Positions 1 to 64,000 of a stretch of 64,000 nucleotides of DNA are shown piece by piece (positions within the stretch are counted from its first letter, which is position 1; each line of letters begins with the position of its first letter). A program made the position numbers and the translations under genes. Under the pieces are notes generated by a model that ran no database searches, was not told the origin of the DNA, and was given only the letters and a program-made list of their open reading frames with translations. Source of the DNA: Pseudomonas sp. LRP2-20 (lineage in GTDB: Bacteria > Pseudomonadota > Gammaproteobacteria > Pseudomonadales > Pseudomonadaceae); the NCBI RefSeq assembly GCF_024349685.1, contig NZ_AP025944.1:564001-628000 (forward strand). Direction: 5' to 3'.

Positions 1-609
1 CTCGGCGATGATCCGGTTGGCCCGGGCGGTATCGTAGCTGGCCTGGGACTGCAGCACGTCGGTCTTGTCGGAAAGGCCGACGTCGAAACGTTCGTTGGAC
101 TGGTCCAGCTGGCGCTTGAAGGCCGCTTCCTCGGCTTTGGTCGCCGCCAGGTTGTCCTGGGCGCGCAGCACCGAGAAGTAATCCTGCGCAGTCTGCAGGA
201 TCAGGTTCTGCTCGGTTGCCGACAGTTGCAGCGCCGCCTGTTCATTGACCGCTTCGGCGGCCTGGAGCTGGAACCAGCGATCGGCGCGGAAGATCGGTTG
301 CGCGAGGGTCGCGCTCCAGGTATTGCCGCTGCGGTTGGCGGTGGCCGACGGCTGGTCGATCTTGGTGCGGGTATTGAGCATCTCGGCCCCGGCCGAGAGG
401 TTCGGCAGCAAACCGGCGCGAGCCTGCGGCACGACTTCTTTCTGCGCGCCATAGTTGGCACGGGCGGCAGCAAGATCGGCGTTGTTGTCGACTGCTTCCT
501 GGTAAACACTGACCAGATCGGTTTTTACCGTCGTGGGCAAATCCGCTGCCCAGACCACGCCATTGGACGCACAAGACACGGCTATCGCCAGTGAAAGTTT
601 GCGCAGCAT
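1..609 (-). CDS. tolC: TolC-family outer membrane efflux protein (5' part only)
   Basis: The reading frame is open from an ATG at 607-609 to the window edge, giving 203 N-terminal residues. It begins with a typical signal peptide (MLRKLSLAIAVSCASNGVVWA, then ADLPTTVKTDL). The following sequence, with VYQEAVDNNADLAAARANYG, SATLAQPIFRADRWF and NERFDVGLSDKTDVLQSQA, is characteristic of TolC-like outer membrane factors, which form trimeric channels for type I secretion and RND efflux. The C-terminal half lies outside the window. It diverges from thiC, with about 420 bp between the two starts holding the thiC promoter and riboswitch. The exact partner system cannot be told from this fragment. Confidence 0.88.
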   Translation of the reverse strand, partial: MLRKLSLAIAVSCASNGVVWAADLPTTVKTDLVSVYQEAVDNNADLAAARANYGAQKEVVPQARAGLLPNLSAGAEMLNTRTKIDQPSATANRSGNTWSATLAQPIFRADRWFQLQAAEAVNEQAALQLSATEQNLILQTAQDYFSVLRAQDNLAATKAEEAAFKRQLDQSNERFDVGLSDKTDVLQSQASYDTARANRIIAE

Positions 610-736
610 AGAGGCAATCCTTGTACGAAATTTAATTACTGAACTGTTGAGTATCGAGCGACGGGCCAGTGTAGTGCCATGCGCATCCGCCAACAATCAT
701 CGGTTGCGCCTTTCATCTCCCCTGCGTTTTACCCGC

Positions 737-766
737 TTGGCTTTGCCGACCACTCCAGTCTAGACT
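737..766 (+). promoter_or_regulatory. candidate sigma-70 promoter of thiC
   Basis: TTGGCT (737-742) and TAGACT (761-766) are 18 bp apart. They lie just upstream of the TPP aptamer, so a transcript from here would begin close to the riboswitch P1 stem. Position relative to the aptamer is the main support. Confidence 0.5.
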
Positions 767-771
767 GCGCA

Positions 772-2912
<2,141 letters not shown>

Positions 2913-2925
2913 GAACGCCACGTCC

Positions 2926-3020
2926 CCTTGTGGCAGTGGGCTTGCCCCGCGAAAGCCTCAGATGAGCCAATGCATTTGGCAGGTCTGACGCTTTCGCGGG
3001 GCAAGCCCGCTCCCACAAGG
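2926..3020. repeat. REPIN (paired REP elements) between thiC and cytX
   Basis: Two inverted arms, 2926-2955 and 2990-3020, share the core GGCTTGCCCCGCGAAAG and its complement with the TCCCACAAGG end. The layout and core match Pseudomonas REP sequences, usually intergenic and able to form a long hairpin in RNA. It may stop or stabilise the thiC transcript. Confidence 0.85.
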
Positions 3021-3060
3021 AGGTGGCAAAGTCTGATCAATTCTTCCTGCGAACATAACA

Positions 3061-4344
3061 ATGACATCACCCAGCCAATTCTCCCCCGACCACCCGGTCC
3101 CCACCCACCAGCGCATCTTCGGCGCCCGTGACCTGTTCTCGCTGTGGTTCTCCCTCGGCATCGGCCTGATGGTGCTGCAGGTCGGCGCCATGCTGGCCCC
3201 TGGCCTTGGCCTGGCCGGCGCAGTGCTGGCCATCGCCCTTGGCACCGGTGTCGGTGTGCTGTTGCTGGGGGCTGCCGGGGTCATCGGCAGTGACACCGGC
3301 CTGTCGGCCATGGGCACCCTGAGGCTGAGCCTGGGCCGCCATGGCGCGCGCCTGCCGGCATTGCTCAACCTGCTGCAATTGGTGGGCTGGGGCGCCTTCG
3401 AGATCATCGTCATGCGTGACGCGGCCAGCCTGCTGGGTGCCCGGGCGTTCGGTGAAGACAGTGCCTGGAACAGCCCGATGCTCTGGACCCTGTGTTTCGG
3501 CGCGCTGGCCACCCTGCTCGCCGTCAGCGGCCCGTTGGCGTTCGTGCGCAAGGTGCTGCGTGCCTGGGGGATCTGGCTGCTGTTGGGGGCGTGCCTGTGG
3601 CTGACCTGGAACCTGTTTGCCAAGGCCGACCTGGCTGATCTGTGGAACCGTGCCGGGGACGGTTCGATGTCGCTGGCCGTAGGCTTCGACATCGCCATCG
3701 CCATGCCGCTTTCGTGGTTGCCGCTGATCGCCGACTACTCGCGCTTTGCCCGTAATGGCAGGCATGTATTCGGTGGCACCGTTCTGGGCTACTTCATCGG
3801 CAATACCTGGCTGATGAGCCTGGGCGTGGCCTACACCCTGGCGTTTGCCGCCAGTGGCGAAGTCAATGCGCTGCTGCTTGCCCTGGCAGGCGCCGGCATG
3901 GGCATCCCGCTGCTGTTGATTCTGCTGGACGAGTCGGAAAAGGCCTTCGCCGACATCCACTCGGCGGCCGTTTCCACCGGCGTGCTGCTGCCGCTGAAGG
4001 TCGAACACCTGGCCTTGGCCATTGGTGTGCTGTGCACGCTGATCGCCTTGCTGGCGCCACTGGCCCAGTACGAGAACTTCCTGCTGCTGATCGGTTCGGT
4101 GTTCGCGCCGCTGTTCGGTGTGGTGCTGATGGACCACTACGTGATCCGCCGTCGCCGCCTGCCGGCACAGGTCGATGGCTTGCATTGGCAGGCACTGGTG
4201 GCCTGGGTGGTGGGTGTGGCGGCCTATCACGTGATCGCCGCCAAGGCGCCTGAGCTGGGGGCTACCCTGCCAGCATTGCTGCTGGCAGGTGGGCTGCATG
4301 GGCTACTGAGCTTCAGCCGCGGCCGGGAAACAGCTCAGGCTTGA
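3061..4344 (+). CDS. cytX: CytX-type NCS1 permease, probable hydroxymethylpyrimidine importer
   Basis: This is a 427-residue, highly hydrophobic protein of the purine-cytosine permease (NCS1) family, with about twelve membrane segments. Family-like stretches include HQRIFGARDLFSLWFSLGIG near the N terminus and SWLPLIADYSRFAR in the middle. In other bacteria CytX members are linked to thiamine genes and are thought to import hydroxymethylpyrimidine for salvage. The thiC neighbour supports that substrate here, but it is inferred from context. The ATG at 3061 lies 40 bp past a REPIN, so co-transcription with thiC is uncertain. Its 3' end overlaps the convergent lipoprotein gene by 32 nt. Confidence 0.85.
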   Translation: MTSPSQFSPDHPVPTHQRIFGARDLFSLWFSLGIGLMVLQVGAMLAPGLGLAGAVLAIALGTGVGVLLLGAAGVIGSDTGLSAMGTLRLSLGRHGARLPALLNLLQLVGWGAFEIIVMRDAASLLGARAFGEDSAWNSPMLWTLCFGALATLLAVSGPLAFVRKVLRAWGIWLLLGACLWLTWNLFAKADLADLWNRAGDGSMSLAVGFDIAIAMPLSWLPLIADYSRFARNGRHVFGGTVLGYFIGNTWLMSLGVAYTLAFAASGEVNALLLALAGAGMGIPLLLILLDESEKAFADIHSAAVSTGVLLPLKVEHLALAIGVLCTLIALLAPLAQYENFLLLIGSVFAPLFGVVLMDHYVIRRRRLPAQVDGLHWQALVAWVVGVAAYHVIAAKAPELGATLPALLLAGGLHGLLSFSRGRETAQA

Positions 4345-5059
4345 GTACGCCGTTCAGGCGTGGGTAAGGGATCTTCAACTCCACGTGGCCCATGGAGTAG
4401 GGCGCGATGGCATAGACCTCGTACTTCACCACCAGCGCGCCGTACGTCAGGGCGATGTGCGGCGACTTCTTGAACGGCCAGGTCTTGACGAACTCGGCGT
4501 CCTTGTCCATTCCAACGCTGATCAGCCAGGCACGGTGCGACTCTTCCACGGTCTTCCAGAAGGTCTCCTCCTGGCCTGGCACCAGCATGTCCTGCAGGGT
4601 CAGCACCTTGTCCAGCTTGCGCGAGTAGTTGATGAAGCCGCGCCCCGGCATGCCGTGGGCACCGCCGCTGTCGAGGTAGCTGGACAGCTCGATGATCACC
4701 AGGCCGTCATGCTGCTCGCGTACCTTGGCTTGCAGGTAGCTGCTGTTGCGTTTGTCGGCGCTGGCCAGGTATTGCTGTTCGTAGGCCTGCAGGGTGCTTG
4801 GCGCGGTGCCATGCTGATTGTCTTCGGTCAGCTGCAGCAGGCGTTTTTCGACGATGGCATCGAGCTTGGGCTGGGCCGGGAAATGCACGGTGTCAATGTT
4901 CACCAGTGGGCAGTCGCTTGCGCTGCAGCCAGGTTTGACGTGCTCCCAGGCATCACGCTTGACCTCGAGCGGGGTCCGGTAATTGGGTGCGAACAGGCTC
5001 TGGCAGGCGCCCAGAGCGAGAGCCAGCACGGCCACGGAAGTCAGTTTGACAAGTGTCAT
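4313..5059 (-). CDS. DUF3298-type (RsiV-like) lipoprotein
   Basis: A 248-residue protein with a lipoprotein signal: VAVLALALGAC, with the lipobox Cys near residue 19. It should be lipidated and held in the envelope. The body (LDAIVEKRLLQLTEDNQ, then GLVIIELSSYLDSGGAHG and FINYSRKLDKVLTLQDML) resembles DUF4163/DUF3298 domains, best known from the extracellular part of RsiV. No anti-sigma domain or sigma gene is present, so it is not a typical RsiV. It converges on cytX with a 32-nt overlap. Its function is unknown. Confidence 0.8.
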   Translation of the reverse strand: MTLVKLTSVAVLALALGACQSLFAPNYRTPLEVKRDAWEHVKPGCSASDCPLVNIDTVHFPAQPKLDAIVEKRLLQLTEDNQHGTAPSTLQAYEQQYLASADKRNSSYLQAKVREQHDGLVIIELSSYLDSGGAHGMPGRGFINYSRKLDKVLTLQDMLVPGQEETFWKTVEESHRAWLISVGMDKDAEFVKTWPFKKSPHIALTYGALVVKYEVYAIAPYSMGHVELKIPYPRLNGVLKPELFPGRG

Positions 5060-5243
5060 GATGATCCTTGCAGAACAGGAAAAGTCGGCCTTTGACCGTC
5101 TGCGCGGCCTTCAGTTCGCCACTAAGCTAACAGAGTGAAGGCGTGCTGTCCCGAGTGCGCGAACGGTTGCCGGAAAGGGGTGAAACGGGCAACCGTGCAG
5201 AGTAGGATGGCGCGATGCGGTAAATGAGGTCATGAGGATTTCC

Positions 5244-5864
5244 ATGTCAGACACGTTGAATTCGGTGCCCAAGGCGGTCGAGATCGTCGAGCGGGCCAAC
5301 TGTTTCAAGGGCTTTTACAAGCTCGACAAGGTGCACCTGCGCCATGAACTGTTCGCGGGCGGCATGAGCCGTGAGATCAGCCGTGAGCTGTTCGTGCGTC
5401 ATGATGCGGTCTGTGTGCTGCCTTACGACCCACTGCGCGATGAGGTGGTGCTGATCGAGCAGTTCCGTGTCGGCGCCCTGGGCAAGGTCGACAACCCCTG
5501 GCTGATCGAGATGGTCGCCGGGCTGATCGACAAAGCTACCGAAGAGCCCGAAGCAGTCGCCCATCGCGAAGCCGAAGAAGAAGCAGGCCTTGCGATCAGT
5601 GCCCTGTGGCCGATCACCCGCTACTTCCCCTCGCCAGGCGGCAGCGACGAGTACGTGCACCTGTACCTCGGCCGCTGCACCAGTGAAGGCGCGGGCGGCC
5701 TGCATGGCCTGGAAGAAGAAAGCGAGGACATCCGTGTCCGCGTATGGTCATTCGACGATGCGATGCAGGCCGTACGCGATGGTCAAATCTGCAACGCGGC
5801 GACCATCATCAGCCTGCAGTGGCTGGCGCTGAACAAAGACGAAGTTCGAGGTATGTGGAAGTGA
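5244..5864 (+). CDS. nudF: ADP-ribose pyrophosphatase NudF
   Basis: A Nudix hydrolase cleaving ADP-ribose to AMP and ribose 5-phosphate; 206 residues from the ATG at 5244. That start has GAGGA at 5234-5238 at good spacing; an in-frame ATG at 5232 is possible but poorly placed for a ribosome site. The Nudix box runs GLIDKATEEPEAVAHREAEE then EAGL, carrying REAEEEAG. The gap between the first Gly and first conserved Glu is six residues instead of five. SPGGSDEYVHLYLG after the box is typical of the ADP-ribose subfamily. It starts the conserved cluster nudF-DUF1249-cpdA-yqiA-parE. Confidence 0.93.
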   Translation: MSDTLNSVPKAVEIVERANCFKGFYKLDKVHLRHELFAGGMSREISRELFVRHDAVCVLPYDPLRDEVVLIEQFRVGALGKVDNPWLIEMVAGLIDKATEEPEAVAHREAEEEAGLAISALWPITRYFPSPGGSDEYVHLYLGRCTSEGAGGLHGLEEESEDIRVRVWSFDDAMQAVRDGQICNAATIISLQWLALNKDEVRGMWK

Positions 5865-6307
5865 ACCTCTTGCGTGAGCGTTATCGGGTCGATCTGGCCG
5901 GGCTGCAAGCAGCCTGCGAGGCCAACTATGCCCGGCTCATGCGCCTGCTGCCCGATATGCGTACCACCCAGAGCTCGCGGCGCATCGGCATGACCCAGGG
6001 CGACCAGATGCTCGGCGTGCTGGTGCTCGATGTGTTGCTGGCCTGCCCGTACACCACCACTTTGCGGGTACGCCAGGAGCACAGCCTGCCCTGGCTGCCG
6101 GTGCCGCACCTGGAGGTGCAGGTGTATCACGATGCGCGCATGGCCGAAGTGATCAGCGCCGAGCATACCCGCCGCCTGCGCAGCATTTACCCGTACCCCA
6201 ACGAGGCCATGCACCAGCCGGACGAGAAGGCGCAGCTCAATCTGTTCCTCGGCGAATGGCTCAGCCATTGCCTGGCCTGCGGCCACGAACTGGCAAGTGT
6301 GCGCTGA
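5861..6307 (+). CDS. DUF1249 (YqiB-like) protein
   Basis: A 148-residue soluble protein with no signal peptide or membrane segment. It starts at a GTG (5861) overlapping the nudF stop by 4 nt, which implies translational coupling. The sequence (VNLLRERYRVDLAGL, YARLMRLLPDMR, LEVQVYHDARMAEVIS, YPYPNEAMHQPDEKAQLNLF) matches the DUF1249/YqiB family. In enterobacteria yqiB also lies between nudF and cpdA. The biochemical role is unknown. Confidence 0.88.
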   Translation: MNLLRERYRVDLAGLQAACEANYARLMRLLPDMRTTQSSRRIGMTQGDQMLGVLVLDVLLACPYTTTLRVRQEHSLPWLPVPHLEVQVYHDARMAEVISAEHTRRLRSIYPYPNEAMHQPDEKAQLNLFLGEWLSHCLACGHELASVR

Positions 6308-6392
6308 AATGTGACCTGGGTCGGTTTCGAGTGTTTGCTCGCAACCGATCCAGCGCCATAATTCGCGCAGAATCCGTTCGAGGAGACGGCCG

Positions 6393-7196
6393 TTGCCGCA
6401 CCCAGACTCTTCCCCTGCATCCGTACATGTGGTGCAACTGACCGACGCCCACCTGTTTGCCGACCCGGCGGGCACCTTGCTGGGCCTCAATACCCGTGAC
6501 AGCCTGCGCCACGTGGTCGCCCAGGTGTGCCGCGAACAGCCGCGTGTCGACTTGCTGTTGTGCACCGGCGATCTGTCACAAGATGCCACTGTCGCTTCCT
6601 ATCAAGCTTTCCGTGAGCTGACCCGGGAAATCCCTGCGCCAACACGCTGGCTGCCAGGTAACCATGATGAAGCCAAGGTCATGGCCGAAGTCGCGCCAGA
6701 GCTGCTGCAGTCGGTGACCGATATCGGCAGCTGGCGGGTGGTCATGCTCAATTCGGCGGTGCTGGGCGCTACCCATGGGCTACTCGAGCAGGATCAGTTG
6801 TCGATCCTCGATCAAGCCTTGGCGTCGGCCGCCGAGCGCCATTGCCTGGTGTGCTGCCACCATCAGCCGGTGGATATCGGTTGCGCCTGGATCGCCCCGA
6901 TCGGTTTGCGCAATGCCGATGAGTTGCTGCAGCGCCTGCGTGGTTATCCACAGGTGAAGGCGTTGCTCTGGGGGCATATCCACCAGGAATGGGATGAACT
7001 GCGCGATGGCTTGCGCCTGCTGGCCACGCCATCGACCTGCATCCAGTTTGCGCCGGGCAGCGAGGACTTCAAGGTCAGCGAGGAGCAGCCGGGGTATCGC
7101 TGGCTGCGCCTGCATGCCGATGGGCGAGTGGAGACAGGTGTGGAGCGGGCTACTGATTTTGCAGTGAAGCTCGACTTCAATAGCGCGGGGTATTAG
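6393..7196 (+). CDS. cpdA: 3',5'-cyclic-AMP phosphodiesterase CpdA
   Basis: A calcineurin-like metallophosphoesterase of 267 residues that hydrolyses cAMP. The metal-binding motifs appear in order: LTDAHLF (D-x-H), CTGDLS (GD), LPGNHDE (GNHD), CCHHQPV and GHIHQEW (GHxH). Translation starts at a TTG (6393) with AGGAG at 6381-6385; no closer ATG fits the family N terminus. It belongs to the nudF-parE cluster, but an IS3 element now separates it from yqiA. Confidence 0.94.
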   Translation: MPHPDSSPASVHVVQLTDAHLFADPAGTLLGLNTRDSLRHVVAQVCREQPRVDLLLCTGDLSQDATVASYQAFRELTREIPAPTRWLPGNHDEAKVMAEVAPELLQSVTDIGSWRVVMLNSAVLGATHGLLEQDQLSILDQALASAAERHCLVCCHHQPVDIGCAWIAPIGLRNADELLQRLRGYPQVKALLWGHIHQEWDELRDGLRLLATPSTCIQFAPGSEDFKVSEEQPGYRWLRLHADGRVETGVERATDFAVKLDFNSAGY

Positions 7197-7209
7197 AAGA
7201 TCCTGGGGC

Positions 7210-7249
7210 TGCTGCGCAGCCCATCGCCGGCAAGCGCGGCTCCCACAGG
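7210..7249. repeat. left REP arm of an IS-split REPIN
   Basis: The arm ends GCCGGCAAGCGCGGCTCCCA then CAGG. Its inverted partner is at 8715-8758, on the far side of the IS. Removing the IS and one GGT copy restores a short REPIN. Confidence 0.85.
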
Positions 7250-7299
7250 TTGGACTGCCCCCAAGAAGTTGGACAAAAAATCCAACCCTTGGGGGACCT

Positions 7300-7818
7300 A
7301 TGGGCAAGTACACAGAGCAGTTCAAGCTCACAGCCATCACCGCTTACCTGGATGGCAATAATGGCTTCCGAAAGGTAGCCCAACATTTCGGTATCGACTT
7401 CAGCCTGCTGCGCCGATGGGTTTCCAGCTATCAGCGCAATTCCAGCCTTCCTCCACGTTCGCCTGGGCGGGGTTATGACGACGATTTTAAGCGGCAGGTG
7501 GTCAGCTACATGCACGAGCATCGTCTTTCTATGCGGCAAACCGCAGCGCATTTTGGCCTCGGCCAATCGTCGCGGATAGGCAACTGGCAGCGGCAGTACT
7601 ACAGTGGTGACCTTGTAGCTCCCGTCGACCGCCAGAAAAAGCCGATCAAAGTGCCGAAGAAGATCAAACCTGCAAAACCCACAGATACCGACGACTCGCA
7701 AAAGTCCCGAGACCAACTGATGGCGGAGCTCGAATACCTGCGCATGGAGAATGCTGTTTTAAAGGAGCTCAAGGCTTTACGGGAGGAAAAGGAACGAATA
7801 TCGGGGAAAAAGCCCTGA
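7300..7818 (+). CDS. IS3-family transposase OrfA
   Basis: A 172-residue protein with two helix-turn-helix-like segments (RKVAQHFGIDFSLLRRW and MRQTAAHFGLGQSSRIGNW) that should bind the IS ends. A C-terminal leucine-zipper-like helix (LMAELEYLRMENAVLKELKA) is expected to drive multimerisation. The start is the ATG at 7300, preceded by GGGGGA. The -1 frame is open across its 3' half, as required for an OrfAB fusion. Candidate slippery sites are T-TTA-AAG at 7758-7764 and an A5G run at 7807-7812. Confidence 0.93.
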   Translation: MGKYTEQFKLTAITAYLDGNNGFRKVAQHFGIDFSLLRRWVSSYQRNSSLPPRSPGRGYDDDFKRQVVSYMHEHRLSMRQTAAHFGLGQSSRIGNWQRQYYSGDLVAPVDRQKKPIKVPKKIKPAKPTDTDDSQKSRDQLMAELEYLRMENAVLKELKALREEKERISGKKP

Positions 7819-7847
7819 TCGTTTCCAGGCTCAAACGTAGATTTCCT

Positions 7848-8654
7848 TTGCCTGACCTGCTGGGGCTGGTCGGGCTGGCTCGCAGTACCTTTTATTATCA
7901 GGTGCAAAGCCAGCAGAAGCCGGACAAATATGCCGAGCTTAACGAGAAGATTCAGCAGATCTATCACAAAGAGAAAGGGCGCTACGGCTATCGACGCGTT
8001 GCACTCGTGATTAGAAAGGAGGGGGTGCAGGTCAACAAGAAGGTCATCGAGAAACTGATGGCTGCCCTAGGGTTGAAGTCACTGGTACGCCCCAAGAAAT
8101 ATCAGTCCTACCGAGGTGCCGTGGGCAAGATAGCGGCGAATTTGCTGGAGCGAAATTTCGTCGCCCAGCGTCCTAACCAAAAATGGGTGAGTGACGTAAC
8201 CGAGTTCAAGGTGGCTCAACAGAAGCTCTATCTTTCGCCGGTGATGGACTTGTACAACGGGGAAATCATCGCCTATGAGACGGCTAGCCGCCCCCAGTAC
8301 AGCCTGGTTGGAAATATGCTGGATAAGGCACTCAATACCTTGGGAGAAAAGCCGAAGCTAGTGCTCCACACCGACCAGGGATGGCAGTACCAGCAGGCTC
8401 AATATCGTCACAAGCTTCGCAGTCGCGGCGTGAAACAGAGCATGTCTCGTAAAGGCAATTGCCTGGACAATGCGGCTATGGAAAGCTTCTTCGGGACGCT
8501 CAAGTCAGAGTTTTTCTACCTAAAGCGTTTCGAGAGTATTGATGAATTGAAAGCAGGCCTGGATGAGTACATTCACTACTACAACCATGACCGCATCAAG
8601 CTGAAGCTCAATGGCCTGAGCCCTGTCGAGTACAGGACCCAGGCGGCAGCTTAA
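7848..8654 (+). CDS. IS3-family transposase OrfB (DDE integrase domain)
   Basis: The catalytic part of the transposase, 268 residues from an internal TTG. An HTH_21-like segment (YAELNEKIQQIYHKEKGRYG) is followed by an rve-type DDE core. The acidic residues lie in WVSDVTEFK, LHTDQGWQY and LDNAAMESFFGTLKSE. The frame is -1 relative to orfA and stays open well upstream of 7848, so the functional product is probably the frameshifted OrfAB fusion; 7848 is a minimum start. No disruption is visible. Confidence 0.93.
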   Translation: MPDLLGLVGLARSTFYYQVQSQQKPDKYAELNEKIQQIYHKEKGRYGYRRVALVIRKEGVQVNKKVIEKLMAALGLKSLVRPKKYQSYRGAVGKIAANLLERNFVAQRPNQKWVSDVTEFKVAQQKLYLSPVMDLYNGEIIAYETASRPQYSLVGNMLDKALNTLGEKPKLVLHTDQGWQYQQAQYRHKLRSRGVKQSMSRKGNCLDNAAMESFFGTLKSEFFYLKRFESIDELKAGLDEYIHYYNHDRIKLKLNGLSPVEYRTQAAA

Positions 8655-8714
8655 AACTGTCCAACTTTTGGGGGGCAGTCCAGGTACAGCGCTAACCTCA
8701 AGACTTGCGATACT

Positions 8715-8758
8715 CCTGTGGGAGCCGCGCTTGCCGGCGATGGGCCGCACGGCGGCCC
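8715..8758. repeat. right REP arm of an IS-split REPIN
   Basis: CCTGTGGGAGCCGCGCTTGC followed by CGGCGATGGGCC is the inverted partner of the REP at 7210-7249. It precedes yqiA by about 120 bp. Confidence 0.85.
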
Positions 8759-8878
8759 TGCTCTTTGAAGAAATTGTTGCGAAATTGGCCGTGCGGCGCC
8801 AAAACCCGGTGAACGCGCTACACTGCGCGTCCCTGCGCCCGCTCGATCGGGCGCGAAGCCACAGATTCCGGGGGCAGC

Positions 8879-9487
8879 ATGTCGGGTTCCATCCTCTATA
8901 TCCATGGCTTCAACAGCTCGCCGCTTTCCAGCAAGGCACGCCAGCTCGAGGCTGTCATGCAGCAGTTGGGCCTGGCGCAGCAGTTGCGTGTCCCGGCCTT
9001 GCACCACCACCCACGCCAGGCCATGGTCCAGCTCGAAGCCGCCATTACCGAACTCGGGGCGCCGCTGCTGGTCGGCAGTTCGCTTGGCGGCTACTATGCC
9101 ACCCATCTGGCCGAGCGGCATGGGCTCAAAGCCTTGCTGGTCAACCCGGCAGTCACCCCGCACAAGCGCTTCGACGGTTATCTGGGCGCCCAGCGCAACC
9201 ACTACACTGGCGAGACCTGGGAACTGACCCTGGACCATGTGCAGGCCCTGGCCGAACTGGAGGTGCCGGCGCCGACCGACCCAGGCCGCTATCAAGTGTG
9301 GCTGCAGACCGCCGATGAAACCCTGGACTATCGCCATGCCGAGCATTATTACCGGGCTTGCGCCCTGCGCATCCAGGCCGGTGGCGACCACAGCTACCAG
9401 GGCTTTGCCGAGCAACTGCCAGGCCTGCTGGCCTTCGCCGGCATTGCCCGGCAGCAGTATGCGGCGCTCGATTTTTCTGTATTTTGA
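8879..9487 (+). CDS. yqiA: YqiA-family esterase
   Basis: A small alpha/beta hydrolase of 202 residues. It begins MSGSILYIHGFNSSPLSSKA, with the HGF oxyanion segment, and has the nucleophile elbow GSSLGGYYA (G-x-S-x-G). A late His in GGDHSYQGF fits the third catalytic residue. E. coli YqiA is an esterase with a palmitoyl-CoA preference; the native substrate here is unknown. It normally follows cpdA and precedes parE; the IS upstream probably separates it from the cpdA promoter. Confidence 0.9.
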   Translation: MSGSILYIHGFNSSPLSSKARQLEAVMQQLGLAQQLRVPALHHHPRQAMVQLEAAITELGAPLLVGSSLGGYYATHLAERHGLKALLVNPAVTPHKRFDGYLGAQRNHYTGETWELTLDHVQALAELEVPAPTDPGRYQVWLQTADETLDYRHAEHYYRACALRIQAGGDHSYQGFAEQLPGLLAFAGIARQQYAALDFSVF

Positions 9488-9522
9488 TCTTTTTGCATTC
9501 ACCAGACTGACGACGAGAATCC

Positions 9523-11427
9523 ATGGCCAATCCCAGCGCTAGCGCCTATAACGCAGACGCCATCGAAGTCCTCTCCGGCCTCGACCCGGTGCGTAAACGC
9601 CCGGGCATGTACACCGACACCAGCCGGCCGAACCACCTGGCCCAGGAAGTCATCGACAACAGTGTCGACGAAGCCCTGGCCGGCCACGCCCGCTCGGTGC
9701 AGGTCATCCTCCACGCCGACCATTCGCTGGAAGTCAGCGACGATGGCCGCGGCATGCCGGTGGATATCCACCCTGAAGAGGGCGTGTCGGGCGTCGAGCT
9801 GATCCTCACCAAGCTGCATGCGGGGGGCAAGTTCTCCAACAAGAACTACCAGTTCTCCGGCGGCCTGCACGGTGTGGGTATTTCGGTGGTCAACGCCCTG
9901 TCGACCCAGGTGCGCGTACGCGTCAAGCGCGACGGCAACGAGTACCAGATGACCTTTGCCGATGGCTTCAAGGCCAGCGAGCTGGAAGTGGTCGGCACGG
10001 TCGGCAAGCGCAACACCGGTACCAGCGTGTACTTCAGCCCGGACCCGAAGTATTTCGATTCGGCAAAGTTTTCCATCAGCCGCCTCAAGCACGTGCTCAA
10101 GGCCAAGGCCGTATTGTGCCCGGGCCTGCTGGTCAGCTTCGAGGACAAGGCCAGCGGCGAAAAGGTCGAGTGGCACTACGAAGATGGCCTGCGTTCCTAC
10201 CTGGTCGACTCGGTCAGCGAGTTCCAGCGCCTGCCCGACGAGCCATTCTGCGGCAGCCTGGCGGGTAACAAGGAAGCCGTGGACTGGGCCCTGCTGTGGC
10301 TGCCCGAAGGCGGTGACAGCGTCCAGGAAAGCTACGTCAACCTGATCCCCACCGCCCAGGGCGGTACCCACGTCAACGGCCTGCGTCAGGGGCTGCTGGA
10401 CGCCATGCGCGAGTTCTGCGAGTTCCGCAACCTGCTGCCGCGAGGGGTCAAGCTGGCGCCGGAAGACGTCTGGGAGCGCATCACCTTCGTCCTTTCGATG
10501 AAGATGCAGGAACCGCAGTTCTCCGGCCAGACCAAGGAGCGCCTGTCGTCCCGCGAGGCCGCGGCGTTCGTCTCCGGTGTGGTCAAGGACGCCTTCAGCC
10601 TGTGGCTCAACGCCCACCCCGAGCTGGGCATGCAGCTGGCCGAGCTGGCCATCAGCAACGCCGGCCGGCGCCTCAAGGCCAGCAAGAAGGTCGAGCGCAA
10701 GCGCATCACCCAGGGCCCGGCATTGCCAGGCAAGCTGGCCGATTGCGCCGGCCAGGACCCGATGCGCGCCGAGCTGTTCCTGGTCGAGGGTGACTCCGCC
10801 GGCGGTTCGGCCAAGCAAGCCCGCGACAAGGAATTCCAGGCCATCCTGCCGCTGCGCGGCAAGATCCTCAACACCTGGGAAGTGGACGGCGGCGAAGTGC
10901 TGGCCAGCCAGGAAGTGCACAACATCGCCGTAGCCATCGGTGTCGACCCGGGCGCGGCCGACCTGTCGCAACTGCGCTACGGCAAGATCTGCATCCTCGC
11001 CGACGCCGACTCCGACGGCCTGCACATCGCCACCTTGCTCTGCGCGCTGTTCGTCCAGCACTTCCGCCCGTTGGTCGAGGCCGGCCACGTCTACGTCGCC
11101 ATGCCGCCGCTGTACCGCATCGACCTGGGCAAGGAAATCTACTACGCCCTCGACGAAGCAGAGCGTGATGGCATCCTCGACCGCCTGGTGGCCGAGAAGA
11201 AGCGTGGCAAGCCACAGGTCACCCGATTCAAGGGCCTGGGTGAGATGAACCCGCCGCAGCTGCGTGAAACCACCATGGACCCGAACACCCGGCGCCTGGT
11301 CCAGCTGACCCTGGACGACGTGCAGGGCACCACCGAGATCATGGACATGCTGCTGGCCAAGAAGCGTGCTGGTGATCGCAAGAACTGGCTGGAAACCAAA
11401 GGCAACCTGGCTGAGGTCCTGGTTTGA
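9523..11427 (+). CDS. parE: DNA topoisomerase IV subunit B
   Basis: The 634-residue ATPase subunit of topoisomerase IV, which decatenates daughter chromosomes with ParC. GHKL ATP-binding features are EVIDNSVDEALAGHA, DDGRGMPVDIHPEEG and GGLHGVGISVVNAL. The TOPRIM domain follows with FLVEGDSAGGSAKQARDKE and ILADADSDGLHIATL. The length matches ParE rather than GyrB. Its stop overlaps the next start (TTGA), so the genes downstream are probably coupled, and parC lies two genes on. Confidence 0.98.
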   Translation: MANPSASAYNADAIEVLSGLDPVRKRPGMYTDTSRPNHLAQEVIDNSVDEALAGHARSVQVILHADHSLEVSDDGRGMPVDIHPEEGVSGVELILTKLHAGGKFSNKNYQFSGGLHGVGISVVNALSTQVRVRVKRDGNEYQMTFADGFKASELEVVGTVGKRNTGTSVYFSPDPKYFDSAKFSISRLKHVLKAKAVLCPGLLVSFEDKASGEKVEWHYEDGLRSYLVDSVSEFQRLPDEPFCGSLAGNKEAVDWALLWLPEGGDSVQESYVNLIPTAQGGTHVNGLRQGLLDAMREFCEFRNLLPRGVKLAPEDVWERITFVLSMKMQEPQFSGQTKERLSSREAAAFVSGVVKDAFSLWLNAHPELGMQLAELAISNAGRRLKASKKVERKRITQGPALPGKLADCAGQDPMRAELFLVEGDSAGGSAKQARDKEFQAILPLRGKILNTWEVDGGEVLASQEVHNIAVAIGVDPGAADLSQLRYGKICILADADSDGLHIATLLCALFVQHFRPLVEAGHVYVAMPPLYRIDLGKEIYYALDEAERDGILDRLVAEKKRGKPQVTRFKGLGEMNPPQLRETTMDPNTRRLVQLTLDDVQGTTEIMDMLLAKKRAGDRKNWLETKGNLAEVLV

Positions 11428-12406
11428 TTCGTCTGCTGGTTGCGGCCTGCCTGGCGCTGGTTGCCCTGCCGAGTCTGGCGGGCAACTGGCCAGAACTGAA
11501 ACTGGCCTCCGAGCACCCGATCGACGGTATGCGCGGCGGTAACCTGTCTGGCCTGGCCGAGTGCCGGGGCGGGCTGTGGGGTGTTTCCGATCGTGATGAC
11601 GACCGCATTTACCGCTTCGACCAGCAGAGCGCCGTCTGGCGCGCACAGCCGCTGACCTTCACCCCACCGCCGGTGCCTGAGAGCGGCCTGCCGTGGGGCT
11701 TGAAGTCGCGTAACTGGGCAGCGTCCTACGTGCGTGGCGGTGAACTGGATTACGAAGGTATCACCTGTGACCAGGCAGGCAACCTCTACCTGGTCAGCGA
11801 GGCCCATGCGGCGGTGCTGCAGCTGCCTGCCGAGGGTGAACCGCAGTGGCTGAAGATCGACCCGGCGATGGTCCGGCAGGCCCGTGCCAGCGGCATGTTG
11901 CTCAACTTCAACGCCTTGTTCGAGGGTCTGGCAATCAACCCGGAGGGTGACCGCCTGTGGTTGGCGGCCGAGCGCGAACGGCGCGGCCTGGTGGCCATCG
12001 AGCGGCAGCAGTCGGTGTGGACGTGCGGGCGTAGTTGCGTGTTGCTGAGCGAAGCTGGGGTCGAGATGCAGCCGCCACAGATGCCCAACCCTCGGGCGCT
12101 GTCGCGTGACTTCGCTGATCTCGCCTGGTTCGAGGGCAAGCTGTTCACCCTTGAACGCAACGCCTACCGCGTGTGCCGGCGTGAAGCCGCCAGTGGCAAG
12201 GTCGAGCAGTGCTGGTCGTTTGCCGCCGAGGCACTGCTGCCTGAGCGCCGCTATGACCAGCCGTACGGCCTGGCCGAAGCGCTGGTGATCGATGCCAAGG
12301 GCGCCTGGATCGGCCTGGACAACAACAATGGTGATCGTGCCGATGGCGAAAGCCGGCCGATCGTCTGGCGCTTCGAAGCGCCCCAGGGCGGCTGGAGCGC
12401 CACGCC

Positions 12407-12410
<4 letters not shown>
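11424..12410 (+). CDS. secreted esterase-like / phytase-like beta-propeller protein
   Basis: A 328-residue protein with a signal peptide (MIRLLVAACLALVALPSLA, then GNWPELKL). The body has propeller-like repeats: GNLSGLAECRGGLWGVSDRD, YEGITCDQAGNLYLVSEAH, FEGLAINPEGDRLWLAAERE and AEALVIDAKGAWIGLDNNNG. This pattern fits the esterase-like activity of phytase family. It starts with TTG at 11424, overlapping the parE stop by 4 nt, and overlaps the next gene by ATGA. Location is probably periplasmic; substrate unknown. Confidence 0.8.
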
Positions 12411-15194
<2,784 letters not shown>

Positions 15195-15369
15195 TCCGAT
15201 GAAATGTCTGGAACGGCAATTTCAGCGCCGTTCCAGGCAGAAATGCTGGAGTCGGACCGATATTTCGCGGATGATAGTGCCCCTGTGGTGCCGGCGTGGC
15301 CGCGTGCCCGATTGAATCTCTATCAGTATCACTGCGGTTTGCCTGGAGGCGACCGCCTGGATGGGTTGA

Positions 15370-16080
15370 ATGAAATTCCTGCGCCTTCCATTTGCGCTGT
15401 TGATGACGGGTTTGCTGGGACTGAGCGGGTGCAGCATGCACCAGCCGGTTGCCCTGTACCAACTCGACAGCGGTGATCCTGGCCAGCCTTCGCAGAGTGC
15501 GGGCATGGCCGTGGTGCTCGGCCCGGTGTCGGTAGCCGATTACCTGCAGCGCGAAACCTTCTTGCAGCGTCAGGCCGATGGCAGCCTGAGTTCGGCGACC
15601 GACGGTCGTTGGGCCGGTAGCCTGTCGGCAGACATCGATCAATTGCTGGTGCGCCAGCTGGCCTGGCGCCTGGACAGCCAGCGCGTGGTGCTGGCCCCGG
15701 CCAGCACTGGCTTCACCCCGGACGTGCAGGTGCTGCTGTCGATCACTCGCCTGGATTCGGGCAAGAACCAGCCAGCGATCCTCGATGCACAATGGCGCCT
15801 GCTCGACCGCCGTGGTCATGTGCGTGACAACCGTATCGTTCACCTCGAACAGCCGCACGAGGGCAGCGAGTCGTCCCAGGTTCAGGCCCAGGGGCAATTG
15901 CTGCAGAAGCTGGCCGAACAGTTGAGCGCGGCGGTCAAACCGCTGGCCAATCAACCTGCGGTTGCTGAAGAAGCACCGAAGAAGCAGGCAGCACCGGTAC
16001 AGGTCAAGAAGGCGCCGGAGAAGTCGAAGATCCCGATGGCTTCGCCGATTCGCACCGATATGGAAGTCTATCGGTTCTGA
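15370..16080 (+). CDS. PqiC-family (ABC transport auxiliary) lipoprotein
   Basis: A 236-residue protein with a lipoprotein signal (LLMTGLLGLSGCSMHQ). The core (LYQLDSGDPGQPS, VVLGPVSVADYLQRETFLQR, RWAGSLSADIDQLLVRQLAW) resembles PqiC/DUF330 proteins, outer-membrane partners of MCE-type lipid transport systems. The Lys/Ala/Pro-rich C terminus is unusual. No MCE or pqiAB genes are nearby, so its partner is elsewhere or it has another role. About 175 bp of non-coding sequence, with a hairpin near 15206-15236, separate it from parC. Confidence 0.78.
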   Translation: MKFLRLPFALLMTGLLGLSGCSMHQPVALYQLDSGDPGQPSQSAGMAVVLGPVSVADYLQRETFLQRQADGSLSSATDGRWAGSLSADIDQLLVRQLAWRLDSQRVVLAPASTGFTPDVQVLLSITRLDSGKNQPAILDAQWRLLDRRGHVRDNRIVHLEQPHEGSESSQVQAQGQLLQKLAEQLSAAVKPLANQPAVAEEAPKKQAAPVQVKKAPEKSKIPMASPIRTDMEVYRF

Positions 16081-16091
16081 TCGAACCGCCA

Positions 16092-16131
16092 GGCACAAAA
16101 AAGCCCGCATCTTGGCGGGCTTTTTTGTGCC
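16092..16131. terminator. bidirectional intrinsic terminator
   Basis: GCCCGC and GCGGGC form a stem flanked by A6 on the left and T6 on the right, extended by GGCACA/TGTGCC. It lies 12 bp after the PqiC-like gene and can also serve the convergent Smp-family gene. Confidence 0.9.
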
Positions 16132-16173
16132 TACGATTCGCAGCGGTTCCACGGGCTCGAGGCTTGTGCTGCA

Positions 16174-16220
16174 TCTGTGGGAGCCGGTCTTGCCGGCGAT
16201 GGGCCGCAAAGCGGCCCCCT
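16174..16220. repeat. single REP element
   Basis: GTGGGAGCCGGTCTTGCCGG followed by CGATGGGCCGC is a REP core without a nearby inverted partner. It lies just past the stop of the Smp/AhpA-family gene, on its 3' side. Confidence 0.8.
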
Positions 16221-16225
16221 GGATA

Positions 16226-17683
16226 TCAGGCCCGGCGCTCGTGCATCCGCGCCAGCTGGCGTTCCAGCATCGACGGGTAAGGCTCCATCAACCGCTCCAC
16301 ACAGCAAGCCCCTTCAGGGCTGGCAATCGGCCGGATGCGGGCGCGCTTGCGGATCAGCTCGTCATCACTGATCTGCCGCTCGACCAGCAGCAGGTTGCGG
16401 CTGTGCTGCGACAGTGCCAGTGCGTCCTGGGCCTTCTCGGCCATCAGCAGGTCGACCTGCTCCAGCCCTTGCAGGTCATCGCCCAGGGCCAGGCCCAGCT
16501 GCAGTTGCAGGGTGATGCCGCTGTCGGCCACTTCGATCTGCAGGGCATGGCCCAGCGCCCGTAGCAGCTCACCGCAGCAGATAGCGTTGGTCAGGTAATC
16601 CTCGCCACAGTCGCGGCTGTGGAACAGCACCAGGGTGCTGCCATCGTTGAGCGTGTGGACGTCGCCTTCATACAGCGATGCCGCCTGCTCCAGGCAGCCC
16701 CGGTAGCGTTCCAGCAGCTCGGTCAGGCGCGTGCGTGGCAGGCGACGCAACTGCTCCTGGGAGCCCAGTTGAACGGCCAGCACGGCGGTGTTCTGTGGCT
16801 CGTCGGATTCGGCTACGGCAGGTTTGGCCGCCGGTTGCTCCTCGTCGTCCAGCAGCCCGGCGAACGCCTCGTCGTCGTCCTCGTCCGCCTGAACCACGGC
16901 CTTGGCACGTTGTGCCGGCTTGGCTGGGACTTCGTCGTGCAGCTCGTCGAACTCGTCTTCTTCTTCCTCCGGTTCCGGCTCGGGCGGAGGTGGCGGCGCC
17001 AGGCGGGCGTGCAGCTGGCGGGCGATGTCGCCGATCTCGTCCTGGCGGTCGATGGCCGGGGTGTAAGGGTGCGGGTCACGCAGCCACACCCGCAGCTGCA
17101 GCAGTGGCAGGGTGATGTGGCGGCCTTGACGCAGGCTCAGGCTCAGCGCCAGGGCCAGCAGGATGGCGGCAAGGATGCCCATGCTCTGCAGGCTGATCAG
17201 CATCGGCTGCTGGAACTGGCTCATGTCCAGGCTGATGCGCAGCTGACCGGCGGTCACGTCCTGGAACGTGATCTTGGTCTGGTACAGGCCTTCGGCTTCA
17301 CCCAGCAGGCTGTTGCGCGGGCGCTGGCCGGCCTCGGCGAGGATGCGGTTGTCCACGCTGTAGATCGCCGCATGGGCCACCAGCGGGTTCTTCACCAGGT
17401 TGCCCAGCAACACATTGAGGCTGAGGATGTCGTTGGACACCAGCAGCTCGGTCGCCGAGGTGGCGGTCTGGGTGGTCAGGCTCTGGCCGAGGGCGTCAGC
17501 CTGTTCGTGCATGGCCTGCTTGAACTGCAGGCCCATCACGCAGGCATAGATCACCAGCGCCAGCGCCACCAGGAAAATGTTGGTGGTGGCGATGCGCAGT
17601 GCCAAGGGCACGCGACGTTGGCGCAGGGCTCGGAAGATCATGAGGAAGAAGTTGTCGGTTTTGACGGGCGTGGGCCGGTTCAC
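16226..17683 (-). CDS. Smp/AhpA (YtjB)-family membrane protein
   Basis: A 485-residue protein with two membrane segments (IATTNIFLVALALVIYACVM near residue 35, and ILAAILLALALSLSL near 170) enclosing a periplasmic domain (LLVSNDILSLNVLLGNLVKN). A HAMP-like stretch and a long Pro/Glu/Asp-rich linker (PPPPPEPEPEEEEDEFDEL) follow. The cytoplasmic C terminus (NTAVLAVQLGSQEQLRRLPR, HTLNDGSTLVLFHSRD) looks like a degenerate nucleotide-cyclase fold. Smp/YtjB proteins are often divergent from serB, as here. Function is not known. Confidence 0.8.
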   Translation of the reverse strand: MNRPTPVKTDNFFLMIFRALRQRRVPLALRIATTNIFLVALALVIYACVMGLQFKQAMHEQADALGQSLTTQTATSATELLVSNDILSLNVLLGNLVKNPLVAHAAIYSVDNRILAEAGQRPRNSLLGEAEGLYQTKITFQDVTAGQLRISLDMSQFQQPMLISLQSMGILAAILLALALSLSLRQGRHITLPLLQLRVWLRDPHPYTPAIDRQDEIGDIARQLHARLAPPPPPEPEPEEEEDEFDELHDEVPAKPAQRAKAVVQADEDDDEAFAGLLDDEEQPAAKPAVAESDEPQNTAVLAVQLGSQEQLRRLPRTRLTELLERYRGCLEQAASLYEGDVHTLNDGSTLVLFHSRDCGEDYLTNAICCGELLRALGHALQIEVADSGITLQLQLGLALGDDLQGLEQVDLLMAEKAQDALALSQHSRNLLLVERQISDDELIRKRARIRPIASPEGACCVERLMEPYPSMLERQLARMHERRA

Positions 17684-17718
17684 AGAGCTCGGCTCTTAAT
17701 GGCATAAAAGTGTTGGGC

Positions 17719-17746
17719 AGTATAGCGAGCAGTGTTTTGTCGGCAA
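17719..17746 (-). promoter_or_regulatory. candidate sigma-70 promoter of the Smp-family gene
   Basis: On the minus strand TTGCCG (17741-17746) and TATACT (17719-17724) are 16 bp apart and lie about 35 bp upstream of the gene start. Confidence 0.55.
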
Positions 17747-17818
17747 AGTAGAGTTGGCGCCCGATGGTCATGGAAAATCGGTAGAATGCGCATTTTTCAT
17801 CGAAGTCGGAGCCAGGTT

Positions 17819-19033
17819 GTGCGCGAAATCGTTCTGATCAACATCACCGGTGAGGACCGCCCCGGTCTCACCGCCGCCATTACCGGCGTCCTGCTCCAGG
17901 GCGGTGTGAACATCCTCGACATCGGCCTGGCGGTCATGCACGGCACCCTGTCGTTCGGCATTCTGGTCGATATCCCGGACAATGAAGTGGCGACCAGCCT
18001 GCTGCAGAGCGTGCAGTCCAAGGCCCATGAGCTGAACCTGCAAGCGCGTTACACGCCGATTTCCGAGGCCGACTACCAGCACTGGGCCGACGCCCAGGGC
18101 GAAGCTCGACATATCGTGACCTTGCTCAGCCGCAAGATCACCCCCGAGCAACTGCAACGCGTCAGCGCCGTCATCAGCCAGTATGGCCTGACCATCGAAC
18201 GTATCGAGCGCCTGTCGGCACGGGTTGCCCTGGGCGCTTCGAGTGAAAAGGGCAAGGCGGCGCTGGAAATTTCCGTGCGTGGCGTGCCGAGCGACGCCCA
18301 GGCATTGCGTGCCGACTTCTTCGCGCTGTCTGAAGAGCTGAACATCGACATCGCGTTCCAGAACGACGACCTGTTCCGTCGCAACCGCCGCCTGGCGGTG
18401 TTCGACATGGACTCGACGCTGATCGAAGCTGAAGTCATTGATGAGCTGGCCAAGGCGGCCGGCGTGGGTGAGCAGGTTGCCGCGATCACCGAGCGGGCGA
18501 TGCGTGGCGAGCTGGACTTCCGCGCCAGCTTCAAGGAGCGCATGGCGCTGCTCAAGGGCCTGGATGTCGGCGTACTCGACGAGATCGGTGCTTCCCTGCG
18601 CCTGACCGAAGGTGCCGAGAACCTGTTTGCCGAGCTCAAGCGCCTGGGCTACAAGACAGCGATCCTGTCCGGCGGCTTCTCGTACTTCGCCAAACAAGTG
18701 CAGGCGCGCCTGGGTATCGATTACGTATTCGCCAACGAGCTGGAAGTGGTCGATGGCAAGGTGACCGGCGTGGCCGTGGAACCGATCGTCGATGCCCAGC
18801 GCAAGGCTGACCTGCTGCAGCAGCTGGCCAGTGAAGAAGGCCTGCAGCTGGAGCAGACCATCGCCGTGGGCGACGGTGCCAACGATCTGCCGATGCTGTC
18901 GCTGGCTGGCCTGGGCGTGGCCTTCCGCGCCAAGCCGCTGGTGCGCCAGTCGGCCAAGCAGGCGATTTCCACCCTGGGGCTGGATGGCGTGCTTTACCTG
19001 CTGGGCCTGCGCGACCGCGACGCCCGCGGCTGA
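17819..19033 (+). CDS. serB: phosphoserine phosphatase SerB
   Basis: It catalyses the last step of serine synthesis, dephosphorylating phosphoserine; 404 residues. Two N-terminal ACT-like domains (IVLINITGEDRPGLTAAITG; HIVTLLSRKITPEQLQRVSA) precede a HAD phosphatase domain. That domain has VFDMDSTLIEAEVIDELA (DxDxT, near residue 196), ILSGGFSYF and VGDGANDLPML. The GTG at 17819 is chosen because GGAG lies 7 nt upstream and the product then begins MREIVLINI like other SerB proteins; the upstream extension has no family similarity. Confidence 0.96.
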   Translation: MREIVLINITGEDRPGLTAAITGVLLQGGVNILDIGLAVMHGTLSFGILVDIPDNEVATSLLQSVQSKAHELNLQARYTPISEADYQHWADAQGEARHIVTLLSRKITPEQLQRVSAVISQYGLTIERIERLSARVALGASSEKGKAALEISVRGVPSDAQALRADFFALSEELNIDIAFQNDDLFRRNRRLAVFDMDSTLIEAEVIDELAKAAGVGEQVAAITERAMRGELDFRASFKERMALLKGLDVGVLDEIGASLRLTEGAENLFAELKRLGYKTAILSGGFSYFAKQVQARLGIDYVFANELEVVDGKVTGVAVEPIVDAQRKADLLQQLASEEGLQLEQTIAVGDGANDLPMLSLAGLGVAFRAKPLVRQSAKQAISTLGLDGVLYLLGLRDRDARG

Positions 19034-19205
19034 AATGCCATTCGGGGCCCACAGGGGCCCCTGTTCCCTTGCTACTAGGTTGATTGCGAACTGTTCTAAG
19101 TTCTCCTCGCAGCGCCATCTAGGCTTGGATCCGTACGGTTCACTCATCGACCGTACTGGCCCGGGGGGAGTCCTCGTGGCCATCAACTTCAAGGAGAAGA
19201 AGTTC

Positions 19206-19607
19206 ATGTCCAAGTACGCAGTGGAGAATCAGTGGGGCGGTAACTCGGCACCTTGGCACCCGGGCGGAATCTGGGTAATTGGGGGCCGTGACAACCAGAA
19301 GGTGGTGTCGGTGGACGTCAAATCGAATGATGGCGGCCAGACACTGCAAGGCGTCATGACCTACGCCGGCGAAGGACCGATCGGCTTCCAGGGCAAGCGT
19401 ATCGCGCAGAACCGTTATCAGGTGCAGAACCAGTGGGGTGGCAATAGCGCGCCCTGGCACCCAGGCGGAGAATGGGTGATCGGAGGGCGTGATAACCAGA
19501 ATGTCATTGCCCTGACGGTGAAGTCCGACGATGGCGGCCTCACCCTCAACGGTACCAACACCTATAACGACGAGGGCCCGATCGGCTTCCGCAGCCTGCT
19601 CGGCTGA
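19206..19607 (+). CDS. OAA-family (Oscillatoria agardhii agglutinin-like) lectin
   Basis: A 133-residue protein built from two tandem repeats of about 67 residues. Each begins ENQWGGNSAPWHPGG or QNQWGGNSAPWHPGG, continues with WVIGGRDNQ, and ends EGPIGF. This is the signature of OAA-family lectins, compact beta-barrels that bind the core of high-mannose glycans; members include agglutinins from cyanobacteria, Myxococcus and Pseudomonas fluorescens. The ATG at 19206 has AAGGAG at 19191-19196; a GTG at 19176, preceded by GGGGGAG, is an alternative. No signal peptide is visible. It sits alone between serB and the convergent psd gene. Confidence 0.93.
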   Translation: MSKYAVENQWGGNSAPWHPGGIWVIGGRDNQKVVSVDVKSNDGGQTLQGVMTYAGEGPIGFQGKRIAQNRYQVQNQWGGNSAPWHPGGEWVIGGRDNQNVIALTVKSDDGGLTLNGTNTYNDEGPIGFRSLLG

Positions 19608-19619
19608 CCCCTGCGGAGT

Positions 19620-19652
19620 CAACGCTCCCCGGCCACAAGCCGGGGAGCGTTG
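19620..19652. terminator. hairpin, probable terminator between the lectin gene and psd
   Basis: CAACGCTCCCCGGC and GCCGGGGAGCGTTG form a perfect 14-bp stem with a 5-nt loop. It starts 12 nt after the lectin stop and 6 nt beyond the convergent psd end. The U-tract is weak. Confidence 0.7.
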
Positions 19653-19657
19653 AAGGC

Positions 19658-20521
19658 TCAGGCCTGTTGCGGTTGGGCGAGGAATTCGCCCATGCGTACT
19701 GCGGAGCCTGCGCCCAACGTTTCGGCCCACTTCACTTGCTCCGGGCCGAACAGCACGATGGCGGTTGAACCCAGTTTGAAGCGGCCGAGCTCGGCGCCTT
19801 TTTCCAGGTGAATAGGCGCACGGCTGCTTTCGTCGTAGCGGAAGGTCTTCAGCTCGCGCTTCGGCGGGGTGACCAGGCCAGCCCACACGGTCTCGATCGA
19901 AGCGACGATCATGGCACCGACCAGCACCACGGCCATCGGCCCGCGCTCGGTATCGAACAGGCACACCACGCGCTCATTGCGGGCGAACAGCTCCGGAACG
20001 TTCTCGGCAGTGGTCTGGTTGACCGAGAACAGACGCCCCGGCACATAGACCATCTCGCGCAGGGTACCGGCCAGCGGCATGTGCACGCGGTGGTAATCCT
20101 TCGGCGACAGATAGATGGTGGCGAACTCGCCACCCATGAACGGCGCAGCCAGCGCTGGGTCGCCGCCGAGCAGTTCGAGGGCGCTGTAGCTGTGGCCCTT
20201 GGCCTGGAAGATACGACCGTGCTCGATCGGGCCCAGCTGGCTGACGGCACCGTCGGCCGGGCAGAGGATTGCGCCGGGGGTTTCGTCCAGCGGGCGCGCG
20301 CCTGGCTTGAGGGCGCGGGTGAAGAAGGCGTTGAAGTGCTCGTAGGCGGTGAGGTCTTCGACCAGCGCTTCGCTCATGTTCACCTGGTAACGCTTGGCGA
20401 ACCAGGCGGTGAAGGCGTTCTTGAACCAGCGCGCACGGCACTCGGCGATGCAGCCAGCCAGACGCGACAGCAAGTGGTGCGGCAGCAGGTACTGGCTGAT
20501 GATGAACAGACGGGATTTCAT
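19658..20521 (-). CDS. psd: phosphatidylserine decarboxylase
   Basis: It converts phosphatidylserine to phosphatidylethanolamine at the inner membrane. The 287-residue proenzyme carries the self-cleavage motif LGST (about residues 250-253), where the Ser becomes the pyruvoyl group. Other family features are [20 protein letters not shown] and [16 protein letters not shown] with its conserved His. The ATG at 20519-20521 gives the typical N terminus [20 protein letters not shown]. It lies 14 bp after rhdA, probably in one operon with rhdA and the HDOD gene. Confidence 0.96.
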
Positions 20522-20535
20522 TGCGTTGAATGTCC

Positions 20536-21345
20536 TTAAACTTCGACAGGCGTGTCCGGGTGGTTGCCCCATTCGCTCCACGAACCGGCATAAGCCTTGA
20601 TGCGTGGGTAGCCGAGGGCCTTGGCCACCAGGTAGGTGAAACCGGAGCGGCGGTGGGTCTGGCAGTGGGTGATCACTTCCTTGTCCGGGGTGATGCCCAG
20701 TTGCTGCAGCACTTGCGCGATATCCGCGCGGATGCGCAGGTGATCGTTGAGGTCCATGCCGGCAGTCCATTCGAAATTGATGGCGCCGGGAATGTGCCCG
20801 GCCTTGGCGGCCAGGACCTTCTCGCCATTGAATTCCTGTGGGCCGCGGGCATCCCAGATAACCAGGTCATCGGCGCCCAGGCGGCTTTGCAGGTACTCGC
20901 GGGTGGCGGTCGGTTCGCTGTGCAGTTGCAGCTTCACGGGTGTGTTGCCGGGTTCTGGCACCTCGGTGGAGAGTTTGTCCGCCGGCCAGGCCTGGATGCC
21001 GCCATTGAGGTAGTGGTAGTGCGCATGGCCGATGACATCGAGCAGCCAGATGAAGCGGCCGGCCCAGCCACCGCCTTCATCGTCGTACACCACGTAGACA
21101 GCATCGTCGCGGTGGCCGAGTTCGCTGAACAGCTTTTCCAGGTCGGCCAGGGCCGGCAGCAGGCCGGGCGCCGGAGGCTGGCCAAGCTGGGTGCGCTTGC
21201 CCTCGACGAAGCGGGCGCCGGGGATGTGCCCGCTGACATAGCGGTTGGCGCTGCTCAGGTCGACCAGAATCAGCTGGGGGGAATCCAGGCGCGGCAGCAG
21301 GTCTGCGGCTTCGATCACCAAAGGCAGGCCGGAAAAGTCAGTCAT
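20536..21345 (-). CDS. rhdA: thiosulfate sulfurtransferase (rhodanese) RhdA
   Basis: A tandem-domain rhodanese of 269 residues transferring sulfane sulfur to acceptors such as cyanide. The N-terminal inactive domain includes [20 protein letters not shown]; the C-terminal domain includes [14 protein letters not shown] and the active-site loop HCQTHRRSG with the persulfide Cys near residue 228. This loop is the RhdA variant known from Azotobacter and Pseudomonas. The start at 21343-21345 has GGAG upstream; in-frame codons further upstream are not family-like. The rhdA-psd order is conserved in pseudomonads. Confidence 0.93.
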
Positions 21346-21389
21346 CCACGTTCTCCAGAGTGGAAAGAGGGGCGATTGTAGCGCAAGGC

Positions 21390-22925
21390 TCAGTCGCCGC
21401 GTTTGGCAAACACCACCAGCGCGCGTTCGATACATTGCGAAGTCTTGCCGAAGGCCTGCACGCTGACATCGGCCAGTGGCTTGCCGCCTTGGTCGGCCAC
21501 GGCCAGCATCAGCACCTGGTCGCCGACACCCAGCGAGCGCAGCAACAGGTGTTCGCTATGGAACAGCGCACGCAGCGCTGCTGGCAGCAGCGCCGAGAAC
21601 TGAGCGTGGTTCTCGGGCGTCAGGCGCAGTTGGCCGACCTTGCCCATCAGCTTTTGCAGCAGTTTGTTCTGCTCGATGTCCAGGGTGATGCCACCTGCTT
21701 CCTTGGGCAGGCCGGCGATCTGCTGTACGCGCAGGTAATCGGCGGCCTTGTCCAGACTCAGCAGCATGATGCGCTGCATCCCGCAGGCTTCCAGCGCTTC
21801 GCGCGCATGGGTGGCCAGGTGCACGGCATTGGTGAAAGGGCTTGGCTGGGTCAGCAGTTCCTGGCACAGCTTGCGCCAGCGGCCAAGCGCTTCGCTGGAA
21901 GGTGGCGGCGGGGTGAGCATGTCCGGGTGCGGGCGACGCTGGTCCCAGGGCCAGATCAGCGCCTCGGCGGGGTGGAACAGGGCATGGCGGGCGTGGCGCC
22001 GGGCGCTGGCCGCTGCTTGTTGGTGAACCTGCTGTTGCACGTCTTCCAGCGAGGTCTGCAGGTATAGCGCGGTCAGCAGTTGCCAGCGCAGCAGGTGCGG
22101 GTTGTCCCAGCCCACCTGTGCCGCCAGCGCCAGGTTGTTGGCCAGCAGCACAGTATTGGCCGGCTCGTTGAACCAGCGGCGCAAGCCGGGTGCTTCGTCC
22201 AGGCGATGCTGCTGGATGAGCAGGTCTTCTTCGCGGGCGATGCTCAGCACCAGGGCCAGCTGGTCGCGCTCTTCGAGCAGCAGGCGATAGCCTTGGGTCA
22301 CCCACTTGGGCAGCCGCCAGTGTTCGGCCATGGCCCGGCACAGGGCGAAGATGCGCACGCCGAACAGTTCCTGCTCCACATCGGCTGCGGTTTCGCCCTT
22401 GTGGATAACCCGCAGCTCCCAGGCATCCAGCAGCTTGGGGTGGGCCAGGGCCAGCGGCCACAAGGGGGCGAGGAACAGCAAGCTGCCCCAGTGGATCTCC
22501 TGCCACAGGCGCGCCAGGCGGCTGGCGAACAGGCCGTTGGCCTGTTGCGCGGCGTGCTGGCTGATCAACAGGAACTGGCGCAGCACCGGCGGAATATCGT
22601 CTTCAGGCAGCGCCGGCAGACGCATCAGCAGTTCCTTGCTGCGTGCCAGGCCCAGGCGGTTCAGGGCGACTTCCAGGCTTTCAGCCGGCTCGGCCTGGCT
22701 GGCGTTGGCGGGGTGGTTGGCCTCGCGCATCACCGACAGCACCAGCGCGGGGCTGTCCTGCATCAGTTCGGCGATGTCGCGCAACGAGCGGCGACTGTCG
22801 TTGATTGCGCTCAATACCCGGTCGTAACTCTGCTTCGGGACCGGTACACGAACACCGTCGAGCAGCTTAACCCAGGCTTCTACCGTACGCGGATTCTGAG
22901 TGGGCACCTTGGATTCCATTGGCAT
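21390..22925 (-). CDS. HDOD-domain protein
   Basis: A 511-residue soluble protein. The N-terminal half, about residues 20-220, is HDOD-like (LSAINDSRRSLRDIAELMQD, SPALVLSVMREANHP, SLEVALNRLGLARSKELLMR). The C-terminal part (HLATHAREALEACGMQRIML, LRSLGVGDQVLMLAVADQGG) looks GAF-like. HDOD proteins are commonly tied to signalling and motility control, but no specific role can be assigned. The start is an ATG at 22923-22925, with another at 22919; neither has a strong ribosome site. It diverges from motA and heads the HDOD-rhdA-psd operon. Confidence 0.82.
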   Translation of the reverse strand: MPMESKVPTQNPRTVEAWVKLLDGVRVPVPKQSYDRVLSAINDSRRSLRDIAELMQDSPALVLSVMREANHPANASQAEPAESLEVALNRLGLARSKELLMRLPALPEDDIPPVLRQFLLISQHAAQQANGLFASRLARLWQEIHWGSLLFLAPLWPLALAHPKLLDAWELRVIHKGETAADVEQELFGVRIFALCRAMAEHWRLPKWVTQGYRLLLEERDQLALVLSIAREEDLLIQQHRLDEAPGLRRWFNEPANTVLLANNLALAAQVGWDNPHLLRWQLLTALYLQTSLEDVQQQVHQQAAASARRHARHALFHPAEALIWPWDQRRPHPDMLTPPPPSSEALGRWRKLCQELLTQPSPFTNAVHLATHAREALEACGMQRIMLLSLDKAADYLRVQQIAGLPKEAGGITLDIEQNKLLQKLMGKVGQLRLTPENHAQFSALLPAALRALFHSEHLLLRSLGVGDQVLMLAVADQGGKPLADVSVQAFGKTSQCIERALVVFAKRGD

Positions 22926-22964
22926 TTTGACATCAGTCCGAACTGGCTTTTCGCTTTTAGTGGC

Positions 22965-22991
22965 TATAGTCTGGCGCAGTTCTGCCGATAA
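22965..22991 (+). promoter_or_regulatory. FliA (sigma-28) flagellar promoter of motAB
   Basis: TATAGTCT (22965-22972), an 11-nt spacer and GCCGATAA (22984-22991) compare with the consensus TAAAGTTT-N11-GCCGATAA: six of eight and eight of eight. It lies about 65 bp upstream of motA. Confidence 0.85.
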
Positions 22992-23055
22992 GTAGAAGAA
23001 GAGTTTTAAGGCTCCCGTTCCACTCCCTGACCACGACAGCAAGTGCTTTGATCCT

Positions 23056-23907
23056 ATGGCTAAAATTATCGGCATCATCGTCGTATTCGCGAGCGTGCTC
23101 GGCGGATATGTACTCTCCCACGGCAAGATCGCGGCGCTGATCCAGCCGTTCGAAGTGCTGATCATTGGCGGTGCAGCCTTTGGCGCCTTCATGCAGGCCA
23201 ACCCGGGTTACATGACCATGCATGTAATCAAGAAGTCGATGAAGATGTTCGGCTCGCGCTTCTCCCATGCTTTCTACCTGGAAGTACTGGGCCTGGTGTA
23301 TGAAATCCTCAACAAGAGCCGTCGCGAAGGCATGATGGCGATCGAGAGCGATATCGAAGATGCCGCCGCCAGCCCGATCTTCGCCAAGTACCCGGCGGTG
23401 CTGGGCGACGAGCGCATGACCGCGTTCATCTGCGACTACCTGCGCATCATGTCCACCGGCAACATGGCCCCCCATGAGCTCGAAGGCCTGTTCGACATGG
23501 AGTTGCTGAGCATGAAGGAAGAGCTCGAGCACCCGTCTCACGCCGTCAGTGGCATCGCCGACGGCATGCCGGGCTTCGGTATCGTCGCGGCGGTACTGGG
23601 CATCGTGGTGACCATGGCGTCGCTCGGTGATGGTGACCAGAAGTCGATCGGCCTGCACGTCGGTGCAGCGCTGGTCGGTACCTTCTTCGGTATTCTCGCC
23701 GCGTATGGCTTCTTCGGCCCCCTGGCCAAGTGCCTTGAGCACGATGCCAAGGAAGAGCTCAACCTCTATGAGTCGATCAAGGCCTCGCTGGTGGCCTCGG
23801 CTTCCGGCATGCCGCCTTCGCTGGCTGTCGAGTTCGGGCGCAAGGTGCTGTATCCAAAGCATCGCCCAAGCTTTGCCGAGCTGGAACAAGCAGTTCGCGG
23901 TCGCTGA
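23056..23907 (+). CDS. motA: flagellar stator protein MotA
   Basis: The 283-residue proton-channel subunit of the flagellar stator. It begins MAKIIGIIVVFASVLGGYVL and shows four membrane segments, including GFGIVAAVLGIVVTMASLG and GAALVGTFFGILAAYGFFGP. The cytoplasmic loop contains the charged stretch YEILNKSRREGMMAIESDIE, expected to touch the rotor. The length and the short C terminus match MotA of the MotAB type rather than MotCD. A FliA-type promoter precedes it and motB follows after 3 nt. Confidence 0.96.
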   Translation: MAKIIGIIVVFASVLGGYVLSHGKIAALIQPFEVLIIGGAAFGAFMQANPGYMTMHVIKKSMKMFGSRFSHAFYLEVLGLVYEILNKSRREGMMAIESDIEDAAASPIFAKYPAVLGDERMTAFICDYLRIMSTGNMAPHELEGLFDMELLSMKEELEHPSHAVSGIADGMPGFGIVAAVLGIVVTMASLGDGDQKSIGLHVGAALVGTFFGILAAYGFFGPLAKCLEHDAKEELNLYESIKASLVASASGMPPSLAVEFGRKVLYPKHRPSFAELEQAVRGR

Positions 23908-23910
23908 GCC

Positions 23911-24945
23911 ATGGAAAACAATCAGCCGATAATCATCAAGCGCGTCAAGCGCTTCGGTGGCGGGCACCATGGCGGCGCCTGGAAGATCGCCTTCGCCGAC
24001 TTCGCCACGGCGATGATGGCATTCTTCCTGGTACTGTGGCTGCTCTCCACGGCTACGCCTGAACAGAAGATCGCCATTGCCGGCTACTTCAAGGACCCGA
24101 TCGGTTTTTCCGAGAGCGGCACGCCTTACGTCATCGATTTGGGTGGTTCGCCGCAGCTGGCACCGGAAAAGACCATCAACCCGGAGCAGAAGTCCGAGCC
24201 TACGCCTGACACCAGCATCCAGCTGGACAAGGACCAGGTCGAGACCATGGCCGAACAGGTCGAGCGCGAGCGCCTCGAGTTGCTGCTGCAGGAACTGCAG
24301 AACAAGGTCGAGGAAAACCCGCAGCTGCAGAAGTTCAAGGACCAGATCCTGTTCGAGATCACCCAGGACGGCCTGCGTATCCAGATCATGGATGCCGAGA
24401 ACCGGCCGATGTTCGACATCGGCAGCGCACGCCTGCAGCCCTATTTCGAAGACATCCTGCTGGCCATGGCCGACACCATCAAGGCGGTGCCGAACAAGAT
24501 CAGCATCAGTGGCCACACCGATGCCAAGCCGTACTCCGGCACTGGCGACTTCGGCAACTGGGAACTGTCGGCCAACCGCGCCAACGCCGCACGCCGTGCC
24601 TTGGTTGCCGGCGGCTATCCGGATGGTCAGGTGGCGCGGGTGGTGGGGTATGCCTCGTCGTCGCTGTTCGACCGCAAGAACCCGTTCAACCCGGTCAACC
24701 GCCGTATCGATATCATCGTCCTGACCAAGAAGGCGCAGCGCAACATCGAGGGTGAGCAGGGTGCGCCCGAGGCGCCGGCCCAACCGGCTCCGCCAGCGGG
24801 TGCTGCGCCTGGGGCCGCGGCACCGGTAGCTCCGGCGGCGGGTGCTGCCGCTGCCGAGGCGCCGATGCAGCCGCGGGAACTGCGCCAGAAGCTGAACATC
24901 TTCGAGGACGGGACCTTGAAGATGGATGAGCAGAAGGATCAGTAA
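23911..24945 (+). CDS. motB: flagellar stator protein MotB
   Basis: The peptidoglycan-anchored stator subunit, 344 residues. One N-terminal membrane segment (FADFATAMMAFFLVLWLLS) carries the conserved proton-binding Asp. The C-terminal OmpA-like domain includes ISGHTDAKPYSG, NWELSANRANAARRALVAGG and NRRIDIIVL. An Ala/Pro-rich tail (GAAPGAAAPVAPAAGAAAAE) is longer than in enteric MotB. It begins 3 nt after motA and is presumably co-translated. Confidence 0.96.
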   Translation: MENNQPIIIKRVKRFGGGHHGGAWKIAFADFATAMMAFFLVLWLLSTATPEQKIAIAGYFKDPIGFSESGTPYVIDLGGSPQLAPEKTINPEQKSEPTPDTSIQLDKDQVETMAEQVERERLELLLQELQNKVEENPQLQKFKDQILFEITQDGLRIQIMDAENRPMFDIGSARLQPYFEDILLAMADTIKAVPNKISISGHTDAKPYSGTGDFGNWELSANRANAARRALVAGGYPDGQVARVVGYASSSLFDRKNPFNPVNRRIDIIVLTKKAQRNIEGEQGAPEAPAQPAPPAGAAPGAAAPVAPAAGAAAAEAPMQPRELRQKLNIFEDGTLKMDEQKDQ

Positions 24946-24959
24946 CCGCTGCTGTCGCT

Positions 24960-25001
24960 TTGCAGCCCTTCGCGGCTCGACTTGCCCGCGCAGGGCTGCA
25001 G
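24960..25001. terminator. hairpin between motB and the convergent TIR-like gene
   Basis: TGCAGCCCT and AGGGCTGCA can pair, extended by CGCG on each side of the loop. It lies 15 bp after motB. There is no clear U-tract, so it may be a REP remnant. Confidence 0.45.
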
Positions 25002-25017
25002 AGCAGCTCTGAACGCT

Positions 25018-25497
25018 TCAAAACCCCCGCCTGATCTTGGCCTTGAGATCGGCATGAAAGAAATCCGCATTGTCCCGGTCGACACTTGAGCCACGCTCTG
25101 CCGGCAGAATCATTGCCCGCTGGAACGTGCACTCGTCGTGATACGCCCGCACGAACAGGTCAATGTGCGCCCGTTCGCGCATCACCGGCCACCTGGCAAG
25201 GTACTCGGGCAGCTCGCCGTCCCCTCTGTGGTAGAAACTGACCCGCCGATTGGCTGCCACCGCAGCTTCCAGTAGCCCGGCTGTCCACCAGTCATCGCTT
25301 GCTGCCGCGGGCAGCAGGCCGATCCAGTGGGTGGCATCGTTTATCTGTTGGCAGGCGCTGCCATGATGCTCTTCGCGAACCTGCCCGTCGGCGCCAAACT
25401 CCACCAGCTGCGCGGTGATGCCCTCAAGCAGCAGGCGTTCGTTGAGGATGAAGGCGTCAAGCCGCTCTTCGTGGCGGTAACTGATAAAAACCGGCAT
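25018..25497 (-). CDS. small TIR-like domain protein (orphan)
   Basis: A 159-residue soluble protein resembling bacterial TIR domains. It opens MPVFISYRHEERLDAFILNE (strand A and helix A), then LLLEGITAQLVEF, HWIGLLPAAASDDWW and LPEYLARWPVMRERAHIDLF. In TIR NADases a catalytic Glu usually lies four residues after the conserved Trp; here WTAGLLEAA has Leu there and Glu two residues later, so activity is doubtful. The ribosome site GGGAGGG precedes the ATG. It is alone between convergent motB and co-directional rsgA, with no Thoeris or CBASS partner visible. Confidence 0.6.
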   Translation of the reverse strand: MPVFISYRHEERLDAFILNERLLLEGITAQLVEFGADGQVREEHHGSACQQINDATHWIGLLPAAASDDWWTAGLLEAAVAANRRVSFYHRGDGELPEYLARWPVMRERAHIDLFVRAYHDECTFQRAMILPAERGSSVDRDNADFFHADLKAKIRRGF

Positions 25498-25610
25498 CGC
25501 GGTTGCCCTCCCTGATAGAAGTCATGACCTTCAGGGAAAGCGAGGGGCAGGGCAATAGATGGCAGGAAAACCGGAGGCGTCCTACGCACTCCGGTAACAT
25601 TTCCTACAAA

Positions 25611-26642
25611 TCAGTAGCTGTCTTCCGGCAGGCTGGCAATGATCGAGCGGTAGCTGTTCATCCGCTGCTGCTTGATGCGGCCGTCTTCAAGGGCCTTGAG
25701 CAGTGCGCACCCCGGTTCGCGATCATGCTTGCAGTCGCGGAAGCGGCAGGTGCCGAACAAGTCGCGGAACTCGATGAAACCATCTTCCACGTCGTCGCGG
25801 CTGACGTGGCCGAGGCCGAACTCGCGGATGCCCGGCGAGTCGATCAGGTCGCCGCCGTTGGGGAAGTGATACAGGCGTGCCGTGGTGGTGGTGTGCTGGC
25901 CCTGGCCAGACCATTCGGACAGGTCGCCGACGCGGGTGCCGGCATCCGGCAGCAAGCTGTTGACCAGCGACGACTTGCCCACGCCCGACTGGCCGACGAA
26001 CACGCTGATGTGCCCGTCGAGCATCTGTTGCAGGCGCTGCATGCCGTCGCCGTGGTGCGCGGAGACTTCCAGCAGCGGATAGCCCAGTTCGCGGTAGACC
26101 TCAAGCAGCGCGTGCAGGCCCGGGCCGTTCTCTGCGTCGATCAGGTCGGCCTTGTTCAGCAGCAGCAGCGGGCGAATACCGGCGTGCTCAGCGGCCACCA
26201 GGTAACGGTCGATCAGGTTCGGGTGCGGCTCCGGTGCCGGGGCGAAGACGATCACGATCAGGTCGACGTTGGCCGCGACCGGCTTGAGCTGGCCGTGGTT
26301 GTTCGGCCGGCACAGCTCGGTGCTGCGCGGCATTTGCGCGACGATCACGCCGATGCCCTGGTTGCCGGCGCGCCAGACCACGCGGTCACCAGTGACCAGC
26401 GCCGGCAGGTTGGCCCGCAGGTGGCAGCGGAATACCTGGCCGGCGACTTCGCCGTCCTGGGCTTCCACCTCGACCTGCACACCGAAGTGGGCGATCACCA
26501 GGCCCAGTTGTTCCGGTCCCAGGTCACCGCCCTCCAGCTCCTGCAGCACGTGCTGCTCGCGTTTGGCGGCGCGAGCGGCGCGTTCGTTCTGGATTTTTTC
26601 GATACGCCAGTTCTGGCGACGATTGAGCTGGCGTTTGGCCAT
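25611..26642 (-). CDS. rsgA: ribosome small subunit-dependent GTPase RsgA
   Basis: A circularly permuted GTPase of 343 residues that acts late in 30S maturation. An OB-fold N terminus ([20 protein letters not shown]) is followed by NKADLIDAE (G4) ahead of the P-loop [12 protein letters not shown] (G1), the diagnostic permuted order. [13 protein letters not shown] is G3. The C-terminal zinc site is in [17 protein letters not shown]. The ATG at 26640-26642 ([12 protein letters not shown]) matches the usual basic N terminus. It diverges from orn. Confidence 0.96.
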
Positions 26643-26783
26643 GGACCTTCCAAGGTGGGGCAAGTTGAAAACGGCAGGCAGTTTAGCACGCCCGCTCACA
26701 GACCATTCTGGTTACCTTTGCGCCGCGCATGCGCAGGCCGGCGTCGCTAGGCTAATATGACGGCCTATACGAGGAGCCCCTTC

Positions 26784-27326
26784 ATGCAGAACCCACAGAA
26801 CCTGATCTGGATCGATCTGGAAATGACCGGCCTGGATCCGGACCACGACGTCATCATCGAGATGGCCACCATCGTCACTGACAGCGAGCTGAACACCCTG
26901 GCCGAAGGCCCTGTGATCGCCATCCACCACAGCGACGAAGTGCTGGCGCGCATGGATGAGTGGAACACCCGCACCCATGGCGCCTCGGGCCTGACCCAGC
27001 GCGTGCGCGACAGCAAGATCAGCATGGCCGAAGCTGAAGCGCAGACCATCGCCTTCCTCGAACAATGGGTGCCGAAAGGCAAGTCGCCGATCTGCGGCAA
27101 CAGCATCTGCCAGGATCGCCGTTTCCTTTACCGCCACATGCGCGGCCTGGAAAACTACTTCCACTATCGCAACCTCGATGTCTCCACCCTGAAGGAACTG
27201 GCTGCGCGCTGGGCGCCGAACGTGCGTGACAGCTTCAAGAAGGGCAGCACGCACCTGGCGCTGGACGATATCCGCGAGTCGATCGCCGAACTGCGCCACT
27301 ATCGCGAGCATTTCATCAAGGTATGA
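26784..27326 (+). CDS. orn: oligoribonuclease Orn
   Basis: A 3'-5' exoribonuclease of 180 residues that degrades 2-5-mers and, in pseudomonads, the pGpG from c-di-GMP turnover. DEDDh residues are in [15 protein letters not shown] and [14 protein letters not shown]. The start is the ATG at 26784 with GAGGAG at 26771-26776; the upstream ATG at 26757 would add nine non-conserved residues. It is divergent from rsgA, a common arrangement in gammaproteobacteria. Confidence 0.97.
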
Positions 27327-27414
27327 GCCGAAAGGGCGCAGATATGCTCGCGCCCTCTTTTGGTGCCTTTGCCAACTGGTTAGACTGCGCGCCTTTCCTG
27401 CTCGGACCCGCGCC

Positions 27415-28026
27415 ATGTTGTTGATGCTCTACCTGATTGCCATCACCGCCGAAGCCATGACCGGTGCCCTGTCTGCCGGCCGCCGCGGCATGGACTGGTT
27501 TGGCGTGGTGCTGATCGCCTGCGTGACTGCCCTGGGTGGCGGCTCGGTGCGCGACGTGCTGCTTGGTCATTACCCGTTGACCTGGGTGAAGCACCCGGAA
27601 TACCTGGTGCTGACCAGCTTTGCCGCGCTGCTGACCATTTTCATCGCACCGATGATGCGCCGTTTGCGCTCGTTGTTCCTGGTGCTGGATGCCCTGGGCC
27701 TGGTGGCCTTTACCCTGATTGGCTGCATGACCGCGCTGGAAATGGGGCAGGGCATGCTGGTGGCGTCGATCAGCGGGGTGATCACTGGGGTGTTTGGCGG
27801 GATCCTGCGGGATATCTTCTGTAACGACATCCCATTGGTGTTCCGTCGTGAGCTGTATGCCAGTGTGTCGTTCGCGGCGGCTTGGTTCTATCTGGGCTGC
27901 GTGTACTTCAAGCTACCGGCGGAGCAGGGGATGCTGCTGACCTTGTTCGGCGGCTTCCTGGTGCGCTTGCTGGCGATCCGTTTCCATTGGGAAATGCCCA
28001 AGTTCCACTACAACGACCAGCAATAA
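27415..28026 (+). CDS. TRIC / UPF0126 (YicG-like) membrane protein
   Basis: A 203-residue protein with about seven membrane segments, in two similar halves. Each half has a Gly-rich motif: TALGGGSVRDVLLGHYPLTW and GVFGGILRDIFCNDIPLVF. This GG-x3-RD pattern identifies the UPF0126/TRIC-type cation channel family. The physiological ion and role in bacteria are not established. The ATG at 27415 was chosen because the open frame upstream overlaps orn. Confidence 0.88.
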   Translation: MLLMLYLIAITAEAMTGALSAGRRGMDWFGVVLIACVTALGGGSVRDVLLGHYPLTWVKHPEYLVLTSFAALLTIFIAPMMRRLRSLFLVLDALGLVAFTLIGCMTALEMGQGMLVASISGVITGVFGGILRDIFCNDIPLVFRRELYASVSFAAAWFYLGCVYFKLPAEQGMLLTLFGGFLVRLLAIRFHWEMPKFHYNDQQ

Positions 28027-28058
28027 ATGCGCTTGCCTTGAGGGTTGCTGCGTCTGTG

Positions 28059-28283
28059 AGATCGAGCGCCGCCCGCGCGGCGCATCGCGAGCTGCGCTCG
28101 CTCCTACGTTTGTTTCGGGCCAGTGATGCCTGTGACAGGCGCGCGCGACCGCCTGGTTTGTACGACGCGATATCGAGTCAGGCGCCAAGGCGTTCGCGCG
28201 CAAATCCCCCAGGAAGAATTGGCCCGAAACAAACGTAGGAGCGAGCGCAGCTCGCGATGCGCCGCGCGGGCGGCGCTCGATCT
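28059..28283. repeat. 64-bp perfect inverted repeat around a 97-bp centre
   Basis: The arms 28059-28122 and 28220-28283 are exact reverse complements. They include ATCGAGCGCCGCCCGCGCGG and CTCCTACGTTTGTTTCGGGC. The centre (28123-28219) has no clear gene. It fills the 297-bp gap between the TRIC-like gene and the 3' end of queG. It may be a REP-like or MITE-like family, different from the CCCGCTCCCACAGG REPs elsewhere in the window. Confidence 0.93.
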
Positions 28284-28323
28284 CCGCCACACCATCACAA
28301 TCAAGACCTACGCTTAGCGGCCC

Positions 28324-29394
28324 TCATCCCCTTTCAACGCCGTGCCGGTCCAGCGCCCATTCCACATGCTCGCGCACCAGCTCCGACTCATCTTCGCGCC
28401 GCGCCTTCAACGCCTCGATCACCGGAATCGTCGAGGGCGCATTACCCAGCCCTACCGCCAGGTTGCGCAAAAAACGCTCATAACCCGCCCGGCGCAGCGG
28501 CCCGCCCTCGGTCTTGCGCAAGAAGGTGCGCTCGTCCCACAGGAACATTTCAGCCAGCTCGGCATTATCCAGCCCATGCCGCGGCTGGAAGTCCTGCTCC
28601 TTGCTGTAATTGGCAAAACGGTTCCAGGGGCAGACGATCTGGCAGTCATCGCAGCCAAACACCCGATTGCCCATCATCGAGCGCAGCTCGACCGGAATCG
28701 GCCCGCGCAACTCGATGGTCAGGTAGGAGATGCAGCGCCGAGCATCCAGCTCGTACGGCCCGACGAACGCCTGGGTCGGGCAGATGTCCAGGCACGCCTG
28801 GCAGCGCCCGCAGTGTTCACTGGTATGGGCCTCGTCCACCGGCAGCGGCAGGTCGACGAACAGTTCGGCCAGGAAGAAATAGCTGCCGGCCTTGCGGTTG
28901 AGCAGCAGGGTATTCTTGCCGATCCAGCCCAGCCCGGCTTGTTCGGCCAGGGCCTTCTCCAGCACCGGCGCGCTGTCGACGAAGGCGCGGTAACCGAACG
29001 GGCCGATCGCTTCCTGGATGCGGTCCGCCAGGAACTGCACGCGCTTGCGCACCAGCTTGTGGTAGTCGCGGCCCAGGGCGTAGCGCGACACGTAGGCCTT
29101 TTCCGGCTGGGCCAGGCGTTGCGCCATCTGTGTGTCGCCGGGCAGGTAGTCCATGCGCAGTGATACCACGCGTACCGTGCCGGGGATCAGTTGGTCGGGG
29201 TGGGCGCGTTTGCTGCCATGGGCACCAAGGTACTCCATTTCGCCCTGGTAGCCGGCGTCGAGCCAGCGCTGCAGGTGTTGTTCGTGCTCGCCAAGGTCGA
29301 CACCGGCGATGCCGACGTGGGCAAAACCGAGTTCTTGGCCCCAGATCTTGATGGATTGGGCCAGTTGGGCGAGGTCAGGGGTACAGGCGGACAT
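28324..29394 (-). CDS. queG: epoxyqueuosine reductase QueG
   Basis: The cobalamin- and iron-sulfur-dependent enzyme that reduces epoxyqueuosine to queuosine in tRNA; 356 residues. Two [4Fe-4S] motifs are present: CGRCQACLDICPT and CDDCQIVCPWN. GLGWIGKNTLLLNRKAGSYF and RDYHKLVRKRVQFLADRI are family segments. C-terminal HEAT-like sequence (FLRNLAVGLGNAPSTIPVIE) is also expected. It diverges from nnrD, 64 bp apart. Confidence 0.96.
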   Translation of the reverse strand: MSACTPDLAQLAQSIKIWGQELGFAHVGIAGVDLGEHEQHLQRWLDAGYQGEMEYLGAHGSKRAHPDQLIPGTVRVVSLRMDYLPGDTQMAQRLAQPEKAYVSRYALGRDYHKLVRKRVQFLADRIQEAIGPFGYRAFVDSAPVLEKALAEQAGLGWIGKNTLLLNRKAGSYFFLAELFVDLPLPVDEAHTSEHCGRCQACLDICPTQAFVGPYELDARRCISYLTIELRGPIPVELRSMMGNRVFGCDDCQIVCPWNRFANYSKEQDFQPRHGLDNAELAEMFLWDERTFLRKTEGGPLRRAGYERFLRNLAVGLGNAPSTIPVIEALKARREDESELVREHVEWALDRHGVERG

Positions 29395-29424
29395 GGATGG
29401 GCAGGCAATACGGGCTCAGGTGCG

Positions 29425-29430
29425 TATAAT
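29425..29430 (+). promoter_or_regulatory. candidate -10 box for the nnrD operon
   Basis: A perfect TATAAT lies 29 bp upstream of nnrD in the short queG-nnrD intergenic space. The -35 region is poor, so activator help or a weak promoter is possible. Confidence 0.45.
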
Positions 29431-29458
29431 TCTGCCAGACATTGGAGCCTTTGACCCC

Positions 29459-30319
29459 ATGCCGCAGACCAAACACCCCAGCAATGCCCCACAATTGCTC
29501 AGTAGCGTGACCGCCGCACGCCTGCCGGCACGTCCTGCGCAGGCCCATAAAGGCGACTTTGGCCATGTGCTGGTCGTCGGTGGTGACCTGGGCACCGGTG
29601 GCGCCGTGCTGCTCAGTGCAGAGGCTGCGCTGCGTTGCGGTGCCGGGCTGGTCAGCGTGGCGACGCGGCCGGAGCACGTCGCGGCCGGGCTGGCGCGCAT
29701 GCCGGAGGCCATGTGCCTGGGGGTCGAGTCGGCCAATCAGTTGATCGGTGTGCTGGAGCGCGCCTCGGTGCTGGTGGTGGGCCCTGGCCTGGGGCAGGCT
29801 GCCTGGGGCCGCAGCCTGCTGTCTGCGGTGGCCAACGCCGAGCGGCCGCAGGTGTGGGATGCCGACGCCCTGAACCTGCTGGCCCGCACGCCACTGGCGC
29901 TACCCAGCGGCAGCATCCTCACCCCGCACCCGGGGGAGGCGGCGCGGCTGTTGGGCATATCCACCGAGGCAGTACAGGCCGATCGGCCGGGTGCGGCGCG
30001 CAAGCTGGCCCGCCGCTATGCCAGTGTCTGCGTGCTCAAGGGGGCCGGCACCCTGGTGGCGGACCCTACCGGCCAACTGGCACTGTGCGAGCGGGGCCAC
30101 CCGGCGATGGCCGGTGCCGGGCTGGGCGACGTGCTCACCGGCGTGCTGGCGGCTTTGCTGGCCCAGGGGCTGGACGCCTGGAGTGCGGCGGGCCTGGGCG
30201 TATGGTTGCACGCCAGTGCAGGGGAGCGTCTGGGCGTCAAAGGTAGAGGCCTGGCAGCCAGTGATCTGGCGCCGGTCATTCGTGAGTTGTTGGAGGAGCA
30301 TTCTGCGTGTCTGGCTTAA
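29459..30319 (+). CDS. nnrD: ADP-dependent NAD(P)H-hydrate dehydratase
   Basis: A ribokinase-like repair enzyme converting hydrated NAD(P)H back to NAD(P)H; 286 residues. Key stretches are GHVLVVGGDLGTGGAVLLSA, VWDADALNLLA, SILTPHPGEAARLL and AGAGLGDVLTGVLAALLAQG, which holds the catalytic Asp. Only the C-terminal (dehydratase) domain of the two-domain YjeF type is present; the epimerase part is not encoded next to it. The ATG at 29459 follows TTGGAG. It overlaps tsaE by 13 nt. Confidence 0.93.
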   Translation: MPQTKHPSNAPQLLSSVTAARLPARPAQAHKGDFGHVLVVGGDLGTGGAVLLSAEAALRCGAGLVSVATRPEHVAAGLARMPEAMCLGVESANQLIGVLERASVLVVGPGLGQAAWGRSLLSAVANAERPQVWDADALNLLARTPLALPSGSILTPHPGEAARLLGISTEAVQADRPGAARKLARRYASVCVLKGAGTLVADPTGQLALCERGHPAMAGAGLGDVLTGVLAALLAQGLDAWSAAGLGVWLHASAGERLGVKGRGLAASDLAPVIRELLEEHSACLA

Positions 30320-30780
30320 CCCTGTTTCTGGCCGATGAAGCGGCCACGGTCGATTTCGGCGCAAAACTGGCCGAGGTGACCGGCGGTCGTGGCGTGATTT
30401 TTCTGGAAGGCGACCTGGGGGCGGGCAAGACCACGCTCTCGCGTGGCTTGATCCGTGGCCTGGGCCATACTGGTGCAGTGAAAAGTCCGACGTTCACCGT
30501 GGTAGAACCCTACGAAATCGGTGAAGTGCGCGCCTTCCATTTCGACCTGTATCGCCTGGTCGACCCGGAAGAGCTTGAGTTCATGGGCATTCGTGACTAT
30601 TTCGAGGGCGATCCGCTGTGCCTGTTCGAATGGCCGCAAAAGGGTGCGGGCGTTTTGCCAAAGCCCGACCTGACCATTACCATAAGCCCCCAAGCGAGCG
30701 GCCGCTCGCTTGACCTTACGCCGCAGGGGGCTCGCGGCGAGGCCTGGTGCACTGCACTGGCCGAACACTATAAACAGTAA
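30307..30780 (+). CDS. tsaE: tRNA t6A biosynthesis ATPase TsaE
   Basis: The 157-residue ATPase that works with TsaB and TsaD to make threonylcarbamoyladenosine in tRNA. The Walker A motif is EGDLGAGKTTLSRG; SPTFTVVEPYEIG and HFDLYRLVDPEELEFMGIRD are typical. The GTG at 30307 lies inside the end of nnrD (13-nt overlap), with GGAGGAG at 30292-30298. The order nnrD-tsaE-amiB-mutL is widely conserved. Confidence 0.96.
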   Translation: MSGLTLFLADEAATVDFGAKLAEVTGGRGVIFLEGDLGAGKTTLSRGLIRGLGHTGAVKSPTFTVVEPYEIGEVRAFHFDLYRLVDPEELEFMGIRDYFEGDPLCLFEWPQKGAGVLPKPDLTITISPQASGRSLDLTPQGARGEAWCTALAEHYKQ

Positions 30781-30791
30781 GTGGGGTAGGT

Positions 30792-32222
30792 ATGCGCATA
30801 CGCGCACTGGTCGCTGTCGTTGGATTGCTGCTGACAGCGGTGACCGTTGACGCTCTGGCCGTCACTCAAGTCAAGAGCGTGCGCCTGTGGCGCGCGCCGG
30901 ACAACACGCGGTTGGTCTTTGACCTGTCTGGCCCCGTGCAGCATAGCGTCTTCACCCTGAGCGCACCCGATCGCCTGGTGATCGACATCAATGGCGCGAC
31001 CTTGGCCGCGCCGCTGAGCGTTTCGACCGCGAACACGCCGATCAGCAGCGTGCGCTCGGCCCAACGTACCCCTACCGACCTGCGTGTGGTGGTCGACCTG
31101 AAGAAGTCGGTCACGCCCAAGAGCTTCACCTTGGCGCCCAATGCCCAGTATGGCAACCGCCTGGTGGTCGACCTGTACGACCAGGAAGCCGACGCCATCG
31201 CCGCCACGGCGCCGACCCCGCCGCCAACGCCGGTGCAGACCCCGGCGACCACGCCAGCCGTGCCGGTGACCCCGGCTCAGCCCGCGATCAAGCTGCCACC
31301 GGTGCCAAGCGGCAAGCGCGACATCGTGGTCGCCATCGATGCCGGCCATGGCGGCGAAGACCCGGGGGCATCCGGCTCCAGCGGCCAGCACGAGAAAGAC
31401 ATCGTGCTGCAGATCGCCAAGGAGCTGCAGCGCCAGATCAACACCGAAAGGGGTTACCGCGCCGAGCTGACCCGTACCGGTGACTACTTCATTCCACTGC
31501 GCAAACGCACCGAGATTGCCCGCAAGAAGGGTGCCGACCTGTTCATCTCGATCCACGCCGACGCTGCACCGTCACGCGCCGCGTTCGGCGCCTCGGTGTT
31601 CGCCCTGTCCGACCGGGGCGCCACGTCCGAGACCGCGCGCTGGCTGGCTGACACGGAAAACCGTTCCGACCTGATCGGTGGTGCCGGCAACGTCAGCCTC
31701 GACGACAAGGACCGCATGCTTGCGGGCGTGCTGCTCGACCTGTCGATGACCGCCACGCTGAGCTCCAGCCTGAACGTCGGGCAGAAGGTGCTCGGCAACA
31801 TGGGCCGCGTGACGTCGCTGCACAAGCAGCGGGTGGAACAGGCAGGCTTCATGGTGCTGAAGTCGCCGGATATCCCGTCGATCCTCGTTGAAACCGGGTT
31901 CATCTCGAACAACAACGAAGCGGCCAAGCTGGCCACTGCCAGCCATCAGCAAGCGTTGGCGCGTTCGATTCATACCGGTGTGCGCCAGTACTTCCAGCAG
32001 AACCCGCCGCCCGGCACCTACGTTGCCTGGCTGCGCGACAGTGGCAAGATCGCCCAAGGCCCGCGTGAGCACACCGTGCGCCCGGGCGAGACCCTGGCGA
32101 TGATCGCCGTGCGCTATCAGGTCAGTGTGCCCAGCCTGCGCAGCACCAACGGCCTCAAGACCGATGAGCTGAAGGTCGGCCAGCACCTCGATATCCCCGC
32201 TACCACATTGGCTTCGCAATGA
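30792..32222 (+). CDS. amiB: N-acetylmuramoyl-L-alanine amidase AmiB
   Basis: A periplasmic cell-division amidase of 476 residues. A signal peptide is followed by an AMIN domain ([20 protein letters not shown]), a Pro/Thr/Ala linker, and an Amidase_3 zinc domain with [23 protein letters not shown] and [11 protein letters not shown]. The C terminus has a LysM motif ([20 protein letters not shown]) for peptidoglycan binding. The LysM-bearing layout fits AmiB. It overlaps mutL by 4 nt (ATGA). Confidence 0.95.
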
Positions 32223-34117
32223 GTGGTGGTTCGCGCATCCAGCTGCTCAGCCCGCGGCTGGCCAACCAGATTGCTGCCGGTGAGGTGGTCGAGCGCCCGG
32301 CTTCGGTGGCCAAGGAACTGTTGGAAAACAGCCTGGACTCCGGCGCCCGGCGCATCGACGTGGAAGTCGAGCAGGGTGGTGTGAAGCTGCTGCGGGTACG
32401 TGACGATGGCAGCGGCATTTCCGCCGACGACCTGCCGCTGGCCCTGGCCCGTCACGCCACCAGCAAGATTCGCGAGCTGGAGGACCTTGAAGGCGTACTG
32501 AGCCTGGGCTTCCGTGGCGAGGCCCTGGCGTCGATCAGCTCGGTGGCGCGCCTGACCCTGACCTCGCGCACGGCCAGTGCTGGCGAAGCCTGGCAGGTAG
32601 AGACCGAAGGCCGAGACATGACCCCGCGCGTGCAACCCGCCGCGCATCCAGTCGGCACTTCGGTGGAAGTGCGCGACCTGTTCTTCAATACCCCGGCCCG
32701 ACGCAAGTTCCTCAAGGCCGAAAAGACCGAATTCGATCACCTGCAGGAAGTCATCCGCCGCCTGGCCCTGGCTCGCTTCGATGTCGGCTTCCACCTGCGC
32801 CACAACGGCAAGAGTGTCCTCAGCCTGCATGAGGCGCATGACGAAACTGCCCGCGCACGGCGGGTCGGCGCCATCTGTGGCCCGGGCTTCATGGAACAGG
32901 CGCTGCCGATCGACGTCGAGCGCAATGGCCTGAGGCTGTGGGGCTGGGTCGGCCTGCCGACGTTTTCGCGCAGCCAGGCCGATTTGCAGTACTTCTTCGT
33001 CAACGGCCGTGCGGTGCGCGACAAACTGGTCGCCCATGCCGTACGCCAGGCCTATCGCGATGTGCTGTTCAATGGCCGGCATCCGACCTTTGTGCTGTTC
33101 CTCGAGCTCGAACCGAATGGCGTCGATGTCAACGTGCACCCGACCAAGCACGAAGTACGTTTCCGCGAAGGCCGCTCGGTGCATGACTTCCTCTATGGCA
33201 CGCTGCACCGTGCCCTGGCTGATGTACGCCCGGAAGATCAGCTGGCTGCGCCTGCCGCTGTGCCTGAAGTGGTTCGCCCGACTGGCCAGCAGGCCGGTGA
33301 GTTCGGCCCGCAAGGCGAAATGCGCCTGGCCTCGCCGGTGCTCGAGCAGCCACAAGCGCCGCAGCATTCCATTTCCAATGGTGGCAGTGGCGCCGGTTAC
33401 CAGTACCAGTACACACCGCGCCCGTCGCAGCCGTTGCCGGCCGCCGAGTCCCAGGCGGTCTACCGCGAGTTCTTCAAGCCGCTGAACGCTGGCACGCCAG
33501 CCCCTTCGGCGCTGCCGGAAAGCCAGGGCGATATCCCGCCATTGGGTTATGCCCTGGCCCAGCTCAAGGGGATCTACATCCTGGCCGAGAATGCCGTTGG
33601 ACTGGTGCTGGTGGACATGCATGCGGCCCACGAGCGCATCATGTACGAGCGGCTCAAGGTGGCCATGGCCAGCGAAGGCCTCAGCGGCCAGCCGCTGCTG
33701 GTGCCGGAAACCCTGGCGCTGAGCCAGCGCGAGGCCGACTGTGCCGAGGAGCACGGCCAGTGGTTCCAGCGCCTGGGCTTCGAGCTGCAACGCCTGGGCC
33801 CTGAAACCCTGGCGATTCGCCAGATTCCGGCGCTGCTCAAGCAGGCCGAGGCCAATCGCCTGGTCCAGGACGTGCTCGCCGACCTGATGGAGTACGGCAC
33901 CAGCGACCGTATCCAGGCGCACCTCAACGAACTGCTCGGAACCATGGCCTGCCACGGCGCCGTGCGCGCCAACCGGCGCCTGGCCATCCCCGAGATGAAC
34001 GCCCTGCTGCGCGACATGGAAAACACCGAGCGCAGCGGCCAGTGCAACCATGGTCGCCCGACCTGGACCCAGATGGGTCTGGACGATCTGGACAAACTTT
34101 TCCTGCGCGGTCGATGA
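32219..34117 (+). CDS. mutL: DNA mismatch repair protein MutL
   Basis: The 632-residue GHKL ATPase that links MutS recognition to downstream repair. N-terminal motifs are [36 protein letters not shown] and [21 protein letters not shown] variable linker (about 340-430) rich in Gln, Pro and Ala leads to the C-terminal dimerisation domain ([20 protein letters not shown]), with CNHGRPTW near the end. It is translationally coupled to amiB and ends 1 nt before the miaA ATG. Confidence 0.97.
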
Positions 34118-34118
34118 C

Positions 34119-35090
34119 ATGAGCGGCAAGCCCCCTGCGATATTCCTCATGGGCCCGACGGCGGCCGGCAAGACAGACCTTGCCATCGAGCTGACCAAGG
34201 TCCTGCCCTGCGAGCTGATCAGTGTCGACTCGGCGCTGGTCTACCGTGGCCTGGATATTGGTTCGGCCAAGCCTTCCAAAGAGATTCTGGCGGCCTACCC
34301 GCACCGACTGATCGACATCCGCGACCCGGCCGAGAGCTATTCGGCCGCGCAGTTTCGCGCTGATGCCCTCGAGGCGATGGCCGATATCACCGCGCGCGGC
34401 AAAATTCCGCTGCTGGTCGGTGGCACCATGCTTTATTACAAGGCGCTGATCGAAGGCCTGGCAGACATGCCGGCGGCCGATGCCGCCGTGCGCGCAGAGC
34501 TCGAGGCCCAGGCCGAGGCGCTGGGCCTGGCCGAGCTGCATCGGCAGCTGGCGGAGATCGACCCCGAGTCGGCAGCGCGCATTCACCCCAACGACCCGCA
34601 GCGGCTGATCCGGGCGCTGGAGGTTTACCGGGTGAGCGGCGAGAGCATGACAGCCCATCGCCAGCGTCAATTCGCGGAAAGTAGCGGCGCAGACACAGGC
34701 GCTGGCGGGCATTTGCCCTATACTGTCGCGAGTTTGGCGATTGCGCCTGCGGATCGTCACATTTTGCATAAGCGAATTGCGCTACGATTTTCGCAGATGC
34801 TGGAACAGGGCTTCGTTGACGAGGTCCGATCGCTGCGAGCCAGAAGTGACTTGCACGCCGGGCTGCCGTCTATACGGGCAGTGGGGTATCGACAGGTCTG
34901 GGACTACCTCGACGGCAAGCTGACTGAGAATGAGATGCGCGAACGCGGTATCATTGCCACTCGGCAGCTGGCCAAGCGGCAGTTCACCTGGTTGCGTGGC
35001 TGGCCTGATGTGCACTGGCTCGACAGCCTGGCCTGCGACAATCTGTCCCGCACCTTGAAATACCTTGGGGCCGTCTCCATATTGAGCTGA
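34119..35090 (+). CDS. miaA: tRNA dimethylallyltransferase MiaA
   Basis: It adds the isopentenyl group to A37 of tRNAs reading UNN codons; 323 residues. The P-loop is [36 protein letters not shown] and [14 protein letters not shown] are conserved substrate-binding segments. The ATG at 34119 follows the mutL stop by 1 nt. A longer in-frame start inside mutL is possible but lacks family similarity. hfq follows after 94 bp, as in most gammaproteobacteria. Confidence 0.97.
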
Positions 35091-35184
35091 GTCCCTGCTG
35101 ATAGCCGTCTATTCTTGCGAAGGGGCGGCCTGACTTATCAATTTTTCTGATTTTCTATTATTTATCCTTACAGGAGTGCGGCAT

Positions 35185-35445
35185 ATGTCAAAAGGGCATT
35201 CGCTACAAGACCCTTACTTGAACCAACTGAGAAAAGAAAAGGTCCCGGTATCGATCTATCTGGTAAACGGGATCAAGCTGCAGGGCTCGATCGAATCCTT
35301 CGACCAGTTCGTGGTACTGCTGAAGAACACCGTCAGCCAGATGGTCTACAAGCACGCCATCTCGACCGTGGTTCCTGCCCGTCCGGTTCGCCTGCCAAGC
35401 CCGTCCGATTCCGAACACGGCGACAGCGAGCCAGGCAACGCCTGA
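35185..35445 (+). CDS. hfq: RNA chaperone Hfq
   Basis: The 86-residue Sm-like hexameric RNA chaperone. Sm1 ([20 protein letters not shown]) and Sm2 ([11 protein letters not shown]) motifs are intact. The ATG at 35185 has AGGAG at 35172-35176 and gives the standard [21 protein letters not shown] terminus. The short C-terminal tail is typical of pseudomonads. Downstream hflX starts after 12 bp. The AT-rich 94-bp gap after miaA may hold a local promoter. Confidence 0.98.
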
Positions 35446-35457
35446 TAGGAGCCTGCA

Positions 35458-36759
35458 TTGTTCTTTGAGCGCCACGGTGGTGGTGAGCGGGCGTTGCTCG
35501 TTCACTTGGAAGGTCAGAACCCTGAGGCGCGCGAAGACCCGCAGGAGTTTCAGGAGCTGGCACTGTCGGCTGGAGCCGACATCGTCTCGTTGGCCACGGT
35601 AGCCAGGCATCAGCCTACGGCCAAATACCTGATTGGCAGCGGCAAGGTCGAGGAATTGCGCGACCTGGTCAAAGCCGAACAGGTAGACCTGGTGATTTTC
35701 AATCACACCCTCACGCCCAGTCAGGAGCGCAACCTCGAGCGAGTCTTCGAGTGCCGCGTGCTTGACCGTACCGGGCTGATTCTCGACATCTTCGCCCAGC
35801 GGGCGCGTACCCATGAAGGCAAGCTGCAGGTCGAACTGGCCCAGCTCGACCACATGAGCACGCGGCTGGTGCGCGGCTGGACCCACCTTGAGCGGCAGAA
35901 AGGTGGTATCGGCCTGCGTGGCCCGGGTGAAACCCAGCTGGAAACCGACCGCCGCCTGCTGCGGGTACGTATCCGGCAGATCAAGGGGCGCCTGGAAAAG
36001 GTGCGCAGCCAGCGCGAGCAGGCCCGCCGTGGCCGCAAGCGCGCGGATATCCCTTCGGTTTCGCTGGTCGGCTATACCAACGCCGGCAAGTCCACGCTGT
36101 TCAATGCCCTGACCGAATCCGAGGTGTACGCGGCCGACCAGCTGTTCGCCACGCTCGACCCGACCTTGCGCCGGCTCGAGCTGGCCGACCTGGGCCCGAT
36201 CGTGCTGGCCGACACCGTGGGCTTCATTCGCCACCTGCCGCACAAGCTGGTCGAGGCATTTCGGGCTACGCTCGAAGAATCGAGCAACTCGGACCTGCTG
36301 CTGCATGTGATCGACGCCCATGAGCCAGAGCGCATGGAGCAGATCGAGCAAGTGTTGGCCGTGTTGGGCGAGATCGGTGCCGAAGGCTTGCCGATCCTCG
36401 AGGTCTATAACAAACTCGACCTGCTTGAAGATGTCGAGCCGCAGATCCAGCGTGATGCCGATGGCAAGCCGCAGCGGGTCTGGGTATCGGCACGAGATGG
36501 ACGTGGCCTGGAGTTGGTCGGCCAGGCGATTGCCGAGTTGCTGGGGGATGATCTGTTTGTCGGTACCCTGTGTCTGGAGCAGCGTTTTGCCCGCTTGCGC
36601 GCGCAATTCTTTGCCCTGGGTGCCGTGCAGAGTGAAGAGCATGACGAAGAAGGGCGCAGCCTGCTGAGTGTTCGCCTGCCCAGGGTCGAGTTGAATCGCC
36701 TGGTCAGTCGTGAAGGCATGGAGCCGCAAGTGTTTGTCGAGCAACACACTTTGCAATAA
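35458..36759 (+). CDS. hflX: ribosome-associated GTPase HflX
   Basis: A 433-residue GTPase that splits stalled or hibernating ribosomes. An N-terminal HflX domain (TAKYLIGSGKVEELRDLVKA; RLVRGWTHLERQKGGIGLRG) precedes the G domain with GYTNAGKSTLFN (G1), DTVGFIRHLPHKL (G3) and YNKLDLLE (G4). The start is a TTG at 35458 with TAGGAG just upstream; no ATG nearby fits. It belongs to the miaA-hfq-hflX-hflK-hflC series. Confidence 0.96.
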   Translation: MFFERHGGGERALLVHLEGQNPEAREDPQEFQELALSAGADIVSLATVARHQPTAKYLIGSGKVEELRDLVKAEQVDLVIFNHTLTPSQERNLERVFECRVLDRTGLILDIFAQRARTHEGKLQVELAQLDHMSTRLVRGWTHLERQKGGIGLRGPGETQLETDRRLLRVRIRQIKGRLEKVRSQREQARRGRKRADIPSVSLVGYTNAGKSTLFNALTESEVYAADQLFATLDPTLRRLELADLGPIVLADTVGFIRHLPHKLVEAFRATLEESSNSDLLLHVIDAHEPERMEQIEQVLAVLGEIGAEGLPILEVYNKLDLLEDVEPQIQRDADGKPQRVWVSARDGRGLELVGQAIAELLGDDLFVGTLCLEQRFARLRAQFFALGAVQSEEHDEEGRSLLSVRLPRVELNRLVSREGMEPQVFVEQHTLQ

Positions 36760-36855
36760 ATGCCCGGCGAGGTCGCCGGGCAGCAGTGGCAGGCATTCTG
36801 TAGCATTGGACGGCGCGCCGTGGGCGCGTCTTTGCTTTATCAGATGGAGAGCGCT

Positions 36856-38034
36856 ATGGCTTGGAACGAGCCGGGTGGCAACTCGAACAATCAGGATCCC
36901 TGGGGCGGCCGTCGCGGTGGCGGCGGTGGTGGCGACAAGAAGGGTCCGCCGGATCTGGACGAGGCCTTCCGCAAGCTGCAGGACAGCCTGAACGGCATGT
37001 TCGGCAGTGGCAAGAAACGTGGCGGCGGTGACCGCAATGTCGGCAAGGGTGGTGGCTTCGGCCTGCTGGGCATCGGCCTGGCGGTGCTTGCCGCAATCTG
37101 GCTGTACAGCGCCGTGTACGTGGTCGACGAGCAGGAGCAGGCCGTTGTGCTGCGCTTCGGCAAGTACTATGAGACGGTCGGTCCCGGCCTGAACATCTAC
37201 TTCCCGCCGATCGATCGCAAGTACATGGAAAACGTCACGCGCGAGCGTGCCTACACCAAGCAGGGGCAGATGCTCACCGAGGACGAGAACATCGTCGAGG
37301 TGCCGCTGACCGTCCAGTACAAGATCAGCAACCTGCAGGACTTCGTGCTCAACGTCGACCAGCCTGAGGTCAGCCTGCAGCATGCGACTGACAGTGCCCT
37401 GCGCCACGTGGTGGGTTCCACCTCGATGGACCAGGTGTTGACCGAAGGCCGTGAGCAGATGGCCGTGGATATCCGCGAACGCCTGCAGCGCTTCCTCGAC
37501 ACCTACCGCACCGGTATCACCGTCACCCAGGTCAACGTACAGAGCGCGGCAGCCCCGCGTGAAGTGCAGGAAGCCTTCGACGACGTGATCCGCGCCCGTG
37601 AAGACGAGCAGCGTGCCCGCAACCAGGCCGAGTCCTACGCCAATGGCGTGGTGCCGGAAGCCCGTGGTCACGCCCAGCGCATCATCGAGGACGCCAACGG
37701 TTACCGCGACGAAGTCATCGCTCGCGCCAAGGGTGAGGCCGACCGCTTCACCAAACTGGTCGGCGAGTACCGCAAGGCCCCTGACGTGACCCGTCAGCGC
37801 CTGTACCTGGAGACCATGCAAGAGGTCTACAGCAATACCAGCAAGGTTCTGGTCACGGCCAAGGACGGGCAGAGCAACCTGCTTTACCTGCCGCTGGACA
37901 AGATGGTCGAAGGCAGCCGCAGCGCTTCCGCGCCAAGCACCAGTGTCAGCCCGTCGGTCAACGATGCGGCCGCACGTGCCGCGCAGGACCTGCAACAGCA
38001 ACAGCAGCCACTGCGCACTAGGGAGAGCCGCTGA
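36856..38034 (+). CDS. hflK: FtsH protease modulator HflK
   Basis: A 392-residue inner-membrane SPFH protein that with HflC forms a large cage around FtsH. A Gly-rich N terminus (GGRRGGGGGGDKKGPPDLDE) precedes one membrane helix (LLGIGLAVLAAIWLYSAVYV) and the band-7 domain (VVDEQEQAVVLRFGKYYETV). The Gln-rich end (QDLQQQQQPLRTRESR) is unstructured. The ATG at 36856 has GGAGA just before it; an ATG at 36844 would add four residues. It overlaps hflC by 1 nt (TGATG). Confidence 0.96.
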   Translation: MAWNEPGGNSNNQDPWGGRRGGGGGGDKKGPPDLDEAFRKLQDSLNGMFGSGKKRGGGDRNVGKGGGFGLLGIGLAVLAAIWLYSAVYVVDEQEQAVVLRFGKYYETVGPGLNIYFPPIDRKYMENVTRERAYTKQGQMLTEDENIVEVPLTVQYKISNLQDFVLNVDQPEVSLQHATDSALRHVVGSTSMDQVLTEGREQMAVDIRERLQRFLDTYRTGITVTQVNVQSAAAPREVQEAFDDVIRAREDEQRARNQAESYANGVVPEARGHAQRIIEDANGYRDEVIARAKGEADRFTKLVGEYRKAPDVTRQRLYLETMQEVYSNTSKVLVTAKDGQSNLLYLPLDKMVEGSRSASAPSTSVSPSVNDAAARAAQDLQQQQQPLRTRESR

Positions 38035-38903
38035 TGAGCAACCGATCGCTGATCGCCCTGATCGCCGCCGTGGTTCTGGCTATTGTGGCCTGGAACAGCT
38101 TCTACATCGTGTCCCAGACCGAGCGTGCGGTACTGCTGCGCTTCGGTAAGGTGGTCCAGGCGGATGTCCAGCCGGGCCTGCACGTGAAGATTCCGTACGT
38201 GAACCAGGTACGCAAGTTCGACGCACGCCTGATGACCCTCGACGCCCCCACCCAGCGGTTCCTGACCCTGGAGAAGAAGGCGGTGATGGTCGACGCCTAC
38301 GCCAAGTGGCGCGTCAAGGATGCCGAGCGCTTCTACACGGCCACTTCCGGCATGAAGCAGATCGCCGACGAGCGTCTGTCGCGTCGCTTGGAAAGCGGCC
38401 TGCGTGACCAGTTCGGTAAACGTACCCTGCACGAGGTGGTTTCCGGTGAACGTGACGCGCTGATGGCTGACATCACCGCCTCGCTGAACCGCATGGCCAG
38501 CAAGGAACTGGGTATCGAGGTCATCGACGTGCGCGTCAAGGCCATCGACCTGCCGAAGGAAGTCAACCGCAGCGTGTTCGACCGCATGAGCACCGAGCGT
38601 GAGCGGGAAGCCCGCGAGCACCGCGCCAAAGGTAACGAGTTGGCCGAAGGTATTCGCGCCGATGCCGACCGTCAGCGCCGTGTACTGCTGGCCGAAGCCT
38701 ACCGCGAAGCGGAGGAAACCCGCGGTGATGGCGACGCCCAGTCGGCCGCCATCTATGCCAAGGCCTACTCCCAGGACGCCGATTTCTATGCGTTCTACCG
38801 TAGCCTGCAGGCGTACCGCGAGAGCTTCTCGAGCAAGAGCGACGTGCTGGTCCTGGATCCGAAGAACGAGTTCTTCCGCTTCCTGGACAAGAGCAAGCCG
38901 TGA
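38034..38903 (+). CDS. hflC: FtsH protease modulator HflC
   Basis: The 289-residue partner of HflK. One N-terminal membrane helix (LIALIAAVVLAIVAWNSFYI) is followed by the SPFH domain (VSQTERAVLLRFGKVVQADV, GLHVKIPYVNQVRKFDARLM) and a coiled-coil region rich in Glu, Arg and Ala. FLDKSKP at the end is typical. It starts inside the hflK stop codon and is followed by two hairpins that probably end the transcript. Confidence 0.96.
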   Translation: MSNRSLIALIAAVVLAIVAWNSFYIVSQTERAVLLRFGKVVQADVQPGLHVKIPYVNQVRKFDARLMTLDAPTQRFLTLEKKAVMVDAYAKWRVKDAERFYTATSGMKQIADERLSRRLESGLRDQFGKRTLHEVVSGERDALMADITASLNRMASKELGIEVIDVRVKAIDLPKEVNRSVFDRMSTEREREAREHRAKGNELAEGIRADADRQRRVLLAEAYREAEETRGDGDAQSAAIYAKAYSQDADFYAFYRSLQAYRESFSSKSDVLVLDPKNEFFRFLDKSKP

Positions 38904-38930
38904 TGCTCAGACCCTGATTTTCATGCAGCG

Positions 38931-38967
38931 GCGCCCCGCCTGGCAGCTAAAACACCAGGCGGGGTGC
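38931..38967. other. strong hairpin downstream of hflC
   Basis: GCCCCGCCTGG-type and CCAGGCGGGG-type arms form a 13-bp stem with a short A-rich loop. No U-tract follows, so it may protect the 3' end rather than stop transcription. Confidence 0.6.
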
Positions 38968-38999
38968 ATCCTGAATGAAAAGGGGTGTATGATGAGGCA

Positions 39000-39023
39000 G
39001 CCGGGAAATTTCCCGGCTTTTTT
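39000..39023 (+). terminator. intrinsic terminator between hflC and hisZ
   Basis: The perfect palindrome GCCGGGAAATTTCCCGGC (39000-39017) is followed by T6. It should separate hflC from hisZ. The remaining 180 bp before hisZ show no gene I could support. A TGTATGAT -10-like box at 38986-38993 lies just upstream of the hairpin. Confidence 0.88.
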
Positions 39024-39204
39024 GCGTCTGCAAGGTTGATTGGCAAAGCGCCAGTTGACGGTTTGGTCAGGTCGCAAGGCAATTCGAGGGTATCGGGTAC
39101 GGTGGCTGCGCTGGGATCAGTGCTGCCCGCTGCTGTGCGCGATACCGGCTTTACTGACGGCTCGCCTGCTGGCAAGCCGCCCGGACCAGAGGGGAAATGG
39201 CGTA

Positions 39205-40392
39205 ATGGCAACGGTAGACCGCTGGCTGCTGCCAGATGGCATCGAGGAAGTACTGCCACCTGAGGCTGCGCGTATCGAGATCGCGCGCCGTCAGGTGTTG
39301 GACCTGTTCCAGAGTTGGGGCTATGAGCTGGTCGTCACCCCGCATATCGAGTACCTGGAGTCGCTGCTCACCGGCGCCGGCCAGGACCTGGATCAGCGCA
39401 CCTTCAAGGTGGTCGACCCGCAGTCGGGCCGCCTGATGGGCTTCCGCGCCGACTTCACCCCGCAGGTGGCGCGTATCGACGCCCACACCCTGCGCCGTGA
39501 GGGCCCGAGCCGCCTGTGCTACGCCGGCAGCGTGCTGCACGCCCAGCCGCGTGCCTTGTCCACCTCGCGCAGCCCGATTCAGCTGGGTGCCGAGCTGTAT
39601 GGCGACGCCAGCCCGACCAGCGATGTCGAAGTCATCAGCCTGATGCTCGCCACGCTGCAGCTGACCGACGTTGCCGATGTGCACATGGACCTCGGCCACG
39701 TCGGCATCTACCGCGGCCTGGCCCGTGCCGCCGGCCTGTCGGGCGCGGTCGAACAGCAGTTGTTCGATGCCCTGCAGCGCAAATCGGTCGATGAAGTACA
39801 GGCGCTGACCGCCGACCTGCCGAAGGACCTGGGCAACATGCTGCGCGCTCTGGTCGAGCTGTGCGGTGGCCGTGAAGTGCTGGCCGAAGCCCGTGTGCGC
39901 CTGGGGCGTGCCCCGGCCAGCGTACTGGCAGCGCTCGACGACCTGTTGGCCATCGCTGATCGCCTGGCGTCGCGCTACCCGGAGCTGCCGCTGTACTTCG
40001 ATCTCGGCGAGCTGCGCGGCTACCACTATCACACCGGCGTGGTGTTCGCCGTGTTTGTCCCGGGCGAGGGTCAATCGATCGCCCAGGGCGGCCGCTATGA
40101 CGACATCGGCGCCGACTTTGGCCGGGCTCGCCCGGCCACCGGTTTCTCCACGGATTTGAAGACCCTGGTCACACTGGGGCGAGCGGAGGTCGTATTGCCA
40201 ACTGGCGGCATCTGGATGCCGGACAGTGGCGACGCGGCCCTCTGGCAGCAGGTCTGCCAGTTGCGCAACGAGGGCCAGCGTGTGGTCCAGGCCCTGCCTG
40301 GCCAGCCGTTGAGTGCTGCTCTCGAGGCGGATTGTGATCGGCAATTGATTCAGCAAGACGGGCGCTGGCAGGTTCTGCCGCTGGCCCAGTGA
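39205..40392 (+). CDS. hisZ: ATP phosphoribosyltransferase regulatory subunit HisZ
   Basis: A class II histidyl-tRNA synthetase paralogue of 395 residues that activates short-form HisG. Retained motifs are [54 protein letters not shown] and [20 protein letters not shown]. It lacks the anticodon-binding domain. The ATG at 39205 is preceded by GAGGGGAAA; the frame is open upstream to 39040 but that part is not conserved. purA follows after 56 bp, an order common in pseudomonads. Confidence 0.95.
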
Positions 40393-40433
40393 GTTTCTGC
40401 GTCGGCAGTAGGCCGGCAACCAAGTTTGCGTGA

Positions 40434-41741
<1,308 letters not shown>

Positions 41742-41762
41742 TCTGCCCTCCAGGCTGATCTG

Positions 41763-41796
41763 ACGCCGCGGTCCTGAAAGGGATCGCGGCGTTTTC
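41763..41796 (+). terminator. intrinsic terminator after purA
   Basis: ACGCCGCGGTCC and GGATCGCGGCGT pair around a TGAAAG loop, followed by TTTTC. It begins 21 bp after the purA stop. Confidence 0.9.
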
Positions 41797-41816
41797 ATTT
41801 GTGGGGTTCACCTGTG

Positions 41817-41895
41817 CCGGCCTATTCGCGGGTACTGCACATGCCTTGAATTTTGTGCGCTCCCTGTGGGAGCGGGTTTACCCGCGAACAGGCCA
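41817..41895. repeat. REPIN with a shortened left arm
   Basis: CCGGCCTATTCGCGGGTAC (41817-41835) is inverted relative to TGTGGGAGCGGGTTTACCCG and CGAACAGGCC (41865-41895). It lies between purA and the chemoreceptor gene. Confidence 0.75.
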
Positions 41896-41960
41896 GTACA
41901 GGAAAACCCATTGCTAGACCTTGGCGCTTATCCCTGCTGTGTACGGCACAACCCTTGCTG

Positions 41961-41986
41961 TAAGAAGTTTCTGTAGATGCCATCAA
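41961..41986 (+). promoter_or_regulatory. possible FliA-type promoter of the chemoreceptor gene
   Basis: TAAG (41961-41964), 14 nt, then GCCATCAA (41979-41986) partly match the sigma-28 pattern (five of eight in the -10). Its position 34 bp before the start and the chemoreceptor product are supportive. Confidence 0.35.
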
Positions 41987-42019
41987 AATAGTGGCGCCAG
42001 AAAACACGAGGGTTACACC

Positions 42020-43954
42020 GTGTCTGCCATCCTTTCACTGTTACGAAGCCGCCTCTTGCGGCCTGTGTTTGTTGCCCTTGGTATCGCCCTTTTGGTGCAG
42101 GTGCTGGTTGCCGTTGCGCTGACCCGCAGCACCGTGACGGCCTTGGAAGCCGATCTTGGCGAGCGCCTGGGCAATGACAGCCGTCAGCTCGCCGGCGAGC
42201 TGGAGCAGGCCGGGCAGGACGTGCGCGGGGGCCTTGAGAGCCTTTCCAGCAGTACCCGCCAGCGCCTGAGCGCGGGGCTTTCCACGCGGCTGCAGGACGA
42301 ACAGCAGCAGTTGCGCGCCACCCTGGAGAAAAACCTCAAGGACTCGGCCAACGACATGGCCGAATTGCTGGCCTCGGTCGCCCCACGGGCGATCTGGGAC
42401 AACGATGTGCCGATGCTCTCTGACTTCGCCCGCCGCGCCCAGCGCAACCCCAACGTATTGTTCGTGATCTACGACGACGCCCAGGGCCAGCACCTCACCC
42501 GCTACCTGAACCGGCAGAACCCGATCAACCAGGCGCTGATCGAGAAGGGCCAGGGCGAGCGGGCGCTGGACAAGGTGCTGGAAGCCGCGCGTCGCGACCC
42601 GTCGGTGTATTTCGTCGAAGCCTCGATCAGCCCCAATGGTGCCGAGATTGGCAAAGTCCTGATGGGGGTTTCCACGGCCGGCGTTGATCAGGCGCTCAAG
42701 GCGCTCGACCAGCGTTTCAGTGCTCTGATTGCCAATGGTGAGCAACTGGTCGGCGATAGCCTGGGAGCGGCAGCCGCCGACAGCGGCAAGGCCCTGCGCG
42801 AGCGCCTGGAAGCCGCGCAGGTCAGCGCCACCGCAATGCAGGCCAACACCGCGCAAACCGTGCGTGACGCAGCTGCCGAGCTGCGCTGGCGCATTGGCCT
42901 GGGCCTGGTGGTGGTTGGCCTGGGTGTGCTGCTGGTGGTTGCCGTGGTGTTAGGCCGCCGCGTGCTCAGCAAGCTGCGCCTGCTGATCGCTGCGCTCAAT
43001 GACCTTGCCGCCGGGGAAGGGGACCTGACCAAGCGCGTGAACCTCGACAGCCGCGACGAGATCGGTGACATGGCCTCGGCGGTCAACCGCTTCGTCGACA
43101 AGCTGCAGCCTATCGTCCGCGAGGCTGGCGAGGTGGCCCAACGGACCGGGGTCGAGATCGGCACCATGGCCCAGCGCAACGCCGGAGCCGATGCCGCAGC
43201 GGCGTTGCAGCGTGACGAAGTGGCTGCCAGCCTGCGCGACCTGTCGAGCATGGCCGACGAAGCCCAGGCTGAAAGCCATGCCATGCAGGCGGCGTTGCAG
43301 CAGGTGGTGGACATTCGCCAGGCGACCGACGAGAACAGCCGTTCCTCGACGCAGCTGGCGAGCTTGATCGAGAACCTTGCCGGCCAGGTCGAAACGGGCT
43401 CGCAAGTGATCGAGCGCCTGGCCAAGCAGAGTGAGCAGATTGAAGTCGTGCTGACCGTCATTCACGGGATTGCCGAGCAGACCAACCTGCTGGCCCTCAA
43501 CGCGGCAATCGAAGCCGCCCGCGCTGGGGAGACGGGCCGCGGGTTTGCCGTGGTGGCCGATGAGGTGCGGGCGCTGGCGAGCAAGACGCAGAGCTCTACC
43601 GGCGACATTCAGGCGCACATTGCCGCGCTGCAGAAAGGTGCCAAGGAAGCGGTGGCGACCATCAGCCAGGCCGGGCTCAAGGCCAGTGAGGGGCTGTTGG
43701 TACTGCGTGACAACGAGCGTCGCCAGCAGTCGGTGCAGGCTGCCGTGGAGCAGGTGCACGCGGCCATCGGCCTGGCGACCCGCGCTGCTGAGCAACAGGC
43801 CCACGGAGCGCAGGCGGTACGTGGGCGGGTGGAGAATATCCATGCTCAAGCCGAGCGCTCGGCCGAGGTGGTGATGCAGACCACGGCCAGCAGCAAGGTG
43901 CTGGATGATCTGGCAGCCCAGTTGCGCGCCAGTCTTGGGCAGTTCAGGGCTTGA
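42020..43954 (+). CDS. methyl-accepting chemotaxis protein
   Basis: A 644-residue chemoreceptor. A membrane segment at about 14-33, a periplasmic ligand domain of about 250 residues ([40 protein letters not shown]), a second segment near 295-315 ([20 protein letters not shown]), a HAMP domain ([17 protein letters not shown]) and the signalling hairpin [20 protein letters not shown] then [15 protein letters not shown]. The GTG at 42020 places the first helix at the N terminus. No C-terminal CheR pentapeptide is seen. The ligand is unknown. Confidence 0.93.
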
Positions 43955-43981
43955 TCCCTGCTCCGTTTCTAAAAAAACGGC

Positions 43982-44112
43982 GCGATCCTGTGGGAGCCGC
44001 GCTTGCCGGCGATGGGCCGCGAAGCGGCCCCGGCAATTTATGCAACAACCTTGAAATTATGGGGCCGCTTCGCGGCCCATCGCCGGCAAGCGCGGCTCCC
44101 ACAAGGATCGCA
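43982..44112. repeat. REPIN after the chemoreceptor gene
   Basis: Arms 43983-44031 and 44060-44112 pair over about 49 bp (GGGAGCCGCGCTTGCCGGCG and its complement). This is the same REP subtype (GGCGATGGGCC) as the one split by the IS near 7.2-8.7 kb. Confidence 0.9.
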
Positions 44113-44200
44113 CCAGCTTGAACACATTAAGCAAGACAGAATCTCCCGCAGCGAGTCATGTTGCTATGCTGTCGGCGATACATGGCAAAGGGAGTTGCTC

Positions 44201-44677
44201 ATGTCCACCCAGCTGGTCGCCGCCCAGGCCGACCTGGATTTCCTGCACAGTGACTGCGTACAGCTCACTGCCCCGATGAGCGCCCTGCAAGCGTACTGCG
44301 CCATGACCTCGGACATCCCCGGCTGGCTGGCCAGGGCCTTCCGCATTCGTGACTTCATCTCACGCCGTTTCAATGTCGCCGATATCCACGGCTTCTCTTC
44401 CCGCGATCCTGGGCAGGTACCAGCCGTCGGCGAGCGCCTCGACTTCTTCACTGTCGAGGCCATCAGCGACCGGCAACTGGTGCTGACCTCGCGCGATACG
44501 CACCTGGCCGTCATGGTCTGCATGGACGTGTCGGCAGGAGAGTGCGGCCTCCTGCAGTTGAGCGTGACGACCTCGGTGAAGTGCTTGAACACCTTCGGGC
44601 GTTTATACATGGTGCCGGTTGGAAGGGTTCATGGCGTGATCGTGCGGCGGATGCTGGCCAACCTGCAGGGCCATTAG
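44201..44677 (+). CDS. DUF2867-like protein
   Basis: A 158-residue soluble protein starting at an ATG with AAGGGAG upstream. The sequence (DIPGWLARAFRIRDFISRRF, FFTVEAISDRQLVLTSRDTH, VTTSVKCLNTFGRLYMVPVG, HGVIVRRMLANL) fits DUF2867, a family of unknown function. No signal peptide. It follows a REPIN and precedes the hcp remnant. The frame is open upstream through the REPIN but that part is not protein-like. Confidence 0.78.
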   Translation: MSTQLVAAQADLDFLHSDCVQLTAPMSALQAYCAMTSDIPGWLARAFRIRDFISRRFNVADIHGFSSRDPGQVPAVGERLDFFTVEAISDRQLVLTSRDTHLAVMVCMDVSAGECGLLQLSVTTSVKCLNTFGRLYMVPVGRVHGVIVRRMLANLQGH

Positions 44678-44798
44678 TGTCGACCGGGCCTCGAGGCGGC
44701 AGTGCTAATCCGCCGTCTGCTTTTCAGGCACAACCGCAAGACGACAGTGTGAAAGCGCTGTCGTTATTCAGCCCGAATATTGCCAAGGAGAGGTAAGC

Positions 44799-44898
44799 AT
44801 GGCGTTCGATGCTTATATTCAAATCTGCTGGCGAAGCACTGGACGAGCAGTTCACGAACTGGATCGAGATTACAGGCTACAAGTTAGGCGCCAACCAC
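44799..44898 (+). pseudogene. hcp: decayed hcp (type VI secretion tube protein) fragment
   Basis: An ATG at 44799 with AAGGAGAGG upstream starts MAFDAYIQI, the canonical Hcp1-family N terminus. A frame change follows immediately; in the +1 frame from 44827 the sequence reads AGEALDEQFTNWIEITGYKL then GANH, again Hcp-like. The missing piece between the two halves fits a deletion of about 8 nt. Similarity stops after 44898, so the rest of the gene is lost. The following 200 bp hold no gene I recognise. Confidence 0.82.
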
Positions 44899-45106
44899 TT
44901 ACTGCTGCACTTAAGTTTATCTATGTGCTCGGCCTGTGTGCGCCTTAGGCTTTGAACGAAAAGAAACTTAAAGCCTGTACAACAAACCAGTGATGCGACG
45001 ACCGGTTGAATCCGCCCAGCGTGGCTCGATCCGATTGAGGCGTCGGCAAGCAATTGACGACGACAAGCCATCGCGGCTGTTGATGGCTTGTCGAGACCCC
45101 GTACTG

Positions 45107-46423
45107 TCAGATGGTCAGTTTGATTGCCAAGAACTCGTCCCCGTGTCGGTAGAGGACTCGCAGCCCGTCACTGTGTAACGCCATCTCCTCAACTCTTTCA
45201 CCAGGCTCCAGGTCGTACTGGCCATCTTGCGAGAAGCTGTAATCCAGGAATCCGTCGGCCTGGAAGCGATAGATGATACCTTGAAAATCGAAGCTATTAT
45301 CATCGTCGATAAGCACCAGATTGCACGCCACGTAAACCCTGTTGGATTCATCAATAATGACCCGGACGGGTACCACCCCCTTGCGAGGTTTCAAGCCGCC
45401 AATCGTGATATCAACAATGCCATCCTTGCCGAAGTCGCTAATAGGCTTGCCCGTTGCTCTGTCGAACGCGTAGAGCGTCAATCTGATCCCGTCTGATGCC
45501 GGGGCGTAAGTACCGAGCGTGGCCACTATCCAGGTTTCGTGTGCACCTAGACTGACGTTGCGTCGACCCAACCGTACATAACCTTGTCCGCCCCATTCCT
45601 TCTGGTGCTCTCCGTTACGGGTGTAATAGGCAACGAAAGCGCCTGTGCCATCGGTGCCTGCCAGGGCGAGGTCACCGTTCTTCAGGAACTGAGCACCCCA
45701 AAGAGAAAATTGACTGGAATCAATATTCTCGATTTTTATTTGTCGTTGTGACCCGTCTGCGCCGAGCCCTTCCGTTAAACGACCATCGTCGGGGTTGTGC
45801 AATGAGAGCCAAGTTTCCTGACTGCCTGGCGTATCTTCGAGCGAGGTGGAATAGACAGTTTTTATTTTGCCGTCAATGTAAATGCTGTGAGCTGCTGGTG
45901 CCGTTGCCGGGGCTAACAAGTGTTCGCTCGGTTTAATGACCCCCTCTCGGATCAAGCGCGCCTTTGAAATAGAGGCCGCGTTACTTGTATGGAGCGGGGA
46001 AACTTCAACCCTACCATTTTGCCCGAAGCCGTTGACAGGCTCGAAAGCCTCATCGTAGCGGAAAATGGAGCCATACCATAACAGGTCCCCATCTGCGGTG
46101 AATCGGGTACAGCTTAAATAGCTGAGAATGGATGCGTTTGCACCATCGTTAATGAAGGTAATATTTTGAACATATGATTCGCCCGGCGGCGTATTACCGA
46201 TGGGTTTCTCGAAAAACTCCCGACCTTGCGGGTTCAAGGTCATGAAATAACGAGTATACCCAGAGTCGAATGGGCTGCCCTGAGCAATGATGCGCCCTGT
46301 AGGATCTACTGTCCAAGCAAAAATATATGCATTTGATTGAGCCTCCGTTAGCCGGAACCTTGCATAGCCACGCTCACCATAGGTCGGGTCGATTGTGCCG
46401 GCTTTTGTTTTAGAAAGTTCCAT
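45107..46423 (-). CDS. delta-60-repeat-like beta-propeller protein, function unknown
   Basis: A 438-residue protein without an obvious signal peptide. It begins MELSKTKAGTIDPTYGERGY, and related motifs recur: EPVNGFGQNGRVEV, HQKEWGGQGYVRLGRRN and KPISDFGKDGIVDI. D/N-x2-FG-x-x-G motifs of this kind mark delta-60 repeats, thought to build beta-propellers. The start at 46423 has GAGGG upstream; an ATG at 46450 lacks a ribosome site. Base composition is visibly more AT-rich than neighbouring genes, suggesting acquisition. It faces the hcp remnant. No catalytic motif was recognised. Confidence 0.7.
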   Translation of the reverse strand: MELSKTKAGTIDPTYGERGYARFRLTEAQSNAYIFAWTVDPTGRIIAQGSPFDSGYTRYFMTLNPQGREFFEKPIGNTPPGESYVQNITFINDGANASILSYLSCTRFTADGDLLWYGSIFRYDEAFEPVNGFGQNGRVEVSPLHTSNAASISKARLIREGVIKPSEHLLAPATAPAAHSIYIDGKIKTVYSTSLEDTPGSQETWLSLHNPDDGRLTEGLGADGSQRQIKIENIDSSQFSLWGAQFLKNGDLALAGTDGTGAFVAYYTRNGEHQKEWGGQGYVRLGRRNVSLGAHETWIVATLGTYAPASDGIRLTLYAFDRATGKPISDFGKDGIVDITIGGLKPRKGVVPVRVIIDESNRVYVACNLVLIDDDNSFDFQGIIYRFQADGFLDYSFSQDGQYDLEPGERVEEMALHSDGLRVLYRHGDEFLAIKLTI

Positions 46424-46606
46424 CTCGATGCCCTCAGAGTTTGTGAGCATTCAGGGTAATTTCAGATATCTGGATTGAAAACTATCATTTTTATCAGTTT
46501 TTTTGTTTCGGCTGTTAGGCTCCGGGTGAAAAGTCTTGAGACGGAGATAGGCTGTTTTTAATGCAGTGTCGCCGCGTAACAAGGCTTTTCACAGAGAGCC
46601 TAGGGA

Positions 46607-46633
46607 AATCCAGGCTGCTCGCCAGCCTGGATT
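46607..46633 (-). terminator. hairpin after the iron ABC permease gene
   Basis: AATCCAGGCTG and CAGCCTGGATT form an 11-bp stem close to the permease stop. The U-tract is weak on the minus strand. Confidence 0.6.
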
Positions 46634-46638
46634 CATTC

Positions 46639-48204
46639 TCAAGCCTTATTCAAGTACATCCGCGTAGTCAGCAAATACACCGGCAACCCCGAAACCACAA
46701 TCAACAACGCCGCATACGGCGCCGCCGCCGCAAACTCGACGTTGGCCGTATGCGCCCAGACCTCGGTCGCCAGGGTGGTCATGCCAGTCGGGCTGAGCAG
46801 CAGGGTAGCTGTAAGCTCCTTCATGGCATCAAGGAACACCAAGGCAAAGGCCGCCGCCATGGCCGGGAAGATGATCGGCAGGGTCACCCTGCAGAACGCT
46901 GCGAAGCTGCTGGCACCCAGGGTGCGGGCCGCTTCTTCGAGGGTCGGCGAAGCCTTGTTCAGTGCGGTGCGTACTGGCGCCTGGGCCAATGGCAGGAACA
47001 GCAGCGCATAAGCCAGCAGCAACAGCGCGGTGGTCTGGTACAGCGCCGGCACGTAGTGCAGCGAGAACACCACCAGTGACAGGGCGATGACCAGGCCGGG
47101 CAGGGCGTGCAGCAGGTACGGCAGGCGTTCGGCCCACAGTGCCAGGCGGCCTTTGTAGCGCACCACCAGGAAACTGACCGGCAATGCCAGCAATACGCAG
47201 AAGCCCGCACCGCCCAGCGACACCGACAGCGAGGTGAATAGTGCTTTGCTGATTGCTGCGACCGGGAAGGCCGCCGACGACCCCACGCTCAGCCAATAAC
47301 CCAGCATCGCCAGCGGAATACCGCTGCCCAGAATCGCCAGGCCCAGGCAGAACAGTTGCGCCAACGGCATCCAGCCACGCAGTCGCACCGGCTGCCCGCG
47401 GCGCGCCACGCCCTGGCCGATGCGCACGTGGCGGGCCTTGCCGCGCACGCGCAGTTCCAGCCACAGCATCAGCAGGCACAGTGCCAGGAGCACGGCCGAG
47501 AGCATCGCGGCATTGGCGTTGCTGAATTCCAGTTCGAACTGCTGGTAGATCGCCGTGGTGAAGGTCTGCAGGCCAAGGATCGACAGGGCGCCGAACTCCA
47601 CCAGCATGTGCAGCGCGATCAGCAGTGCGCCGCCGAGCATCGACGGCCACAGCAGCGGCAGGGTGATCTTGCGGAACACGCCCCAGCGGCTGTAGCCCAG
47701 GGTGCGTGCCGACTCTTCAAGCGACGTGTCGAGGTTGCGCAAGGTCGCAGCCACCGGCAGGAACACCAGCGGGTACTTGGACAGCGCCATGACCAGGATC
47801 GCCCCGCCCAGGCCTTCGAAGTCCGAGCTCAGTGACACCCAGGTGAAGCTGCTGACGAACGACGGCACGGCGAACGGCAGGCACAGCACCACGCCCCACA
47901 GCCGGCGGCCGGGCAGGTTGCTGCGCTCGAGCAGCCAGGCCAGGGCCAGGCCCACCACCATGCATGCCAGCGTCACCCCGGCCATCAGCATCAGGGTGTT
48001 GCGCATCAACCCCCAGACGAACGGGCGCCAGAGCAGGTGCAGGGCTTCGCGCCAGCCGGCTTCCCAGGCTTTCATGGCAACGTACAGCAACGGCAGCACG
48101 CTCATCGCCACCAGGAACAGCACAGGCAGCACCACCCAGATCGAGGGGCGCTTGCGGCGCGGTACGAAACGTACCGGCACCGGCTCGGACAGGGCGGCAG
48201 TCAT
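46639..48204 (-). CDS. ferric iron ABC transporter permease (FbpB/HitB type)
   Basis: A 521-residue permease formed of two fused BPD_transp_1 halves, about twelve membrane segments. Each half has an EAA loop that docks the ATPase: EESARTLGYSRWGVFRKITL and EEAARTLGASSFAAFCRVTL. Such fused permeases belong to the Fbp/Sfu/Hit ferric iron family. It starts inside the stop of the binding-protein gene (1-nt overlap), so the two are coupled. No ATPase gene is adjacent. Confidence 0.9.
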   Translation of the reverse strand: MTAALSEPVPVRFVPRRKRPSIWVVLPVLFLVAMSVLPLLYVAMKAWEAGWREALHLLWRPFVWGLMRNTLMLMAGVTLACMVVGLALAWLLERSNLPGRRLWGVVLCLPFAVPSFVSSFTWVSLSSDFEGLGGAILVMALSKYPLVFLPVAATLRNLDTSLEESARTLGYSRWGVFRKITLPLLWPSMLGGALLIALHMLVEFGALSILGLQTFTTAIYQQFELEFSNANAAMLSAVLLALCLLMLWLELRVRGKARHVRIGQGVARRGQPVRLRGWMPLAQLFCLGLAILGSGIPLAMLGYWLSVGSSAAFPVAAISKALFTSLSVSLGGAGFCVLLALPVSFLVVRYKGRLALWAERLPYLLHALPGLVIALSLVVFSLHYVPALYQTTALLLLAYALLFLPLAQAPVRTALNKASPTLEEAARTLGASSFAAFCRVTLPIIFPAMAAAFALVFLDAMKELTATLLLSPTGMTTLATEVWAHTANVEFAAAAPYAALLIVVSGLPVYLLTTRMYLNKA

Positions 48205-49217
48205 CAGAGCAGGCCGACCTCGCGTTCAAGCTCGATCGCTTCCTCGGCATTGCCCAGGTCAGCTGGCGAGATCTTCGGCGGGCGCAGGTCTTCGAACGGC
48301 TTCAGGCCACGGTCGGAGACCATGCCCTTGTGCAGCGGGTATTCGGCGGTGGTCTGGGTGATCACGCGCTGGCCTTCCTCGCTGGCCATCCAGTTGAGCA
48401 GGGCCTGGGCTTCTTTCGGGTGCTTGCTGGCCTTGACCACGGCGGCGCCGGAAATGGTAACCAGGTTGCCGGCATCGCCATCGGCCAGGTAGTAGAGCTT
48501 GGAATCCAGCTTGCCGCGTTCACGCTCCAGTGCATACCAGTAGTAGTTGTTGACCAGTACGGCGGCGACTTCACCTTTCTCCACGGCCTTGAGGGCGACC
48601 ATGTTGTTGGTATAGGCCTTGCCGAAGGCTTTCAGGCCGGTCAGCCATTCTTCGGTGGCTTCACGCCCGTGCATTTTCAGGATGGCCACGGCCTGTTCCT
48701 GGAAGGCGCCGCTGGTTGGTACATAGCCGACGCGCCCTTCCCACTCCGGGTTGGCGAAGTCCATGACCGTGGTCGGCAGGTCTTTCTCGTCGATCTTCTT
48801 CGGGTTGAACACCACGATGCGGGTACGGGCGGTGATGCCCATCCAGGTGCCGTTGGCGCCTACGTACTCCTTGGGCATCATGTTTGCGGTGGCGTCATCG
48901 ATCTTGGCCAGCAGGCCAAGCTCGCCCAGGTTGTTCAGCGGCGGGGACTCTTCGGTGTAGATGATGTCGGCCGGCGAGCGGTCGCCTTCCTCGATGACCT
49001 GGCTGGCCAGCTGGTTGCTGCTGCCCTTGCGGATATTGATGTGGATGCCGGTCTTGGCCTCGTAGGCCTTGGCGATGGCTTCGCCGATTTCCTTGTGCTG
49101 GCCGTTGTACATGGTCAGCGTTACCGGTTCGTCTGCCAGGGCGGCCGGAGCGCCGATCACCAGGCTCAGAACTGCGGCAGCCAGGGTGCGCATCAGCGGT
49201 TGCGGTCGGATCGTCAT
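48204..49217 (-). CDS. ferric iron ABC transporter substrate-binding protein (FbpA/HitA type)
   Basis: A periplasmic iron-binding protein of 337 residues. The signal peptide (TLAAAVLSLVIGAPAALA) is followed by VTLTMYNGQHKEIGEAIAKA and SPADIIYTEESPPLNNLGEL. NNYYWYALERERG supplies the twin Tyr ligands characteristic of FbpA. The ATG at 49215-49217 has GAGGAAG at good spacing; longer starts precede the signal peptide and are less likely. It heads a two-gene operon with the permease. Iron is the expected substrate by family. Confidence 0.9.
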   Translation of the reverse strand: MTIRPQPLMRTLAAAVLSLVIGAPAALADEPVTLTMYNGQHKEIGEAIAKAYEAKTGIHINIRKGSSNQLASQVIEEGDRSPADIIYTEESPPLNNLGELGLLAKIDDATANMMPKEYVGANGTWMGITARTRIVVFNPKKIDEKDLPTTVMDFANPEWEGRVGYVPTSGAFQEQAVAILKMHGREATEEWLTGLKAFGKAYTNNMVALKAVEKGEVAAVLVNNYYWYALERERGKLDSKLYYLADGDAGNLVTISGAAVVKASKHPKEAQALLNWMASEEGQRVITQTTAEYPLHKGMVSDRGLKPFEDLRPPKISPADLGNAEEAIELEREVGLL

Positions 49218-49261
49218 GCGGGTACTTCCTCGCTTACGGCTACATATTCGGAAACAATGGT

Positions 49262-49275
49262 AAACGAAATCGTTT
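49262..49275. promoter_or_regulatory. palindromic operator candidate upstream of the iron transporter
   Basis: AAACGAAATCGTTT is a perfect 6-bp-arm palindrome with a 2-bp centre, 45 bp upstream of the binding-protein start. It matches the Fur consensus only at about half the positions, so Fur is possible but not shown. Confidence 0.35.
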
Positions 49276-49348
49276 CTCAAGTGGCCGGGTGACGAGAAAT
49301 TCATCGGCAGACGAAGGTGTAAAGTGTGAAGGTTTGTCTGCGGTGCTT

Positions 49349-49380
49349 GGCCTCTTCGCGGGCAAGCCCGCTCCCACAGG
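49349..49380. repeat. single REP element
   Basis: GGCCTCTTCGCGGGCAAGCC followed by CGCTCCCACAGG is a standard REP arm. A shorter fragment (GCTCCCACAGGG) lies at 49415-49430. Confidence 0.8.
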
Positions 49381-49473
49381 GATCGCGCCAGATTCTAGAA
49401 ATTGAGCAAGACAGTTGCTCCCACAGGGGGTGTGGTGGCCATTGGGGGAGGGGATTTAAAAATCGCAGGCAAG

Positions 49474-49505
49474 AAAAAACCCACTAGCAAGCTAGTGGGT
49501 TTTTG
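49474..49505. terminator. bidirectional terminator after the tRNA-Leu pair
   Basis: ACCCACTAGC and GCTAGTGGGT pair tightly, flanked by A-rich and T-rich tails. On the minus strand it lies just past the second tRNA, so it should end the tRNA transcript. Confidence 0.9.
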
Positions 49506-49507
49506 TA

Positions 49508-49594
49508 TGGTGCCCAGGAGAAGACTCGAACTTCCACGACCGTTAAGTCACTGATACCTGAAACCAGCGCGTCTACCAATTCCGCCACCTGGGC
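49508..49594 (-). tRNA. tRNA-Leu (anticodon CAG), distal copy
   Basis: On the minus strand the sequence starts GCCCAGGTGGCGGAATTGGT and ends CTCCTGGGCACCA, with encoded CCA. The anticodon stem-loop CTGGT-TTCAGGT-ATCAG gives CAG, reading CUG. A long variable arm (TGAC-TTAAC-GGTC) marks a class II tRNA. Confidence 0.96.
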
Positions 49595-49682
49595 AAAGCT
49601 TTACATCATCTGTAGAAGGCGACTATCGTTCGCCTTCACACAGTAGTAACAGATCCTTGGTCATCTGTTACTTGGAAATACT

Positions 49683-49769
49683 TGGTGCCCAGGAGAAGAC
49701 TCGAACTTCCACGACCTTGCGGTCACTGATACCTGAAACCAGCGCGTCTACCAATTCCGCCACCTGGGC
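49683..49769 (-). tRNA. tRNA-Leu (anticodon CAG), proximal copy
   Basis: This is nearly identical to the copy at 49508-49594, with the same acceptor, anticodon CAG and CCA end. The only visible difference is the variable-arm loop (TGACCGCAAGGTC). The two genes are 88 bp apart and probably share one transcript. Confidence 0.96.
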
Positions 49770-49849
49770 ACACATTCGAGATTAAAAGATGCTTTACAGC
49801 GCCGTTCATCTCTACTACAACTTCGGGCTTGTCCGTCGTTGTGGTGCGC

Positions 49850-49878
49850 ACTATACGGACGGTCCGGGGGGCTGTAAA
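49850..49878 (-). promoter_or_regulatory. sigma-70 promoter of the tRNA-Leu pair
   Basis: On the minus strand TTTACA (49873-49878) and TATAGT (49850-49855) are exactly 17 bp apart. The transcript would start about 75 bp before the first tRNA. A GC-rich stretch downstream of the -10 could be a discriminator. Confidence 0.75.
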
Positions 49879-50041
49879 CCCCCCAAGCGAAAAAAATTTC
49901 AAAAAATTCAACTTGTTGATTCCGAAGACCTATTGCCCCTGTCTATACACTGCAGCGGGGGCTGTCCAAGGCTGACATTTCCGGTTTCAATACACACATG
50001 CCAGAATTCCTATCTATATACCCCAAGGTGAACCCCTTCTG

Positions 50042-52618
50042 ATGGCCGATTGGCAATCCCTCGATCCCGAGGCCGCTCGCGAAGCGGAAAAATACGACAA
50101 CCCCATTCCCAGCCGTGAGCTGATCCTGCAGCGCCTTGCCGACCGTGGCGAACCGGCCGCGCGCGAGGAGCTGGCGGCAGAGTTCGGTCTTCATGACGAA
50201 GACCAGATCGAAGCCCTGCGCCGCCGCCTGCGCGCCATGGAGCGTGACGGCCAGCTTATCTATACCCGGCGCGGCACTTATGCCCCGGTAGACAAGCTGG
50301 ACCTGATCTGCGGCCGTGTCTCCGGTCACCGTGACGGTTTCGGCTTCCTTATCCCGGATGACGGCAGCGAAGACCTGTTCCTCAGCCCGTCGCAGATGCG
50401 CCTGGTGTTCGATGGCGACCGCGGCCTGGCCCGCGTCTCGGGCGTCGACCGCCGTGGCCGCCGTGAAGGCGTGCTGGTCGAGGTCATCTCCCGTGCCCAC
50501 GAAAGCGTGGTCGGCCGCTACTTCGAAGAAGGCGGCATTGGCTACGTGACCCCGGACAACCCGAAGATCCAGCAGGAAGTGCTGGTGACCGCCGGGCGTA
50601 ACGGTGGCGCCAAGATCGGCCAGTTCGTCGAGATCAAGATCACCCACTGGCCCACGCCGCGCTTCCAGCCCCAGGGTGATGTGGTCGAGGTGATCGGCAA
50701 CTATATGGCGCCGGGCATGGAAATCGACGTTGCCCTGCGCAGCTACGACATTCCACACGTCTGGCCCAACGAGGTGGTCAAGGAAGCGCGCAAGTTCCGC
50801 TCCGAAGTCGAAGAGAAGGACAAGGAGAAGCGCATCGACCTGCGCCACCTGCCGTTCGTCACCATCGACGGCGAGGATGCCCGCGACTTCGACGACGCCG
50901 TCTACTGCGAACCGCTGGGCAAGCTGCGCATGTTCTCTGGCGGCTGGCGCCTGTATGTGGCGATCGCCGACGTCTCCAGCTACGTGCGCCTGGGCTCGGC
51001 CCTGGACAACGAAGCCCAGCAGCGCGGCAACTCGGTGTACTTCCCCGAGCGCGTGGTGCCGATGCTCCCCGAAGAGCTGTCCAACGGCCTGTGCTCGCTG
51101 AACCCGCACGTCGATCGCCTGGCCATGGTCTGCGAAATGACCATCAACAAAGCCGGCCAGATGGTCGACTACCAGTTCTACGAAGGCGTGATCCACTCCC
51201 ATGCCCGCCTGACCTACAACAAGGTCAGCAGCATGCTCGAGCATTCCCGTACCCGTGAGGGCAAGGCGCTGCGCGAGGAGTACAAGGAGGTCCTGCCGGA
51301 CCTGAAGAACCTGTACAACCTGTACAAGGTGCTGGTGGATGCCCGTCACACCCGGGGTGCCATCGATTTCGAGACCCAGGAAACCCGCATCATCTTCGGT
51401 GATCAGCGCAAGATCGCGGAAATCCGCCCGACCGTGCGCAACGACGCCCACAAGCTGATCGAGGAATGCATGTTGGCGGCCAACGTCGCCACCGCCGCGT
51501 TTCTGCAGAAGCACGAAGTGCCAGCCCTTTATCGCGTGCACGACGGCCCGCCGCCGGAGCGCCTGGAAAAACTGCGCGCCTTCCTCGGAGAGCTGGGCTT
51601 GACCCTGCACAAGGGCAAGGACCCGTCGCCGAAGGACTACCAGGCCTTGCTGGCAAGCATCGCCGGGCGCCCGGACTTCCACCTGATCCAGACCGTGATG
51701 CTGCGCTCGCTGAGCCAGGCGGTGTACAGCACCGACAACAACGGCCACTTCGGCTTGAACTACGAGGCGTACACCCACTTCACCTCGCCGATCCGCCGTT
51801 ACCCGGACCTGCTGGTGCACCGCGCCATTCGCAGCATCATCCGTTCCAAGGTCGATACCCCGCACGTCAAGCGTGCTGGCGCCATGAGCATTCCAAAGGC
51901 GCGTATCTACCCGTACGACGTGAATGCCCTCGACCAGCTCGGCGAGCAGTGCTCGATGACCGAGCGCCGCGCCGATGAAGCCACCCGTGACGTGGTCAAC
52001 TGGCTCAAGTGCGAGTTCATGAAGGACCGCGTGGGCGAGACCTTCCCGGGTGTGATCACTGCGGTTACCGGCTTCGGCCTGTTCGTCGAACTGACCGACA
52101 TCTATGTGGAAGGCCTGGTGCACGTCAGTGCGCTGCCGGGTGACTACTACCACTTCGACCCGGTACACCACCGCCTGTCGGGCGAGCGTACCGGGCGCAG
52201 CTTCCGCCTGGGCGACACCATCGAGGTCAAGGTCATGCGCGTCGATCTCGACGAGCGCAAGATCGACTTCGAAGTCTCCGAGCAGCAGCTCAGTGCGCCG
52301 ATCGGTCGCAAGGGGCGGGGTGCTGCCGCGCCGGTCGCCGAGAAGGCCGAACCAGCGGTCGAAGCCAAGGCCACGCCAAAACCACGCAGCCGCAAGAGCG
52401 AAACTGCCGAAGCGTACTTCCCGAAAGACGCCGTGCAGCGCAACGCCGAAGTGCGCAAGAGCCGTGAAATGAAGAAGGCGCTGATGAGCGAGGCGCGCAC
52501 CGGCGGCCACGCCAGCAGCAAGTCGGACAAAGGCGGCAAGCCGTCCGGCAAGCCGACCAAGCACCGTAAAGGCCCGCCGAAGTCCGGTGCGCCACGCAAG
52601 AGCAAGAGCAAGTCATGA
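50042..52618 (+). CDS. rnr: ribonuclease R
   Basis: A 3'-5' exoribonuclease of 858 residues that digests structured RNA. An N-terminal winged helix (SRELILQRLADRGEPAAREE), cold-shock domains (GRVSGHRDGFGFLIPDD), the RNB catalytic domain (TIDGEDARDFDDAVYCE with its Asp cluster; HFTSPIRRYPDLLVHR), an S1 domain (GVITAVTGFGLFVELTDIYV) and a long Lys-rich tail follow in order. The tail helps unwind RNA in known RNase R. It overlaps rlmB by 4 nt. Confidence 0.97.
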   Translation: MADWQSLDPEAAREAEKYDNPIPSRELILQRLADRGEPAAREELAAEFGLHDEDQIEALRRRLRAMERDGQLIYTRRGTYAPVDKLDLICGRVSGHRDGFGFLIPDDGSEDLFLSPSQMRLVFDGDRGLARVSGVDRRGRREGVLVEVISRAHESVVGRYFEEGGIGYVTPDNPKIQQEVLVTAGRNGGAKIGQFVEIKITHWPTPRFQPQGDVVEVIGNYMAPGMEIDVALRSYDIPHVWPNEVVKEARKFRSEVEEKDKEKRIDLRHLPFVTIDGEDARDFDDAVYCEPLGKLRMFSGGWRLYVAIADVSSYVRLGSALDNEAQQRGNSVYFPERVVPMLPEELSNGLCSLNPHVDRLAMVCEMTINKAGQMVDYQFYEGVIHSHARLTYNKVSSMLEHSRTREGKALREEYKEVLPDLKNLYNLYKVLVDARHTRGAIDFETQETRIIFGDQRKIAEIRPTVRNDAHKLIEECMLAANVATAAFLQKHEVPALYRVHDGPPPERLEKLRAFLGELGLTLHKGKDPSPKDYQALLASIAGRPDFHLIQTVMLRSLSQAVYSTDNNGHFGLNYEAYTHFTSPIRRYPDLLVHRAIRSIIRSKVDTPHVKRAGAMSIPKARIYPYDVNALDQLGEQCSMTERRADEATRDVVNWLKCEFMKDRVGETFPGVITAVTGFGLFVELTDIYVEGLVHVSALPGDYYHFDPVHHRLSGERTGRSFRLGDTIEVKVMRVDLDERKIDFEVSEQQLSAPIGRKGRGAAAPVAEKAEPAVEAKATPKPRSRKSETAEAYFPKDAVQRNAEVRKSREMKKALMSEARTGGHASSKSDKGGKPSGKPTKHRKGPPKSGAPRKSKSKS

Positions 52619-53361
52619 GTCAGCTGGAAAAGATCTACGGCGTGCACGCCGTGCAGGCGTTGCTGCAGCACCATCCGAAGCGGGTCAAGCAGATCTGGCT
52701 GTCGGAAGGGCGCAGCGAGCCGCGCATCCAGGCGCTGCTGGAACTGGCCGCAGAAAACCGCGTGCCGGTCGGCCAGGCCGAGCGCCGTGAGCTGGATGCC
52801 TGGGTCGAGGGCGTGCACCAGGGCGTGGTTGCCGAGGTCAGCCCGAGCCAGGTGTGGGGCGAGCTGATGCTCGAGGAACTGCTCGAGCGCAGCGAAACGC
52901 CGCCACTGATCCTGGTGCTGGACGGCGTGACCGACCCGCACAACCTCGGTGCCTGCTTGCGTACTGCCGATGCGGCGGGCGCCACGGCAGTGATCGTGCC
53001 CAAGGACAAGTCGGCAACCCTGACGCCGGTGGTGCGCAAGGTGGCTTGCGGCGCGGCGGAAGTGATTCCGCTGGTCGCCGTGACCAACCTGGCGCGCACG
53101 CTGGAGAAGCTGCAGCAGCGGGGCCTGTGGGTGGTCGGTACCGCTGGCGAGGCCGAGCAGGAGATCTACCAGCAGGACCTGACTGGCCCGCTGGTGATGA
53201 TCATGGGCGCGGAAGGCAAGGGCATGCGCCGGCTGACCCGCGAGCATTGCGATTTCCTGGTGAAGTTGCCGATGAGCGGTAGCGTGAGCAGCCTGAACGT
53301 GTCGGTGGCGACGGGCGTCTGTCTGTTCGAGGCCGTGCGCCAGCGCCAGGCCAAGCGCTGA
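52615..53361 (+). CDS. rlmB: 23S rRNA (guanosine-2'-O-)-methyltransferase RlmB
   Basis: A SpoU-class methyltransferase of 248 residues that modifies G2251 of 23S rRNA. The substrate-binding N domain (LEKIYGVHAVQALLQHHPKR) precedes the knotted catalytic domain with motifs LVLDGVTDPHNLGACLRTAD, IMGAEGKGMRRL and LPMSGSVSSLNVSVATGVC. ATGA overlap couples it to rnr, as in many gammaproteobacteria. Confidence 0.96.
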   Translation: MSQLEKIYGVHAVQALLQHHPKRVKQIWLSEGRSEPRIQALLELAAENRVPVGQAERRELDAWVEGVHQGVVAEVSPSQVWGELMLEELLERSETPPLILVLDGVTDPHNLGACLRTADAAGATAVIVPKDKSATLTPVVRKVACGAAEVIPLVAVTNLARTLEKLQQRGLWVVGTAGEAEQEIYQQDLTGPLVMIMGAEGKGMRRLTREHCDFLVKLPMSGSVSSLNVSVATGVCLFEAVRQRQAKR

Positions 53362-53380
53362 TCTGTAGCCTGTCCATGAC

Positions 53381-53470
53381 TCTTCGCGGGTGAACCCGCT
53401 CCCACAGGTACCCCACAGGCTTAGGCCTTGGACGATCCCTGTGGGGGCGGGTTCACCCGCGAAAGGGCCG
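53381..53470. repeat. REPIN between rlmB and rpsF
   Basis: TTCGCGGGTGAACCCGCTCC and its inverted partner GGGGGCGGGTTCACCCGCGA flank a 28-bp spacer. Arms are 53381-53408 and 53437-53470. Confidence 0.88.
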
Positions 53471-53517
53471 GTAGCCTGTGAATATGTTTCAGGCTGTTCA
53501 AATAATCACCAATCACC

Positions 53518-53546
53518 TTGCTTGTGCGCCCCGCCTTCTCTACAAT
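53518..53546 (+). promoter_or_regulatory. sigma-70 promoter of the rpsF-rpsR-rplI operon
   Basis: TTGCTT (53518-53523) and TACAAT (53541-53546) have exact 17-bp spacing. The transcript would carry a leader of about 115 nt before rpsF, containing a short hairpin around GGTGCACATGTGCC. S6:S18 autoregulatory leaders are known in many bacteria, but I could not confirm the motif here. Confidence 0.72.
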
Positions 53547-53666
53547 TGCGCCCCTTGCCGAGCTGGCAGGTGCACATGTGCCTCCCCTCCGTGCAAGACA
53601 TACAGTGTCATTCACTCCTTGTCTGACCAGATTCGCTGGCAGACTACTAACCCGTAAGGAGCATTC

Positions 53667-54092
53667 ATGCGTCATTACGAAATCATCTTCCTGGTTCACC
53701 CGGACCAGAGCGAGCAAGTCGGCGGCATGGTTGAGCGTTACACCAAGCTGATCGAAGAAGATGGCGGCAAGATCCACCGCCTGGAAGACTGGGGCCGTCG
53801 TCAACTGGCCTACGCAATCAACAATGTTCACAAGGCTCACTACGTGATGCTGAACGTTGAGTGCACCGGCAAGGCCCTGGCCGAGCTGGAAGACAACTTC
53901 CGCTACAACGATGCCGTTATCCGTAACCTCGTCATCCGTCGCGACGAAGCCGTAACCGGCCAGTCCGAGATGCTGAAGGCTGAAGAAAACCGCAGCGAGC
54001 GCCGTGAGCGTCGTGAGCGTCCTGAGCATGCTGAATCCGCCGACGGCGACGACAGCAATGACAGCGACTCCAGCGATAACGCTGACGAGTAA
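53667..54092 (+). CDS. rpsF: 30S ribosomal protein S6
   Basis: 141 residues. The S6 fold is shown by [40 protein letters not shown] and [20 protein letters not shown]. The tail after about residue 110 is strongly acidic and Ser/Asp-rich ([14 protein letters not shown]), as in species whose S6 is glutamylated. TAAGGAG precedes the ATG. rpsR follows after 28 bp. Confidence 0.98.
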
Positions 54093-54120
54093 TCCACGGA
54101 CCTTTAGAGGAGCCTATTAA

Positions 54121-54351
54121 ATGGCACGTTTCTTCCGTCGTCGTAAATTCTGCCGCTTCACTGCTGAAGACGTGAAAGAGATCGACTTCAAAGATCTCAA
54201 CACCCTGAAAGCTTACGTATCCGAAACCGGCAAGATCGTTCCAAGCCGTATCACCGGTACCAAAGCTCGTTATCAGCGTCAGCTGGCTACCGCTATCAAG
54301 CGCGCCCGCTTCCTGGCCCTGCTGCCCTACACCGACAGCCACGGCCGCTGA
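54121..54351 (+). CDS. rpsR: 30S ribosomal protein S18
   Basis: 76 residues, normal length. [20 protein letters not shown] and [20 protein letters not shown] are hallmark S18 sequence; a basic C terminus binds 16S rRNA next to S6. The ribosome site AGAGGAG precedes the ATG. Confidence 0.98.
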
Positions 54352-54384
54352 GACCGGGTCGTCGACAAGCAGTAAGGGATTAGC

Positions 54385-55248
54385 ATGCGAGCGTTAGCAA
54401 GTTTCATCATGCGCGGTCGTGTGCAGGCCACCCTGGTGGTGGTCATCAGCGCGGTACTGCCGCTGCTGTTCTGGTTGAGTGCCGCTGCCGGCAGCCTTGT
54501 GCTGCTGCGGCGTGGGTTCAAGGATGCTTCAACGGTCATCGCCGGCGGCCTGCTGGCCGGGCTGGCCGTGTGGTTCATGGGCGATCCGATCACCTTCCTG
54601 GTGATTGCCGGTGCCCTGGGCCTGGCCGCGCTGTTGCGCGCCGAGCATCCCTGGAGCCGTGTGCTGGTCGCCAGTGCCGTGTTCGCCGTGGTTTTCAGCC
54701 TCGTGCTCGACATGGCGCTGGCGCAGACCTTCGATGTGCTGGCCAAGGCGTTTGCCGAAGCCATGCCGAAAATCGAAGGGGAGCCGGTGCTCTCCGGTGA
54801 GCTGATCCGCCCTGTGCTGGTCGCTTCCACAGCAGTGACGGTGCAGTTGTTCAGCGTGTTGGCCCTGGTGCTGGCGCGTTATTGGCAGGCAGCGTTGTAC
54901 AACCCTGGAGGCTTCGGTCGCGAGTTTCGCGAACTGAAGTTGCCGAAACAGACCATGGCGGTCTTGGTGGCAGTGATGGTGGTGGCGCCGTTTATCGGGT
55001 CGCAGTTCATCATCCTGGCGTCGGCGTCGAGCCTGGTTCTGGTGCTGGCTGGCATCGCCTTGATGCACGGGCTGGTGGCACAGGGGCGACTGGCCGGGTT
55101 CTGGCTGGTGGGCATGTACGTGACGTTGCCGCTGATCATGCAGCTGATCTACCCGTTGCTGATGGTCCTGGCCATTGTCGACAGCCTGATTGATTTTCGC
55201 GGTCGCAAGTCCCCTCCGGGGAAAGACTCCGCGAACGGTGAAGGTTAA
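54385..55248 (+). CDS. DUF2232 (YybS-like) membrane protein
   Basis: A 287-residue hydrophobic protein with about eight membrane segments, for example [20 protein letters not shown] and [18 protein letters not shown] C-terminal helices. It fits DUF2232. Its place between rpsR and rplI is conserved in pseudomonads. The role is unknown; co-transcription with ribosomal proteins suggests a growth-linked function. Start ATG 54385 has TAAGGGA upstream. Confidence 0.85.
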
Positions 55249-55268
55249 AAGTTAAGAGGTTTTACCAA

Positions 55269-55715
55269 ATGGAACTGATCCTGCTGGAAAAAGTCGCTAA
55301 CCTGGGCAACCTGGGCGACAAAGTTAAAGTTAAGGCTGGTTACGGCCGTAACTTCCTGCTGCCATTCGGCAAGGCCACCGTTGCCAACGCCGCCAACCTG
55401 GCTGCGTTCGAAGAGCGTCGCGCCGAGCTGGAAAAAGCAGCTGCTGACCGTAAAGCTTCGGCTGAAAGCCGTGCTGCCCAACTGGCCGAGCTGGAAGTGA
55501 CCATCACTGCCACCGCTGGCGACGAAGGCAAGCTGTTCGGTTCGATCGGCACCCACGACATCGCTGACGCCCTGACCGCCTCCGGCGTTGAAGTGGCCAA
55601 AGCTGAAGTTCGTCTGCCGAACGGCACCATCCGTCAAGTTGGTGAATACGACGTAGCCGTGCACCTGCACAGCGACGTTGAAGCCACCGTACGTGTGGTC
55701 GTCGTAGCTGCCTAA
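55269..55715 (+). CDS. rplI: 50S ribosomal protein L9
   Basis: 148 residues. The N-terminal rRNA-binding domain ([36 protein letters not shown]) is joined by a long helix to the C-terminal domain ([35 protein letters not shown]). AAGAGGT precedes the ATG. A terminator follows. Confidence 0.98.
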
Positions 55716-55759
55716 GCTGCGCTGACCGGTGGTCCCTCGCGGGATAGCCGGTTAACATC

Positions 55760-55800
55760 GGGCACGGTCCTGTTCATTCAGGCCGTGCCCTTTGTCTTTT
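55760..55800 (+). terminator. intrinsic terminator between rplI and dnaB
   Basis: GGGCACGGTCCTG and CAGGCCGTGCCC pair around TTCATT, followed by TTTGTCTTTT. It lies 27 nt before the dnaB start, so dnaB may rely on read-through or a promoter overlapping the hairpin. Confidence 0.85.
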
Positions 55801-55826
55801 TCATCCTCCAGAATTCTTTCGTGGCC

Positions 55827-57224
55827 ATGAACGAGATCACCAACTCCGAACAGCTCGACCTGCAAACCGCAGCCCTGAAGGTGCCGCCGCATTCCATCGA
55901 GGCCGAACAGGCCGTGCTCGGTGGCCTGATGCTGGACAACAACGCCTGGGAGCGGGTGCTGGACCAGGTGTCGGATGGCGATTTCTACCGGCATGACCAC
56001 CGCCTGATCTTCCGTGCCGTGCACAAGTTGGCCGACGCCAACCAGCCATTCGACGTGGTGACCCTGCACGAGCAGCTGGACAAGGAAGGCCTGTCGTCTC
56101 AGGTTGGCGGCCTGGCGTACCTGGCCGAACTGGCCAAGAACACTCCGTCGGTGGCCAACATCAAGGCCTACGCCGCGATCATTCGCGAGCGGGCGACGTT
56201 GCGCCAACTGATCAGCATCAGTACCGACATTGCCGACAACGCCTTCAACCCGCAAGGGCGCAATGCCGAGGAAATCCTCGACGATGCCGAACGGCAGATC
56301 TTCCAGATCGCCGAAGCGCGGCCGAAAACCGGTGGCCCGGTGGGTGTCAACGAACTGTTGACCATGGCCATCGACCGCATCGATACGCTGTTCAACTCCG
56401 ACAGCGACATCACCGGCGTGTCCACCGGCTTCACCGACCTGGATGAGAAGACCAGCGGCCTGCAGCCGGCCGACCTGATCATCGTCGCCGGCCGTCCGTC
56501 GATGGGTAAGACCACCTTCGCCATGAACCTGGTGGAAAACGCCGTATTGCGTACCGACAAGGCAGTGCTGGTGTTCTCCCTCGAGATGCCAGGTGAATCG
56601 CTGATCATGCGTATGCTCTCGTCGCTGGGCCGCATCGACCAGACCAAGGTGCGTTCCGGTCAGCTCGATGATGATGACTGGCCGCGCCTGACCTCGGCGG
56701 TGAACCTGCTTAACGATCGCAAGCTGTTCATCGACGATACCGCCGGCATCAGCCCCTCGGAAATGCGTGCGCGTACCCGCCGCCTGGCCCGTGAGCACGG
56801 CGACATCGCCATGATCATGGTCGACTACCTGCAGCTGATGCAGATCCCGGGTTCGGCCGGTGACAACCGGACCAACGAGATTTCCGAGATCTCCCGTTCC
56901 CTCAAGGCCCTGGCCAAGGAATTCAACTGCCCGGTGATCGCGCTGTCGCAGCTGAACCGCTCCCTGGAACAGCGCCCGAACAAACGCCCGGTGAACTCCG
57001 ACTTGCGTGAATCCGGTGCGATCGAGCAGGACGCCGACGTGATCATGTTCGTGTACCGCGACGAGGTGTACCACCCCGAGACCGAGCACAAGGGCGTGGC
57101 GGAAATCATCATCGGTAAACAGCGTAACGGCCCCATCGGCTTCGTGCGCCTGGCGTTCATCGGCAAATACACCCGCTTCGAGAACCTCGCGCCGGGCATG
57201 TACAACTTCGACGACGACGAATAA
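55827..57224 (+). CDS. dnaB: replicative DNA helicase DnaB
   Basis: The hexameric 5'-3' helicase of the replication fork, 465 residues. The N-terminal domain (LKVPPHSIEAEQAVLGGLML; DFYRHDHRLIFRAVHKLAD) is followed by a RecA-like motor with Walker A AGRPSMGKTTFAMN, Walker B IAMIMVDYLQLM and RESGAIEQDADVIMFVYRDE. The ATG at 55827 matches other DnaB N termini (MNEITNSEQLDLQTAALKVP); the upstream frame overlaps the terminator. No intein is present. Confidence 0.97.
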   Translation: MNEITNSEQLDLQTAALKVPPHSIEAEQAVLGGLMLDNNAWERVLDQVSDGDFYRHDHRLIFRAVHKLADANQPFDVVTLHEQLDKEGLSSQVGGLAYLAELAKNTPSVANIKAYAAIIRERATLRQLISISTDIADNAFNPQGRNAEEILDDAERQIFQIAEARPKTGGPVGVNELLTMAIDRIDTLFNSDSDITGVSTGFTDLDEKTSGLQPADLIIVAGRPSMGKTTFAMNLVENAVLRTDKAVLVFSLEMPGESLIMRMLSSLGRIDQTKVRSGQLDDDDWPRLTSAVNLLNDRKLFIDDTAGISPSEMRARTRRLAREHGDIAMIMVDYLQLMQIPGSAGDNRTNEISEISRSLKALAKEFNCPVIALSQLNRSLEQRPNKRPVNSDLRESGAIEQDADVIMFVYRDEVYHPETEHKGVAEIIIGKQRNGPIGFVRLAFIGKYTRFENLAPGMYNFDDDE

Positions 57225-57245
57225 GCACTGAGACAGTTATCGGTT

Positions 57246-57324
57246 CCCTGTGGGGGCGGGTTTACCCGCGAATGCGATGTCAGCTTTACCGCCGCATTCG
57301 CGGGTAAACCCGCTCCCCCAGGGG
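57246..57324. repeat. REPIN between dnaB and ygiQ
   Basis: GGGGGCGGGTTTACCCGCGA and TTCGCGGGTAAACCCGCTCC are inverted arms with a short centre (CGATGTCAGCTTTACCGC). Confidence 0.88.
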
Positions 57325-57392
57325 GGCGATGTTTTCTTTCGTCGATCCTCATGAATCCGACAACCACCGTCGGATTTGGTCAAAATTTGTGC

Positions 57393-57398
57393 TATATT
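57393..57398 (+). promoter_or_regulatory. candidate extended -10 promoter of ygiQ
   Basis: TGCTATATT (57390-57398) has the TGn extension before a TATATT -10 box, 42 bp upstream of the ygiQ start. No good -35 is seen. Confidence 0.45.
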
Positions 57399-57440
57399 CC
57401 GCGCCCGCGATTTCCCTGCACACCAGAACCGGTCACTGAC

Positions 57441-59741
<2,301 letters not shown>

Positions 59742-59763
59742 GCATGCAGTCGCAATAGAGAGC

Positions 59764-59840
59764 CCTGTGGGAGCGGGCTTGCCCGCGAATGCGATGGTTG
59801 ATCCACCCATTCATTCGCGGGCAAGCCAGCTCCCACAGGT
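59764..59840. repeat. REPIN after ygiQ
   Basis: CTGTGGGAGCGGGCTTGCCC and GGGCAAGCCAGCTCCCACAG are inverted arms separated by about 18 bp. It lies between the convergent ygiQ and LOG-family genes. Confidence 0.88.
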
Positions 59841-59860
59841 TCCTGCATAAGTCTCAAATA

Positions 59861-60448
59861 TCAGTCAGGCTGCTTGTCGACCCACTTCGGCAACACCGGC
59901 GACTCGAAGCGCTCCATCCCATCCAGCAGCTCATCCGCCTGCTGCGCCAGCAGCAACATGGCCCGATGCTGTGGCCGCACGAAGCCTTCCTCGACAATAT
60001 GGTCGAGGAACCCGCCGAGCTTTTCATAGAAGCCATTCACATCGAGCAGCCCCAGCGGCTTGGCGTGATAACCCAGTTGGCCCCAGGTCCACACCTCGAA
60101 CAGCTCCTCCAGCGTGCCCAGGCCACCCGGCAGGGCGATGAAGGCGTCGCTCAGCTCAGCCATGCGCGCCTTGCGCGCATGCATGCCGTCAACCACTTCG
60201 AGGCGGCTCAGGCCCTTGTGGCCGATCTCGGCATTCATCAGGCTTTGCGGGATGATCCCGATCACTTCGCCACCTGCGGCCATGGCCGCATCGGCGACAG
60301 TGCCCATCAGGCCGACCGCGCCTCCGCCGTAGACCAGGGTCAGGCCGCGGCGGGCAATGGCCTGGCCAAGCGCAACGGCCGCTTCACGGTAGGCAGGGTT
60401 GGCGCCGATGCTGGCGCCACAGAACACACAAACGGAACGTACAGACAT
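59861..60448 (-). CDS. LOG-family (TIGR00730) nucleotide phosphoribohydrolase
   Basis: A 195-residue Rossmann-fold protein. [40 protein letters not shown] and the signature [16 protein letters not shown] (PGGxGTxxE) identify the LOG family. Plant and some bacterial members hydrolyse cytokinin riboside monophosphates; many bacterial members cleave AMP or other nucleotides. The physiological substrate here is unknown. Confidence 0.9.
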
Positions 60449-60512
60449 CGTGCTTCTCCAGTCATATCGCTGACAGGGTAAAGCGAATTATCTGGCGTCT
60501 CCAATGCCGGTT

Positions 60513-60602
60513 TCACTCCGGGCGGGCGAATTCACAGCTGGCACCGGTGGCCCCGTGGGCGTAGGCGGCGAGCAGGCTGTTCATGAAACTTGAAAGGGAC
60601 AT
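60513..60602 (-). CDS. putative 29-residue small protein
   Basis: The ATG at 60600-60602 is preceded by TTAGGAG at ideal spacing. The predicted peptide begins MSLSSFMNSLLAAYAHGATG and ends CEFARPE: an amphipathic start and one Cys. It lies alone on the minus strand between the LOG-family gene and azurin. A perfect TTGTATACAA palindrome is about 70 bp upstream. I recognise no family; the ribosome site is the main support. Confidence 0.45.
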   Translation of the reverse strand: MSLSSFMNSLLAAYAHGATGASCEFARPE

Positions 60603-60670
60603 TGCGATTGCTCCTAAATGAGAGGTTGTCCCATCGTCTATTAAAAGGGCATGATGTGCCCTTAGATTGG

Positions 60671-60680
60671 TTGTATACAA
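60671..60680. promoter_or_regulatory. TTGTATACAA palindrome (GntR-type operator candidate)
   Basis: A perfect 10-bp palindrome between the divergent small ORF and azurin. TTGTATACAA is the core bound by many FadR/GntR-family repressors. No GntR-family gene is in the window. Confidence 0.4.
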
Positions 60681-60720
60681 TCGATTGAACAATTCTACTG
60701 GCTGGCCACTTGACACCCCC

Positions 60721-60734
60721 TTGACCCATATCAG
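60721..60734 (+). promoter_or_regulatory. candidate ANR/FNR box of azurin
   Basis: TTGACCCATATCAG matches TTGAT-N4-ATCAA at eight of ten positions. It lies 63-76 nt upstream of the azurin start. Azurin is ANR-controlled in P. aeruginosa, which makes the site plausible. Confidence 0.5.
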
Positions 60735-60796
60735 CAGGGGGCTGAACGGTTTCAGGCAGTCTCGCAATTGATAAAACCCTGCCAAGGAGATTCATG

Positions 60797-61243
60797 ATGT
60801 TTGCGAAAGCTGTAGCGGTATCCCTGCTGACCCTCGCCAGCGCCTCTGTCTTCGCAGCCGAATGCTCGGTAACCGTCGACTCGACCGACCAGATGTCCTT
60901 CAACACCAAGGATATCGTTGTCGACAAGAGCTGCAAGGAATTCACCGTCAACCTGACCCACTCCGGCAGCCTGCCGAAGAACGTCATGGGCCACAACGTG
61001 GTCATCAGCAAGGAAGCTGACATGCAGCCGATCGCTACCGACGGCTTGGCCGCAGGGATTGAGAAGAATTACCTGAAGGCCGGTGATGAGCGCGTAATCG
61101 CGCATACCAAGATCATTGGCGCTGGCGAGACTGACAAGCTGACCTTTGATGTGTCCAAGCTGGCGGCTGATCAGAAGTACGGCTTCTTCTGCTCGTTCCC
61201 TGGCCACATCTCGATGATGAAAGGCACTGTCACGCTCAAGTAA
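60797..61243 (+). CDS. azu: azurin (blue copper protein)
   Basis: A periplasmic type I copper electron carrier of 148 residues. The signal peptide [20 protein letters not shown] is followed by the mature [15 protein letters not shown]. Copper ligands are in VMGHNVVIS (His) and [14 protein letters not shown] (Cys, His, Met). A disulfide pair (ECSV and KSCKEF) is conserved. AAGGAG at 60784-60789 is better spaced for the ATG at 60797 than for the adjacent ATG at 60794. A terminator follows. Confidence 0.97.
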
Positions 61244-61255
61244 GCATGCAGTGAA

Positions 61256-61287
61256 AACCGGGGCCGCTTGGCGGCCCCGGTTGTTTT
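61256..61287. terminator. bidirectional terminator between azu and nadE
   Basis: AACCGGGGCCGC and GCGGCCCCGGTT form a 12-bp stem with a TTG loop, followed by GTTTT and preceded by AAAA. It serves convergent azu and nadE. Confidence 0.9.
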
Positions 61288-62114
61288 CACGGTGCGAACG
61301 GCAGTTCGCGCTTGTGCTGGGTCTTGCGGTAGGTGGCGACGATGATGTCGAACGCCTGCTGATCCACCGGCAGCCCGTGCAGGAAAGCATCGATCTGCTG
61401 ATAGGTCACGCCATGGGATGCCTCGTCCGGCTTGCCAGGCTCCAGGTCTTCAAGGTCCGCGGTCGGCACCTTTTCCACCAGCGACTCCGGCGCGCCAAAG
61501 CTGCGCGCGATCGCTCGCACCTGGTTTTTCACCAGCCCGCTCAGCGGCGCCAGGTCGCAGGCACCATCACCGAACTTGGTAAAGAAACCCATCACCGCCT
61601 CGGCGGCATGGTCGGTGCCGATCACCAGGCCCGCGCGAGCACCGGCGATGGTGTACTGGGCAACCATGCGGGTACGTGCCTTGACGTTGCCGACGACGAA
61701 GTCCACAAGGGTCGGTGAACCATTCTTCAACTCCACCACTTCTGCTGCCAGCGCCTTGACCGCCGGAGCGATGTCGACAGTGTGCACTTCATCGGCCTTG
61801 ATCACCTCCAGGCACGCCTGGGCGTCATGTTCGTCATGCTGCACGTGATAGGGCAGGCGCACGGCGATGAAGGTGTAGGCCTTGTCGCCGGTTTCGGCGC
61901 GCAGCTCGTTGATGGCGCGCTGGGCGAGCAGGGCGGCGGTCAGCGAATCGACGCCGCCGCTGATGCCCAGCACCAGGGTCTTGAGCCGGGCATTGGCCAG
62001 GCAGTCCTTGATGAACGCCACGCGCCGGGCGACTTCGGCCTCGAGCGCAGCGGCGTCGGCGAACGGCGGCTGTACTTTCAGCGCCTGGGCAATCTCTTGC
62101 TGAACCGCTTGCAT
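61287..62114 (-). CDS. nadE: NH3-dependent NAD+ synthetase
   Basis: The last step of NAD synthesis, amidating deamido-NAD; 275 residues. The PP-loop is [36 protein letters not shown] and [20 protein letters not shown] are conserved. There is no glutaminase domain, so it uses ammonia. It follows pncB by 3 nt, forming an NAD salvage operon. Confidence 0.96.
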
Positions 62115-62117
62115 GGG

Positions 62118-63323
62118 TTACTCCTTGCTGGGGACTTTGAAAACGTGACGCATGTAGGCGACGAAGTTCTCGTCGCGGCACTGGGTCTTGGCGGCTTCGT
62201 CGGAGATCTTCGCCACCGGCGAGCCGTTGCAGTCGGTCATTTTAAGCACGATGTTCATCGGCGCCACACCGGGGATGTCGCAGGTGAGGTTGGTGCCGAT
62301 GCCGAAACTGACGTTGATGCGCCCGCGCAAGGCACGGAAGATGTCCAGCGAGCGGGTCAGGTTGAGGCCGTCGGAGAACACCAGGGTCTTGGTCATCGGG
62401 TCGATACCCAGCTTCTGGTAATGGGCGATGGCCTTTTCCGCCCAGGCCACCGGCTCGCCCGAGTCATGGCGCAGGCCGTCGAACAGCTTGGCGAAGTACA
62501 AGTCGAAATCGTTGAGGAAAGCATCCATGGTGATGCAGTCGGTCAGGGCGATACCGAGCAGGCCGCGGTACTCGCGGACCCAGCAGTCCAGCGCGGCGAT
62601 CTGGCTGTCGATCAGCCGCGGGCCGAGCTGCTGGTGGGCCATGATCCACTCGTGGGCCATGGTGCCCAGTGGTTTGATATCCAGTTTCCATGCCAGGTCG
62701 ACGTTGCTGGTGCCGACGAAGCGGCCCGGGAAGTCGTCGCGCAGCACGCGCACCACGTCTTCCTGCACACGGCTGGAAAAACGCCGGCGGGTGCCGAAAT
62801 CGGCAACCTGCAGGTCGGCCAGTTCGTCGTCGCTGGCGTGGGCGCGCAGCCAGTCGAACTTGCGGTACAGCTGATCACGGGCCTCGGCCAGGCGCATGCG
62901 CGGGTGCAGGTGGCGGTTGCGCACTTCGCTGATGATGGCCAGCAACGGCACTTCGAACAGGATCACGTGCAGCCATGGGCCTTTCAGGCGCAGGAACAGC
63001 TGGTCGTTCTCGATGCCGATGCGCACATAGCGCAAGTTGAAGCGGAACAGGCGCAGAAAACGCAGGAAGTCGGGCTTGAGGAAGCTGATGCGTTCGAGGA
63101 AGGCCGGCTGGCCATCATCGAGGGTCAGGTCGCTGAGCAGTTCCAGTTGATGGCGGATCTCGCCAAGGTAGGGGCGCAGGTCCTCGCCGTTGCGGCAGCG
63201 AAATTCCCATTCGACGTCGGCGTCTGGGTAGTTGTGTAGCACGCCCTGCATCATGGTGAGCTTGTAGAAGTCGGTGTCGAGCAGGTTGTGCACGATGCGC
63301 TCGGCGAATGCGCTCTCGCTCAT
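62118..63323 (-). CDS. pncB: nicotinate phosphoribosyltransferase
   Basis: It makes nicotinate mononucleotide from nicotinate and PRPP in the Preiss-Handler pathway; 401 residues. [37 protein letters not shown] and [20 protein letters not shown] then HEWIM (with the phosphorylated His) are diagnostic. The ATG at 63321-63323 begins [11 protein letters not shown]; the frame is open upstream, but that part is not conserved. nadE follows directly. Confidence 0.96.
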
Positions 63324-63542
63324 CAAGGGGGCTCCGGAAACGGCGAATGGTGGACATTGTGCCAGTCTTTTTGCCGTTGTTGTGTCTGGGCCGGCCTCTT
63401 CGCCGGCAAGGCAGCTGCCCCGCAGGCCGCGTAATGGCCAAATCAGGTGTTTTTCCGTGCACCAGCTAGCCTTGAAACAGTGCTGCCTGTAGCAGTCGCG
63501 CACCAGCGGTGTGCACTTCGGTGACGTCCACTGTTACAGGGC

Positions 63543-63642
63543 GGTTGCACGTTAACACTTGCCAGGGTTGCAATGATGGCACTCGACGGTTGCTCCTTGT
63601 CTGTACGTGTGGTGGCGCCTGCCGCGGGGCAGACGGTTGCAC
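63543..63642 (+). promoter_or_regulatory. four phased GGTTGC repeats (candidate enhancer)
   Basis: GGTTGC occurs at 63543, 63566, 63588 and 63635. The spacings of 23, 22 and 47 bp are near multiples of two helical turns, placing the copies on roughly one face of the DNA. They lie about 75-170 bp upstream of the sigma-54 promoter, where activator sites are expected. No partner regulator is identified. Confidence 0.5.
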
Positions 63643-63715
63643 GCTCAATAAAGAAAAGGCCGTCGGTCGCCTGGGGGTGACCTTTACAGTGTGTTTTCTC
63701 GGAAGACAAAACCGA

Positions 63716-63731
63716 TGGCACGGCCCTTGCT
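63716..63731 (+). promoter_or_regulatory. sigma-54 (RpoN) promoter
   Basis: TGGCACGGCCCTTGCT matches the -24/-12 consensus TGGCAC-N5-TTGCW exactly. It lies about 60 bp upstream of the binding-protein ATG. Confidence 0.92.
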
Positions 63732-63791
63732 CTGAGCACAGGGCTGAGAAGTTGTAGTGCCAACCAAAAAAAACTCTAGGAGCACCACCTC

Positions 63792-64000
63792 ATGTCGCAG
63801 ACGTTTTACAAGAAAGGTTTCCTGGCTCTGGCCGTAGCTACGGCACTGGGTGTTTCTTCGTATGTTCAGGCCGACGTCAAGATCGGCGTCGCGGGCCCCA
63901 TGACGGGGGCTAACGCAGCGTTTGGCGAGCAGTACATGAAAGGTGCGCAGGCAGCGGCCGACAAGATCAACGCCGCCGGTGGCGTGAATGGCGAGAAGAT
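63792..64000 (+). CDS. livK: branched-chain amino acid ABC transporter substrate-binding protein (5' part)
   Basis: Only the first 69 or so codons are in the window. A signal peptide (YKKGFLALAVATALGVSSYV then QA) leads to DVKIGVAGPMTGANAAFGEQ and YMKGAQAAADKINAAGGVNG, typical of LivK/BraC periplasmic binding proteins. TAGGAG lies 11 nt before the ATG. The sigma-54 promoter implies nitrogen- or activator-responsive expression. The remaining transporter genes are presumably beyond the window. Confidence 0.92.
   Translation, partial: MSQTFYKKGFLALAVATALGVSSYVQADVKIGVAGPMTGANAAFGEQYMKGAQAAADKINAAGGVNGEK

Follow-up and report, generated by a model that had tools for sequence, protein, structure and literature searches.

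A psd-linked OAA-family lectin gene of Pseudomonas with a conserved 5′ leader and a possible place under Rsm and RpoS control

The window, a 64,000-nucleotide stretch of the Pseudomonas sp. LRP2-20 genome (contig NZ_AP025944.1, positions 564,001 to 628,000), contains the only OAA-family lectin gene of this genome, preceded by a 5′ leader that is conserved among all 41 Pseudomonas lectin genes compared. Judged by its sequence, the protein is an ordinary new member of the known OAA family, essentially the P. taiwanensis lectin PTL, and the leader, which was absent from the initial annotation, is the new part and is worth following. Our tentative proposal, which we rate somewhat below an even chance, is that the Pseudomonas OAA lectins derive from a single ancient locus, with a three-hairpin leader that could be read by RsmE/RsmA and a promoter that would be of the RpoS type. 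The features of the locus are collected in Table 1.

Table 1. Features of the lectin locus (feature; position in the window; strand; basis)
serB, phosphoserine phosphatase, upstream neighbour	17819..19033	+	TIGR00338, 264.6 bits (cut-off 144.15)
CTAGGCT, RpoS-type -10-like box (CTANNCT)	19119..19125	+	consensus match only
Leader hairpin H1, stem 19133-19140 / 19149-19156	19133..19156	+	RNA fold of the window
Leader hairpin H2	19157..19182	+	predicted from the window fold and per-sequence folds
Hairpin H3, AACTTC/GAAGTT stem with AAGGAG (Shine-Dalgarno) in an 8-base loop, RsmE-site-like	19185..19204	+	conserved block and window fold
OAA-family high-mannose lectin, 133 aa, two repeats (ATG at 19206, stop ending at 19607)	19206..19607	+	ORF, profile matches, repeat alignment
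Inverted repeat between convergent lectin and psd, 24-base arms, no T-run on either strand	19610..19662	.	sequence
psd, phosphatidylserine decarboxylase, convergent downstream	19658..20521	-	TIGR00163, 259.8 bits (cut-off 111.75)

The 133 codons of the lectin gene encode two tandem repeats of about 66 residues, with 43 identities between residues 4-68 and residues 71-133; the first repeat carries ENQWGGNSAPWHPGG, the second carries QNQWGGNSAPWHPGG, and EGPIGF is found in both. The protein scored 152.7 bits against PF17882, the OAA-family lectin sugar binding domain (cut-off 20), over two stretches, and 211.9 bits against NCBIfam NF050073 (cut-off 150). No hydrophobic signal-like stretch could be recognized by eye in the N-terminus MSKYAVENQWGG or in its in-frame GTG extension. 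The initial annotation, which had described an OAA-type lectin with two tandem EGPIGF-bearing repeats and no signal peptide, is thus upheld by the profile matches, the repeat alignment and this inspection by eye. A protein search retrieved 186 relatives; among the best 120 of these 186, nearly all contained PF17882, and the source names pointed to cyanobacteria, Chloroflexota, Bacteroidota and Myxococcus.

Solved structures matching the lectin represented seven distinct sequences, namely MBHA, BOA, SfL-1, PTL (7DC0), PFL, the 3S5V lectin and OAA. The PTL chain (7DC0) aligns over lectin residues 1-133, with the same differences from the window lectin as the copy at locus L004 of P. taiwanensis DSM 21245, which is identical to the window lectin at 124 of 133 residues. 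At this level of identity, the PTL crystal suggests that the two repeats probably fold as one barrel. The 14 glycan-contact residues published for PTL (W10, G11, G12, R95, E123, G124 and P125, together with W77, G78, G79, R28, E56, G57 and P58), which are described as binding the 3α,6α-mannopentaose core of high-mannose glycans (PMC8166773), are all present in the window lectin and unchanged across all 41 Pseudomonas lectins. Binding to high-mannose glycans has been reported for both PTL and PFL (PMC8166773, PMC3447791).

Alignment of the upstream regions of the 41 lectin genes revealed two sequence elements and one structure in common, and the paired fraction of the whole leader structure falls to 32-42% when it is slid by 1-3 columns. 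The helix corresponding to H1 in the other groups (9 pairs) is paired in 99.4% of cells and covaries, with two-sided changes in 5 of its 9 pairs; the four rows of the window's group are gapped over most H1 columns and were counted in three columns with letters that do not belong to H1, their own H1 being seen in the window fold and in the per-sequence folds. In one genome (G241, locus L027) most of H1 is lost and the Shine-Dalgarno block is kept. Individually folded, the leaders had a median z of -3.0 and a weakest value of -1.4 (100 shuffles each).

The block AACTTCAAGGAGA.GA..TT.ATG is found in 41 of 41 leaders in five versions, and its first 13 bases (AACTTCAAGGAGA) are invariant throughout, with the preceding 25 bases coming in 22 versions. 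The Shine-Dalgarno AAGGAG of this block stands 9 bases 5′ of the lectin ATG. All six pairs of H3 are possible in 99.6% of cells, one of the 41 rows having one broken pair; there are zero two-sided changes among the 41, and the conservation of H3 could be for sequence alone. The minimum-energy folds place the Shine-Dalgarno within a hairpin loop in 29 of the 41 leaders and not in the other 12, and all six pairs of the H3 stem form in 25, the window included. Five or six of the six Shine-Dalgarno bases are paired with upstream bases in seven leaders, and in five more the Shine-Dalgarno is partly paired; the seven (L027, L068, L069, L076, L139, L141 and L143) could represent the other state of a switch. 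Searched against the genome within two mismatches, the block matched at one place, which is the lectin leader. A more relaxed RsmE-like pattern, in which an 8-base loop precedes an ATG, matched two places including the lectin, and the corresponding pattern with a 6-base loop matched two places, neither of which is the lectin, the reversed control giving one place in each case. No Rfam family reached its threshold in the leader, the single match being on the opposite strand (12 bits against 84).

Within the approximately 260 bases searched upstream, CTANNCT occurs exactly once in each of the 41 lectin genes, 72-95 bases from the ATG (87 in the window). The kept bases are presumably those that sigma-S cares most about. 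The Pseudomonas RpoS -10 element has been published as CTATACT (PMC11784136, PMC9793710), and the CTAGGCT of the window matches it at five of seven bases, with two differing. An RpoS gene is present in the genome, and a scan of 18900-19800 found no sigma-70 promoter. Taken from the consensus match, the lectin promoter may be RpoS-type and active in stationary phase. An in-frame GTG at 19176 was set aside as the lectin start because the distance from CTANNCT to the ATG changes by non-multiples of three (72, 87, 92-95), and because the codon third positions of the block are constant despite between-group synonymous differences of 0.44-0.67 in the lectin.

The gene lies in the serB-psd setting that the initial annotation had given it, with the serB start codon placed from the conserved VREIVLINITG; no intrinsic terminator was called in the 18900-19800 scan, the inverted repeat between lectin and psd included. 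Comparison of this interval across the genus agreed with the expectation of a patchy rather than universal gene, since a scan of 398 Pseudomonas genomes, including that of the window, found the lectin in 41, in one copy each, and psd in 397 (E up to 1e-60). The lectin is convergent with psd in 41 of 41 genomes, at a distance of 56-250 bases. Groups are referred to here by labels assigned in this analysis (taiwanensis-, japonica-, mandelii- and koreensis-like). The order serB-lectin-psd with an interval of 624-731 bases is seen in the window's group (G000, G134, G385 and G342) and in the japonica-like G319, and the fluorescens-type loci measured have 2.5-2.7 kb from serB to psd. The sole fluorescens-type locus opened for ORFs (L062) contains, between serB and the lectin and divergent from the latter, a 597-codon ORF (4691-6484, minus strand) with zero Pfam or NCBIfam matches.

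Among named genomes, 52 lectin loci were found, of which 40 were pseudomonad-type, all 40 beside psd and with the leader; these overlap largely with the 41 genomes of the genus scan and chiefly add names. The other 12, from bacteria including Fischerella, Herpetosiphon, Janthinobacterium and Moritella, had neither a psd match in the flanking DNA examined nor the leader. Two of the 40, in records titled Pantoea sp. Ap-967 and Paucimonas MAG (L157 and L164), have a serB-lectin-psd arrangement of the Pseudomonas type, so that these records may carry the wrong genus name. The lectin had zero matches in 72,556 plasmid and 50,697 phage records. Among the 357 lectin-less genomes, the serB-psd gap of the 85 loci with both flanks measured either 45-347 bases or 1.4-3.8 kb, and a search of 86 loci without the lectin for a decayed remnant of the cassette found none, giving five short chance matches (E 0.18-0.64). 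In loci outside the window's group, serB is either 87-93% or 70-80% identical to that of the window (L078, L081, L125 and L133 against L129-L132), which suggests that serB may have been replaced in some lineages; ahpA identity is 79-86% in both sets, and the psd compared there is a 200-base fragment. In L050 (G025), the usual left neighbour of serB ends 69 bases from psd, with no serB match within the 3.9 kb examined.

The initial annotation had further described the gene as inserted between serB and psd, which implies acquisition, and a recent acquisition is not supported. A recent horizontal insertion could account for the patchy presence, for the lack of decayed remnants in lectin-less loci, for the spread of the family over cyanobacteria, Chloroflexota, Bacteroidota and Myxococcus among the best 120 of 186 relatives, and for G308, which stands next to the window's genome in the rpoD tree (support 100/50) and has a 54-base gap at the locus in place of the lectin. 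Nevertheless, the lectin keeps one locus and its leader in all 41 genomes, no copy was found in the plasmid and phage collections, the 12 loci outside the pseudomonads differ in context and lack the leader, and the GC content of the lectin is only slightly below that of its flanks. The lectin tree also recovers species groups, the taiwanensis-, japonica- and mandelii-like groups each forming a clade and the koreensis-like group needing two changes, and pairwise synonymous divergence of the lectin follows that of rpoD (Spearman 0.90) and of psd (0.75), the pairs being non-independent. With the tree not incongruent and the insertion sites not differing, recent insertion was set aside as the weaker reading, and we regard it as very unlikely. 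The window lectin compared with that of G134 gave dN 0.012 and dS 0.538, and the lectin is under purifying selection. An rpoD tree was built from all 41 genomes with the lectin plus 39 of the 357 without it, the latter chosen non-randomly from genomes already examined. Lectin presence required 9 changes over these 80 genomes (8-9 in bootstraps), versus 27 on average when the labels were shuffled, and the well-supported branches by themselves demand 5. Repeated loss from an old fixed locus fits these patterns better than recent acquisition does, the change count itself giving no direction of gain or loss. The history of the locus may also be compatible with an ancient acquisition or with local recombination carrying psd along, and descent rather than a very old transfer is probably its main source.

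How the leader acts admits two readings as well. The RsmE stem-loops solved by NMR present A(N)GGAX in a loop of 5-8 bases closed by C-G and then U-A, with one exception (PMC4005645), and 41 of 41 leaders contain both the sequence and the complementary arms with which such a motif could be presented in the loop of a hairpin that overlaps the ribosome site. According to the same source, an RsmE site with two bases beyond the 6-base loop is bound about 10-fold more weakly. Alternatively, the leader may be conserved for a cause that involves no Rsm protein, as an intrinsic RNA switch (temperature, or ribosome stand-by) or as a strong ribosome site, a reading that we hold to be possible but well short of an even chance. 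The leaders whose Shine-Dalgarno is paired, wholly or nearly so with upstream bases in 7 of 41 and partly in 5 more, would suit a two-state switch, and the want of two-sided changes in H3 also speaks for it; on the other side, the loop and closing pairs fit the recognition described for RsmE (PMC4005645), the invariance of AACTTCAAGGAGA goes beyond what a ribosome site should need, the genome contains three CsrA-family genes, and no Rfam family came up at threshold. Rsm control of lectin translation is therefore our preferred, although sequence-derived, reading, and a stationary-phase, Gac/Rsm-gated stored lectin is favoured because of the H3 geometry, the CsrA-family and RpoS genes, and the report that extra RsmA lowers the lectin PA-IL (LecA) in P. 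aeruginosa (PMC4066749). A literature search linking this lectin family with RsmA/RsmE, Gac, RpoS or psd, mostly outside subscription journals, turned up no paper on how the family is regulated. As for the target, high-mannose glycans are chiefly eukaryotic. The authors who described PFL suggested a bacteriocin-like role (PMC3447791), and the lectin might act on bacteria or as a biofilm glue in the producer's own matrix; this we consider unlikely, given contact residues that are those binding the mannopentaose core in PTL (PMC8166773) and a protein with no visible export signal. A eukaryotic target would rather be expected, and an anti-grazer role is proposed because of the analogy to cytoplasmic proteins of mushrooms (PMC6238071) and the eukaryotic nature of the ligand.

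Taken together, it is reasonable to suggest an old single-locus gene beside psd, which has been passed on chiefly by descent, together with a promoter and leader of its own, and which many lineages have lost. Transcription of the gene would start at a stationary-phase, RpoS-type promoter, and its Shine-Dalgarno, lying in an RsmE/RsmA-type hairpin loop, could hold translation down until the Gac/Rsm system removes the repressor. With its two sites, the lectin would bind high-mannose N-glycans at their branched core. It is probably kept in the cytoplasm, and on lysis or ingestion of the cells it could cross-link the high-mannose glycoproteins of eukaryotes that graze on them or live beside them, such as amoebae, nematodes and fungi. 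We place this account as a whole, from the psd-linked locus to the eukaryotic glycans, just short of an even chance. If it is true, a family studied mainly as antivirals would take a place in the Gac/Rsm antagonism regulon, as a protein stored for use against grazers. According to the discoverers of PFL, what it and the other lectins of the family do physiologically is still to be clarified (PMC3447791); an Rsm-target-like leader would make the purpose of the lectin testable, in terms of when it is made, who represses it and what its deletion loses, and the fixed locus offers a clean presence/absence trait across species.

Among known systems, the cytoplasmic defence proteins of mushrooms (PMC6238071) resemble the lectin in the proposed mode, a stored cytoplasmic protein acting on the eater, although they belong to other organisms and the likeness is one of analogy alone. 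RsmE/RsmA-repressed mRNAs such as hcnA likewise present GGA in a ribosome-site hairpin loop with C-G and then U-A closure (PMC4005645), but their loops have 6 bases whereas the candidate loop of the lectin leader has 8. OAA, the Oscillatoria agardhii agglutinin (PDB 2MWH/3OBL), belongs to the same two-repeat family (182 bits) but is cyanobacterial, and the cyanobacterial relatives that were opened had neither the psd context nor the leader. PFL of P. fluorescens Pf0-1 (PDB 4FBO; PMC3447791) also has two repeats and matches at 222 bits over residues 1-130, and its cloning primer, as published, includes the leader-block bases AACTTCAAG; it is nevertheless more distant from the window lectin, the fluorescens-type lectins of the genus scan being 70-76% identical. 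Closest is PTL (PDB 7DC0/7DC4; PMC8166773), which agrees with the window lectin in length, in the 14 contact residues, in locus and in leader, and differs from it by nine substitutions, zero of them at contact residues.
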